Positions 1 through 64,000 of a stretch of 64,000 nt of DNA are shown piece by piece (the stretch's first letter is position 1; every line of letters begins with the position of its first letter). The translations under genes and the position numbers were made by a program. The stretch lies in contig PUDQ02000001.1 of assembly GCA_002964805.2 (NCBI GenBank), positions 7,898,001-7,962,000 on the forward strand. Reading direction: 5' to 3'. Below the pieces are notes generated by a model. That model was not told the origin of the DNA and ran no database searches. It saw only the letters and a program-made list of their open reading frames with translations. The stretch is from Trametes villosa. Lineage: Eukaryota; Basidiomycota; Agaricomycetes; Polyporales; Polyporaceae.

Positions 1-881
1 GGGTATACGCGACGCTCGCCACGGCGCTCTCGCTCACCACGATCCGTGAGTACTAGGGTGGTACTCTCTGCTTCCTGACCCTCATTCTCACCGCGGCCTC
101 GCTCATCCCTGCCACCAGTGTCCGTATCCCTGTGGCGCACGCGCACCGGCCTGCTCCACCTCGACCGCACCCTGAACCACATCATCTTCATCACCTTCGA
201 GTCCTCCGTCCTGCCCGCCACCTGCATGCTCGCCTCCGCCATCCTCTACTCCCTGCGCGACGCGCAGGGCCTCACGCTCCACACCACCCCGCACCACCAC
301 CACTCCGCGTCCGCGTCCGCGGGCGGCGCGGCGTTCGTGCCGCGGCGCGGGCAGACGCTCCACCTCGACCTCTTCTTCGCGATCCTCACGGGCAAGCTGT
401 ACACGCTCGGCATCCTCCGCACGCTCAACTCGCGCACGCAGTTCCGCGCGGGCCTGCACACGAGCCACCTCGGCCGCCGCTCGCTCACCGCCTGGGACTG
501 GGGCGCCGCCGAGCGCGCCGCCGCGCGTCCGAGCTGGGCCGGCTCGGGGATCGACCCGCGCGACAGCGCCGGGGGCCCCGGCGCGGCGCCCGTCCCGTGG
601 TCGAGAAGCGGCAGCGCGGGCGAGGACGGCGCGTTCCGGTCGTCGGACGAGACGATGCGCTCGTCGATGTCGATGTCGATATCCTCGGATCGCCTTTCGC
701 TGCAGGTGCGCCGTGCAGCCGTCCCGTTCCGTTCGTACTGCGTGCGCGCGGGCTGACGTCGCGCTCCTCTTTGCAGACCATCCCCTCTGTGCATTACACG
801 CCGCCGAAGGCCGGGAAGTCGTTCTCGCGCGGGTCGTATGCCCACCCCGAGCACGCGGGGGCGTGGCCGCGCCCGCCTTGA
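1..881 (+). CDS. DUF6534 multi-pass membrane protein, C-terminal part (5' truncated by window edge)
   Basis: Only the last three exons are inside the window: 3-45, 119-705 and 777-881. The codon split between 45 and 119 and the phase-0 junction at 705/777 both keep one frame. The visible protein has RTRTGLLHLDRTLNHIIFIT followed by a hydrophobic stretch (SSVLPATCMLASAIL) and a second helix ending in GKLYTLGILRTLNSR. The last block is a hallmark of DUF6534 proteins, large families of roughly seven-helix membrane proteins in mushrooms with no established biochemical function. After the last helix comes a Ser/Gly/Arg-rich cytosolic tail of about 90 residues ending at the TGA at 879-881. The family call rests on the helix and TLNSR block. 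The N-terminal half cannot be judged. Confidence 0.75.
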
Positions 882-1649
882 GCTGACGAATGGGCCTTGA
901 CGACCTTACGTTCGTCCCCGGGTGATGTACTGCTTTGCAGGCGTTTTGTTCTGCCCCTTCGGGTCGCGGTGCTAGCAGTCACGGACATACAGAGATGATT
1001 GGACTTGGACTCGTACAGCATGTGTACTATCACTCTAGAGCTAGATTCGTCCCTGGCTCGTAAAAATAAAGCTTCATCCTCACGCATGTCAAAGAACGCC
1101 TTACCTGAGCCGAAGTCGACGCATGGGGCGTGGCCAATTTTTCTGCGCCTGCTCCTCGTACATACCACGCGTCCCTACGGCAAAGCCACTAGCGCCACCG
1201 CCCAGTTTACAGTCCGTATAAAAGACGTACTGCGTAGCGCCACGCGCATACACTGTGCCCCCGGGGATGACGACAGAATGGGGGTAGCGAGGCGTCCGGG
1301 GTTGTGTCCACGCAAGCCAGGCGGCGGGCGACATTCGGAACAAGTGCTGTATGGAGTTCGCAGATAGCGTCCGGCGAGCATGCGTTTGTCCACAAGTTGT
1401 CGTTCGCGGTGGAGCAAGCTCTCGGGCGGGCATAGTATGATGGGGTTCTCATAAGCAGCTGCGCTCCAGGCAGGGGCGAAACGAAGGCGTTCGGGCAGCA
1501 GGGTGCATATATGCCTGTGAATAGATGTGAGTGTTAGCAACGAAGGCGACAACCAAACTCAAAGCCATCACCTACGGATCCGCCAGTACCCGCCGACCGC
1601 CACTGCCCTAGTTCATGACCAAGTATACATCTCGTCGTACGCCAGCATC
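882..1649. other. Intergenic, 768 bp
   Basis: 3' flank of the DUF6534 gene and 5' flank of the pheromone-like ORF. I see no conserved protein block or RNA gene here. Confidence 0.5.
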
Positions 1650-1760
1650 ATGGACGCTCTGTTCACAATTGCACCTCCGGTCCCGGTCGACGAACCTGCC
1701 GGGGACGTCCTGTACGATTGCGAAACCGGGGGCAGTACCGGAGCCTGCATCATTGCTTGA
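1650..1760 (+). CDS. Candidate lipopeptide mating pheromone precursor (36 aa, CaaX)
   Basis: A 36-codon intronless ORF with the layout of agaricomycete B-locus pheromone precursors. It starts MDALFTIAPPVPVDE, has an acidic middle and ends GGSTGACIIA. The start MD-x-x/F, the Gly/Ser run before the terminal Cys and the C-terminal CIIA are those of farnesylated and carboxymethylated mushroom pheromones. A Cys-Glu-Thr sits where the maturation cleavage (usually after or at an E-R, E-H or similar pair) would fall, which would release a peptide of about 8-9 residues. In known systems the mature peptide is secreted and recognised by STE3-type receptors. The ATG has a good context (CATCATGG). No receptor gene is present in the window, so this could be an orphan pheromone or the edge of a B locus. 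At 36 aa it is short for the family and the cleavage pair is unusual; a chance ORF cannot be excluded. Confidence 0.6.
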   Translation: MDALFTIAPPVPVDEPAGDVLYDCETGGSTGACIIA

Positions 1761-3796
1761 CGCACCGCGTCGGCCGATTGGGTAAGTGGCAGCATCTCGT
1801 GGCGGTTCGAGGAACTGATACGGACCGCGATTTGTCTCCGTAGACGTGCCAAAGTCGCTGTCTACCTCGACATAGATTGAGCGTTGGACCATCGCCGTCG
1901 TATTCGCTGGCATCTAGAAGGGGAAGAGCTGTCGAGACTCGAGAGTTTCGGTCAGCCTTAGCATAGACAAGGGCCAGTCAGGTTGGAGCACTGTGGGAGT
2001 AGTCGTACTAGTGTTCATGTTTGTGTTGTCCCAGGCGAATACGAAGAGACATCGACTGTGGCAGCTTGAAATCTCATATCCGCAATCACGGAAGTTGTTG
2101 CGTATCAATATCGATGAGACGACTACAGCAGGACAACGATAGTACAAGACTCATAACGTCCATGAGTCGCCACTTAGTTGCCCTGCAACAGCCGCACTGT
2201 CAGGAGGATCAGGACCTGCCGAGTTTGAGTTTGACGGTTCGAAGCACGAACGACACGCCCTGTCCGTCGCTCGCGTGCGGGGCACTCTGCCGGTTGCTTG
2301 GTGTATCCTGCCGAGCCCGGGCGTACTGCGCAGTCGGCGGAGACAGATTTAGCAGATTTAACCTTTCGCTCGCGGCAGGGGAAGCTTCTCGTAGATCGCT
2401 TGGCCGCGATGTCAGATCCAGGGAACCAATGTGGAGAGCAGACACAGAAGCACTCATGGCCAAACAAGTGCCACGAGGTGGTAGTGGTGGTTTGAGGCAA
2501 CCTTAGTGGACGCGATCGACCCGGAGTCTCAGACTCGCTCGCTCCGAATGGTGCCTGCCTCGGGGCCGCTGCCCTGGACGTATATTAATCTCTCCTTTCA
2601 CTCGCCGACACCTTGTGCCTGCTTCAACTCGACCAATTTCTCGCAAGCAGACCAACGGCGTCGCCGCGCGCCACCAAGCAGAGTTGTCACGTACCTCCGC
2701 AGCACCTGTGCTATGACGTCCTGTCCGTCGCGGCACGCGCGACATCCGCTGCTGCGCACAGGCCGCTCCGAGCTGTCCCTGCCCCCCTGCCTCTTCCGGC
2801 AGGGTTCATTCATCTTCCCCCCCTCACCGAATACCAGTCCAGATCGCGTCCCTGGCACGCCATTCCAAAGTCTCCTCCCTTCCGGAACCCTGCGCCTCGC
2901 AAGCTTAACCTTCCCCCGATCGGGGAAGCGCGTTCCTCGACCCTTACTCTCCGGCGCGCCGCCCTCGATCGCGTGGCCGGGGCAGGGCGCGATCGATGTC
3001 CGTGCTGTGGGTCCCGTTCGGCACGCTCGCGTTGTGGGTCCCGCGAACGGCAGTCATTTTGCCGCATTCCTCCTTCACCCCGTCTTCCATGACCCGCTCC
3101 GGCCGTGCCGCCTTCGCCCTTGGCTCTCTATCCGCCGCCCGGCATCTCAAGCAGGCGCGATCGCAGCCCCTATGCCCGAGTCGGATGACGTGCACGCTCG
3201 GACCTTGCGGATGATGATGACACGACCGCCCTAGGAGGCAGGTCCCTGTGCATTCCCTGGGTGCACTATTACGCGCCCGCGCTTTGCGGCGGACGCGGCT
3301 ACGTACGCTATGGGGGGTGGGGCGACTCATGTCTGGACAGGGTGGGGGTAGGGGGGGAGAAGGAATGTGGGGTGGTAAGCACGCGGTTAGATTAGGCCCT
3401 AGGGGCGCGACGAGTGTCCGTGACAGGTCGTAAGTGAGAGGTCCGAAGATGTACAAAGGAAAACAGGGAAGCAGGGCTGGGGTCCTATCGCGACAGAAGG
3501 GAGTGCTACTCTACACAGTCTGCGGTGCGTGCGGTACGGATGAGGGAGGGTGCAGCTGATGCAAGAAGTACACCGTGCCGGGGCGGGGGTCATAAATACG
3601 TGAGCGAGATGTGTGGGGGGATTAGGGTGGCCTCGTGTGCGATGGGGTAAACTGACGATGAGCCGGCCGAACCGTAGGATAGCAGGGCACTGTGCGTTGT
3701 CCACACACCAATCCGAGAGTCCCGAGAGAAATCCGAGGAAAGGAGGGTCCTGATGCTCCCAAACCAAGCTCTGGCGCGCGAGAGCGCACGACCCGA
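1761..3796. other. Intergenic, about 2.0 kb
   Basis: Both strands were read for conserved blocks and none was found. The long frames at 2500-3240 are GC/Pro/Arg-rich without hydrophobic periodicity and look like chance ORFs. A G-rich stretch occurs at about 3310-3380. Confidence 0.5.
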
Positions 3797-5414
3797 TTAC
3801 GCCAGGACGACCGCCGCGATGAGCGCGGACACGCCCGACAGCAGGCCGGAGGCGAACACGGACGCGGCGGAGTTGTTGTTCGCCGCCGCGCCGGTCGCCT
3901 GGCCGCTGGGGGCTGACGAGCTTCCGGAGCCGCTCGAGCCGTTCGCGCTGCCGTTCGACGTCTTGCCCGAGTTGTTGCCAGCGGGCGCGGACGTGCTCGT
4001 GGAGCCCGCCGAGGAGCCGGACTGCGAGGCGGCGGCGGACGAGGAGGCGGGGGGCGCGGACGCGGCGACGCCGACCTGGCCGGGGTTGACGTCCTCGGTC
4101 GAGCTGGCCGCGTTCTGGTAGACGTCGCCGCCGTCCATGCGCGCGAGGGACTCGAACTTCCAACCGTTCTGCTGGATGAGGGGGAACGCCTGCATGAACG
4201 CGCCGACGGTGTTGTTCGTCAGCTCGTGCTCGAGGATGACGAGGCCGGGCGACTTGGGGCCGGTGATCCACTTCTGGAGGTTGGTGTCGACCTCGGGACG
4301 AGTGGCACCGCCGGGCGAGCCGATGCTCCAGTCCTCAGTGCTGTGTGCTCGTTAGTGTCTGCATGATAATGCTTGCACAGTCACACGCACTCCTGGTTCC
4401 AGATGACAGTGGTCAGGCCGAAGACCTCCTTAGCGATAGCGCGGACACGGTTGTCGGAGTCGCCGTAGGGCGGGCGCCAGTACTTGGCAATGCGACCGCC
4501 GGTCGAGTTGTGGATAAGCTGCATGGTCCAGCCGAGCTCTCCAAGGACCTCCTCGTTGGTGAGGGTGGTCATGTACGGGTGAGTCCAGGTGTGCACGGCG
4601 ATGTCGCCTACGCAACGCATCAGTCAGCGGCTGCGGCTCGGTCAATGCGCGAACAAAACGCACTCTGGAGGTCCTCGAACGCCTGCGTGAAGCCGGTGGG
4701 CGAGTTGAGGATGGCCTTGCCGATCATGAAATGGGTAGTGATGACTTTGTTCTCCTTGAGGAAGTTGTAAAGCGTAGGGGAGAACTGCGATTGGAGTGCA
4801 TGTCAGCCTCCCACTCCTAAATTCTCAGAAGTGCGCAACTCACCTCCGTGGGGCCGTCGTCGAAGCTCGACGCGAATACACCGTCAGGGGCATCCCAGAT
4901 ATCGCCCTTGTTGCGGCACTTGTATGTCGCAGAGCAAACGACGTCGCCGAGCGGGTCGAGGCCCTTGGGGTACGTGGGGTTTTGGTTCGGCACATTCGTC
5001 GCAACCGGAACGTCGGCGGGGATCTTGCCCGCAGCGATAGCGGCAGCGAGCGCGTCCGTCCACGCCTTGGGGAGCGCGGCCGTGTCGACCTTGTCCGGCG
5101 GGTAGCCGGCGGACCACTCTGCAAAAAATAACGGCGGGCGCTTTTAGCGGGAAGAGCGCGGGGGTCGCCGGTTTTTTTTACGCACCAGGAGAGCCAACCG
5201 CGGCGTAGGTGACGCCGTCGTTCGGGACGTCTGCGCGGCGGAAGAGGGCGTGCGCGGGGTGGTCCTCGCGCTGGTACCAGGTGGAGGGGAGGGCCCTGTT
5301 CACGTTGTGATCGTGGTCGTGGCTGTCGTGCGGGTTTGCTGATGGCGATGCGGCGGCAGAGGTCGAGAGGAGGGCGGTGGCGGCCAGGAGGAGAAACGAG
5401 CGGACGGCCGGCAT
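3797..5414 (-). CDS. Chitin deacetylase, secreted and probably GPI-anchored (461 aa)
   Basis: Exons (minus): 5414-5186, 5118-4844, 4784-4664, 4607-4391, 4340-3797; phases close exactly. The enzyme removes acetyl groups from cell-wall chitin to give chitosan. [23 protein letters not shown] is a clear signal peptide. The NodB fold (about residues 165-360) keeps all carbohydrate esterase 4 motifs: [26 protein letters not shown] and ILEHE, so it should be catalytically competent. Before it stands [20 protein letters not shown], typical of fungal deacetylases. The last about 110 residues are Ser/Ala/Gly-rich and end in a hydrophobic stretch ([19 protein letters not shown]) without a cytosolic tail, the pattern of a GPI signal. 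The start at 5414 is the one that opens the signal peptide. Confidence 0.92.
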
Positions 5415-6663
5415 CGTGGATAGGCGGGTGTGGTGGTAGGAGTCACGGACTGCAGGGGGAGAGGGGCGAAGCGGGCTGGACAGGCCATCGCGCGTTGATT
5501 TATATTCGAGCGATCGGGGAGAGGAGCCTCGCGCGCGGATGGGCGAGCGGCAGCGGCAGCGGCTAGCGCGCACCCGCGTCTGTGTCTGCGTCTGCGTCCA
5601 CACAGGCGGGGCGACGCTCGGTGCCAGCCCGATCTCACTCGGCCTCGCCTTGCCGCATCGCTTCCAGATCGCCAGCCCCCATCCGCATATGGCCCCTCGC
5701 CTGCCATATCCGGCGCCCCGTCCCCGTGCCGCCCCTGCCGCCCCGGCGCCCCACCCAATCAGCGGCTGATCCGGCCTCATCTGCCCTCGTCCCGCCGGCC
5801 TTCTCGACGACGCCGCCATCCGAGAATGGGCTGGCGTCCGCCAGCCGGACGTCGTTGCGTGGGCGCCAGCACGAGGCGCTGCTCCTCGTCCTCGTCCTCC
5901 TCCGGATTCTGCATTCTCTCTGCGGCCCCTGCGTAACACCCACACTCCTAAGCTGCAGACTGCCCCCGCGCTCCGACTCCCGTCCCGGCTCGGACTCCTC
6001 GCCAGCCTCGCCCTGCCCCGGCTCATGCTTTACCACACTCCCCCCGTCTCGGCCGACCGTCAGCTGGCATCGATCCTCGGCCTCGTAGCAGTTACAGTGA
6101 TCCCGACGGGCCGCTGATGCCCCACGAGCACCGTATTGCCTCCCGCCGGTGCATCTGCGACGCCTGTGCACACGAAGATGAGCCCCCATCATGATCGCGA
6201 CGCGAAGGTGTTCAGTAGTCAGTCGCGTAACAGGCTATATTTTTGGCGAGATCTGCAATACGCACTCGGAATCAGCGTTAGCAAACGCCTCACGTTCGCT
6301 CGGGGCCTTGGAAATCCGGCGCTTGGGACGTGCACAGCCTCCCCGCGGCCCGTGCAATGGGCGAAAGCTCGGAACGCTTATGGATCGTTACCGCGGCCTT
6401 ACGGCCCTATCGCCCGATGTTGATATCCACCCACGCGGCTCGTCAAGATGCGCATGAGCGCATGTGCACACTCCTCGGCGGCTGCAAACTTCGCAATGTT
6501 CGCAGTCATCATACGCAGGGTAGTCAAACGGCAGTCAGCCGCAATGTGTATGCAATACAACGGGGAACGCGACAATCAGGACAGGTCCATGTGTACAAGA
6601 TGCGGCGGAGGCCCGCCCGAGAAGCAACGTTGGCAATCAGCAACGCAACCCACATGTCCGACC
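5415..6663. other. Intergenic, about 1.25 kb; contains the chitin deacetylase promoter
   Basis: Upstream region of the chitin deacetylase gene and 3' flank of the TFIIF alpha gene. A TATAAAT-like element (ATTTATAT on the plus strand, about 5499) lies about 85 bp upstream of the deacetylase ATG. No gene is supported. Confidence 0.45.
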
Positions 6664-8903
6664 CTACCCAGCAGCCGGCGACGGGGCGGTGGCAGCACCG
6701 CGGTATGCCGGCCTCAGCACGAGCACGCCCTTGCTCAGCTGCGCGACCTCCTTCACGAGCGCCGTAAACTTGTTCTTCTTCTCCTCGTCCGTCAAATACG
6801 GCGTGAAGTGCAGGATGCACTCGCGCGTCGTCGCGTTCGGCGTGTTCCGCAGCCACTCGATGACCATCGCGTCCTCGAGCTGTGCCCCGGGCGCAAGCTG
6901 CGCCTTGCGCTTCTTGGGACGGGGCACGCTGCCCGGCGCCCCTCCCGCCGCCGCGGCACCCGCCGAGCCGTCGTCGGTCGCCTTGCGCTTGAGGGGCTTC
7001 GCGCCCCCGGGCGTCGCCAGCGCCGGAGGGCTGCCTGCAGTGGGGCTCGTGGCACGGCTCGCGGGAGGCGACACGCCGTTCGGGCTGGCGAGAGGGCTTC
7101 CCGCGCGGCTCGGGATGCCCGTCTTCAGCTTGGGCATCTTCGGGCTCGTAGCCCGTCTAGCGACGACGGAGTGGCCGCCGTGTCCCGGCGCTGGGGCTGG
7201 CGACGTGGGCCGCGATACTGATTGCGATTGCGGCTCCGTCTTCACGTTGAGCGCGGGCTGGCCGTTCGTCGTGGGCTTGCCTGCCTGTCCGACCGATGAC
7301 GTCTGGGACGCAGATCGCGCGCCGGGCTGAGGCTCGACGGGTTGGATGGCGGGGCCCGTGGGCACGATGGGCACTTCCTCTTCCTCTTCTTCCTCCTGAT
7401 CACTGCGGTCAGCGAAGCCTTTACGTTGAATCAGACTGTGCTTACCTCGCTCGCATACGGGTTCTTTTCGTCATCGGAGTCGTCGTATGCGCCATCCTTG
7501 TCGAGCTTCTTCAGCGTCTTCTGGAGGTTCTTGCCCGCCCCAGTCAGCTTGGAGTCGTCTTCCTCCTCGTCGGACTCGTCTATGTAGCCCTCGCGGAGCT
7601 TGTTCGCGTTCTTGTACTCCTTCTTCAGACGTTCCTGTAACAGACCGGGTCAGACAACTGCACGGCGGACATATACATGACAGCGTTGCTTACCTCAAGC
7701 TCCTTGGCTTCGTCGTCTTCTTTATCGTCCACCTCCATCTTCTCCTCGTCATCCGCAAACGTCTCCTCAAAGTCGAGCTCGTCCAGGAAGCCCTCTGCAC
7801 CCAGCTCACGTTTGACCTTGCGCTTGCCGGCGCCGCCCTCATCATCGTCGTCGTCCCCGAAGAGATCTGAAGGACCGCTGTCGACCGTCCTCAACTTCCG
7901 GCCGCCGGGACCAAGACTCTGGCCGGCACTGTGCACGAGGGATGAACTGCTCCCTGCTTGCTCGGTCTTTTGCCGCAGCGTCCAATGTGTGGTGTCCTTG
8001 TGCTTCTGCATTTTGGTCATCTGTAATGGCGTACACCATGAGCTAGAGCATAATGTGATAGCCACTTGTAAATACCAAAGACTCTGCCTCCTCGAGGTTC
8101 GGCACATGGTAGTGCGGCTTCTTCTGGAACTTGTACCACCGGTGTGCGGGCACGAACTTGAAGACGTCGTCCGCGGCAGGCATGAACATCGCATACGTCT
8201 GCGACTTCGCGACCTCCTCCATCTTGCCCACCCACACCTCCTGCTGCTTCGCGTCCTCGACCACCCACGGGAACCGCTCCTCGCGCCGCAGCTGCCGCGT
8301 CTCCTCGGGCACGAGGAACACTTGCCTCGTCTTCTTCACGAAGCGCTTCTTCTTGTCCTTGCCCGGCCCCTTCTCCTCCTTCTCCTCCTCCTTCTCCGCC
8401 GCGCGCACGGGCCGCCCCGCGGCGTCGACCATGACCACCTTCCCGTCCGCGCCGACGACGAGCTTCCCGTCCGAGCCGACCATCGCGCTCACCGCCTGCC
8501 CCGCCGCCGCGTCCGGCGCGTCGTCGCGCCGCGGCTCCTTGCGGTTCAGCTTCACGGGCTGCGCCCAGGTGTTGATGTCCACCCGCTTGCGCGACTCGAA
8601 CTTCATCACGTCGTACTTCCACCCGTTCAGCTTCGACGACATCAGCCGGAACTCCGCATAGGGGCCCTCGGGCGGCGCGGGCTTCGTGTCCTCCGCGTCC
8701 TCGGCCTTGGGCTTCGCGGGCGGCGCTGCTGGCCGCGGGCGTGCTGCGGCAGGGCGCGCGGCGGGCGTGGCGGCCTTCTTCGGCGTGCCCGGGGTCGACT
8801 GCGAGGGCCCGGGCGAGGGCGTGTTCGTGCTGGGCGACTCTTTCTTCGGTAGCGTGGGCCGGCTCGGTTTCGGGTGGAAGAGACTCGCTGCGCCTTTGGC
8901 CAT
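6664..8903 (-). CDS. TFG1: Transcription initiation factor IIF subunit alpha (RAP74/Tfg1-like, 691 aa)
   Basis: Exons (minus): 8903-8076, 8020-7694, 7634-7446, 7395-6664, all phase 0. TFIIF alpha binds RNA polymerase II with the beta subunit and stabilises the preinitiation complex. The N-terminal dimerisation domain (about residues 75-300) shows EFRLMSSKLNGWKYDVMKFE and VFLVPEETRQLRREERFPWV, blocks found in fungal RAP74. It carries a charged K/E-rich insertion (residues about 190-215). Then come acidic and Lys-rich segments (LDELDFEETFADDEEKM), a long Ser/Pro-rich linker, and a C-terminal winged helix (about residues 600-680, with VIEWLRNTPNATTRECILHF). The ending PAYRGAATAPSPAAG is a few residues past the domain. 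Nothing looks broken. Confidence 0.93.
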
Positions 8904-9586
8904 ATCGTGTTTGTTCTAGGGGTAAGCGGGCACAGATCCGAGAGATGCAAGAAAGCAAGCAAGTATTATTAGAGTCTAGAGATTCGTGCAGATCGTACAG
9001 CTACAGCAGGAGACGACAGAGGCGTTGGAGGCGTCGGTATAGACCAGGCTCGGGCTGGTTGACGGCGGGGGGTGGTCGTGGTAGAGAGTCAAAGCGTGCG
9101 TACGGCTCCGCATCCGCCCGCGCTTACTGACTCTGTATATGTACAGTGCCACTGCCCGCGGGCCCATGCGCGTCCAACGGCGGAATACAAGATCGCGGGA
9201 TATAATAGCGACAGATGGCTGGTCTTATGCTCTTGTATTCGCTGTTGCCTGGGCTACGTCTCTCAGATGGTAGTGGAACAGGATGCAGTCCGTCTAGAAA
9301 TATATGGATCGAGTCCGAGGCGCCAGGACCGGCCAATGTTATCGAGTGGTACTTATGAAGTGGGGAAGGGGAATAATAGGCAGATGCGACAACAACAACG
9401 ACAGCTCCACGAGGACAAACAAGACGTCTCTCCAGCTCTAGGGGGATGTTTCAGAACAGCCGACGACGGGGAGGATACACCATAATTTATCACCTTGGGA
9501 CAGACGACGCTCGCCCCCGGTCCAGGGAGGGAAACAAGAAACGATATCGATACAGTTCGGGGCCACAGCTATGCACACCGAGCCTC
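8904..9586. other. Intergenic, 683 bp
   Basis: Promoter side of the TFIIF alpha gene and 3' flank of the bHLH gene. No coding block is visible. Confidence 0.5.
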
Positions 9587-11791
9587 CTATGATGGCGTAT
9601 CCGTACGGGCAGGCGGGGCGCTGCCATTGACGGCGGGCGGCTGCTGGGGTGGGGCCGCACCAGGCGGATATGCGTTCTGTGACGACCCAGGTCGAGACAT
9701 AGGTTGTTGCGGAGGTTGCTGAGATGGGATAGGATGGGGATGGTGAGGAGCGGGAGGCCCAGGCGGTCCGGGCGGTCCAGGAGGGCCAGTTGGATGTGTA
9801 TGCGACGGGTGTGGCGGTGGCGGTTGGTGAGGAGGAACACCGGGTGCGCCATGAGGGGGCGGAGGATATGGAGGCATGCCGACTGGTGGGCCATGGGCAT
9901 ACACGACAGGATGAGGGGGAGCACCGGCGAAGGGGGGCGGCATTCCTTGACGATATCCCTCCAGCTCGTGGCGCAACATTTCTATATCCCTGCCCATCTC
10001 TTGGTGGTTCTGCTTGAGGGTAACAATGAAGTCGATAGCTATGCAGCGTCCCGAGGTTAGTCTCGCCGACGCGGTTCGACGACCATCCATGACGCACCTT
10101 TGCTCAATATCTCCCACTTGCTCGCCTTCATTCCCCTGTCGGCCGGCAGCTGATCTCGTAGTTCATCAAAGAGCTCCTTCATCTCCTTCCTCCGTTTCCG
10201 CTCCGCGAGTTTGTGAGAGACGCGCAATTCGGGCGAGCGCGAGTACGGGGTGGACCCCGGCTGCTTGTCGGATGCACGCGAGCCCGACGCTTCGTCGGGG
10301 TTTCCACTCGAGCCTGGAGAAGCCTGGCCGGGGTCATTCCCAGCAGACTGGTCGCCGGTGCGGACACGCGAGGGCGGGCGGGAGCGGGAGCGGAGGGAGC
10401 GCGTCGGGCCAGCGGCGGAGGGGGCGGGGAGATTTTCAGGCGAGATGTTTGGCGCAGACATTCTGCGATCCGGAGCGAAGGTGACTGGAGGCATGATTTG
10501 TGTGAGGGAGTCGAAGGGATGGGGAGGGCCCTGCATATTAACGGCAGGCTCGTGCTGCATGGCGGACGGGGCAGCCTGAGCCTGATCGGGCGGGGCGTGA
10601 GGATTGGCAGGCCACGCGAAAGTTGCGATGCCGCCAGGAGGTCGGCCATGTGGCGAGTCGCCGGGAATTGCCGACGCGGGCGTACTGAAGCCAGTCGTCA
10701 ACGGCGTGTTCGTGAATGCAGACGCAGACGAGACAGAATCCCGTCTGTCATTCGACCACCATGGCGCCCCTGCCGCGGACGCCCGCGCATCTCCTGAACC
10801 TCGTCGGTCGTGCAAGCTCAGCTGCGCAATCCTCTGCGTGTCGATCGCTGATCCTCGCCGTTTGGGCGCCGGTTCCTCTGGTTCCCTCCCCTCCTGGCCC
10901 ACTAATTGCGGATCGATGTCTGTCGGCCCTGGCGGATACACGCCGTTGTCTGACGACATCTTGCGCTTCGTGCCTTGAGGCAGGACGTGAGTAAGGGTCC
11001 CAAAGCAGAAGGAGAGGATTGACAACCTGCTACCACAGACGGACGGCGGCCGCTGTAGTCCACGTCTTCCATCCCTCGCACACCATGCTCTGGTCGCGTG
11101 TTTCCCGGCCCATGCTGCTGTCCGTCCTCGATCCGGTCGACGTCCATCCGGTCGTTCCCCTTCGCCCTGTCTGGCGACGAGCATAAAACAGAACGACGAA
11201 CGCGACGGACATCAACGAGAATGTTCTTCTCAGTTCGGACTTCAGGGTGCACTCACCGTCGCTCCCGTTCAGCTCCTTAGGTCCCGGCGTGCTGCTCTCG
11301 CGGCCGCTATCGGCGTGGGCAGGCGTGCGCCTGTCTCCCATCTCAGCCGATGGCGACCTGAGCAGGCGCCTAAGGTGCGCGTTGGGGCTCTCGCTGGGCT
11401 GTGCGGACGCGTCGCCAAACTTGTACGGGGACAAGGGGCGGGACTGCGAGAACGAACGGCGGGGCTCGTGGGAGGACGACGCGAAGTTGGTCGCGGGGGA
11501 GTCAGGGCGGCGGAATGACGAGGGGATGGCTGGCGGCGCAGCCGCACCAGACGAGAAGGCAGGGGGAGTCGGGGCAGCGTGCAGGGAGGGGTCGGTGATG
11601 GAGCCCCGCCGTTGGTTTTGGAGGAATTCAAGAGGGGCAAGGGGGGTTACGGGGGTCTGTCGCGAGCTCATGGACGGTGACGACGTTTTGGGCTGGAAGG
11701 CGGTGCCTGCGGGGGTCGCATTATTAGGCGCATCCGCGGACAATTTGGGGCCTGCGCTGGCGGGGGTGCCGTCTGCAGGCGTGGAGGCCAT
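9587..11791 (-). CDS. bHLH transcription factor (about 668 aa)
   Basis: Exons (minus): 11791-11257, 11170-11027, 10973-10098, 10038-9587. The bHLH domain spans the last intron: the basic region reads SHKLAERKRRKEMKELFDEL and is followed by the loop QLPADRGMKASKWEILSK and helix 2 AIDFIVTLKQNHQEM (about residues 480-540), then a short coiled coil. Basic-region residues H, E and R suggest E-box binding. The N-terminal 470 residues are Ser/Thr/Pro-rich with an RKM/KRK nuclear-signal-like patch; the C-terminal about 110 residues are almost only Pro, Gly, His and Gln, probably an activation or phase-separating tail. The exon 2/3 junction uses a weak donor (GTTGTC), so the region around 10973-11027 is the least certain. 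An in-frame ATG at 11893 would add 34 residues. Confidence 0.8.
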
Positions 11792-12973
11792 TGAGAACGT
11801 CGGACGGCGGGCAGCGGGGGCGGGAACGCTGCTCGGCGCAGTGTCTAAGTACGATAATATGGACGTGCAGAGGCAAGAGCGCGTGGCTACCATTCTTGAT
11901 AACCACGTGGGCCAAAACTACCGACCGTGCTCGAAAAGGGTTACATTGCTTGATACCAATCACGTTCCCTCACCCACCGCCCGCTCAGTCTCAGCTCGTC
12001 CTTCTCCTCCATGGAATTCGACTGCCATATCGACCATCGCCGCGCTCTCATGGCTACCACCACACCCAGCAATCCTCTGTTTGTTCCTCACCTCCTCGTG
12101 CGCCTCCGACCAGGAAGCACCCGCGTGCGATGGCGGCGCCTCTGCTAGTCCGAGGTCTGCGCGGTCCAGGGACATCTCCATTACTCGCGAGCACCAAGGG
12201 CGTACGGGCCTCGCGATCCACCGGACTCATTGAGCGAAGCCTCGGCAGTGCACATGGCTAGAAGCCGCGCCCGCTCGGTGGATTTGGGCTGCTTTAGGTT
12301 ATAGGCAATGCGCACGGTGGGAGAGCCCGTCAACTGCACCCTTGGGCCGTTCGTAGTAGAAACGAGAGAACATCCCAGCTGGCAGTCTGTGTCATCCGCT
12401 ATGGAGACTCAGGAGATTCGTGAGAGCGCGCGACCCGCGAAGGTGTGCAGGTAGGCTGCAGCCATTTATGCCACTCACCTCGTCCAGTCGGCAACGGCCT
12501 ACGCGACTCACCGGGTTGCATGACATCGTGCGTGCCTACATGGAAGGATCCAACAGGGCTCGGTGATCCAGCCGACCCCTAGGTAAGTATGGCACGAACG
12601 CTTCCGCAGAGGCACGACTTTCCATACGCCCTGACGTACCAGGGCCGTAACGCAGATTATGATATTCGGACCTGACGGCGAAATGCATACGAGTACCATT
12701 GTCGCGATGCGGTCATTCGCAGCTACTCGTCGATAGGGTGCATCTTCGGACCTAGAACCCAGAAAATGAGAGAAGACGGGATGTTTGGAGCATATGGACG
12801 TGGGGAAGGAAAGGACGGCGAAAACATGCGAGGCTAATGGGCGTCTAACCACGTTATAGCTTAGCGCACGTGATCGCATCCTAAGAACGAATTTTCCTGC
12901 GGTGTGCGGTCGAGCCGGTTCGCACCGTACAGCTCGCTACACCCCAGCTCCTTTCGTCTACCACTCGTTCAGC
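11792..12973. promoter_or_regulatory. Divergent upstream region between bHLH gene and NHP2
   Basis: About 1.2 kb separates the two divergent starts. Pyrimidine-rich tracts lie before the NHP2 ATG. Reading frames in 12500-12880 have no recognisable content. Confidence 0.4.
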
Positions 12974-13747
12974 ATGGCCAAGGACAAGTCAGAAAGGAAG
13001 GACAAGAAGTCCAAGAAGGAGACGAAGGAGGTCACGGAGACAGTCGAGGAGTCCATCGAAGTCAACGAGGACGTCGACATGGGGGATGCTGAGCTTGTAC
13101 AGGTGCGTCTCGTGCGCTCATGGGTTACGCGTGTCTAAACTGTCGTGCAGGTTACGACGAAGACGAAAAAGGAGAAGGAGGAGATCGTGATACCCCTAGA
13201 GGACCTCTCTCCAATTGCCCAACCTCTTGCGCAGAAGAAGCTGCTCAAGAAGCTTCACAAAACCATCAAGAAGGGTGCGCCCATCTGCCCCCCCACTTCC
13301 CCCCCTCATTCAGCTCACATGCGTCGAAATATAGCTTCAAAGCAGCGGCAGGTCAAGCGCGGTGTGAAGGAAGTCGTGAAGGCCATCCGGAAGGGAGAGA
13401 AGGGGTACGCCTTCCCAGAAATCTGGCTGCGGGATTCACGGTCTAAACATTGACTTTACAGGCTCCTCATCCTCGCCGCGGACATCACTCCCATTGACAT
13501 TATCTCGCATCTGCCGGTGATGGCGGAGGACGCGCAGATCCCGTACGTCTTCGTACCCTCGAAGGAGGAGCTGGGCCATGCGAGCGCGACGAAGCGGCCA
13601 ACGAGCTGCGTGATGGTGTGCCCGGACCAGAAAAAGAAGAAGGCAAAGGCGGCGGAGGGGATTGAGGAGAAGGACGAGGACTACCGGGAGATGTACGACG
13701 AGAGCTGTAAGGAGGTGCAGCAGCTGGACCAGAAGCTCGTATTCTAA
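12974..13747 (+). CDS. NHP2: H/ACA ribonucleoprotein subunit NHP2 (202 aa)
   Basis: Exons 12974-13102, 13151-13274, 13335-13404, 13462-13747. NHP2 is the L7Ae-family core protein of H/ACA snoRNPs, which pseudouridylate rRNA in the nucleolus. The first about 60 residues are Lys/Glu-rich. The L7Ae fold (about residues 65-180) shows PLAQKKLLKKLHKTIKKASK, VKRGVKEVVKAIRKGEKG, LLILAADITPIDIISHLPVM and DAQIPYVFVPSKEELGHA, the usual order of blocks including the RNA-contacting G-V-K-E segment. The C-terminus is an acidic/basic tail of about 45 residues. Length and splice phases agree with orthologues. Confidence 0.95.
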
Positions 13748-14078
13748 ACTCGCCCGGACACGTCTCTCGCATCTCCTCGTCGCATCTCAGTCTGTACTTG
13801 TGCATCTTTCTCTCGTTTTCGCCGGTCTATGTACTGTTCTCGTAATTGCTATACTTTGCGCAAAGTCATGCGCCGGCGGGAGCGCGGGGCGGGCGTGCGC
13901 GCTCGCGGGGCTTGCGCATGATCGCGCCTGAATTCGAGGCTGCTGTCGCTCAGCCACGTCACGGACGCCCGGGTCGAATTCGCTGCAGACCGCCTTCTCA
14001 CGCGCCCGCCCTCTCTTCCCTGTACCCAACCGCCATCTTCTCTTTACCCTTCCTCGCCGCCCACGCTCCCTACCAGCC
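13748..14078. promoter_or_regulatory. NHP2 3' flank and BFR1 promoter, 331 bp
   Basis: Short tandem spacing between two plus-strand genes. A CT-rich stretch (about 14005-14060) precedes the BFR1 ATG. Confidence 0.4.
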
Positions 14079-15906
14079 ATGGCCCCCAAGTCCAAGCCCG
14101 CCCCGACCAACGGCGCCGCCAAAAAGCCCAAGTCCGCGACGCCTTCAGGCACCGCCAGCCCCGCGACCACCGCCGCCGAGGTCCCGAAGGAGGAGGCCGC
14201 CGCCGCTGCGTCCTACGGCGCCGGCAGGCCCGACAAGGCTGTCTACGATGCGGAGCAGAACAAAATCAAGGCCGAGATCGACGCCGTCCAGGTTAAGCTG
14301 GTGAGTGCGCGCGCTGCCGGGCCCGCGCCCCGAAGTTAATGACCTTCGCCGGCACAGACCGCGGTCAAGGACAAGCTCGCTCTCACCACGAAGTCTGGCC
14401 CTGGCGGCGACAGGCGGAATGCGCTCAAGGCTGAGCTCGACGGCATTCGCGGCCAGCAGTCGACGAACAAGCTCTCGAGGGGTAAAGTCTTCGACCAGCT
14501 CAAGGCCCTCCAGGACGGCGTCCAAAAGAAGGTCGGTCACCAAACCTTATAATATGTATCGACCACATCCTCACCTTCGCACTTCGCGACGTCAAGATTA
14601 AGGACTTGAACGCAGCCAAGGCCAAGATACCCTACAAGACCGTTGCCGAAGTCGACGAGCGGATCAGGTAGGCCACCCGTTCACCAAAATGTCGTGGCCA
14701 TGTATTCACGTACCTCGAAGGCAACTGGAGAAGCAAGTCGAGTCTGGCAACCTGAAGCTCGTCGAGGAGAAGCGCGCCCTGCAGGAGATCAGCCAGTGGA
14801 AGCGCAGCCGGCGGACAGTCGAGGGCTTCCAGGCGCAGCAGGAGTCCATCGAGGCGGACCGCGCGAAGGCGGACGAGCTGCGCAAGGAGCTCGACGACCC
14901 CGAGGCGAAGGCGATCTCGGAGCGCTACGACGCGATCCGCGCCGAGCTTGACGAGCTCCGGAAGGAGAGCGACGACGCGTACGCGGGGCGCAGCAAGCTG
15001 CTCGACGAGCGCACCGCGCTCCAGGGCACGCTCGACGAGCTCTACAACCGCAAGCGCGAGTCCGCGCAGCGCTACAAGGACGCGAACGACCGCTTCTACG
15101 CGAAGCTCAACGAGGACCGCGCGCGGCGCGCCGAGCGCCAGCGTGCAGAGCGGGCCGCGGCGGAGGAGGCGAAGAAGAAGGAGATCGCGGAGCGCCTGCG
15201 CGAGGAGGCGGACGTGCCAGCTTTCCAGGCGCAGATCGAGGACTGCCAGACGCTCATCGACTCGTTCTCCGGCAAGTCCTCGTCTGCCACCCTCTCCTCC
15301 CAGAAGCCCCTCCACGAGCGTTCGGACGTCGCCGGCGTGCCCAAGCTTGAGATTCGCCAGGTCGAGGCCGCGCCCGAGGGTGTCGTCGTCCGCAAGAAGA
15401 AGGGTGAAGACGAGGAGTCGTACTTCGCCGGCGGCGGAAAGAAGAAGGGTCCCAAGAAGGGTGGCAAGAAGGCACCGACGCCAGCCGCGGAGAGCAACGG
15501 TGCAGAGCCAGCAGCTGCCGGTGGTCAGCTCCATGTGCCCCTCCCCACGCTCACTGCACTCCTCACCCTGTCAATACCGCCGCCTACCTCCACCGCCGAT
15601 GTCCCTCGAGTAATCGAGGACCTGAAGACGAAGAAGGCATGGTTCGAGGCGAACCAGGCCCGCGTCACCGCCGAGAATAAGGCAAAGGCGGAGGCCGAGA
15701 TCCGCAGGCTCATTGGCAAGTCTGCAGACAGCGAGAACGCCCCTGCATCGTCGGGCGACCTCGCTCCTCCCAACGGTGGTGCCGAGAACCCAGCAGAGCC
15801 TGCGCCCACGCCCGCAGTCACCGACCTGCCCTCTACCGCAGTGCCCGTGGGCCCCGTGGACGAGAAGCTAGAAAGCGTGCAGGAGCAGGAGGCCGAGGCG
15901 TCATGA
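14079..15906 (+). CDS. BFR1: BFR1-like mRNP/polysome-associated coiled-coil protein (550 aa)
   Basis: Exons 14079-14300, 14358-14531, 14597-14667, 14721-15906. In yeast Bfr1 associates with polysomes and mRNP complexes at the ER and is linked to secretion and ploidy control. The sequence keeps the family's NKIKAEIDAVQVKL, LNAAKAKIPYKTVAEVDERI and KLVEEKRALQEISQWKRSRR blocks. A highly charged coiled coil runs from about residue 60 to 390 (many E, K and R with heptad-like spacing). Then come EESYFAGGGKKKGPKKGGKK, an RNA-binding-like Lys/Gly patch, and a C-terminal region rich in Pro/Ala/Glu. The exon 3 acceptor (CAAG at 14596) is chosen because it alone keeps the conserved frame. Confidence 0.9.
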
Positions 15907-16313
15907 TGCGTGCGTGCGGGACGGGGTTGAGGGCTCGGGCGATACTCGTTGGACTACTTATTCTGTAATCGTCGTTGCACATTTAGCGTACGCTCTCCGC
16001 TCGCAATCGCACTCGAGGCTTTCGTGTGGACGTCCCGTGGTATCACATTGGTGTCCAGTACAACTCCCCGGGAAAAGGTGGGATACATTCGTTCGAACGA
16101 CAGGCGGGCCAATAGCTACTAGGAAAGGGTAAAGGAGGGGTACGTACGTCAATACAGCAGCGCAGCAAAAGTCAATAATTAGAGACCGAAGGAGAGCAAC
16201 AGACGGGCGCATTAGGTGGTATATACGTAAGGTAGATGTCCGCACAGGCCCAGCAAACGGACGACAGACCACGACTCCGACGCCGACTCCGGCGCACTTC
16301 CGCGCATTTCGTT
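15907..16313. other. Convergent 3' spacer between BFR1 and the RFX gene, 407 bp
   Basis: AT-richer than its neighbours. No coding block is visible; it probably holds both transcript ends. Confidence 0.45.
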
Positions 16314-19300
16314 TCATGACTCCGACTTGACCGTCTCCGGCTCGTTCTCGGGCTCGCTCCCCGCGGACGGCGGCGTGCCGGCGGAGCCGATGCCGAGGTC
16401 CTGCGGCGTGAACGCGGGCACGTCGAACGTGCTCGCGCCGTAGTCGGGGAACGCGAGCCCTGAGGTGTGCACCGCGAGGTCGTCCTGCGACGACGCGCCC
16501 TCCAGGTAGTGCAGCGAGCCGAACGCGTCCGCGCCGAACGTCGTCGCCGCGGGGTCGAGCGCGCCGCCCGCGAAGCCGTCCGCCTGCAGCGCGGCGAGCA
16601 TGCTCGACGTCGTCGGCGTGTGCGCCATCGGCGCGGCCGGCCGCACGTCAAGCGTGTTCGGGAAGCTCTCCTGCCCCGCCATCGGCGAGAGCGTGAAGAA
16701 CTGCTGGTGCATCACCGGCTCGACCGAGGCCGCGACGGAGTTCGTCGACAGCGCGACGTTCCGGAGCACGTTCAGCGCGATCCAGTCGCTGCGCGCCACC
16801 GGCAAGTCAGGATCGACACAGACGTGGGAGGCGGGCGCGGGGACTCACTCGAGGAACAGCTTGAGGATCTGGAACGCGCCAAACGCCGGGTCGCTCCTAA
16901 TGGTCTGTGCGACAAGACATGATCAGCACGTCGGTCAATCACCGTTTGGCAGAAAGGCTCTTACGAGGTCACGCATTACTTGACTGGTGACGTATCCCCA
17001 CCGAATAAGCACGCTCCGGGAGCTCATCGTCCGCTCCTCAGCACCAGCGCCGCGGCCACCCATGAGGCGTTCACAGCACTTGTCGGCCCACGCCATGACG
17101 TCCCGTACAGGGTCTTGGCTCTTGGACAGACCCTCAAGCACCTGCACGAACTCGCCCTCGAGCAGCTGCACCAGGTCCTCGTGGCGGCAATTGCACACGA
17201 GCGCAGACTGGTTCCGGACCGACTCGAAGTCGATCTTCGCCCACGACCGCCGCATCTCAAGCAGCTGCTTCTGGTTCGTCAGAACCGTGTTCAGCGCCTG
17301 CGTGACCTGGTAGATGTCGAGGAAGCGCACTAAAGCCTCACGCTCAGCAACCGCCGCACGGATGACAGGAGAAGCATGTCACTCACGGACGAGATGTCCG
17401 AACCGGGCGCCGAGCTCGACCTTGGGCTCGACGAACGTGTTCCCATAGGAATCGAGGGCGACCAAAAGGATCTTCTCCATCTTGTCCGCGAGCTGTCGGA
17501 GGCCCGCCAGGGACGCGGGCGAGATGGGCGACAGCATCTGCGAGCGCAGCATCTCGAGGATTTCCTACAAAGCAACCGTCTGAGCATCATCACGTTCGCT
17601 GTCGGCTGCTGGACGACTCACATCGTATACGATGGCATCCGCCTTTGCCATGAGGCCGGCGACGGCGGGGGCGTGCACAACCTCGCGATGCGCGCCGGTG
17701 AGGCTCGACCAGAACGAGCGCAGGTGGAGCTCAAACTGGTCAAAGCGGTACCCGCGGATGCTCTCGAGAAGCGCATCGAGGTGGTCCTGGAACCACTGCC
17801 ACACCTCGCGCGCGGCGATGCTCTGTGGCGTCGTAGAGTTCGCGCCCACCGCCTCGTCGATCGATGGGAAGTTCGGCAGCTGGCGCACGGACCCCGCGGA
17901 GCTGCCGCCGGGCAGGTTCACCGACGTCTGCACGCTGCCAGACGGCGACGGCTGCGAGGGCACCGCGAGCCCCTCCTGGCCGGGGTGTCTCCGGATCGGG
18001 GCCTGCGCGGGGAAGGCGCTCGCCGGCCGCTGAGTGGCCTGAGCTTGCGAGAGCAGGCTCGCCGCCGTCGGCGTCTTCTCGTCCGCGAAGATGGCTGCGG
18101 GTTTCGCCCCGCTGGACAGATTCAGCGAGTTGCGCTTTGACGCTGCGCCCGACCCGGGGCCCTCGGACTCGTCCTCCTCATCCTCGTCCGAGCCGCGGCC
18201 GCCCTCACCGTCATTCGCCATCCGGGCTGCGTTCACAGACTGCTGCGCAGCATTGTTGTTGGACTTCCGGATGTAATCTTGGAGGAACTCCGCCTCTGCG
18301 GATGTCGCAGGTCGGATGCCGCAATCTGTCACGGGAGGCACAGACCAAGTCAGCGTCAATCAGGCGCTGGGCAGAATCATGATCGAAGGCGGCGGAGAGG
18401 GACGCACAGTGGTACTTGCTGTTCCCTCGGACTCCCAGACGTCTTGTTTTGATTGTAGGGAAACATAGCCTGATCGCCTTTCCGAGCGTGGCGGTATTGA
18501 TATGTGGGATCCCATACTGATCGCAGACCCGGCGGTAGGAGAAGTAGAGGCCCTGGCGCGGGACATTTCCGTCCGGGTACGGAGAATAGTTCGCAGTCAA
18601 CCTGAAGCAAGCAGGGGGGGCGTGCGTGGGCGACAGCGGGCAGGGAAGAGGGGGGGAAAACAAGGGCGAGCGCTTAGCGGGCACCGCGGGAGATAACAAG
18701 GAATGACATACCAGGCCTGCACGAAGATCTGCTTCGCCCTGTCCGACGCACTCGTCGTCGTCGCGGCGCGCACATTGGCGGCGAGCTTTTCGAGCGCGTG
18801 GTCCGGGCTGAGGGCCATCCGGCTGAAGGCGCCGGCATGCATCGACTCCGGGTTGGGGATCATCGTCTGCGGGGGCGCGGCGTACATGGGGTGGTACTCG
18901 GGGCCGGCGGCGGCGAGGTACATCGAGATGTCCTCGGTCTCCGACGAGGAGGAGTGGACGGACTCGGCGTCGCGGGGGTATGGGGACGCGGAGACGCGCG
19001 CACGGATGTGGGTCTGGCGGAGGTGGTTCTTGAGGGCGGGGTTCGTGATGTTGTGGTTGGGGGGCGAGTCGGCGGGGGTGGCGAGGTCGAGGGAGTATGC
19101 GGAGGAGAGGGAGGCGTCGGAGGTGTTGCGGGCGTGGTCGAAGGAGGTGGTGGTGTGGAAGGAAGCGCGGTAGAGGTCTTCTGCGGACGGGGGGAGGCCG
19201 GCCGACGTGTGCAAATGGCCGCCGCTGCCCTGGGAAGACTGGGGCCGCGAGCCGGGGGAGTGCGAGGAGGAGGAGGAGACGGAGTTCGAGCGGGAGTGGA

Positions 19301-19367
19301 GGTGGGCGGGCGGGAGGAAGTCGAAGGGGACGTTTGCGGACATCATGTGGAGGTTCACGGCCGCCAT
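16314..19367 (-). CDS. RFX-family winged-helix transcription factor (875 aa)
   Basis: Exons (minus): 19367-18712, 18601-18408, 18325-17622, 17564-17387, 17329-16965, 16904-16849, 16788-16314; all phases close. The RFX DNA-binding domain (about residues 218-290) is read across two introns: LTANYSPYPDGNVPRQGLYF, CDQYGIPHINTATLGKAIRL, FPTIKTRRLGVRGNSKYHYC. Fungal RFX proteins (Crt1, RfxA, CPCR1) control DNA-damage, ribonucleotide reductase or morphogenesis genes; which of these applies is not visible here. Downstream there is an acidic linker (DEDEEDESEGPG) and the B/C/dimerisation-like helical region (about residues 400-700, with WQWFQDHLDALLESIRGYRF and FLDIYQVTQALNTVLTNQKQ). The first 200 residues are Ser/His-rich and disordered. 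An upstream in-frame ATG at 19475 exists; 19367 has the better context. Confidence 0.92.
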
Positions 19368-20091
19368 GCAGATAAGTAGGGATAGATAGTTTGCGGGCTC
19401 AGGCCAGGGCGGGTGCGGACGCTTGTGCGGGGCGAGGCTCGGGCAGGGGAGGCAGGAGCGGTGGCGTGGTCGCAAGAGCGAGGTAAGGACAGTGGAGCGA
19501 GGGATTCGATGATCCTGAAGCTGAATTCAGCGGCCCAGCCGTGCGCGAAGGGGAAAGAGGGAGAGGAGGGAAGAGAAGAGCGTGCTGGGAGAACAGCTGA
19601 AGACGAAGAGGCAGAGCCGGGGCAGCTGCTGGTAAAAAGGGCGGGCGAAGCTGGCAGGGCAGGGGCAGCGCAAGGTGATGGCCTGGCAGATGAGCTGATC
19701 CTATCGCCCTTGGTCGGTCGAGGACGCTGGGTGTGAGTTGGACGGCGAAGCGCAGAAGACTGGCCGGACCCCCGAGGCCTCTGTCGCACAGGCGGTAAAT
19801 ACAAACAAGGAGGAGAATATACGGTGCGCCCGACACGGCGGAAGGAGTGGAAAGTTCAGATGGCAAGAAATGCGCGGATGGACAACGTTGTCGGTGGTCA
19901 AGGCAACTCGAGCGAACGACCCTCCCCTCCCCCCGGCCACGGCCCACGGCCCCGGCCCACCCACGGCCGCCAGCGTTCCTGGCCCCCTCCGCTTTCCCAC
20001 ACGCCGCCCTCCGCACTCCACCAGATCTCATCACTCTGATCCGCCGCAGGAACAAGACGCTGATTCACCGCCCCGGTACAAACATCTACTG
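19368..20091. other. Intergenic, 724 bp
   Basis: RFX promoter side and PPN1 3' flank. A GGGAAGAG-rich purine stretch occurs at about 19545-19690. No gene is supported. Confidence 0.45.
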
Positions 20092-23000
20092 TTACGCCTC
20101 GTCCGCGCCCATGTACATGAACCGTCTGAACCGCTGCCGCAGCGTCTTCGCCTTCGACCGCCCCAGCCGCTGCGCCAGCGCCGTCCACGACGGGATCGTC
20201 AGGTCCGCCAGACCGTATGGTGCAAACTTCTTCGACTTTCCGATCGTGCTGTTCCGGAGCAGCCGCGGCAGGTGTCGGCGCGGGATCGGATGCCAGAACT
20301 TGTCTCCCTTGTCCCTCCCCTTGCCCTTGCGCACGCTGGCGCCCTCTCCAGCGTCCATGTCAGTGGCGTCCGCGGCCGCGTCCCCTTCGGGCGGCGCGTG
20401 CAGCGCCGCGACAGGGAACGTCAGGTACTCGAGTTTGAATTTCGGCGGGTGCGCCTCGTCGGCGCCCTCCATCCCGCGCAGCGTGTACTGCGGGGGCAAT
20501 TAAGCGTGTCAGCCCGATCCGGGCGGTGCCCGCACCCCACCCCCAACACGCGATGCGACACTTGACACAAAACGGCAGATCGCGCACCTGAGCATAGCCA
20601 AGAGGTGTCCAGAGTCTGTTCGTGCGCGAGGGCGCCTCGGCGTTCGAGTGCCACGGCTGCTCCAGGTTGCACCGCCAGGTATTCTGGTACGCCTTCTCCT
20701 CGCACAGGGGCCCGACGAGCGACCTCAGCGAGCGCGACGACGGCCGCCCTGGTTGCTGCTCCGACCCGACCCCGAGCTCCCCGGCGCGGTAGAGCTCGCC
20801 CGTCGTGTTGTACGCGAATATCCGGAACGAGGGCAGGTACGTCGGGATGACCGAGGGCGCGACGTTGACGACTGCATAGTTGTCATGGTCTGCACCCTCG
20901 TGCCGTGGAAGGTCGGCAAACTCCTGCAGCAACAACTTGTATAGCTCCTTCTTGTTGTGCTTCAGCGTGGACGGCGCGTCGTCCCCCACAGACGACATGT
21001 CGCGACTTCGCGAGCCATTGCCTAGCTGCTCGGCGTCCACGAGAAAGAACTGTCGCGACGCTCAGTGCACCACGATCTTCGAGAAGAGGCCGCGTCGCAC
21101 TTACGTGATCCATGTTCATATGCTGTACGCGGACACAGCTTCCAAATCAGCGCGGTTTGGACGAGGAGACGTGCGCGAACTCACCCCGTAAACATGGCCT
21201 AGAATCGTATCTTGGTATCGGAGGGACAGCTCGAGGTATCGAACGTACTATGGAAGCGTCAGCGTTGCGCCCTTCATTTCGCCCCTGCTTGCCGAAGCGC
21301 ACTAACGCATTCAGAGTAGAAGTTGCGGGACGAGGGCGGGACGTGCCCCGACAGCCACACCTGTGGATAACGTCAATTATGCGGACAGCCAATCGGAGCG
21401 CGCGACGGACCTGCATCCCGCGGTCGCGGAACATCTTCAGCTGCACATCCAGCCAGTCGAACTGGAGGTTCCCGGGGTCTTGTGGCTCGGACCGCGCGCA
21501 TCCTCCCACAGCTGTCCGGTCGCCATGGCGATGCTAGTCAAAATACGGAGAGCTGGTCCATTGCGGCGGGGGAAGCGCACCTGTGTTTGAATCGTAGAAG
21601 TACATAGTGTTCAGGCTGATGACCGCCACCGAGTCTGGGATCACCTCGACGGAAAAATAGCCGCCACGCTGGAACACCTGATACGACGGAAACGGCACAA
21701 AGGCGCGCCATATCCTGCAGGGCTTCCGCATGAGAAACGCCCTCGGACGAGCGGAGGCGCCGCGCGGCACTCACGAGGTGAACTCGGCCGTAATGCTGTT
21801 CGGGCCTGGCAGAGGTCAGCCCCGCATCCGTGCTAGACCCTCGACGGAGAGCTTCTCACCTGGCAGCATGATATTCTACCGGACGCGTCGATACCCGTTT
21901 AGCCTTCGAAAGTTCTCAGCGGTCAGACTCGGCGCACTCACATGTGCTGCGAGCAAGCGAAAAGTCAATGGGACGCGCGCGCACGAAAGAGGGCAGACCT
22001 ACGCCAGACGTCGTTGTTGCCTGCACCAGTGGGAGTACGCACCCACGCCGTGAGCAGCCGCAAAATGGAGGACGTTCTGCACGGAAGGTGGCGCACCTAT
22101 GCTGGGCACGACAGGAATACCCTTGCGTACGAAGACGTGTTCCATCTTCTTCGCCATAGCGCGGTTGAGGTCGTATATCTCCGCCGTCGTGCGCGGGTGT
22201 CGGCGGTCGTTATCATGTCTGGCGGGCCTGTCAGAGAGAGCCCTGCGGTTCCGTGCTTAGAGGGGAGAACGGTACCTAGCACTGTCTCCCGTCCCTACGC
22301 GACAAATGTTAGCAATCGAAGCGCATGGAAGGGAAGGGTCCGGGGGTGAGGTATTCACATATGACAAAATCGATCTCGTCCGCCCATTCTCTATCTAGAT
22401 AGTCCAGGGTGTAGTTCGTGAGCGAGAACGGCGCATCGCAGTCGCTACAAGATGTCAGCTCTAGTTTTCTTGCCTTTACACGGCGAACATCACGGGATCC
22501 CAGGGCGAGTGACAACCAAAGCATCGGAAGTGAGTCCCACTCAAAATAATGCGGCTACCACCGAAATCGTCCGCAGAGTAGCTAGACGAGCTCCCTGACA
22601 TAGCCACACATTCGGGCAGCCGCAGTGCCGCCTGAATGTGTGGCGAGTGGCCGTGGCGACCTACTAGAACCACTTAGCGGAGAAGGTAGACCTGGCCGGC
22701 CAAGCTAGGCTCTACGCTTCCACCCATACATGGCTGAGCGGGGCCTACGTGTTTGTCTACGCGAATGCTGTCCACATTCGCCGCGTGCACTACTATCGTA
22801 GACCCGGACTTCGGTGTGCGGGCCTGGGTCGCCCATCGCATTCCCGTTCGTACTGGCTCCTGTATCGTCCTCGTGCGCATCATAACTCGTGCACGCGCCC
22901 ACACCTGCGCCCTTCACCACACAGAAGTACGCCCACGTTACCCTCGTGGATACGCGTGCCGTCCGCCTAAAGGATTACGTGCACGTTGCTTTGCTCCCAC

Positions 23001-24133
23001 CTTCCCCTCTGGAAAGTCGCCAGGCTGGAAGATGTGTTCCGTAGAGCATGTTCCGGTACATGCTCCACGTTCCGAGAAGTAAAGTCACTTCCTTGAGCGT
23101 TGCACTACAATTCTATTTGGCTTGCCATGGTCACAGTGCCGAGGGCCCCAACGTGTTGACTTCGTCATCGCACCGGGTGATTCCCAGTGCAGAGGTATAG
23201 CCATATTCCGCTGGGGATCGAGTCTTACGACGCTGATTCTTGGCTGAGGGAGCTCCTTTGCAGATAGTGATTTCGGACGTTTCGCAAAGGAGCTCTCATT
23301 CGTCATCGAATCTCCGGGAACACGCGCAACTGCCGTGCAAGAGTCCCTGGTCAGGCACTGGAACCGGAAGAAGGCCTCGTCCGTGCTCTCCGGTCGACTC
23401 ACAGGCGAGTATCGGAGGGCCGATGATGTTGAGAGGCGTTTGTCACGTCTACCAAGGTCACCCTCCATCTCTCGGTATACAGAACACGTCCCACAGGCCC
23501 CAAGACGCTCTCCCGACCTCCCACGTCCTCTTCTGTGCCGTGCATGGGAGTGGAAGTGGAAGTAGGATAGCCAGTGGAAGCGGGGTAGCCTATGGAAGTG
23601 GGATAACCAGTGGAAGTGGAACCCCGACCCTTCTGAGCGCAGTTCCACTTCCACCGTTTAGCGGGAGTAGAATCTCAGTCCTGACTCCCATTCCCGCATA
23701 TATCTAGTGTATACTCGCCAAGTGCCCTGGAATCCCTGGACGTTTAACATGCTGCCCGTGAAAGGCTCACCTGTAGGGCAGGCCGTAGTAGCCTGCGACC
23801 CTCTTGCCCCCCTTGGGCTTTCCCCGGTGGCACGCCTTCTTCTCGGACGAATCGACGCGATAGTGGGGGTCAGGATGGATGTCTGTGATGTGCAGAAAGC
23901 GTCCCTGGAGCTTGCGCCGCGGTTCTGGGCGGATGCGCATGCGGACCACAGTCAGACGACCGAGCACGCGACCCGCGCGAGTGCGATTGCAAAATGGACG
24001 TACTTGCGCTGCTATTCCCCGAGGATATCTCGAATGGCGTTTGTGATACCTCGAACGGTGTTTGCGCGGGCACGGCTACGCTCTCGCGCGCGAAAAGGAG
24101 GACGAGGAGGAGCAGGGTCTTGAGCCCGAGCAT
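20092..24133 (-). CDS. PPN1: Vacuolar endopolyphosphatase PPN1 (602 aa, 16 exons)
   Basis: Exons (minus): 24133-24004, 23924-23771, 22444-22359, 22294-22276, 22218-22097, 22020-22003, 21946-21942, 21875-21860, 21805-21775, 21714-21581, 21511-21411, 21360-21307, 21247-21185, 21122-21105, 21049-20588, 20487-20092. Ppn1 cuts long polyphosphate chains inside the vacuole. A signal anchor opens the protein (LGLKTLLLLVLLF). The calcineurin-like phosphoesterase metal motifs are all present: FLHITDIHPDPHY, WTGDSARHDND, GNNDVWPHN, SGHVPP and GHVYGHMNMDHF. The C-terminal domain has YAVVNVAPSVIPTYLPSFRI and RLWTPLGYAQYTLRGMEGAD, also diagnostic. Two oddities: intron 2 is 1326 nt, and exon 7 is only 5 nt. 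The frame stays open through all 603 codons, so the gene looks functional. Confidence 0.9.
22603..22644. repeat. 15-bp inverted repeat (one mismatch) in PPN1 intron 2
   Basis: Arms GCCACACATTCGGGC (22603-22617) and GCCTGAATGTGTGGC (22630-22644), loop 12 nt. A third, shorter one (GAGCATGT/ACATGCTC) lies at 23044-23065. Confidence 0.85.
23250..23295. repeat. Perfect 12-bp inverted repeat in PPN1 intron 2
   Basis: Arms GAGCTCCTTTGC (23250-23261) and GCAAAGGAGCTC (23284-23295), loop of 22 nt. It could form a hairpin in the pre-mRNA. Confidence 0.85.
23544..23625. repeat. Degenerate tandem repeat, unit about 18 bp, about 4 copies
   Basis: Units of the form AGTGGAAGTGGGATAACC recur with substitutions between 23544 and 23625. 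In the minus frame they encode repeats of the type H-F-H-W-L-S. A reversed GTTCCACTTCCAC lies at about 23640. Confidence 0.7.
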
Positions 24134-24660
24134 GGCGGGAGCGGACAAGGAGGGCTGCGAGCGATTAACCTGAGCGGTACGCAAAAGGGAAGCAGTAGGG
24201 TAGATCTAAGTGGGGACCATAGCAGGCAGACGCAGCGGGGATTCGAGGACGTCGCACGTTCGTGGTCGGAGTCCGAGTTCTCTATGCCGCCGCTCTCCAC
24301 GCCCTGTCCAACTCAGCCGCCCGCACATCATCCTTCTCGGCTCCCCCCGAAGACGTCACGCGTCCCATTATCGCTTAGCTCAGGGTCCACCGCGTCGACG
24401 CGTCTCGCCTGCCACGCATACACGCGTACGTGTGGCACAGCTGTGGCGGTATTTCGTGTGCACTCGCGCATGTATGATGTTGGCAAATATAGGATTACAA
24501 CGTATGATCACGGCAGAGTCGCATATACATATACAGATTACACAGCGGGCCGGCGTAGTGTACTCGTTCGAGTTGCGGATGATGGTACAGTTGCAGGACG
24601 GGACAGCGAAGACGAACCACAAAGCAGAGACAACGACAAATCAACGTGCGCGCGGCCGCA
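24134..24660. promoter_or_regulatory. PPN1 upstream region, 527 bp
   Basis: Separates two minus-strand genes. AT-richer part at about 24470-24560. No gene is visible. Confidence 0.4.
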
Positions 24661-25264
24661 CTACTTGATCCTGATAGACCGCGTCGAGGACCCGATCTTG
24701 GGCGAGCGAGCCTCCTGGCGCGGGCGGTGCAGCGCGAGCAGGAACGAGGCGTTGTCGTTTTCGTTCAGCACCTTGTTGATCGACAGTTCGACTAGGTGAC
24801 ACATCTGATGCCGAGGATATATGTCAGCTTGCTATCTCCGGCGTTAGCACCGATGGTGGCACTCACCCTCGCGTAGCCGCCGCGCTCGAGAGAGGACCGC
24901 GCCTGTGCGACGGTGTTGTGGATGCCGTCGTACGCATATCTGCGCCTGAAGAAGCACTGGCATGAGCGAATGACGGGCAGCGACGGAGAGGAAGTACGTA
25001 CAAGACACCCTCGAGGTCGCTAAAGGTGCGCGGTACGAGATACAGGTCTGTGCCGCTGAGATATCTTTGGAACGCCTGGTAGGTGGCGCATGCAGCGGTG
25101 ACGGTCTCGTCGAGGCTCGGGTGGTCTTGGTCCCAGGTGAACCAATTTTCACTGTCGGAGACGGTGAGTCAATGGACGGTGGCGCCACAAAGAAAGTGAA
25201 CGTACGTGAGGCGCGTATGGGCCTGAGCCTCAGCGCTCTGAGGTGCGAAGAGACGGTCCATCAT
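24661..25264 (-). CDS. Unrecognised small protein (143 aa, 4 exons)
   Basis: Exons (minus): 25264-25206, 25151-25002, 24945-24867, 24804-24661; phases 2, 2, 0 close into one frame with canonical splice sites. The protein begins MMDRLFAPQSAEAQAHTRL, continues ENWFTWDQDHPSLDETV, AFQRYLSGTDLYLVPRTF and LRRRYAYDGIHNTVAQARSS, then CHLVELSINKVLNENDNASF, and ends in a basic tail SPKIGSSTRSIRIK. It is predicted largely helical, with no signal peptide, membrane segment or catalytic motif that I recognise. The consistent splicing and normal codon usage argue for a real, probably conserved gene. I do not assign a function. Confidence 0.7.
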
Positions 25265-26419
25265 GGGTAGAGTCGACGGAGGTGGTAGTTGGATGAGGAG
25301 GAGTGGTTGGGGGCGGGACGCTCGAGGATGAGGTGGATGGAGTGGGAGGTCTTGTTGAGGCGAGCCTTTAAGCACCCGCAGGGAAGCTTATATGATACGG
25401 GATAAGTTATGACAAAGGCGTGGGTGTGTGGATTGTCGGCTTCTGTCGCGAGAGAGCAAGAGCGCAGCGAGGGTGCGGTGCAGGGACAAACGTGAAGATT
25501 GGGTTCAGGATGGGATGGTTGGATGAAGGCCAGAGTCATTCTCAGCCACACTCATATACACAGGCCTTGGCGGAGTCTTCGCACGTTCGTGCCGATGCGA
25601 TTCATCTCATCCGCTTACATCCGCTTCCCAATCACTCCATTTGCTCCTCCGACCTTTCTCGGCCGTTTCTATTCTCCGCTTTGTCCTCTGCGACTCCCCG
25701 TGGCCCGAGCACACAGGCCCCCGGTCTGTGCGTATTCCCTCGCGCCGGAAAAAAGGACGATGCAAAAAGGTGGACAGACATTTTTGTGGCCGAGGCTCGT
25801 TATCAGCCGCCAGGTGGTACGAGCTGAGCGTGGGAGATCGCGCGTCTTGGGAGGCGGTGATTGGCTGGGCACCCTTATCTCTGGTCGGAGTTTGGCGCCG
25901 CGGAGTTGTCCGGTGGGCGGTTGTGGAAGACAGACGCCGGGTAAGCGGGGATGTAAGGCGAGTTGACAGATCCGTCCGGGGCCGCTTCTCTGCGAAGCGG
26001 GCGGGGCGCGCGCCGGGCGCGGGGGCTCGTCCAACTGCAACCGGAGTCGGGCGCAGACTGCTTGGCCTCGTCGCCCGCATCCTCAGAAGCGGTCCGCAGC
26101 CCTTGGCTCTCCCAACCCGCCCCCGTTGCATCGTATCTCGTTACGCGGTTTCTCTTTGGGCTGCGCAGAGCATTCTTGGCACCCGGATCCGCCACGTTTC
26201 TCCCTTCCAAGTTCCTCGACATCTTCTCACTGGATTCTCAGCCCACCCGCTCGTCCCGCTCGCATTTACGCGTGTCTGCCACGCCTGTCCGCCCCACACG
26301 AGGCTCGCGTCATTCCCGCCTTCTGCGACGCTCGGCGGCCCCTATTTCTCAGGACATTCGGCCCACAGCAAACACACTTCACAGACTGTCCACCCACCTG
26401 ACACGGCGTATAGCACGAA
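25265..26419. promoter_or_regulatory. Divergent upstream region, about 1.15 kb
   Basis: Lies between the small minus-strand gene and the acetoacetyl-CoA synthetase gene. Long CT-rich segments precede the plus-strand start. Frames here are Ser/Pro/Arg-rich chance ORFs. Confidence 0.4.
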
Positions 26420-29400
26420 ATGGCACTTTACACCCCCGTTTCTCCCGAGTCCGCACGGGTGTCCACATTCATGGCGCGCATTAACGCCGCCCATGGCCTG
26501 ACGCTCAGCACCTACTACGATCTGTACAGGTGGTCTACCGCGAACATCGACCTCTTCTGGAGCGCGGTCTGGGACGACACAGGGATCGTCGGCCACAAGG
26601 GCGGTCACGTCGTCGACCGGAACGCGCAGCCGCCTGCGAACCCAGCATGGTTCGCGGACGCGAAAGTGAATTACGCTGAGAACATGCTCACCTGTCGCTC
26701 CCCGGACAAGACCGCCCTCATCCAGGCCAGTATGTTCTCGTTCCCTCCGCGCGCACGTTCGTTTAAGCTCGCGGATACCTTACGATCTCCTTCCGCCAGT
26801 CGAACCGGAGCCGAACCACCCAAACCCCGACTTCCGACGTGTCTCATACGCCGAGTTGTACACGCTCGTGTCGGATCTCGTCTCGGCGTTCCTCGCGCAC
26901 GGACTGCAGCCGGGCGACCGCATCGCGTCATACTCCTCCAACTGTATAGTGCGTATTTACACATCCATCTCGAACTCTAACACCCCATGCCGCTCCGTCT
27001 GATATCGCCGACGAGCTACGCACCCGCCCGCGCAGAAAGTCCGGTCCTCTGGCGCAGGCGTTCCGCGGTACATGCTCTGCGGAACATACGGAGGTTACCG
27101 GACCGCTTGGTCACCTTTGTTCACCAGCTGGAGGTGACCAGGCGTGTTGCCGTGGCCCGACTGGCCCGCGCTTGGCAACGCGCGTAGAGTCCTAAGCACA
27201 TACCCTGGTTGCCCTTTCCCTGACCCAGGAACTCTTTCAGGGCCGGAACCCCCACAAGTTTCCTTCGTGGCATCTGAGAGGAGCAGGCTGGAAGGCGGAC
27301 TGGTCGATGCGTGGCTCGAGCACGACTCTGCGGGCGGTGGTCAGCGGCAGCGTTACGGTCCCATGGCAAGTCTGGCGCAGTCGCGCTGGTGGCGTGTAGT
27401 TCGGACGTGGGGTCACTGAGAAAGTCACGCCTGTTCCGTTGTTCTGGGAAACATGTTTATCGTGTTCAAGCGACAGGACGCTCTCCGCACGCTGAGGGCT
27501 ATTCTTGCACTGCGCGCGCACCGCCGCGCGCGATCCCGGCCGTTCCTGAGGAATCATCGCTGACGTGGCCTCGCAGGAGAATGTCGCGGCGTGTCTCGCC
27601 TGCGCCGCTATCGGTAGGCACGGATATCACTGCGGGCTCAGACACGTTCGAGCTCTTGACTGTGCACAGGCTGTATCTGGGTCAGCGCCGCCGCCGACTT
27701 TGGCGCCGAAGGCGTGTTCGAGAGGTCCGTCGATGCGCCGCGGCGCGTGTTTATGCTCATTGAGTTTCTCTAGGCTCGAGCAAGTGCAACCTCGCCTCGT
27801 CATCTCCGTCGATGCTGTGGTGTGCGTGCCCGGTGCATGCGCGCTGTGCGACTCTACTTGACAGGTGTTAACAGGTACAATGCGAAGGTCCACCCGCACC
27901 TGCCGAAGCTCAAAACCCTGCTCGCCAAGCTGTCAGACAGCGCCCAGCTCCGCCCCGAGGTGGTCGTCGTCCGCCACCCGTTCGATGTGAGCCGTCGGGA
28001 CGAGTGGGACGCGAGCTGGATCGACTGGGCGGACCTCGTAGCCGAGGGCCAAGCGAAGAAGCTCGGACGCACGCCCGACGGCGAGATTGAATGGCGGCGC
28101 CTGGACTTCAACTGGCCACTGTGGATCCTGTTTAGCTCGGGCACCACAGGTGCGTCCTGCGTTGTTCGTTCTATCTTTGGCACTCCTACGAACCTCCCGG
28201 GACTCGCCCCGGGTCCTGTGAAGGTCGCCCGAAGTAAGGTTGGTCCCCCCTTGCGAGAGAAGGCTGCTTATAGGATCCGCGCTGCGGCAGGCCGATCGTC
28301 CACCGCGCCGGTGGGATGCTCATCCAGGCGAAGAAAGAATTCGTCCTCTGCGCCGACCTGCAGCCAGATGACGTCTTCTTCTACTACACCACGACGTTAG
28401 CTGCGTCATTTCTCGCACGCGGGGCTTCTACTCATGGTTTTTTTCGCCACGTAGCGGGTGGATGATGTGGAATTTCCTGGTTAGCGGGCTGACGATAGGC
28501 TGCACGCTCGTGTTATACGACGGCAGCCCCCTGCTGGACCCAGCCTACCTGTGGCGCCTCGTGGACGACCTGGGCATTACGATCTTCGGCACGAGTGCGA
28601 AGTACATCGATCAGCTGGCGGTGCGTTTCCCATGAGCCCTGCAGGGCCGCGAACCTAAACTACATTGACCCGCGTGCGTGACTGACCGCGCCCGTGCACG
28701 TCTCTGCAGAAAGTGTATAAGCCCGCGGCGCACCACCAGCTGTCGACGCTGCGGCACATCTACTCCACCGGCTCGCCCCTGGCGCCGCACCTCTTCGACT
28801 TTGTGTACGAAAGCATCCGGCGCGATGTGCTGCTCGGGTCCATAACCGGTACGCGGGTCTATTCGCGGAGGCGGAGGAGGCTGCCCCTTCGCCCTTCTCC
28901 CCGCCCCGAAGCCGTGCACAGCTGACTTGCGCAGGGGGCACGGACATTTGCTCGCTCTTCGCGGGAATGTGCTCGGCGCTGCCCGTGTTCCGCGGCGAAA
29001 TCCAGTGTCGGCTGCTCGGGATGGCCGTCGAGGCGTTCCTGCCCACAGGCGCCCCCGCGCCGCCCGACGAGCCGGGAGAACTCGTCTGCCTGAAGCCCTT
29101 CCCGTGCATGCCTGCGGGCTTCTGGCCGCTCCCAGGGTATGGGAGCCCCGAGGCGGTGGCGGGCGCGGCGAAGCGCTACCAGGACGCGTACTTCTCCGAG
29201 TTCGAGGGCGTCTGGTGTGAGTGCGGATGCGGTTCGCGTGAGGCGAGGGCTGAACTGACGCGTTCGACTGACGGCTGGTGCTCTTCGCGGCGGGGACGCA
29301 GTCCACGGCGACCACATCATCATCACGAGCTCGCGAGCGGGCAATGGAGGCGGCCTGATTATGCTCGGTCGGAGCGACGGTGTCCTGTGCGTTATCCATC

Positions 29401-30169
29401 AACTATTCAGATGTGCGCGCTCACCTCTCTTCCTCGCGCGTCTCGCCCCGGACATCGACGCTCGCCCTACGTGCCCGCCAGGAACCCCGGAGGCGTGCGC
29501 TTCGGCTCGGCCGAGATCTACGACGTGCTCGAGCACTGCTTCGCGCCGTCCGCCACGCACGCGGACCACACGATCGTCGACAGCCTCGTCGTGGGGCAGA
29601 GCGTCGCGCACGGCTCGGACGAGCGCGTGGTGCTGTTCGTCAAGCTGCTGGAGGGACAGGTGCTGTCGGCGGAGCTCGAGAAGCGGATCAAGGCCGAAAT
29701 ACGCGCGCGCCGGAGCGCGCGCCACGTCCCCGCTCGGGTAAGCACAATGGCAGTCTCGATGGGCGCTCGCCGTCCGCGCCAGCTGCGCGCAGCGGGCACG
29801 TCTTCACGCACATGGGGCATCCCATGCCCGCGCGCATGACAGTGCGCCCTGGCCGCGGCGCCCTGCAACGTTGTTCGGTCGTGTTCGCGGCGGCTGAGCG
29901 AGCTGTGCAGATCCTCCAGGTGGACGACATCCCGTACACGGTGAACATGAAGCGCGTGGAGGTGCCTGTGAAAAAGGTAAGCCGGCGTGCAGGACCGCGG
30001 GCGAGCCGGGGGGCTCTGCGGGGAACGTGGACTGAGCTGAGTGCGCCCGGGTGACTAGATCATCAACGGCGCGCCGCTGAGCAGTGTCAATCCTGCGACG
30101 CTGCGAAACCCAGAGTGTCTTGCTGCGTACGAGGAGATCGGGAAGGCGCTGCGGGGCGAAGTGGCCTGA
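26420..30169 (+). CDS. AACS: Acetoacetyl-CoA synthetase (about 694 aa; one junction unresolved)
   Basis: Exons 26420-26729, 26800-26948, 27577-27613, 27670-27724, 27774-27821, 27875-28149, about 28274/28291-28395, 28455-28620, 28710-28848, 28935-29216, 29302-29386, 29482-29737, 29911-29976, 30059-30169. The enzyme activates acetoacetate to acetoacetyl-CoA in the cytosol for sterol and lipid synthesis. Recognised blocks of this ANL-superfamily subgroup: WFADAKVNYAENML, VSAAADFG, FSSGTTG (P-loop), IVHRAGGM, YYTTTGWMMWN, SITGGTDICSLF, FHGDH, GRSDGVLNPGGVRFGSAEIY and YTVNMKRVEVPVKK. Length matches the family. The canonical donor after FSSGTTG (28149) is phase 1, but neither nearby acceptor restores the downstream frame, so a 1-nt indel or unusual splice site is implied. 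Intron 2 (26949-27576) is 628 nt. Confidence 0.85.
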
Positions 30170-30869
30170 GAAGTGTTGCTAGAGGGTGTGATAGCTGGAT
30201 ATATGTACGACGAGGAACAGAGAAGACAGCAATGAATGGAAGGCGCGGTATCCCGATAGCTGGCGCAGTTGGATATCCACGGCTGCGCACAGCTCGGACA
30301 TTGCTCGAAGGCGAGGAGAGTGAGCTGAGGGCGCCGGGATGCGGGGATGTGCCCCGCTCCGCGAAAAGGACACCGGGCCGATCGATCTGGACCTGCTTGC
30401 TGTGCTGATGGGGCTGCCGTTTGGGGAAGGGGGTGCGCGTCTGCGCACGCGCTTGGCCGAAATTGACTTTGGAGTGCAGCCTCGAGGCGGCGGGTTTTCC
30501 ATCACGCATCCTTCGCTTTGCAGACCTCGGAGACAAACAATGGGAAAATTTGGGGCCCGCGCATCCCTAAAGCCCCGCGCCGACCCGTCCCCGGCTTGCC
30601 TCCGAGCCTCCAGCTTCTGGTCGTCTCCCCCCTCCCCCGACACGACCACAGCAGGCCCCCCGCCCCGGCCGCTCGACGCCCCGCACGAGCCCGACGACGG
30701 ACGACTCGCACGCCCGGACACGCAACGTGACAAAGGCCACGGACACGCACGCCCATCACGCGCACGCCCGCTTACGCCCTCGAAGCAGCGCCGCCGCCCC
30801 GAAGCCTCGTTGCTTTCATAGCACACCGCTTTGCCTTGCACCCCGGCCTAAGCACCCATCCACATCGCC
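30170..30869. other. Intergenic, 700 bp
   Basis: 3' flank of the synthetase gene and promoter of the first MARVEL-like gene. C-rich stretch at 30600-30860. No gene seen. Confidence 0.45.
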
Positions 30870-32432
30870 ATGTCGCCCCCTTCAAATACGAGAGAGCAGA
30901 GCAGGTCCCGGGGCCAGTCCCGATCCCGTTCGCACAACGACAAGCCCTCCAACTCTTCCGCTAGCCGGTCTTGCTTTGCTTCCCTCTCGCCCCGCATGCC
31001 CCCCGTGTTCAACATCGTCCGGGCGTGTGTGTACTGTGAGTGCTCCAGCGAAGCTGCAGTGGAGGCACCACTGACGCAGGCTCCACCTTTTAGTGGCGGT
31101 TCTGGTGTGGACCATCGTTTGCTTAGCCATTGCGGCGCACTTCCAGAGCATCTTGGTGTCCTCTGACCTCAGTGAGTGGTGCTTGCTCTGCGCTGTGAGT
31201 CAACGCGGCCTGACTGTGGTTCGCAGCTCGTTTCGTGCCCTTTGCAATCTTCGTCTGCAGCGCCAGCCTGCTCATCTTCATCGCACTACTCGCGTTCGGA
31301 CTATGGAAGGAAAGGAATCCCATATCGACGCGCGTGGAGCTTGGATGTCTGGGTCTCGCTGGTGCTCTGTGGATGGGTGAGTCCATGTCTCAGCTCGGCG
31401 TACGGCGCGTTCCTGACAGCGGGATATCTGCAGCGCTCGGCGCATTCGTCGCTTCCTCCGACTCGGAGATGGCAGACGTGGAGTGTTTCTCCTCCGCTGA
31501 CACGGACAGTGAGCCTATCGAGCTGCCCGGATGTGAGTCTTCCTCGCTTTCTCCGTCCCGGCACATGGCTGACCTGTCTCCCACAGTCAACACGGAGACC
31601 TACCACGCTCAATACCATGTCCTGGAGGCTTTCTCCTTCTTCAATATGATTCTCAGTGGGTGTTCTCCCCCAAACCTTATCACGCGCTTCTCGCTGACAG
31701 GGACGATCCCCAGTTTTCGGTTTCCTCTTGTTATTATTGGTGCTCGCTATCCGCCAGAGCCGCTCCGGCTCGAAGCACGTCTGGGTTCAGCCGGTGTCTA
31801 TGATCGCTTGGTTCGGTCGCTCGGGCCGCCCCCAGGGCAAGCTCCCCGCGCCCGTCACCCAGCGCTCGCGGTCGCAGTCGAGGCGCCCCACGATGACCGA
31901 GAAGCCGCGCACGCGGTCTCAGTCCCGCCCCGCCGACGTGCGCCGGAACGACTCCCAGCGCGCGCTCCTCCGCGACGACTCGTACCGCACGATGGACTCG
32001 CGCCGCACCGGGCGCAGCGACCTCAAGCGCGAGGACTCCGGCCGCACCGTCGTCGGCGTCCCCGAGCTCCGGAGAGACGACTCGCGCCGCGCCCGCCCTG
32101 ATCTCCGCCGGGACGCGTCCAGCCGGACGGCGCCGCCCACCTCGTTCCGCCGGGAGGACTCGACGCGCACGGCCCCTGGCGCGGACGTCCGCCGGGGCGA
32201 CTCGCGGCGCACCGACCCCGGCGCGGACTTGCGGCGGGACGACTCGCGGCGGACGAACCCTGGCGAGTCGCGGCGGCTGCCGCAGCGCAGCGGGGAGCCG
32301 ACGCGGAACGAGGCACCGACATATGTATATTGGATGCCGCACAACAAGCCCGAGGAGGCGCATGTGCGCGACACGCAGCAGACACGACCGCCCGCGCGCG
32401 ACAACAGGTTGGGCTCCGCACCCCGGCGGTGA
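30870..32432 (+). CDS. MARVEL-like four-helix membrane protein with R/S-rich repeat tail (426 aa)
   Basis: Exons 30870-31035, 31094-31171, 31227-31376, 31434-31532, 31587-31655, 31714-32432, nearly all junctions in phase 1. Four hydrophobic helices are visible: around VYLAVLVWTIVCLAIAAHFQ, RFVPFAIFVCSASLLIFIAL, the LGLAGALWMALGAFVASSD segment and FFNMILIFGFLLLLLVLAIR. SDSEMADVEC between helices 3 and 4 and YHAQYHVLEAFSFFN before helix 4 are typical of MARVEL-like proteins of agaricomycetes. These are thought to sit in plasma or internal membranes; no function is established. The last about 190 residues are soluble and carry about eight degenerate R-R-x-D-S-x-R-T repeats. An in-frame ATG at 30996 lies right before helix 1; the upstream start adds an Arg/Ser-rich 42-residue leader. 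Confidence 0.8.
31935..32290 (+). repeat. Coding repeat: about eight R-R-x-D-S-x-R-T units
   Basis: Examples in order are RRNDSQRA, LRDDSYRT, KREDSGRT, RRDDSRRA, RRDASSRT, RREDSTRT, RRGDSRRT and RRDDSRRT, spaced 9-17 residues. Each places Ser after basic residues (R-x-x-S), a pattern favoured by basophilic kinases. Confidence 0.8.
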
Positions 32433-33129
32433 TGGGCTTTGCGCGACGGGCGATGATTATTATTTGACGACTACGACATTATAGAAAGACGGCGTCTGGG
32501 CCGCACGCACAACACACTGATGTATCTGCTTAGGGCTCTTCACGTTGTACTACTACATATCAGGAATATATCGGGATGTATTGCATTGTATACCATTTAG
32601 CAGGACGCGTGCGATGTGAGGCTGAGCGGGCACGATGTGCGGTGAGACAGTGCGCAGGGCGGCGCGGTGAGAGTCGGTGGCCGACGGACAGTGTTTTGGG
32701 GTTTGTAACCGGGGCGGCGATGGGCACGAGGATGCCTGCAGGCAGAGGCGCAGTCGGGCGAGAGCGCGGCGTGGGCGGAGGGCGGGCGGTCGGACATCGG
32801 GGAGACGCGTGCACGTGTACGGCGCGTCTGGGGTCACGTGGCACTGCTAAATGAACACTGGCCTCCTGCCTGTCCCGAGCTCGAGGCACTCGACTTGCTC
32901 GAGTACGTCACCGGCCAGTGCTGCTCGCTGCTCTTCTTCTCTGAGCGTCCCCTCTGCCCACTCGCAGTCGCCGACGATCTAACGACTCTCCAACGACTGC
33001 GTGATATCTACCTTCTCCTGCGATACCTCGCCACCTCCAGTCCACCACCCCACTGCTACGCCCCAGGTCCGCATTTCCTCCGGATGCCCACTCCTCGATG
33101 TTCACAGCGCAGACGGTGCTCACGCGTGG
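32433..33129. other. Intergenic, 697 bp
   Basis: Between two same-strand MARVEL-like genes. No additional gene or family remnant is convincing here. Confidence 0.45.
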
Positions 33130-34274
33130 ATGCCCTCCAGGATGACGCAACTCTTCAGAGCGATGCGCCTCTATGGCAATGGTGCGCACGCCCGTTTTCC
33201 CATGGCCCCGCAACGCGAGCACTAATCACGGCCCCGGCCATGCGCCCCAGTCGCGCTCCTGCTCCTCACCGCTACCGTGCTTGGTATCACCGCATACTGG
33301 GGGAGCATATTCCTGCCCAACTTACGACGTGCGTGCACTTGCGATGCGATGCTGTCTTGACGCTGATTTCGTTGCTTGCAGATGATTACTCGATTTTCTC
33401 TCTCATCATCCCTTCATTGACCATAGTGCTATTACTGGTCGGGTATGTGAATGCACAGTGTCTCCTACGACGCTGTCTGACATACTGGCCTACAGACTAC
33501 AATGGTCCACTCCTCGGACAGAGGCCGTCTTCCTCTTCATCCTCGGGGTGCTCTGGCTCGGTACGTCCCATCAAACTATCCTGCGGGTCCGGCAAACCAT
33601 AATACGAAATCTTTCCCGCAGCTGAGGCGGCCTGGACTACGTGCGTGTTCCTCCCACCAATTCAATCCGACATGCTTAATGTTCCCGTCCATGCAGCGAT
33701 ATCATCGGGAGCACCCAATGCGACGCGTTCACCACCGAGCAGGTCGCCACCAAAAGCGGGAGCAGTGAGTTTGACGTGATCACTATGGGCGTTTCAGCTA
33801 ACGTCTCGCAGTCTCCGCGAAGAGTTGGTGCTACGAGATGCGCGTCGTGCAGGCGTTCTCGTGGATGATCTTCTGCCTCTGTGCGTGCCCCCACTTTGAC
33901 TTTGCCACCCGCCCATTGACGCGTGCCTTCCCTCCCCCGCAGACGCCATCTTCCTCTGGATCCTCATCTCGCTCACGACGCGCGCAAAGGCGCTCGGGCG
34001 CCCCTACGCATGGGGCGAGCCGATCGTCGAGCTGCCCTGGTTCGGGCAGTGGCCGGGCTACGAGGGCGGGCAGTTCCAGCCGGGGATGTACCCCCCGCAG
34101 CAGCCGTACGGGTACCCGGGCATGGGCATGCAGCCGATGGGCAGCTACGGGCCGCAGATGGCGCCTGGGTATGTCGTCCAGCAGACCCCTGGCCACTCGG
34201 TAGTGATTCAGCCCGGGATGAACGGGCAGCCCCCGACTGTAACCCAGATCCCCGGCACGGTCTCCTCCGTCTGA
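33130..34274 (+). CDS. MARVEL-like four-helix membrane protein, second copy (247 aa)
   Basis: Exons 33130-33181, 33251-33328, 33382-33442, 33496-33560, 33622-33640, 33697-33764, 33812-33880, 33943-34274; all phases agree. Helices: VALLLLTATVLGITAYWGSI, SIFSLIIPSLTIVLLLVGLQ, AVFLFILGVLWLAEAAWTT and SWMIFCLYAIFLWILISLTT. CDAFTT and WCYEMRVVQAFSW match the block order of the first copy. The C-terminal about 85 residues are Gly/Pro/Tyr/Met/Gln-rich (YPPQQPYGYPGMGMQPMG), a flexible tail unlike the R/S tail of the neighbour. The start at 33130 is the first ATG giving MPSRMTQLFRAMRLYGN before helix 1; an internal ATG at 33142 is possible. Confidence 0.78.
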
Positions 34275-35051
34275 GGCACCCCGGGCGGCGGCGCAAGGCG
34301 AGGCGCGTGGTACGAGGAGGCGACGCTGCGCTGCGTACCTTCACCACCACCGCCACGCACGTTGGCAATACGAATACGAAAACGGACATGAAATTACGAA
34401 GAAGAGGGGACGGCTATCCGGCCACTAGACGCAGTGCTGCTCTCGGCGGGAACAAGGCGGCTGATGAAATACGTTCGGTCGATGCGAACGACCACCATAT
34501 GATTTTACTGTACATGCTTCCTCATTGCTACGATTACCACCGGAATGGATGTATCCTATCTATCGCAGAGCGCTATGTACGCAGAACAGTGCTTCGTATC
34601 ACAGAACATGCGGATGCGTGCCCGAGGGCACCCAGTCGACGCGAATCTGTGACTGAGCGGACATCGCTGTCAATCCTCGCCTGGCAGGCAATGTGCACGC
34701 CGACGCAACTCTACTTACGTCCGTGCTATACCTGTAAACGTTTACGCTACTGGACGTGCATCGCCCGCGGTGATCAGCACGTCTGCGGGCAGGTCGAATG
34801 CCGCTGCACGCGATTGCAGAAGCCGCGTGGCGTGCACGTCCCCGCGCCAGCCCCAACAGGCGTGCCCTCCGCGCGCACGGTGGGCGGCGCGGGTGTATGT
34901 AGACCGTACGGCGATCGCACTGGCGAGGACTCCACACAACGTATCTCGCAGCGTGCTTGAGTCTGATCCATCGCATACGCTCGAACATCGCCGCACGGAA
35001 TAATCTTGAACTTAGGCATCGCTACGACTATCGCCTGCACTACCTGTCGGG
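34275..35051. other. Intergenic, 777 bp
   Basis: No supported gene. Frames running through it from the preceding gene have no conserved content. Confidence 0.45.
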
Positions 35052-35774
35052 ATGCCGCGCTTGTTTGAAGGGAGGGAGAGTCGGTCGGCGATGTACGGTG
35101 CGTGGGGTAGCGAAGGTACCGCTGTGGGCGTGCTGGGAGTTCTGATCTGCAAACTGTAACCTTGCAGCGCTGGGGGCAGCAATCGTCGCGCACCTCGCGA
35201 CGAGGCTCGTCCCGCACTCGACGCGTGAGTGCTTCCGTCGGTCGTCCTGACACTTCAAGAACCCCCACCGAGCCAACTACCTGTAGAGGTCTTCAGCCTG
35301 ATGCAGACGTCGGTCGCTATTCTCGCCATCGCATCGCTGGGCTTGATGTGAGTGACAATTTATCTTCATTATCTCTACACGGGATAACTGAAAGTGCTCA
35401 CCGCATATCATACCTTACCGGTTACCTTTGGCAGGGTTGTAACCCATCATAGGAGACATGGCGAGCTCCTCACGCAGACGCAGGAGGAAGCGGTCCTCCT
35501 GGTCGCCTTCGGGCTATTGTGGTTCGGCGAGTAAGGATCAATCCCAGAAATACACCTATAGCTGACCAGCTGCTGGGCCCTGTAGCACTCCTGATAGGAT
35601 GGCGTGCACTGCAGCAGCGCGGGGCCAGCTCAGGCCTGGACGTAGGAGGTGAGCTCTCGCGCGCGTCGCAAACGGGACGCGGACGTAACGCGGCGCACGA
35701 AGGCTTCGGAAACCGGCCGTACCCGTGCTCAAGCGACTCAGTGTACTGCGTGGTGGAAGAGTGGACGTACTGGT
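35052..35774 (+). pseudogene. MARVEL-like third copy, probably decayed (or with unresolved 3' end)
   Basis: Exons 35052-35097, 35168-35224, 35287-35347, 35435-35526, 35586-35648, 35703-35772 copy the phase pattern of the neighbouring gene; the third exon is 61 nt in both. The start reads MPRLFEGRESRSAMYG, then ALGAAIVAHLATRLVP, QVFSLMQTSVAILAIASLGL and EEAVLLVAFGLLWFG. The exon 4 donor would have to be GCGAGT, a GC-AG intron, to keep phase 1. After SVYCVVEEWTYW no acceptor connects to a fourth helix, although a suitable hydrophobic frame (FVLWAAAAASAL) lies at about 35820-35860. I infer recent decay of a tandem duplicate. A true gene with a different 3' exon remains possible. Confidence 0.45.
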
Positions 35775-36796
35775 GAGCAGGGCGCGCGAGGGGCGAACCT
35801 ACTGACGCTGTATTCTGTTTGTATTGTGGGCCGCGGCCGCGGCCTCTGCGCTGAGCGCGAACGGCACTGTATTCTATTGGTCGGACTGTAGTGGAGGCCT
35901 CAGAGCGCACCCCTCGAACGTTAAGCCGTTCGCAGCAGCGGTATTGGATGCGCTGCACGCTTCGCGGCCGGGTGCTGAGCGAACGGGGTTACACCAGCCT
36001 TGAAGCTTGAGCGCGAATCCGGCTAGCGTGCGGAGGGCAGCTGATTGAGTCGCGCGCCGTAGGTCTCACCAAGGACTTCTTGTCCGCAAAACGCGTATGT
36101 ACGCCCACGTTAGGGCATGAGAGAGCCAAGACACGCGTCCAGGTTGCAGCCTGCAGGATCCAGAGGACAAGGAGAGCCGGCAGGTCGTCTGAGACTAGTA
36201 GCACTGCTCAGGCTGGCGATTGAGCGAGCGTTACGCCATTGGCACCCATTGCGGCCGATATCGATGGAGACCCGCGCTGGGTGTGAGAGAGGGGGCTCGC
36301 CGTCGCGCGCTGCGCGGGAACCACGCCCCCAAACGCGTCCGACGCGCTACCAGGCCGTTCCGCGTATGGGGAGGCGAGCGCGGCACTCCGGAAGGTTGGG
36401 CTCGAGCCCCGCGCGCCGCGGGCACGTTCTGCGGTTACGTAGCGCAGCGTTCACGAGGCGTTCGCGGGTCGAGGCCTAGTGCGCGCGCAAAGGAGACAAT
36501 GTGCGACTGGCCAGTGGAGGAAGGCGGCGGAGGGCTGCGGCATGGCAGAGTCGAGGAGAGGAGCGGAGGCCGGAACGTGTCCCCCGCGTCGGGCAGGTTC
36601 CGGCGCTGAGTGAGGGGCATATCGGGCGGGGCACCCGCCCTCACTGCTTCACCTCCTCCCTTCACCTCCCCCGTCTCCTGCCCCGCCCCGCTGCCTCCCT
36701 CACCGTCTTCCTGCATCTACGTTCGCGACGCTCATCTCGCCCTCCGACGCCCCTTGATTACTACTCAATAGTGTACGACGCTCTATACCAGACATC
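35775..36796. other. Intergenic, about 1.0 kb, with family remnants
   Basis: Contains the orphan hydrophobic frame near 35820-35860 (+) and a minus-strand fragment at about 36125-36204 reading LPALLVLWILQAATWT, like helix 3 of the MARVEL-like genes. The rest is promoter of the E2 gene with a CT-rich tract at 36630-36720. Confidence 0.4.
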
Positions 36797-37731
36797 ATGA
36801 TAAGTAGTCCCTAATTACCCTACGTGTGCGGCCCCGACTAACATGTCTCGGGATCGTACAGCTCCCCCAGCAAGCGTCGTATCGAGACGGACGTTATGAA
36901 GTTGTATGTGACCACACTCTGCATTCCCAGGAATGCGCCTTGGACGGGGATGCTCACGGTGGCTGCGCTCGGGCAGGCTCATGTCGGACTACGAGGTGAA
37001 CCTCGTGAACGATAGCATGCAGGAGTTCTACGTCCGATTCTACGGTCCCACAGAGAGTGAGTACCCTCTGGCCACCACCTACCTCCGTCTCCCGACTGAC
37101 CGTACGCTGCTCGACCCACCCTCATAACCGCCACTGCACCGGCTTGCACTATAACCCCGGAATCGCCGCACCCGCAGCCCCGTTCGCCGGCGGCGTGTGG
37201 AAGATACACGTCGAGCTCCCGGACCAGTACCCGTTCAAGTCGCCCAGCATCGGCTTCATGAACAAGATCTTCCACCCGAATATCGACGAACTGTACGCCG
37301 CCCGCTCATCTCCGCACCTACATTCCCCGCTCACGCTCCCTCCCGCAGAAGCGGTTCCGTATGCCTTGACGTGATCAACCAGACGTGGTCGCCCATGTTC
37401 GGTACGTCCTCTTCTATCTAGGGGCTCGTACTGTGCGCGCCGACTGACCGCACTGTCCTGCTTATCCTATGTAGACATGATCAACATCTTCGAAGTGTTC
37501 CTGCCGCAGCTGCTGCGCTACCCGAACCCGAACGACCCGCTGAACGGCGAGGCGGCGGCGCTGCTCATGCGCCATCCGAAGGAGTACGACGCGAAGGTGA
37601 AGGAGTACGTGCAGCGCTTCGCGACGAAGGAGGCCGCGGACGCCGCCGTGGACAACGACGACGAGGACGGCGAGGACGAGGAGATGAGCGACATCGGCAG
37701 CATCAGCGACGACGAGCACATGGAGTCGTGA
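36797..37731 (+). CDS. UBC8: Ubiquitin-conjugating enzyme E2, UBC8/UBE2H type (about 184 aa)
   Basis: Clear exons: 36862-36903, 36977-37056, 37178-37292, 37349-37401, 37475-37731. The protein reads [80 protein letters not shown] and [20 protein letters not shown]. The catalytic cysteine is the TGC at 37362-37364. In yeast Ubc8 works with the GID ligase in catabolite degradation of gluconeogenic enzymes. The C-terminal tail is strongly acidic ([14 protein letters not shown]), as in UBC8/UBE2H. The first coding exon is uncertain: the ATG at 36797 followed by GTAGTC gives phase 1, while exon 2 needs phase 2. Confidence 0.9.
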
Positions 37732-38288
37732 GCGGCTCCCTTCCTTTTCCTCCCATTCCCCCTCTGCCCCCCCTCTCTGTGTCATCTTGGACTCGACTCG
37801 AACCCCGGATCAGCCGCCGCCACTCGGCCTCGTTCTCATCCCCGCATACCTTCTTGCCTCCCACTCGCTCATGACCCACTGTAATGCATGCCGTTGCTGG
37901 CACCGCCTGTACTTGATGTCGCTGTAACACCACTACTCGTTGTCGTCCGTCCCTCGGGGTTGCCTCGTCCTGGAATTATCACTGTATTCATTGTAGATCA
38001 CGTCCCTCGCCTTTCTCTCCCGCCCGTTGTGAACACACGGTGTGACTGGGTCGTACAGCTAATCGGTTTCACCTGGAATACCTGCCCCCGGGCCCGACCT
38101 CGCTGACATCCTCCCGTCTGGGTATGTCGGACTCCTGACTCCGGGGCGTGCCCTGTCTCGAGGTACGCATGACCTCGTCTGGATGTGATACGTTGGACTG
38201 CCGCGGAAGATAGTGCGGTGTAAACGCTGGAGAGGTTGATAGTGGTTGGGCGCTGGATGCGAGCTAGCTTTCGCTGGTCTTGATAACC
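37732..38288. other. Convergent 3' spacer, 557 bp
   Basis: Between the UBC8 and THOC5-like genes. No coding or RNA gene is visible. Confidence 0.45.
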
Positions 38289-39125
38289 TCAGCTTGGCGC
38301 TGGCGTCGAGGGGTTCGTAGTGGGCGGCAGTGGGTTAGACTGCACGAGGTCGTTGACCTTCTTCTGCGCTTCGAGCGCAGACTGAACAGCCAAGTATTAG
38401 TGAGACCATTCGGAGGTTTAAAGGAAGTAGTATACCTTCATCAGGCCGTCAATATGGGCCTTGACGCTGTCCATGGTGGCAGCCTTAGTCTTGCTCTCCT
38501 TGAGGAGCGCCTCCTTGGCCTTGATGAGCTCCTTACGCTTCTGGTCTAGCCTGTGCGAGTGTAAGCATGCGCGATATAAGATGTGAATGTCTGGTGGCGC
38601 ACCTTTGCCGCTCAGAAAGCTCGAAGCTGAGACGGTTCAGCATGAGCTGGTGCTCATCCGCAAGCACCTCGTCCGTCCGCGCGCCCTCAGGCGCAAGCTC
38701 CTGAAACTCGTCGAGAGAGTGGAAGGGTATGTCCTGGTATATAGACCTGCAGTACGCGACAGTCAGGGGCAGGGCGTTCATATAGCACGCGTCCGGACGT
38801 ACGCGAACTGGCGGCACTTCTCTATCTCGCGCTCGAGGTGGCGCTTCTCGTAGAGCAGGTTCTGCAGGCCAAGGTAGGTCTGGTCCATCTCATGGCGCGC
38901 GTCGGCGGTGGCCTGCTTGTGCGCGCGCGTGGCATGGTTGGCGGCGCGGTTGAGGGCCTTGAGGCGGGCGAAGAGCGCGCCGGCGCGGATCTGGACGAGC
39001 GCGGGGTCCTCGTTGAGGAAGGCGGAGGAGACGAGGTCGCGCAGGCCGTCGAGCTCGGCGTCGGGCGCGCGGGGGAGGACGAGGACGTCGTCGGGGTGCT
39101 CTTGTGTGGGAGGCATGGGGGTCAT
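38289..39125 (-). CDS. THO complex subunit 5-like protein (224 aa)
   Basis: Exons (minus): 39125-38803, 38746-38603, 38550-38436, 38381-38289; phases close. The protein shows LGLQNLLYEKRHLEREIEKC followed by QDIPFHSLDEFQELAPEGAR, HQLMLNRLSFELSERQRLDQ and LLKESKTKAATMDSVKAHID. These are the N-terminal coiled-coil blocks of THOC5 (FMIP), a subunit of the THO/TREX complex that links transcription to mRNA export. It stops where the animal protein (about 680 aa) goes on, which is common in fungi of this group. It is almost all helical, with a short Pro/Ser/Thr tail. ATG at 39116 (MPPTQ) is an alternative start. Confidence 0.82.
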
Positions 39126-39440
39126 GTGCGGCGCTGCAGCAAGCTGAATAGCAGCCGGCGCTGGGAGTCGGAGAAAGAGAGTGCGCATCGGCCAGAGCCC
39201 GGTCGGCGAGCGTGAGCGTGGGAAGGCGGCCAGGGCCAATCGCAGGCGGCCGGGGGGCGGGCCGGGAGGGGATCAGTTGCATCATGGCAGGGTGAGGGTT
39301 CGGGCGACGGTGCTGAACGAGCAACGCCAGGCGTCCGCCGTCCCAGCTGCAGTCCCACCACTCCGCTCAGTAAGCACACCCGTCCGTCTCTTTCTTTCCT
39401 TCCACCACCACCACCGCCCCCTGCAGATCATCCACCAGCA
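39126..39440. promoter_or_regulatory. Divergent promoter, THOC5-like / glucose-6-phosphate dehydrogenase, 315 bp
   Basis: Only 315 bp separate the two start codons. A CT/CCACCA-rich tract (39390-39425) lies just before the dehydrogenase ATG. Confidence 0.5.
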
Positions 39441-41477
39441 ATGGCAACCACAGGCCGCCCTCGCGCCATGTCCGGCACCATCCCCTCCATGGAGTCCTCC
39501 GCGCACGAGGCCCTCACGGACAACACCATCATCGTCGGTACGTCTCTCGCGTACACCCCCCTTGCCTCCCGTGTGCATCCCACTCACCGCGCGCACAGTG
39601 CTTGGGGCGTCGGGTGACCTCGCGAAGAAGAAAGTACGCGTCTCCATCTAATCGGCCCCGCCGATCCGCGCTCACCGCTTCCAGACCTATCCCGCCCTCT
39701 TCGGCCTCTATCGCATGGGCTTCCTGCCCCGCGATGTCAAAATCGTCGGCTACGCGCGCACGAAGATGGACGATGCCGAGTACCACAAGCGCATCACCTC
39801 CTACATCAAGGTCGCCGACGACGACGCCGACGGCAAGGCCGCCGTCGAGGCCTTCAAGGGCTTCAGCTCCTACGTCTCGGGCGGGTACGAGGACGCGCCG
39901 TCGTTTGAGAACCTGAACAAGACGCTCGAGGCGATCGAGAGCAAGTACCAGTCCAAGGAGCGCAACCGCCTCTTCTACCTCGCCCTCCCCCCGAGCGTCT
40001 TCATCCCCGTCGCGCAGCACCTCAAGGAGCAGTGCTACTCCACGGCCGGCAAGAACCGCATCATCGTCGAGAAGCCGTTCGGGAAGGACCTGGAGTCCTG
40101 CCGGACGCTTCTCAGCTCGCTCAAGCAGCACTGGACAGAGGACGAGACGTTCCGTATCGATCACTATCTTGGGAAGGAGATGGTCAAGAACATCCTCGTC
40201 CTCCGCTTCGCGAACATTGCGATGAACGCGGCATGGGACAAGAACTCGATCAGCAACGTCCAGATTACCTTCAAGGAGCCCTTTGGCACTGAGGGCCGCG
40301 GCGGCTACTTTGACGAGTTCGGAATCATCCGTGATATCCTCCAGAACCGTGAGTTGTACACTCGCCATGTCTTGATGGACTTCCAGTGAACGTCGCGATG
40401 CTGATGTCCCGCTCTCTGTGTTTCAGACTTGCTCCAGGTTCTCAGTATCATTACCATGGAGCGCCCGGTGTCCTTCTCTGCTGAGGACATCCGCGACGAG
40501 AAGGTCGGTCGGCGGCACAGTCAGAGCCCGGCACCGGAATCTGACACACGTTTGACGCCCTGCAGGTCAAGGTCCTGCGTGCGATCCCGCCTATTGAGCG
40601 GAGCGACACGCTCCTGGGCCAGTACGTCGCCGCGAACGGCAAGCCGGGTTATCTCGACGATGACACGGTCCCCCACAACTCGGTCTGCCCGACCTACGCC
40701 GCAACTACGTTGTGGATCCACAACCCCCGATGGGAAGGCGTGCCATTCATCCTGAAAGCCGGCAAGGGTACGCACTGCTATTTTTGCAGGCTTCTGCGTC
40801 TGCGCGCGTGAGCCGATAGCTTATCTGCGGGCGTATCTGCGCGTTTCCAGCGCTCAACGAGGCGAAGGTCGAGGTCCGCATCCAGTTCAAGGACGTCACG
40901 CAGGGCATCTTCAAGGACATCTCCCGTAACGAGCTCGTCCTGCGCATCCAGCCGTCCGAGGCGGTCTACCTCAAGCTGAACACGAAGACCCCTGGTCTCA
41001 ACACGCGTGCGATCCCGACGGAGATGGACCTGACGTACAAGCGCCGCTTCACGGAGGCGAAGATCCCGGAGGCGTACGAGGCCCTCATCCTCGACGCGCT
41101 CCGCGGCGACCACTCGAACTTCGTGCGCGACGACGAGCTCGACGTCGCGTGGAAGGTCAGTCTCACGCATTGGCGCGCGCGTGCGAGGGAGTATGTGCTA
41201 AAGCCTAACTCCGTACGTGCAGATTTTCACGCCCATCCTCCACTGGATAGAAGGCAAGGCGGGCCCCGCGCCGAAGCCCGTGCCGTACCCGTACGGCTCG
41301 CGTGGCCCCAAGGAGCTCGACCCGTTCATCTCGAAGTACGGCTTCAAGCGGACGGTCGCCGAGTAGTACGTCCTTCCCGCTGTGACTGTGAGATTATCTG
41401 CCGCCGTGGCTGACCGGGACCGAACGCCCTCCCCTCCCCACAGCACGTGGCCGATCATGAACGTCTCGGCCCTGTAA
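39441..41477 (+). CDS. ZWF1: Glucose-6-phosphate 1-dehydrogenase (518 aa)
   Basis: Exons 39441-39537, 39599-39633, 39685-40348, 40427-40503, 40566-40767, 40851-41155, 41223-41365, 41444-41477; all phases close. It catalyses the first, NADPH-producing step of the oxidative pentose phosphate pathway in the cytosol. Visible motifs are the NADP-binding VLGASGDLAKKKTYPALFGL, the EKPFGKD strand, the substrate/catalytic RIDHYLGKEMVKNILVLRFA and the beta-strand ITFKEPFGTEGRGGYFDEFG. The C-terminus KYGFKRTVAEYTWPIMNVSA is completed by a 34-nt last exon; without that splice the frame would end at TAG 41364. Length fits the family (about 500 aa). No missing residue was noted. Confidence 0.96.
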
Positions 41478-42230
41478 GTCCGAGTCCGCGTTATGGGCTC
41501 GGGCGTCGCGCGGGTGTACGAGTAGAGCAGTCTACAGCAAGAACAAGAACGAAAGCGTCCAACCATTAACGGTCTGATATTCAATATTTTGCAACCATCG
41601 CATGCTGTATCGGGGACGGGCGGGAGTTAAGCGGGGCGGGAATTTTTGGGAGAGCCGGGCTGCGGGCTCTGTGTATGCATCTGTAGGGAAGTCATCGCAA
41701 GCAAGACATAGAGGGCGAGCTGTACTGTTGGATGTGTAGAAGTGTGCAAGGTCTGCGCAGGCTAAGCGCCGTCGATTGTTGCGACTCTGCCGCTATGCAG
41801 GAATGCTGAGGAAGCGGCGAGGGGGTTAGTTAGAGCTACGCTCCTTGAATGCACATCGGACCATCTGGTGCACGGCACTCTACGGTTGCTCTGCGGCTCG
41901 CTAAGCCTGACATCGTCGAGGAATATATCAGCTACGCGAGGACATGATGTGCATGACTCTAAGTGCAGAGACCACAACAAAGCAAACGTAGCAGGATGGT
42001 ATCGTGAAGGCTAGGAAGCGTACCAGTAGTCTGCTGATGGAGTCTCGTGGGGAGTGGCGTTCGTAGAGCAGCTCTCTGCCAGCGAGTCGCTTCGTGGCAC
42101 TACACGCATACATATGTAGTTGTCACGAATACGCGACGAACCGGACACTGAAATACACAGCGACATTAGCAGGAAGAAGTGCGCAGCTGTGCACGCTTGG
42201 CGATGACCAGCACGCTACGCTCAGGCTCTG
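41478..42230. other. Convergent spacer, 753 bp
   Basis: Between the dehydrogenase and an F-box gene. AT-richer than the genes; no coding block found. Confidence 0.45.
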
Positions 42231-43708
42231 TCATTCAATGTTCAATATCCAGGTTGGAAGCGACGCCGTCCGAGTCATCGGCACGTCAGCCGTCGAGTTG
42301 ATTGCAACACCCCCACCAAAATTGATCCTGGGCAGCCCGAAGTCAGTAAGAACCCATTTCATGACGTCCCAGGGGGCCGTGAGAGACCTACAGCAGAACT
42401 CGTAGTTGGCCTTGAAACGCAGAAGGCCTCGATCCAGAAAGCTCGCCGGGAGCAAGCCCCGCAGGATGTCCGCACCCTTATCCAGGTCGAGGTCGGGGGC
42501 GTCGCTGATCTCTACCGTGATGCTTTCGAGACACGGCAGCGTCTTGGCAGCGTGCACAAGCACCGGGCCCACGTGGGGAGCGATCTGGGTGAATTCCTCC
42601 AAACAGGCTCGATGAGTGGAAATCATCACGACCACGGACAGCCTGCGGAGGCCCGCGGGGGACTGCGCGAGGATGGTGCGGAACGCGTCCGCGTACAGCC
42701 GGTCGTGCTTCTCCGAATGCCGAGAGCGCCAGCCGTAGGCCCAGTAGAGCTTCAGCGACTCGAGGTTCGCGCACGACGCGAGGCTGAGCGTCAGCCACTC
42801 CTCTGCGAGGGTGAGGGTGAGGTCAGGATGATATTCCGACGGTGGCAGGGACCTTTCTTACCCGTGCTCGGCACTTCATAAGGTAAGAATTGCCCGACGA
42901 AGAGACCGAGCTCCTGGATCCCTTGGCCGTATCGGCGCAGGAGGCTGCCGAGGAAGGGAAACTGTTTGCTGCCGCCGTTGGGTTCGAAGGTGAACGAGGA
43001 GAGGCGCTGAGGGTCCAGCCCGCCGAGTTCGTCGTTGAGCGTGACAAAGAGGCTCTCTCCGTACAGGGAGAGATGGCGAACAGACGGTAACAGGGCGTCG
43101 GGATCATGATGGACGAACACCTCACAGAGAGGAGGAAACAGCCTCGGCTGCCGGCCGCCGGAGATCCTGAGTTTGTCGACGTCGAAGAGACTGAGAAAAT
43201 CAAAAGGCATGCATTGGTATGTCTCCATCTGGAAGGCGAGGATGAGGTCGCTTAGAATGAGGGAAGGAAGCTTGATCAGCGTCAGGGGGAGAGGGACGGT
43301 CTGCGGCCATCCGACGAGAACCACCCGAAACAGATTGAGCTCCCTCAGCCTCGGGAGCGCGGCCAAGATCTTGCAGAGGAGGAGCGGCTGCAAGAAGCGT
43401 AGTTTCCCGGGGTGGTGTTCGTCTCTCTCAATACGCAGCGTCCTGATGCGTGCTGCAATGCTCGGATGCGCCTTGAGGAACGTCAGGAAGCGCGAGATGG
43501 GTGGCGCGTCCTCATCGATGGAGAGATTGGCTCGCCTGTAGAGGATGGACTGCGCGACGCCCTTCCACGCCCTGCAAACGCGGGTGCATTGCAAGAGTTG
43601 TTTTCGGGAGTCGCGGTCGATATAGTCAGTCCGATGGCCGAAGTACGATACGCAGGTGAGAATATGTTCGACTAGCTCCGTTGGTAGCTGTGGCATAATG
43701 CTCTGCAT
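42231..43708 (-). CDS. F-box protein with LRR-like region (475 aa)
   Basis: Exons (minus): 43708-42853 and 42802-42231; the 50-nt intron joins phase 1 to phase 1. The N-terminus MPQLPTELVEHILTCVSYFG followed by QLLQCTRVCRAWKGVAQSIL is an agaricomycete F-box, which would dock on Skp1 in an SCF ubiquitin ligase. The remaining 400 residues contain leucine-rich, irregularly repeated blocks (LRELNLFRVVLVGWPQTVPL, VRHLSLYGESLFVTLNDELG, LESLKLYWAYGW), a likely substrate-binding surface of unknown target. The architecture and the LVGWPxTVPLP block resemble the plus-strand F-box genes at 50-53.7 kb, so it is a divergent member of the same local family. ATG 43696 is an alternative start. Confidence 0.82.
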
Positions 43709-44760
43709 ACATACATGAAGCTTAGTTAAAGATTAGAGCACTGACGAGCTCTCAGACACTCGTACTTAGGCTGCTATGATAGGCGATACCGATCTGCCTA
43801 GCTTGTCCTGAAAGGTTCTCGAACTATAGTTGTCGAGATCCAGACTGCAGAGGTCGTATTGAGTCGTAGTACCAGTTGTACAAAAGACAAGAGCGCCGGC
43901 GTTGACAAGAATTTCGTCGTATGTGGTGGTCCGTCGTGAGAGTACAAAGTTCGCAGAAGGCTAAACAAGAGTCTATAAGCGCCCATAGCGCGTAAGAGCG
44001 CGTACCAGTCGGGTACCGTTGTGGCGGTGCCGTGTGTTCTACTGGGGCGCGCTCGAGCGTTGACGTAGGTTTTTTTTGGATCTGATATATTCATGTAGTG
44101 CTTAACAGCCGTTTACTAAGGTATACAAGGGGCCAGTATCCACTACAGCGGCGGCGCCGCGCATAGCGCGTTTATTATGTATCGTAGTGGTGTTCAGATG
44201 GGCGGGCGGGCATGGGCATAGACCGGCGTTGACGTAGGTTGACGTTGAGCAACGTCACCGCCCATGCAGTGGGAGGGCGCGGTATACGGTGAACCGCCGG
44301 AGAATCAACCAAATATGCATATGTGTGATACCCCAGCGAGCAGAGCCAGAACGTACGAGACACCCGATAGCAAACATGGGGAGGTACCCGATAGCAAACA
44401 CGAGACGGACACGAGGGAGACGAGCAAGCACCAACAAAGCCGGCCACGCCGCTAGGAATGTGATATATCCTACGATACGATAAGACCCTCCGCACAGCAC
44501 CCCATCAGATGCCAGAGAAAACACAGATATATCCGACCCGAGACTGAACCGCTCTATCGACGCCCCCTCGCCCCCCTCTGCACCCCCAGCACCAGCGCCC
44601 GCGCCCGCTCACAAGTCCTCCCGCATGACGCCCCCACCCGCCGCGCCGAACGCCTCCCGGCGCCACTCCGTCTGCGCGTGGTAGACGACGGCGAGCATGA
44701 GCGCGTACGCGGCGAGCCACGCCCAGACGCGGAGCGCGCCGCGCGGGGGGAGCGCGCGCG
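43709..44760. other. Intergenic, about 1.05 kb, with short repeats
   Basis: Contains two copies of GCGTTGACGTAGGTT (about 44057 and 44226), an inverted repeat TGACGTTGAGCAACGTCA (about 44239-44256) and a 15-bp direct repeat (44362-44400). Downstream of the RING/LON stop codon there is an open minus frame to about 44609 encoding a hydrophobic helix; see findings. Confidence 0.5.
44362..44400. repeat. Perfect 15-bp direct repeat
   Basis: ACCCGATAGCAAACA at 44362-44376 and again at 44386-44400. Confidence 0.85.
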
Positions 44761-47700
44761 CTAGCACACGACGCACCCGCCAGAGAACCACCTGCCAAGC
44801 AGACGCAGACGCATGAGCAGCAGCCCTTGAGCAGCGGGGAGAGAACACGCGATCAGGCCCGGACGACAACAGACTCACATAGCACGGGGGAGCGGCGGGG
44901 GGACGGAAGGAGGGGGCGGCACGTACCAGTTGCTGTTCAGCTGCTCGATCCAGTGCACGACAAGCCGTAGCCGCAGCCGCGGCGAGCGGATGGGCAGCAG
45001 CTTCGCCTTCTCGTGCTCATCTATCGGGAGAAGCTGTGCGTGCGCGTGCACCCTGTCAGATTGACCGCCGCAGTATGTGCGCGGAGGGACGGGGGACGTA
45101 CCAGGGCCATCCAGAAACTGAAGCTCGCCGGGTCGCTCGGCATCGGGACGTAGTTGTTGTTCAGGTGCTGCACGACCCACGGCGTGCCCTGCCGCATCTG
45201 GTCGATGAACGCATGGCACTTCGCCATGAGCTCCGCGTTCGTCGGCGGGCGCGGGCTCGGCGGGGAAGCTGGGATCGCGCCCGACCGCGCTGGGTCCTTG
45301 TCGCTCGGGACGACCGGATCCTCCTGCGACGGTTGCGCATTGCGGGTGTGGGAGCCGCTGGCACGGTCCACCGCCGAGCTGGAGGACGAAGAGGCGTGGA
45401 TCGCGCCCGCGCGCGATCGCGGGGCTATAGATGATGCTGTTTGAGCGGGCGTCGCGGCGTCGCCCAACTCAGCCATGACCGCGGCTTCATGCTGTTCCAC
45501 TACCCGTGTCGACGCCGTCGTGCTGCCCATGGCGTGGGCCCCGCGCGGACTTTGCCTGGCGCCGTCGTCAGCAGCTCCGACCTCGGCAGGACCTTCCCTC
45601 GATGCGTCCTCGCTCGGCTCCTCGGGCGCGACAGCGGTGTCATCTAGCTCCTCCTCGTAATCCTCGATACGCTCTATCCTCGCTACCATGTAGCCGTCGA
45701 GGGTGCCGCGTTCCATGATGCGGAAGCGCCATGTGCCCCAGGTCTCAACTAGACTTCGGCCGTCAGGTAGCATCTGGACGTTCCGGATGGCGAGCATCGT
45801 CCCGTAGTCGTTTCCCGTACTAGTGCCGCTGGAAGACGCCGTAGGGGCCGCGCGGGGAGGCGGGATCATTCCGAAGCACGGGTGTGGCGAATCCAGACAG
45901 CGTCGGAGCATAAGTCGGTACCTATGGGGATGTCAGCCAGACGCGGGCGACTGTAGTAGGCTATCACGCACCGAGGTTCGAAGAAGTGCAACATCGTTGG
46001 CATACCCGGAAAGCTAAGTTGACAAACGAATACTGGCGTGTCGAGGCGCGCATCGCGCTCCTCCGCTTCGATCGTAGCGCCGCGCTCGGCATAAGCCTCT
46101 GGGAATGCCTTGAGGACTAGATCGAAGCTGTCAACGCGGATGACGCCATAGAGAAGAGAGGTACGCACGAATAGCCAGGATGACCCTGTTGCAGGGGTGT
46201 TGCTGGAAATAATCGTAACCCGGGAGTTTCTGCCTGCAGAGCGGACACGACTGGCTGTGGTCGAGCGATCGGAATAGGCAGCGGGTGCAAAATGTCTGGG
46301 TGGAAAAAAGCAAGCGTGAGTATGCGAGGTGCCGTCTGTGGGGAAACTCCTGTCGAGGCTAGACAGATGGAAGGTACAACTCCGCTGGACAGGCGAGTAT
46401 ATGTATCGAGCTGGGCGTGTGGCTCGCCCGAGCACACCGATCCTGTACCCCAGTATCGATCGAGCAGAGCGGGGAGACATAGCGCCCGGCCTGGGCCGGA
46501 AGAGACGAGGGCGGGAACGTCGCCTTCCCTGGGCCCTCCTGCCACATTCGGACTCCCGCCGCCCGATCGGGGACGCTTCTACGCCGCAGCGATGGCAGGA
46601 GCGAGATGCAGCCTGCGAGATCTCAACTCGCGGAGGCAAAAGGCTCAGAGCGCGCCGGCGCGGGGGCAATGGTGATCGAGCCGGGGCCCGGCGGCGCGAT
46701 GGCCACGCCCCGCCCTACGTCGAATGCGATCCCGAGGGGGACGGAATCGCGCGCGACGCAGACAGACGCGGTCTGGAAGCATTCTGCCACAACCTCGCCC
46801 GCTCAACCTCCCGATGCAGCGCGAGACCCAGCTCTCGAGATCGCCGCAGCGAAAAATGAGCGGACGAGGTGCGGGAACGACGGGGATCCTCGGAACGCAG
46901 AAAGCGAGCACTTACGTGTTGGCATGGCGTGGTCAGCGGCTGCCACAGGAGCCCAAAGCAAATCTCGCAGGTCAGCTCGGAGAGCAGCTCCTTTTCGAGA
47001 CGGCTCTGTGGGTCGTGGTCGGTGCGGTGAAGGGAAGGTTGTGTCCGTGGGGGTGAGACATGGCGGTGAAGCCCTCGCCGGCGTTTGCGCGGAGGGCGGC
47101 GGGGGCCAGAATGGGAACGCGACCGCGAATGGGGACGGGTATTGGCATTAGTCGGAAGGGGGGTAGTGACGCGTGCGGTCGAGTCGGGCTCACGCGCGGG
47201 AGATGTCGGGTGCTGGGAAGTCGGACTCGTGGGCGACCGAGGCGGTGGGGAGAGATACTCGAGGTCTGAGCCCGAGTCGACCTCGTACTCCGAGTCAGTA
47301 CGGTCGTCGGGGTCGTCCTGAAATGGAAGCGGCGGAGGTGCGTCTTCGGCTGGGGGCGCGGTGAGGATGTCGATGAGCTTGTTGACGGTGACGTCAAGAG
47401 GCGGTGCATGTGTGAAGGTCGCTGAGGCACGCGCAGAGGACGAAGAGCAAGTCGGGAGGGGACAGGGAGGAAGGGCGGGGGCGGAGTCGGCCGCTCTGGA
47501 GGTAGAGGGAGGATTGAGCGAGGCCAAGTGCGCGGCGCAGAACGAGTGTCCACAGTGGAGCGTCACGGGCGCGCGCAGGGGCGTAGACGGAGAGCAGAGG
47601 GGACAGTGCAGGAGGGGCAGGAGGGACGCGGGCTGCATGTGGGTGTCCTGTGATGGGGAGGACAGAGGAGGAGGACGAGGAGGAGGGAGCGGCTCAAACG

Positions 47701-48007
47701 GGGCGGCGGTAGATGTAGTGTGCGCCTGGGGGTGATGGGGGCGAGATCGCGGAGCAGCAACGGACTCGGGACGATCTGGGCTGAGAACGGGCCGACGGGG
47801 AGAGGATGTGGTCGGGAGGCGATGTGCTCCCTCCTCTGCGCGATTCGCAGCCTCTCTCTCGGCCTCATGCCTGTCCTCCCACCGATCCATCCCCGCCCTG
47901 CGCCTCTCCCCGCTTCGGGCCCTCCCATTCCCCCCTCCGTCCCCACCCCCGCTCCCTCCGGCCTCGCTGCGGCTGCCGGCGGCTCGGTCTGATAGTCTGT
48001 CTGTCAT
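44761..48007 (-). CDS. RING-finger and LON-domain protein (LONRF/CrgA-like, about 773 aa)
   Basis: Exons (minus): 48007-46916, 46295-46169, 46116-45972, 45921-45102, 45033-44927, 44791-44761. Domain order: a first RING-like C4HC segment (LLPLLHCPLCSP, LHCGHSFCAAHL), an acidic/Ser-rich linker with a basic patch (RRPPRKRRRGLHRH), a second complete RING (LTCEICFGLLWQPLTTPCQH then TFCTRCLFRSLDHSQSCPLC) and a LON substrate-binding domain (PVFVCQLSFPGMPTMLHFFE, RYRLMLRRCLD, LVETWGTWRFRI, LLPIDEHEKAKLLPIRSPRL). This architecture is that of CrgA, an E3-type repressor in Mucor, and of animal LONRF proteins; there is no AAA or protease domain. A long Ser/Gly insertion (about 200 residues) interrupts the LON domain. 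The end W-W-F-S-G-G-C-V-V-C fits the family. The start is uncertain; ATG 47638 (MQPASLLPLLHC) is an alternative. Intron 1 is 620 nt. Confidence 0.85.
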
Positions 48008-48514
48008 GTCCAACAAAAAGGGCGGCGCCCCATCAGCGCACAGGAGGAGGATGGGAGGGCGAGACAAGGAGGAGGAGCTTGGACGGAGGGGGTTGCGATC
48101 CTGCTCCTCGCCGATCGTCGTGCCTCAATCGACATTTCCCGCCACGTGCACCAGCACTCGATCGAGATTCAGATCTGCCCCTTGCGCACTCAATCTCGTC
48201 TCCTCGCTTGCTTCGGACGCTTTTCCTCCCTCCCCTCCTCCTTCGCCAGTACGGCCGTCGACACTGTGCTTGTTCCGTCTCGTACACCTGCAGTTCGCCG
48301 CTGCATACACAGCACGCAGGAGTTTAAAAAGTAATCAAATATGACCCGTATGCGCTCCCACGCACGTCGCGACTCGCAAGGAACCCAAGCTTCTCCTCTT
48401 CAACCCTCCCTTACAGTCGCGCGGGGCCGAGTAGTTTCCTTGACATTTCCGTCTCTCTGACGTTTAATCGTACAACAAAACTTTCTGCTCCCCTTCCCGT
48501 GCCGCCTCCTTCGT
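48008..48514. other. Intergenic, 507 bp
   Basis: RING/LON promoter side and dihydroorotase 3' flank. CT-rich; no gene seen. Confidence 0.45.
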
Positions 48515-49782
48515 TCACGCGACTTCTCCCTCTTCAACGATTTCCCACCCAATCGTCTTGCCTGCCCAGAACGGCACCACATGTGTCGCTCCGGTGCCAT
48601 AGCCCTCGATCCCGACCACCTTGTTGGACGCCCGGCGCAGAACGACACGCCTATCGCTTTCTGCGGCAGGGCGCCCGTAGAACGCCCGCCCGTGCGCGCT
48701 CACAAAGCCCTCGAGCTTGTCCAACGCGCCAAACGACTCGAGCAGATGCGCCACCAGCGGCAGCAGGATGGGAGACGTGTACACCCCTGCCGCGCACGGC
48801 TGCGTCGGCGCCGCTGTCGCCTTGGTCTCCGCCGGGTGAGGTGCAGAGTCGGACCCGAGGAAGAAACGAGGATGGCCTGGGGGGAAGCGAGATGGAGAAG
48901 CAGGGCATGAGGACGCGGCAACTCAACCGTCGGGGGAATAACGAGAGCCCGGACCTTCTTTGACCACTTCCCAGAGCGCAGCGCGGTCGTCGGGGTACTT
49001 CGCGACCGGCTTGCAGAAGTGCCAGGCCTGGCCCGCCCAGTCGTCGACGGTGAGCGCGAGGTGGTGCGCGGTGATCGTGCACGCGACGGTGGGCCCGAGG
49101 CTCTTCACGCACTCGACCGCCGCGCGCGTCGTCGCGTGCTCGAGCACGATGCGCAGCCGCGGGAACTGCGCGTGCAGCCTGCGCAGGTGCGGCAGGAACG
49201 CGGGCTCCGCGTTCAGCACGCAGGTGTTCGTCGCCGCCGCGGACGGCACCTCGCCGTGCAGGTTGAGCACCATGCCCTCCGCCTCCATCGCCGCGAACAC
49301 GGGGTAGTACGCCTCGTACGATTCGATCCCGCCCTCGGAGTTCGTCGTCACGCCCCGCGGGTACGACTTGACACCTGTCGCGCGCGCGATGAGCCGGATG
49401 GGTCTGTCAGGACGGATGCGCGCGGAATCGCAATCATACCGACGACGCCCGCGCGTGCGGCTCGCCGGACCTCGTCTGGCGTGAGCTCAGGGCCCAGGTA
49501 GAGCGTCATCAGGTACTCGACAGCGGGATCGATCGCCTGCAGCTGCGCCCGGTAGAGCAACGCCTGTTCTGCGTTCTTGATGGGCGGCTTGAGGTTGGGC
49601 TAAGGCGGACGTCGGATATGAGATGGGGCATGGGGACGACCGGATGGGGGACGTGCCATGACATACGCGAGCGAGAAGCCGCCCTGGCGGACGTGTTTTG
49701 TCACGACCTCGGCGAGCGCGCCCTGACGCAAGTGAACGTGGAAGTCGGCCGGGGAGGCCACCGAGATCGTTTCAGAGGACAT
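48515..49782 (-). CDS. URA4: Dihydroorotase (355 aa)
   Basis: Exons (minus): 49782-49657, 49599-49440, 49374-48955, 48876-48515. It closes carbamoyl-aspartate to dihydroorotate, step three of pyrimidine synthesis. Metal and substrate residues of the homodimeric class are visible: ADFHVHLRQG, the carbamylated-lysine region VKSYPRGVTTNS, MVLNLHGEV, VLEHATTRAAVE and FFLGSDSAPH. Length matches yeast Ura4. Intron 1 begins GCACGT rather than GT: the exon must end at the ATG of SLAYVM so that PNLKPP follows, which makes a GC-AG intron. No other donor keeps the conserved frame. Confidence 0.95.
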
Positions 49783-49925
49783 GGTCGTCGCAGCTCAAGA
49801 AACGCAGATCTGAGATTTAGCAGAAACTAGTGTAAACAAGCGCCCACTCCGATACCGTTTTCGTGGAACAAGCGACGGGTCTGCGGCTAGTTTTGCACTC
49901 TAACTCATCGGGACGATGGACGGCG
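49783..49925. promoter_or_regulatory. Dihydroorotase upstream region
   Basis: 143 bp between the dihydroorotase ATG and the start of the F-box pseudogene on the other strand. Confidence 0.4.
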
Positions 49926-50350
49926 ATGGTCAACATTTCTCTCGAGGTCGCGCTCTTCGTCATCAAGCTCCGAGGGGCACTCAGTTACAGCTATCTAGCT
50001 CTGTGACCGCTCACCAAACCCTCCTATCATGCTCTCTCGTTTGCTGGTCCTGGAAGTTACTTGTACAATCCCTGCTTGCCGTGCTGTGAAGCTTAATGCC
50101 AAAAGACCGCTCGACCAATCCATCGTGTTCCTCGCATTCTCGACATATGGGCCTACCCGCGCTCAAGTCGCTTTTGGTCGCAGCAGACGGCGGCTGCCAG
50201 CATGTCGGCGATTGGCAGTCCAGCAACGAGACCCCGCTGTTCCGACCCGCTCTGCTCATGCAAAGCGCACCAAATTACACGAACGACACCCTCGGCCGGC
50301 TTACTAACGCCCCTCTTTTGGCGGCACCCCTCAACGTTCAACGACGTTCG
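49926..50350 (+). pseudogene. F-box pseudogene, degenerate copy of the downstream tandem pair
   Basis: Translated pieces in shifting frames follow the order of the intact copies. MVNISLEVALFVIKLRGAL corresponds to MIPIPPEITDLIIKHTQAGL. TLLSCSLVCWSWKLLVQS corresponds to TLASCSLVCRSWRPFAQI. PLDQSIVFLAFSTYG corresponds to PLDQFLALLKAAPHLG. At least one frameshift separates the first two pieces and the copy ends about 350 bp in. The order of the blocks, not any single match, is the evidence. Confidence 0.65.
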
Positions 50351-50578
50351 TAGTATATGGCTTACCGCGTCGAGTACTACCCCTTCGCTCGCCCACGCAC
50401 CCAGCCTTGCGGCCTACTCTATTGCTGGGATCCACTGTTTGCTGGGCTTCACCTCAGGCTGCGTCCTTCCACCCTGCTTAATCCCGTGATTGCTGCGTAT
50501 CATTACTCTGGCGCTCGAAGTTGACTTGACTACGTACCTGAGCGTAGCGCTCCTCACACCAACTTGCCACAGCCCACC

Positions 50579-51930
50579 ATGATCCCCATCCCACCGGAGA
50601 TTACGGACATCATCATCAAGAACACCCAGGCAGGACTCGAGATACCCCATCTAGACAAGAGGACTCTTGCGTCGTGTACTCTTGTGTGCCAGTCCTGGCG
50701 GCCGTTGGCCCAGGTACAGCTCTTCGAAGACGTCTGGCTGGAGGTCGATAGGCTCGACCATTTCCTCGACTTCCTCCGCTCTTTCCCGCACCTAGCCAGA
50801 GCCATACGGCTGCTCTGCATAGTCCCCACTCTGAAACAATTTAAGCTAGTGGCGGCTGCCGACTCGCTTGAGGAAGTAACTCCAGCCCATGCCTTGCCCG
50901 TTGACGACCACCCGGTGTGCCCCGTCCTACTCATGAAGATCGCTGCCGTGTTGTCCCCCAAAGCCTATCTGAAACTGGACCCCATCACGCTGCTCGGTTG
51001 GCCGAGTAACACACCTGTCCCAACGGCACCGGTCAAGCTTCACAGGCTGGGCCTCTTCGGCGTTATCCACGCACCCTTCGCTCGCCCGCACTCCATGGCT
51101 TTCGATATCACCAGCTTCTTCGAGCTCGACGAAATCTACTTCGCCGCCGGGAGAATGGTAGACACAATGGACGACGTGCCGTCCGACGTGCTCGTGCTAC
51201 CAGTCGCTGCGCGGCCAGTTGCGCGAAGTGTCAAGGTCTTCGGCGCTAGCGACTGCTTTGCGGCCTGCAATGTCCAGTGCGGGGGGTTCAATCCCGAGCA
51301 GTTGGAGGAACTGGATTTCGCTCCAGTGAACTTCGCTACCCTGCAGTTCGTGGGGATGATGCTCCGACTTCATGGGGAAAGCCTGCCCAACGTCGAGTTG
51401 GACGTCTCGGACGTCCTCAAAGACCAGCCATCGGAAGATATCAGTGAGTGCTTACCATCCCTACGTATGCTGTGCGTGTCGATGCTCATGCCAACTCTGT
51501 AATAGCTGGTTTCTGGGAGGCGTTGGGTATTGTCTCATGCACTCGTGTCGAGTCCCTGTGTCTCAGGTGGCAACACCGTGGCGGTTTCTTTCCTCCCCGA
51601 AGACCCGCTAGGCCCAACGAGTACGACACGCAGGACATGGGGGCTTGCGACGCATTTGGTGCCATCCTCGGTTCAACATCGCGGACCCTCCGCAAGCTCA
51701 CGTTCAAACTGCCGTTCATGGAAGGGCCGGAGACGTTGACCGATGCCCTGCGGTACCTCGCGCCGCAAGTAGAACGGGCCTTCGACGCATTCCCGAAGCT
51801 CAAGACGGTCACCTTGACGTTCACGCGGTGGTTTCCGGCGGAAGGGGTCACGAACGTCATGCGCAGTGTGTTCCCGGCCGCACTCCTGCATTCGGGAAAA
51901 CTGCAGGTCGAGCACGAGCCCTACCGTTAA
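50579..51930 (+). CDS. F-box protein, tandem copy 1 (429 aa)
   Basis: Exons 50579-51443 and 51506-51930. The N-terminal F-box reads MIPIPPEITDIIIKNTQAGL and LASCTLVCQSWRPLAQVQLF. The rest is a leucine-rich, repeat-like region (LLGWPSNTPVPTAPVKLHRL, FDITSFFELDEIYFAAGRM, FWEALGIVSCTRVESLCLRW, STSRTLRKLTFKLPF, AFPKLKTVTLTFTRWFP). It would act as a substrate receptor of an SCF ubiquitin ligase; the target is unknown. It is closely related along its whole length to the next gene, with the intron at the same place and phase. It stops at EHEPYR, about 32 residues earlier than copy 2. Confidence 0.85.
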
Positions 51931-52256
51931 CGTGAGTACTAAGACCACGTCTATGTGTTTTGCCGTCTAACTGGCCCGGGTCGTGCAGTCCCTCCAGTGT
52001 TGATTTCAAGCCGTACTTACGAGGCTGTTTGTCTACTATTGTTCATTCGATATCCGTTGTGAATCAGCAGAATGTGTCAGGGATGTCTACGGTGCCGCCA
52101 GCTTGCGACATGCCTTAAGAACGTATCAGAAATGCTGAGGCTGCGAGTCGCACGCCCGCGGGCTGGGCGTACATAGTACTACGTACTAGTACGAGCGCTC
52201 ATTATACGGACACTACTCACTGGCGTTTACGCGTTTAACGTTTGCCACTGACCACC
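51931..52256. promoter_or_regulatory. Spacer between tandem F-box copies, 326 bp
   Basis: 3' flank of copy 1 and promoter of copy 2. No other gene. Confidence 0.45.
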
Positions 52257-53697
52257 ATGATCCCCATACCGCCCGAGATTACGGACCTCATCATCAAGCA
52301 CACGCAGGCAGGGCTAGCTAGCCATAATCTAGACCAGAAGACCCTCGCATCTTGCTCCCTTGTGTGTCGGTCCTGGCGGCCGTTTGCCCAAATACGACTT
52401 TTCGAATATGTATCGCTGGACGTTAACGGACCCCTCGACCAGTTCCTCGCCTTGCTCAAGGCTGCACCGCACTTGGGCGCGGCTATACGAAAGCTGAATG
52501 TATCCAACAAAGCAGAATTGAACTTCCTGTCGGCTTTCGATGGGGTCGACCTCGAGAAGAATATCCCCATCCCACCGCCCCCAGAGGATAAACCGATTTC
52601 CCCCGTCCTGCTCATGAGCATCGCAGCTGCTCTGTCTCCCAAGGCCCATCTGACACTGTATCCCATCATCGTGCTCGGCTGGCCCACTGGCGATACTCCC
52701 CTCCCGACAGCACCGGTCAAGCTTCATGCGCTGTCGCTCGTGGGCGTCATATTCAAACCGTTCGCGCTCCCGTACACCAATGCCTTCGATATCTCCAGCT
52801 TCTTCGAGCTCGACGAGATCGACTTTGCGGGTACGGAACTTGCTGTCAGCGCTACCAATAACGGGCCACTCGACATACTCACGCTGCCGCTCATCACGCG
52901 GCCTATCGCGCGATGCGTCAAAGTCGGCGTCGCCGACTGCTTTGCGGTTTACAAAATCCAGTGCGGGGGGTTCCGCCCGGGACACCTGGAGACCCTGCGC
53001 TGTGACCCAGAGGATCTCATTACCCTGAAAATGTGCGGGAAGCTGGTCCGTCTTTACGGGGGGAGTGTACGCAACGTCGAGTTAGCCGTCTCCCCCGTAC
53101 TCGCTGCCTCGCACCCGAAAGACCTTGGTAAGTGCTTGCCAACCCTGGATCTGTTGGTTGAATGTTAATGTCATTGTGATAGCGGGCTTCTGGCAGGCCC
53201 TGAGTATAGCAGCGTGCACCCGTCTTGAGACCCTGCATTTCTCTTGGGCGCACCGCGGCATTGCCGGCATCGTTCCCTTGGCCGCCCGTATGCAGGACAT
53301 AGAGGCTTGCGAAAGCTTCCGCGTCATCCTGGCTTCCACGTCGCGCACTCTGCGCAAGCTTTCGTTCGACCTGGCGTCCGTGTGCAAGAAGCCGGACACG
53401 CTGACCGACACTCTGCAATGCCTCGCTCCGCGGATCGAAGGGACCTTCGACACATTCCCAAACCTCAAAACGATTACATTCACGTTCTCGCGCGCTTTTC
53501 CGGCAGGCGAGTGCACAAGGGTTATACGCAGTACGCTCCCGACCAACCTGCTGGACTCGGGGAGGTTACTAGTCAACCACCAGTTCTACCGAGCCCGTGA
53601 GTCGATTTACTGTATCCGTGCGCTCTGCTACTGGGCTACCCGGGACATACAGGACGGATTGTACCCGGATAGAGCCCCACGTAGCAGCCGTTACTAG
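52257..53697 (+). CDS. F-box protein, tandem copy 2 (461 aa)
   Basis: Exons 52257-53127 and 53183-53697, phase 1 junction as in copy 1. It begins MIPIPPEITDLIIKHTQAGL and continues LASCSLVCRSWRPFAQIRLF, an F-box. The middle has LGWPTGDTPLPTAPVKLHAL and FDISSFFELDEIDFAGTEL, the second exon FWQALSIAACTRLETLHFSW and STSRTLRKLSFDLA, each matching copy 1. It extends past FYRA with a 25-residue basic tail. A GTGAGT at 53598, where copy 1 has its stop, suggests the last exon might instead be spliced; without transcripts the simple read-through is given. Role: probable SCF substrate receptor. Confidence 0.83.
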
Positions 53698-54110
53698 TAC
53701 TAGTAGCTATCGAACTGTTCGATGTATTCCAGTGCATTTGATCCGTTCAGTATCCCGCTCATCCAGTACTTGCTTGCGCTGAATGTAAGCCGACATACTC
53801 CCCCATAATGCCAGACGTTCATGGTGTTTTCTCCTCAATTTGCGTGTGAGACTTCAGTGAGTACTGCCAGTGCGCGGTGGCTTGAAGCACTTTCAAAAGC
53901 GCGGTCGGGTAAGCGCCGGGGGTGAAGCGATCACGTGGGTAAGCGAGGGACGCGACGGCGCCTGTGGCACGCGGCGGGTTGGTTTGGTTCGACTGGTCGC
54001 GAAGTTGAACAGCCCGTCCACATCTACCTCCTCCTCGGCCACCCCCGCTCTCCTGTCATCCTGGGCCACCTACACTAACTCCTCCTCCGCCCTCCTTTCC
54101 TTCCACGACC
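53698..54110. promoter_or_regulatory. Kinesin gene upstream region, 413 bp
   Basis: CT-rich stretch right before the ATG at 54111; no other gene. Confidence 0.45.
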
Positions 54111-57100
54111 ATGGCCGCTGCGGGCTCCATCACAGTCGCAGGTGAGTAGTCCGCCCTTTGTCCCGCTCCTCTCTACCCTCCGAGGTCCGAGGGGTGTGTA
54201 TGTGCCGGTGCTGACCTTCGCATTCACTCTGTGGCACGCAGTTCGCGTGCGCCCCCCAACATCATCAGAGGCCGCTCGGCTTCCCCAACAAGTGCAAGAC
54301 AACCAGATTCGCAGCGACGGAGCGCTCTCCACCCCCGGACGCGTCGCGAACACCTCTACACTCCGCGACATTGTCGACGTCGTCGACGACCGCGTCCTGA
54401 CGTTTGACCCTCAAGAGAAGGACCAGACGCGTGCCTTCGTGGAGCGGGGCTTCCTCCCCCCGGGCACGAAGCGCTACAAGGACAGGCGGTTCATCTTCGA
54501 CCGCGTATTCCGGCACGATGCGACGCAGCAGGACGTGTACCAGGGGACGGCGCGGCCACTCCTAAGCAACCTGCTAGACGGGTATAACACGACCATTTTT
54601 GCCTACGGTGTGAGCAGAGCATTTCTCGGTACGTCGTGTGACGAGTGCTAACCCTGGAGGCGCGTACAGGCCACCGGATGCGGCAAGACACATACAATCA
54701 GCGGCACGGACGCTGACCCCGGTATCATCTACCTCACGATGGCGGACCTCTTCCAGGAGATCGAGGACCGCAAGGAGGAGCACAACATAGATGTTGCCGT
54801 CACATTCTTGGAGATCTACAACGAGGAGATCCGCGACCTCTTGTCCGAACCAGGTACTCCTACACCACGCGGCGGGCTGCAGATCCGCGAAGACAAGACC
54901 GTCAAGGTCGTCGGCCTAACAGAGCTCAGGCCGGCGACTGCGGACGAGGTCAAGGAGATCGTGCTTCTTGGAAACTCGCGGCGCACGCAGAGCCCGACGC
55001 ACGCGAACGAGACTAGTTCCAGGTCGCACGCCGTCTTGCAGGTACACATCACCCAGTCACCACGGACAGCCGCTTTGACAGAACTGCGAACTATGGCAAC
55101 ACTCTCCATTATCGATCTTGCGGGCAGTGAGCGTGCGGCAGCCACCACGAACATGGGACAGCGGATGGTCGAGGGCGCGAACATCAACAAATCCCTCCTC
55201 GCACTCGGAAACTGCATTAACGCGCTCTGCGAAAGCGGTGGCGCGACTCGCCATATTCCCTACCGTAACAGCAAGCTCACCCGTCTACTCAAGTTCTCCC
55301 TCGGTGGCAACTGCAAGACGGTCATGATCGTCTGCGTTGCGCCGACCAGCGCTCACTTCGACGACACCCACAACACGCTCATCTATGCCGAGCGCGCGAC
55401 ACGGATCAAGACCAAGGTCGTCACGCGCAACATTCTCAACGTCGATCGGCACGTCGGACAGTACGTCGAGGCGATCAACCGGCTCAACCTCGAGGTCGCG
55501 GAACTCAAGGAGAAGCTGGCCGGCAAGCGCGATGCAGAGCGGGTAGCGGAGCAGCGCAAACGCCGGGAGGCACTCCTGGAGGTCGAGAAGGCGAAGAACG
55601 AGCTCCAGCTCAAGGCCGAGCAGATGCAGCCAAGTATCGCCGACGGCGCGAGCTGCGCGGGCAAGATTGCGGTGGCGGAGGCGAAGCTCAAGGTCATCCG
55701 CACCCGCCTCGCGGAGCTCGACGCGCAGGCGTCGTCTTCCTCGGCCGCGCTCTCGCCCGACCTCGAGACGGAGCGCGCGCTCCTCCAGGCTCTGGCTGGG
55801 CCCGAGGAGCAGGTGCTGAAGTCGGAGAGCGCGCTGAACGTGCGCATGCAGCGCGCGAACAACTCGGGCGCGCTCTTCGAGGCAACTCTCCGCGCTCTGC
55901 AAGAACGCCGGTCATCAGACCGCCTCGACGAGGTCTCCGTGGAGAACGTCAAGCTCGATGCGCGCTGGCGGAAAGCGGAGATGGAGCGCATCAAGGCGGA
56001 GGCGAGGCAGGAGGCGTTGCGGGAAGCCGTCACCGCGCAAGCACAGGCTGTCGTCAGCCTTGTCGGACTCGTCGGTCGGTGCACGGTCATGCTCAACGAG
56101 GCGAGCAAGGCACTGGGGTCGGCCACCGAGGAGGGCAAGGACGGCCTGGAGCACACAGCGAAGGGCCTGAGTCTCTCCCTGAAGGGCGTGGCGGACGGGA
56201 ACGACTCTGCGTTCAAGTCGCTGCTTGGCCACTCGATTGCTGCATACGCCGCGGCTGCCGCAAGCCCGCAGGCGGGCATGTCCGCCCTCGGCAACTTCAG
56301 TGGCTACGCGAGCCTTGGGGTCGGGCGCGTCGTGTCGGGCCCCGTCTCATCCCAGCAGGAGAAGACGAAGGTGTCCAGGCGGACGTCGTCCTACGGCTCG
56401 TCGATGGGCTCGCCCCGCCGGTCACACAAGAGCCCCAGGAAATCCCTGCGATCGAGCCTTGCCCCGTCCTCGGCCCCGTACCGGCGCGTCTCCGACAAGG
56501 ACAAGGGGAAGAAGAAGGGCGTGCAATGGCGCGACTACGCAGGGCAGGGCGACATCGACGATGGCGGCCAGGGATCTACGCTCGCGCCGCCGGTCGTCAT
56601 CTCGGTCACCCCGGCAGACCCTAGCTCAAGCTCGTTCTCTATGCCGGAGTCGTCTCATCGGAACCTGTCTATGGCGGGCTCGGAAAGCGAGTGGGAGGAC
56701 GAGAAGACGGATACTAGCCTGGATCTCAGCCTCTTCTCGGCACCCTCATCGTCGTCAGGAGCCTCATCGTCATCGGGTCTGCTTCGTGGCGCCGGGGCCC
56801 GGCGGCCACGAGCAAGCCGACTCGATCCCAGCTTCCTCAAGTCGCGAGCAGGCTCATCAACACTAGGCAGCCTTGCAGAGGACGACGAGGAGCGCGCAGC
56901 GGCACTCGGCTCCCCACGACGTGCGGCCCCGCTCGGCGACCGCAACATGAACCGCGTCTCGTCACCCTCCAGCGACTCGAGCAGCGCATCGGAGACCGTG
57001 CTGGGCAAGGCGCGCGAGCGGCACCACGGCAGCCCCGCGAAACGCGTGCCGCTCACGCCCAAGGCCGTCGGCGCGAGCAAGGCGGGGCGGCGGCGGTCGA

Positions 57101-57441
57101 ACATCGGGCCCATGCGCAGCGAGCGGCCGCGGCGGCGTTCGAGCATGATCCCTCAGCTCTCGCCGCAGGGGCGCGCGTCGCTCGGGGGCGGCGGCGGGCC
57201 GTCCGCGACGGGGAAGAGCGCGTCGGGCCCGCGGCGCGTCGCGATGTCGCCCGCGAAGCGGCCGAAGCGGATGTCCTTGCTTGCGGTGTCGTCCGCGCGG
57301 CTTGTGTCGCAGCACAGCGGCGTGCGCAACAAGGCGAGCGGGAGTGGGAGCGGGAGCGGGAACGCGAGCGACCCGAACGCGAGCATGGACCTGAGCTTCC
57401 GTGGCGGGGCGGGCGGCGGGTCGAAGCCGACATGGCGGTGA
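54111..57441 (+). CDS. KIP3: Kinesin-8 motor protein (Kip3/Klp5-6 type, 1056 aa)
   Basis: Exons 54111-54141, 54242-54609, 54670-57441; phases 1 and 0. The N-terminal motor (about residues 10-395) starts ITVAVRVRPP and has the kinesin-8 P-loop FAYGATGCGKTHTISG, switch I ANETSSRSHAVLQ, switch II IIDLAGSERAAAT and the microtubule-binding HIPYRNSKLTRLLKFSLGG. YAERATRIKTKVVTRN plus LNVDRHVGQYVEAINRLN is the neck signature of kinesin-8, plus-end motors that shorten microtubules and control spindle length. A coiled coil follows (about residues 405-560), then a Ser/Pro/Lys/Arg-rich tail of about 400 residues with many S-P sites, probably a second microtubule-binding region under cyclin-kinase control. 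Confidence 0.95.
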
Positions 57442-57963
57442 GCGGCTGGCGGCTTGCGACTGGCGTTGCTGCGAGATATCGGACGTCTATGTTACAGTAG
57501 AGGGCGGTCTTGGAGGCGGGGCCCTCGAGATGGTGCCAGTATTGATATGTGTACTCGATTTATCACGACGCGACACGACCAGACCGTCTTTGTTTTCTTG
57601 TTTTGCTATGTCCACCTACTCCACTTTACGTATACGCACATGCATGCCTCTCGAGACTCTCGCTTTCCTACTCCGCGCCTCCCTGACCCGAGCTTCGTCG
57701 TCCGATTCCGAGTGTTGTAAGACTGCATGATGATACCCCTGACGAATATCGTTTTCCTAGTGTTGTTGTCTAGTACCCTATGCACATCTCTACTGCCTAG
57801 ATTCACGAAGTTGGCCGGCTGAGTTTGACACCGGGGCCGTCGAAGGTAACAGCCAACTTGGCGCAGCGAAACTGTAGGTCACTCAGCATGGCAAGGCCAT
57901 AGAGGCGCAGAGGGTGCAAGATGAGCGGATAAATTATGCAAAACGACCATATATTCCCGGACA
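57442..57963. other. Convergent spacer, 522 bp
   Basis: Between the kinesin and p24 genes; AT-richer; no gene seen. Confidence 0.45.
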
Positions 57964-58857
57964 CTAAAAGGCACGCTTGACCTCGAAGAATGACTGTGAT
58001 CTTGGGTCAGACCCAGCAGCAGGGCAGTTCGAAGACAGACAGGACGTACCTTTAGGTAGTAGACCTGCCATGCCACAACAGAGAATAGTACTATCGCCTG
58101 AAGGATAGACCACCACTTGACGCGGTCGTTTGTTGACTCTGCGGTGTTTCGGTGGGTCCGTTCGCGTACGACAATGTACTCCTGTTCGTCCTTGACGGAA
58201 GTCAACCCGTGGGACAGTTGACGAATTTCGCGCTCGATGGGCGAGACAATGTCTGCGAATAGCGGGTACACGGTTACTGTCGTGTCTGAGTGGAGGATGT
58301 TGAAGACATACCTTCGTCGTCGACGTAGATGACGCCGTGCACGTTGAAGCTGTTCCGGGCAGACGCGTTATGCGGTGCGCGCCTCGCCTGCGAAAGTGAC
58401 ACGTACCTGACCATCTTGTCCACAACCGTAGACATCTGGTTCGAGAAACAGTACTCGTGCCGGCCGTCCTTCTTCGCCGTTACTGAGACGGTGCCAGTGG
58501 ACTGCTTTATGTGCTTTCCGAGCGCGATGCCGTCCGGGTCCGCGAGCTGCAAGAGCAAAGGGGTCGTACCGCTGTGGCGCGCGGAACGGGTATAGCAGAG
58601 CACGCACCCAGAAGTCGATGTCTAGGTGACCGCCGCCTCCTACTTGGTACGTCACCGTCATCTGCGCCCCGCTGTGAACAAGCTGAAGCAACGTGCAGGG
58701 ATCATGGGCGTACTTTGTCGTTCACATGGAGGTCCTCGAAGAAGCATTCCTTCTTGGAGGCTGGAACCTCAATCATATGCCCAGAAACCAGCACGGGCAG
58801 CACGAGCAGAACAGCGAGCCACATGGCTGAAAGCGCAGGGGTATATGGTCGTAGCAT
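57964..58857 (-). CDS. EMP24: p24-family cargo receptor, EMP24 (beta) type (202 aa)
   Basis: Exons (minus): 58857-58714, 58661-58608, 58546-58407, 58349-58312, 58252-58050, 57993-57964. p24 proteins cycle between ER and Golgi in COPII/COPI vesicles and select GPI-anchored and other cargo. A signal peptide (MWLAVLLVLPVLVSG) precedes the GOLD domain (KKECFFEDLHVNDKMTVTYQ, GGGHLDIDFW, EYCFSNQMSTVVDKMVSFNV). Then come a short coiled coil (REIRQLSHGLTSVKDEQEYI), one transmembrane helix (WWSILQAIVLFSVVAWQVYY) and the tail LKSFFEVKRAF. The di-phenylalanine of the tail fits COPII binding; a classical K-K-x-x is absent. Start 58857 adds 11 residues before the MWL methionine at 58824. Confidence 0.93.
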
Positions 58858-59132
58858 GGTCGTCGAGTCCTCGCTCACGTCGGGGTGCAGGCCAGAAGAG
58901 TACGGGAGCAGTGGACAGCAACGGCGGAAAGTGTTCGCAGAGCACAGCTGTACCGCATCACGTGCGCTCGGCTGCGGGACCCGAGCCACCTTTGATTGCC
59001 ATCTCGGGGTCCTTCTCGCGATCTGGAGAAGGGCAGAGGCGCGAGGCCTTTCTCTACGCACTTTTTCAGCTCTTGCCTCCTCCCTCCACCCCAACTGTAT
59101 CTCTTTCGCTAACGAACAATACCCACGACGCC
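58858..59132. promoter_or_regulatory. Divergent promoter, EMP24 / RanBP1, 275 bp
   Basis: Short shared upstream region of two housekeeping genes. A CT-rich tract lies directly before the RanBP1 ATG. Confidence 0.5.
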
Positions 59133-60039
59133 ATGTCTGAAAACACCGATGCTCTCGCGCCCAGGGTGAGTTCCCGCTCTTCACGGTGGTCAGGCGACCG
59201 CGTCGGTGCAATCGATGCAGAGAGATCGCGCCACCTTGGGCGGACGAGGGACACGCTTGTGCTGACGACTGCGAACGCGATCTACAGGATGAGGAGCACG
59301 ACCCTCACTTCGAGCCCGTGATCAAGCTCACGGAGCAGGTCGAGACGAAGACCATGGAGGAGGACGAGGACGTGCTCTTCAAAATGTGCGCCCCGATCGC
59401 TTGCGTCCCTCGTGCCGCGCCCCGTGCTTACGTGCGGTGCGATCCTACAGGCGCGCGAAGCTCTTCAGGTTCTCGACCGACTCCTCGGAGTGGAAGGAGC
59501 GCGGCACGGGCGACGTCCGCCTCCTGCAGCACAAGCAGACCAAGAAGGTCCGCCTCGTGATGAGGCGCGATAAGACCTACAAGGTCTGCGCGAACCACGC
59601 CAGTGAGTGCACTGCGTGCTCTCCCGGCCGTGGCAGTAGTGTTGATGGGCGCCGTAGTCTCCACCGACATGCGCCTCCAGCCCAACATTGGCTCGGACCG
59701 CAGCTGGGTCTGGAAAGTTGCTGCCGACTACTCGGAGAACCCCCCGACCGCGGAGACTCTCGCCATCCGGTTCGCGAACGCCGAGAGTGAGTGTGTCCGC
59801 TACAGCGGGTGCGACGCGTCTGACCTGCTCGTGCAGACGCTTCGCAGTTCAAGGATGCGTTCGAGAACGCGCAGAAGATCAACTCGGAACTTGTTGGCGG
59901 CTCTGCTCCAGAAGGCACCGACGAGGCCCCCGCCGCCGAGGAGAAGAAGGACGAGCCCGCAGAGGAGAAGAAGGAAGAGGAGCCCAAGGAGGAGGCCAAG
60001 GAGGAACCCAAGGCCGAGGACGAGAAGAAGGAAGACTAA
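59133..60039 (+). CDS. YRB1: Ran-binding protein 1 (204 aa)
   Basis: Exons 59133-59165, 59288-59385, 59451-59602, 59658-59786, 59837-60039; phases close. RanBP1 binds Ran-GTP in the cytosol and assists RanGAP in GTP hydrolysis after nuclear export. The Ran-binding domain (about residues 15-140) reads [60 protein letters not shown] and [20 protein letters not shown], all family signatures. The C-terminal about 45 residues are almost only Glu, Lys, Pro and Ala. Length agrees with yeast Yrb1 (201 aa). Confidence 0.95.
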
Positions 60040-60341
60040 ACATACCACCTCTGTTACTATATTTCCCATCGATATCGACACCCATCTGTGGCATTCGCCC
60101 GCCCGCCCCTGGTTCCGTGCCACGCGGACGGCTTGTCTATGTAGCACTTGCGTTCTGTAGAGGTCGGCCTGCCGGTGTGTAGCCAATATGGTGTATATCC
60201 TCACATTCGCTCCTTTCCCGCATGACGGTCCAACTGTAGTGTGTTCTTGCATTCTCCCGTGCGTCCGTCTGGTACATCCGTACAATACAACATCATGGTA
60301 TACAACAGCGACCGTGAAGTGTCAGAGGCTGACTCCCAGCG
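60040..60341. other. Convergent spacer, 302 bp
   Basis: 3' ends of RanBP1 and ClpX; no gene. Confidence 0.45.
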
Positions 60342-63045
60342 TCAGCGCGGATGTCCCGTGTAGTTGTTCTCTTCTGCGGCCCATGCGTCCCAGAATTCCT
60401 CCGCTTCGCCCTTGCCCGATCCCCAGTAATCTGGCGGTGCTTCGCCGAGGACTGTGGCCTCTCGGATGAGGACGTACTTGATCCACTGAAACGATGCATA
60501 TGAGCTGACCCACTCAATCGCTAGCGGGTGAACACGACTTACCGATCCACTTCATAGCGGTATGAATGTGAGCATACAAAGCATCGGAACCAGGAGCGCG
60601 AGTACTCACGGTGCTTCGAACATAGGGTCCAACAGCAAGGATTCCTGCGAAACACGTCAAGTTTCGTCGCTCGAACAGCCCTCGATATACGCGGCACGTA
60701 CCATGATTCCCCGCAGTCCTCGGGCGCCACCCCCTCTGGCCGCGGCTTTCTTACAGATTTGGTCCAGCGCGGCGCTCGTAAAGCGGATCTGGATCCCAGA
60801 GTACGCAAAGAGCGCGGTGTACTGCGAGATGAGCGAGCCCTTGACCTCGGTGAGCACGCGTCGCAGGTCCGATGGCGAGAGCGGGCCAAGGGTCGTGATC
60901 GATGGCATCCGGGAGATGAACTCGGGGATGAACCTATCAGCGGTGTGAGTGTTCGTTCTGGCACGGAAGAGTATATGCTGCTGTACCCAAACTTTACCAA
61001 ATCTGTGGTGAAGTGGTGAGTTCGGTAGGAGAGGGATTAGACGTCGAAGTCCGTACCTTCAGGCTGTACATGCTCAAGCAGGGTTGACGGCGCCTTGACG
61101 TTGGGAGTGAAGAACGGCATGCCAGACGCGGAGGACTCAGAGGGAGGCGTTTGCGCGAGGTTTGCGGTGAAGCCAATCGACTGAGGGATGTATTCGTCAG
61201 GACATAACCTGCTCCCAACTCGGAGGAATACGCGTGCCGTACCCCTTTAGCTATGCGCTTCTTGATCACGTCCTCCAGGCCGACAAACGCGCCGCTGAGG
61301 ATGAACAGCACGTTGGAAGTGTCCACCGAGTACGAGTCTGGCCACTCTGTCAAGGGGTTAGCGAGTGTACATGTTCTACCGTACGTGCACTCGCCTACTC
61401 CTGGGGAGGGCATACCTTGGCGGGCACCCCGCGCGCCGACAGCCCGAGGAGGCATACTGGGGCCTTTGGCAGGGACATTGACGACGGAGCCCTCCATGAT
61501 GCGGAGCAGTGCTTGCTGGACGCCCTCCCCGCCGACGTCGCGGGTTGATTCTGGGCCGACGGATTTGCGTGCGACCTTGTCGACCTCGTCGATGTAGATG
61601 ATACCCATGCTGCAATGCTTTCGATGTCAACAGGCGAGAGTTGAACCGTGGCTGTCTGCCTCACTTCGCTTTGTAGGGATCCCAGTTGGCTGCTTGTAGC
61701 TATGTCTCCCGGTTGAGACTGAATGCCACCTCGGGTGCCGAGGGAACTTACCAGCCTCTGGACGCACACGTCCACGTCGTCTCCGACATCTGAAGTGTGT
61801 CAGAAACAGCCGTGGGTCTCCGCATACAGAGGGAAGGCACGTACATCCAGCCTGTATGGGTGTCGTGCCTTACATATCGGCTCCGCTGAGCCAGCTTCTG
61901 AGACTTACCTGGGTGAACGTGGTGGCGTCACTGACTGAGAAGGGCACATCGAGCACTTTCGCTAATGTCTTCGCCAGCAGGGTTTTCCCTGAGTAGCATA
62001 AGCACTGGGAGATTGTTCGGTCTGGGGAGCCTACCTGATCCTGTAGGGCCACTGTGAAGTTGGGGGATTGAGCACAGGGGGATTAAGCACACACCGGGGG
62101 CAGCCGTCCATATTACACCTCGTAACACATGAATTGCACGGTAACCTTTGGCCAAATGTAGCACTCCTTTGCCAAGCTGCGCCCTCTTGAGTATGATTCG
62201 AATGTAGCGCGAAAACAGTGTTACATGCTAATCACACACTCAATATCATGTGTGATCAGCATGCCACTACGGTAGCATGGATTGAAACACCGAAAGCACA
62301 ATCGGACATTGGTCGCAATGTGCTTTCGATGTATCAACTTGTTACAGAGAGCTATGCTCCCGGTGACAGGTCTCGAAGCTAGGCGCCTAGTAGCAGAATG
62401 TAGAGAGACTTACAGTACCAGCACATTGCTCTTTTCGAACAATGGCATAGGCGTGCGGGGTATGAGGGGATTCTCCGTCATGCTTTGCGGGCTGTCATAC
62501 ATGTCGGCTTGGGCGGTCGTGCGGTTGGCTGTATTCACGACCATGAGCTGTGTGTCCGTGAACCGTACTGGACGCTTGCATACGGCCGTTTGCGGACAGA
62601 AGGGTTGTCCTGCTTATGTGCGGAGGTTCGTCGTAGTACATCGCCTTCATGTTCGCTTGCACACGTGTATAGTGGTTGAAGACACTTGAGTCCAGACATC
62701 CTGAGGTTGAGAACCGTACCGATCGCGCACATGGACAGCAGGGCGAACGTACGCCACGGAGAGAACCTTCTTGGCGTTCTCTTGACCTACCACATACTCA
62801 TTGAGATACTTGACCAGCTTCCGGGCGTGAGCGTTTTGTGTGGAATGCTAGTTGATGCCCTCTACCTGACGCGGTGTCGCCAGAGCCATCGGACTGGAAC
62901 CATACGGAGAGCCGCCGGATAGATCGTCGTGCTGCGTGTACCGGGGCTGCGTGCGGACAGATCGCGCAGAAATTCGAGGACCAAGAAGCCTCCACGGTGC
63001 AGAGACGCGACAGCAGCTCAGCGCCGTCGAGCAGCCGTCGAACAT
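60342..63045 (-). CDS. MCX1: Mitochondrial ClpX-type AAA+ chaperone (about 466 aa, 17 exons)
   Basis: Exons (minus): 63045-62866, 62817-62753, 62684-62640, 62491-62414, 62051-62035, 61988-61909, 61851-61845, 61789-61752, 61699-61665, 61609-61416, 61346-61243, 61180-61057, 61002-60987, 60933-60702, 60644-60610, 60549-60543, 60485-60342. The Arg-rich N-terminus ([16 protein letters not shown]) looks like a mitochondrial presequence. AAA+ blocks: [20 protein letters not shown], Walker [27 protein letters not shown], Walker [17 protein letters not shown], sensor [18 protein letters not shown], arginine-finger [11 protein letters not shown], and sensor 2 near [12 protein letters not shown]. The bacterial Cys4 zinc domain is absent, as in yeast Mcx1. 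Two exons are 7 nt, others 16 and 17 nt. The exon 3/4 junction (62640/62491) is a best guess. Confidence 0.88.
62224..62263. repeat. 15-bp inverted repeat (one mismatch) in ClpX intron 4
   Basis: CATGCTAATCACACA (62224-62238) faces TGTGTGATCAGCATG (62249-62263), loop 10 nt. It lies in the largest intron of the gene (62052-62413). Confidence 0.85.
62287..62332. repeat. Second inverted repeat in ClpX intron 4
   Basis: CGAAAGCACA (62291-62300) faces TGTGCTTTCG (62319-62328). With the flanking bases the arms reach 14 bp with one mismatch. Confidence 0.8.
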
Positions 63046-63250
63046 AGTGGTACAAGGACAAGCAGGACGATGCCGCCGCCACACCGGCGCGCATTCTTGT
63101 ACGTACGGGCGCTCCGGACCGCCGCAACCGAGGCTAGCGTCGCGGCTAGCGCCCATTTACGACTTGGTCTTGACCTCCACCAACCGCCTCCGCTGCAGCC
63201 TCCTTTGCCCGGGTCTCACTGTTGTCTACATCTTGAAGAGGGACTCCGAA
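63046..63250. promoter_or_regulatory. Divergent promoter, ClpX / cactin, 205 bp
   Basis: Very short shared upstream region. Confidence 0.5.
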
Positions 63251-64000
63251 ATGGGTAGAGACCGTTCTCGCTCTGTCACTCCAGACGGCAGGGATCGTGA
63301 TCGTGACCGCTACCGCGATAGGTCCAGGTCTCCCCGTGCGCGGTCCCGCGACCGCGATGTGCGCAAGGAGTCCCGCAGGTACGACGACGCAGACAGAGAC
63401 CGTGACCGCCGCCACCGGAGCCGGAGTCCGCGCCGCAGCGAGAGCAAGGACCGGGACCGGAAGTCTCACCGTCGGCACAGAGACAGAAGTGCCAGCTCGG
63501 AGCGGGACAAGAAGAAGTGTGTCTCACTACAACCTCAACTTTGCGCGCACGCTGACGTTCTATAGGCGCAAACGCGACAAGTCTGAGGACCGCAAGGCCC
63601 GAAAGGCAGAGAAGCGGCGAGCCAGGGAGGAAGAGGAAGCTCGGCGGGTGGCGGAGCTGAGCGTATACAGCGCGACCGACAACCCCTTCCACGACGTGAA
63701 CCTTGACCAGCAGTTCCGCTGGCACAAGAAGAACGAGAAGGAGAAGAAGCAGGGCCTATCACTCGAAGAGGCACAACGCAGGGATGCACTACGCCGGCAG
63801 GAAGCCAAAGAGGAGCTGGAGCGATTGAACAAGCGACGAGCTGAGCGAGAGGCGGAACAAAGGATACGCGAGGAGGAGGAGATTAGGATGCACCGGCTAG
63901 CCGAGTCCGCCCAGATGTCCGAATGGCTTGGGAAGGAGGAAGACTTCCAGCTGGAGCAGGAGCGCAACCGGGCCATGATCCGCATCAAGGAGAAGAGGGC
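63251..64000 (+). CDS. Cactin, N-terminal part (3' truncated by window edge)
   Basis: Exons 63251-63516 and 63566 onward, open to the window end. Cactin is a conserved nuclear protein of the spliceosome that supports splicing fidelity; in animals it also affects Rel signalling. The first about 110 residues are an RS/RD-rich domain (GRDRSRSVTPDGRDRDRDRY and similar), typical of splicing factors. Then the family hallmark YSATDNPFHDVNLDQQFRWH appears, followed by a long charged helix (RRQEAKEELERLNKRRAERE) and MSEWLGKEEDFQLEQERNRA. The C-terminal cactin domain lies outside. Identification rests on the YSATDNPF block and the order of domains. Confidence 0.9.

Follow-up and report, generated by a model that had tools for sequence, protein, structure and literature searches.

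Pheromones of the a-factor type are farnesylated, lose the aaX residues, are carboxymethylated, cut and exported, and bind to STE3-type receptors. The processing of such pheromones is described in PMC8305134, and a range of 9–14 residues is given for the mature peptide in PMC4101180. In P. cinnabarinus, a fungus of the same group as the species studied here, four mutually similar precursors resemble non-mating-type peptides, according to the excerpt of PMC4101180. For Agaricus bisporus, the excerpt of PMC8305134 places three of the four non-mating-type (phl) genes on chromosome 1 and the receptors on chromosomes 5, 12 and 13; the transcripts of three of the four phl genes, namely the three that are expressed, contain an intron in the 3'UTR. 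More work on what the non-mating receptors do is called for in the excerpt of PMC8970355, in whose annotation CaaX matches far from STE3 genes were discarded as false positives. Among the papers listed by literature searches on unlinked, orphan and non-mating pheromones, none deals, by title or start of the abstract, with an unlinked phl gene in Trametes; a prior report could be present in James et al. 2013 (Mycologia 105:1374, Polyporales mating systems).

The open reading frame (ORF) considered here lies in a window of 64,000 nucleotides (bases 7898001–7962000 of the 9.75 Mb contig C1) of the Trametes villosa genome, which comprises 46.7 Mb in 140 contigs. It is probably a genuine, intact gene that codes for a farnesylated pheromone-like peptide of the non-mating type (phl). 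The gene would be a dispersed copy within its family, the six remaining members of which flank a cluster of STE3 genes on contig C10.

Precursor Gene and Its Predicted Product

The ORF occupies positions 1650–1760 of the forward strand, from an ATG at 1650 to a TGA stop at 1758–1760, and encodes a product of 36 amino acids, MDALFTIAPPVPVDEPAGDVLYDCETGGSTGACIIA. Its assignment to the phl precursors is based on the sequence itself, the paralogues, the relatives in other species and the tree. The 36-codon CaaX ORF exists as the initial annotation described it, with a good start context of the ATG (A at −3, G at +4) and a CIIA end. Short length, an MD/MDA-F start (here MDALF) and a C-terminal CaaX box are features of a pheromone precursor; the Gly-rich mature end and the membership of a mutually similar group are those of phl precursors. 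The conserved N-terminal block MDALFTIA (1650–1673, forward strand) has the family form MDAFF[TV]IA, F4 being replaced here by L. The CaaX box C-I-I-A (1746–1757, forward strand) is recognized in the sequence and in the alignment.

The charged cleavage pair, also expected in the initial annotation, is not at its proper place. None of the dipeptides ER, DR, EH, NH, EE and DE (list from the excerpt of PMC8305134) is found in the window ORF at the expected distance from the CaaX box; D23-C24-E25 is present instead, with a Cys between the two acidic residues. Since DR occurs in just two of the six C10 paralogues and a charged pair is missing in the other four (alignment read by eye), such a pair is not strict within the group.

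Farnesylation of the 36-residue precursor could take place at C33, with removal of IIA and carboxymethylation. According to the alignment with the paralogues, the precursor would be cut in the acidic centre before E25, giving a predicted mature peptide of 9 residues, ETGGSTGAC (1722–1748, forward strand), which is three residues shorter than in the aligned C10 paralogues. It could be secreted in about this form as a short Gly-rich lipopeptide and recognized by an STE3-type receptor whose gene lies elsewhere.

An intron is predicted in the 3'UTR (1782–1843, forward strand); counted from the stop codon, its donor GTAAGT is at +22, its branch site CTGAT at +55 and its acceptor end at +83. Similar donor, branch and acceptor signals are located at +22, +61 and +82 in c169, at +21, +60 and +86 in c189 and at +31, +67 and +87 in c184 (paralogues named by their position on C10, see below). 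A fixed intron signature, defined after the window and paralogue genes had been viewed, was found in the window gene, in three of the six paralogues, in one of the five other C10 pheromone genes and in 407 of 80,000 random places. Upstream, a TATA-like element TATATGCC (1508–1515, forward strand, −142 from the ATG) and, at about −115 on the same strand, TAGCAACGAAGG, which resembles the paralogue motif CAGCGAA, are consensus matches only; such matches also precede several paralogues. HMG-type ACAAWG boxes are absent from the 600 bp upstream of all seven phl-type genes (the window gene and six paralogues). As a post hoc observation, ACAAWG (HMG-box-like) sites occur in the 600 bp upstream of all five B-type pheromone genes of C10. 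No Rfam family matched the window at the gathering score.

Paralogues and the STE3 Cluster on Contig C10

A protein search of the genome with the window ORF returned the ORF itself and six places, all on C10 between 168.9 and 209.0 kb (168.9, 170.6, 172.7, 183.6, 189.2 and 208.9 kb; c169, c171, c173, c184, c189 and c209), with 50–64% identity over the full length (E 5.2e-7 to 0.43). The identical seven places were obtained with the T. versicolor relative P0014 as the query (E 5.9e-11 to 1.3e-4). All seven copies start with MDA-[FL]-F-[TV]-IA, are acidic in the centre and have a Gly-rich end with a CaaX box, which in c171 is followed by TGG. Three protein queries and one pattern revealed no further unlinked copies in the genome.

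The STE3 search, which covers the best candidates scored, gave 18 matches in the genome at E ≤ 0.001, corresponding by position to six genes, all at C10:124.8–167.3 kb; among these candidates, none on C1 reached this threshold. Five dissimilar MD...CaaX precursors are located among the STE3 genes (150.9, 153.2, 157.7, 162.2 and 164.2 kb; range 150.9–164.4 kb). The positions of receptors and precursors thus indicate a B-type cluster on C10 with the phl-type family at its right side. The region C10:124.8–209.0 kb is dense: about 85 kb hold the six STE3 genes, the five dissimilar pheromone precursors and the six similar ones of the phl type.

The initial annotation had proposed a pheromone precursor gene, functional or orphan, perhaps marking the border of a B locus situated left of the window. 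The six paralogues beside the STE3 cluster, together with relatives annotated as pheromones, uphold the precursor, which is indeed an orphan in position, on a contig without an STE3 match, and is probably functional; as no STE3 match lies on C1, the edge of a B locus is wrong. A B locus to the left was rejected by the STE3 search, by the listing of CaaX ORFs (in the window and the 60 kb to its left, no other ORF combines an MD start with a CaaX end) and by tblastn with 39 short relatives, which found no second pheromone-like place in these 124 kb. Like a phl gene, the ORF has no paired mating-type receptor, and it does not lie in the B locus beside a receptor, as a B mating-type pheromone gene does (C1:7.90 Mb versus C10:125–167 kb). 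Since the nearer end of C1 is 1.8 Mb away, the gene would be far from the C10 cluster even on a chromosome that comprised both contigs. The one Mating_N (PF12731) match, which we take to be the A-locus HD1 gene, is located on C1, but at 1.755 Mb, 6.1 Mb from the window ORF.

Segmental duplication from C10 is not seen: blastn of C1:7894001–7906000 against C10:80001–250000 gave no match at E ≤ 1e-3, so similarity of the flanks is gone and the pheromone genes are alike as proteins only. No match to the chitin deacetylase that neighbours the window gene was found in C10:80001–250000.

Comparison with the pheromone precursor profile PF08015 yielded no match to the window ORF at E ≤ 10, and the ORF is absent from the six places of the genome-wide PF08015 search. 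The profile is insensitive (15.5 bits for P0014, no match for P0005 of T. coccinea); it matches all five C10 paralogues tested, two of them above the cut-off (22 bits). The one genome-search match off C10, C11:7220–7378 (19.4 bits, below the cut-off), was taken to be a chance match, as it falls within the 484-codon frame of a different protein that lacks a CaaX end.

The paralogue c171 (C10:170568–170684, reverse strand) ends with GSCTIAW, TGG standing in place of the stop. A putative 57-nt GC-AG intron (GCAAGC...CTGCAG) begins at the last base of TGG, and its splicing would create a TG|A stop after CTIA. P0029 and P0030 of T. gibbosa read CTIAW, and P0017 of T. sanguinea ends with CTIA. The W after CaaX in Flammulina FvPp1 (excerpt of PMC5100862) might be the same case. 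The CTIA box, with its polar residue, is shared by c171, P0017, P0026, P0029, P0030, P0035 and P0038; in the excerpt of PMC8970355, CpaX motifs in basidiomycetes outside Trichaptum are stated to be not known to its authors.

Relatives in Other Species and Synteny

At E ≤ 1, the profile searches yielded 23 and 32 proteins, several of them annotated as pheromones. Relatives named pheromone (precursor) belong to Trametes versicolor, T. coccinea, T. sanguinea, Ganoderma boninense and Gelatoporia subvermispora, and homology of the window ORF to named pheromones extends over its full length. A tree of 39 rows was calculated from seven sequences of this genome together with 32 of the 39 that came from databases (40 columns kept; P0001, P0029 and P0030 trimmed). 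P0009, P0022, P0023, P0034 and P0037 (odd or cut gene models) and the more divergent P0035 and P0038 had been excluded beforehand. The window ORF is grouped with P0014 of T. versicolor, its nearest relative (support 99/87), in a tree that leaves 18 of its 36 inner branches open and in which long rows, the window ORF among them, are placed with uncertainty. Several C10 copies have foreign relatives of their own (c173 with P0010/P0018, 97/82; c171 with P0029, 96/77), which suggests that this pheromone-like family is old.

Seven relatives are listed for T. versicolor FP-101664 SS1: P0004, P0007, P0008, P0010, P0012 and P0018 share a contig of 2.86 Mb, whereas P0014 is the only one on a contig of 3.86 Mb. 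The protein P0023 (VTO73DRAFT_14880) of another T. versicolor genome is identical to P0014 in its first 19 residues and then diverges, probably owing to a gene-model error. The neighbour of the window gene, a chitin deacetylase (polysaccharide deacetylase) with five predicted exons (3797–5414, reverse strand), recognized by PF01522 on its T. versicolor relative P0041, serves as a synteny marker. P0041 (VTO73DRAFT_14879) is the closest T. versicolor relative of this neighbour. From the consecutive locus numbers of VTO73DRAFT_14879 and VTO73DRAFT_14880 and their presence on the same contig of 1,262,263 bases, we infer that the pheromone and chitin deacetylase genes are adjacent in T. versicolor. 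The unlinked locus therefore seems to predate the split of the two species, and the T. versicolor copy is a probable syntenic orthologue of the window gene.

Among the best 120 of the 410 matches listed, the closest to the window chitin deacetylase are proteins of T. versicolor (80% identical), T. polyzona (77%), T. gibbosa (75%) and Lenzites betulinus (79% over 81% of the length), which places the organism probably in or near Trametes. In T. coccinea, P0005 (longest contig 3.39 Mb) is located neither together with P0003/P0034 (contigs of 0.64 Mb) nor together with the chitin deacetylase P0046 (0.66 Mb). Linkage was not seen in the contigs given for P0005 and P0046, and it may be absent in this species; as the P0005 cluster has two contigs, synteny in T. 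coccinea is not established.

Chance, Decay or a Maintained Gene

In a second-order Markov sequence of 7.44 Mb, ORFs of 25–110 aa with an MD start and a C-[VITAL]-[VILM]-[AS] end occurred twice, which corresponds, on the basis of these two events, to about 12.6 in 46.7 Mb. Such ORFs are thus not rare genome-wide, and the shape of the window ORF is by itself no proof of a gene. For 124 kb of C1, about 0.03 are expected from the same two events versus one observed among 813 ORFs of that length. It is homology that raises the ORF above chance: six paralogues, the N-terminal pattern and relatives in other Trametes. Seven sites in 46.7 Mb fit a degenerate pattern that describes residues 1–7, all of them in the family (six C10 copies and the window ORF), and none fits the reversed pattern used as a control. 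In tblastn against the 124 kb of C1, all 39 short relatives matched the window ORF (best E 1.6e-12); the next best place had an E of 0.014, and the next five best lacked a pheromone shape. For all the ORFs expected in a genome of such size, a chance ORF with a CaaX end is contradicted by full-length homology to paralogues and to relatives in other species, and its probability is negligible.

Compared with the window ORF, differences at codon positions 1/2/3 number 10/8/18 in c184, 8/7/25 in c209, 8/10/19 in c171, 12/8/24 in c173 and 11/10/18 in c169; against c189 (15/10/14) there is no third-position excess. When the same number of bases was substituted at random (5000 runs per paralogue), the observed amino-acid identity was reached in no run for c184, c209, c171 and c173, in 4 for c189 and in 50 for c169; identity, absence of stops, the start and CaaX were obtained jointly in 1 of 30,000 runs. 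Drift all along is rejected for the window ORF. Recent relaxation or loss of function is compatible with this test, because the paralogues themselves are constrained. Codon-position bias and the paralogue-like predicted 3'UTR intron argue for a maintained gene.

With respect to the family, the window ORF has F4L and an S-to-A change before C33; it lacks three residues in front of the Gly-rich end, and its acidic centre contains a Cys. Its end branch (0.65) is the longest among the own copies (P0014, 0.083), and its GC3 is 0.64 versus 0.88–0.98 in the paralogues. The long branch, F4L, the S-to-A change, the deletion, the Cys and the low GC3 also fit relaxed constraint. The gene could accordingly be a decaying copy, an orthologue of the T. 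versicolor gene that is losing function in its own species and survives as a still open relic; the deletion falls in the mature region, the Cys in the acidic cleavage site, and PF08015 matches P0014 weakly and the window copy not at all. We regard this as rather unlikely in view of the retained ATG, frame, CaaX box and intron signals, the third-position excess against five of the six paralogues and the rejection of drift all along, which does not extend to recent relaxation. A B mating-type pheromone relocated outside the B locus, with its activity on B receptors intact, is a very improbable explanation. The family does adjoin the STE3 cluster, but the gene has no receptor linkage, its family is a mutually similar group, and it is the five unlike precursors (C10:150.9–164.4 kb) that sit between the receptors; an active B-unlinked pheromone would presumably also upset B incompatibility.

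Proposed Role and Comparison with Known Systems

As a phl gene apart from the B locus, the window gene should segregate independently and could not carry B-allele identity. This independence and the absence of a receptor nearby favour a non-mating role, and the peptide would most likely act on a receptor without mating function or serve as a signal in fruiting tissue. A further proposal, to which we give little credence, is that a single-copy B-unlinked gene kept at one place across Trametes provides a mating-type-independent signal via a C10 STE3 receptor, for example in fruiting or self-sensing; the peptide, which would have changed fast in length and sequence in this lineage, may then denote the species and not the mating type. 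Being unlinked, with a probable syntenic orthologue, the copy could be removed or tracked through crosses while the B locus stays intact, and this makes the function of non-mating pheromone-like peptides and receptors in mushrooms testable.

The closest counterpart of the window ORF, P0014 of T. versicolor, shares with it 69% identity, the APPVPVDEP block, the CIIA end and a contig separate from that of the six remaining listed copies of FP-101664 SS1; VTO73DRAFT_14880 (P0023) has, by locus number, the same chitin deacetylase neighbour. P0014 retains F4 and GSC as well as the three residues that precede the Gly-rich end, whereas the window ORF has L4, the deletion and GAC. The B-type precursors at C10:150.9–164.4 kb share the MD start and CaaX with the window ORF, but are dissimilar to each other and to it and are interleaved with STE3 genes. 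As described in the excerpt of PMC4101180, the precursors reported there are likewise short (39–65 aa for seven), have an MDA/DF start and CaaX and are mutually similar. The phl precursors of A. bisporus resemble the window gene in their Gly-rich mature ends and scattered genes, and differ in their length (44–54 aa) and in the presence of a charged cleavage motif; this species is bipolar, and its phl genes have no mating-type role according to the excerpt of PMC8305134. The window gene illustrates that a filter by distance to STE3 genes can lose real pheromone-like genes, and it joins an already known group of pheromone-like precursors as a new unlinked member.
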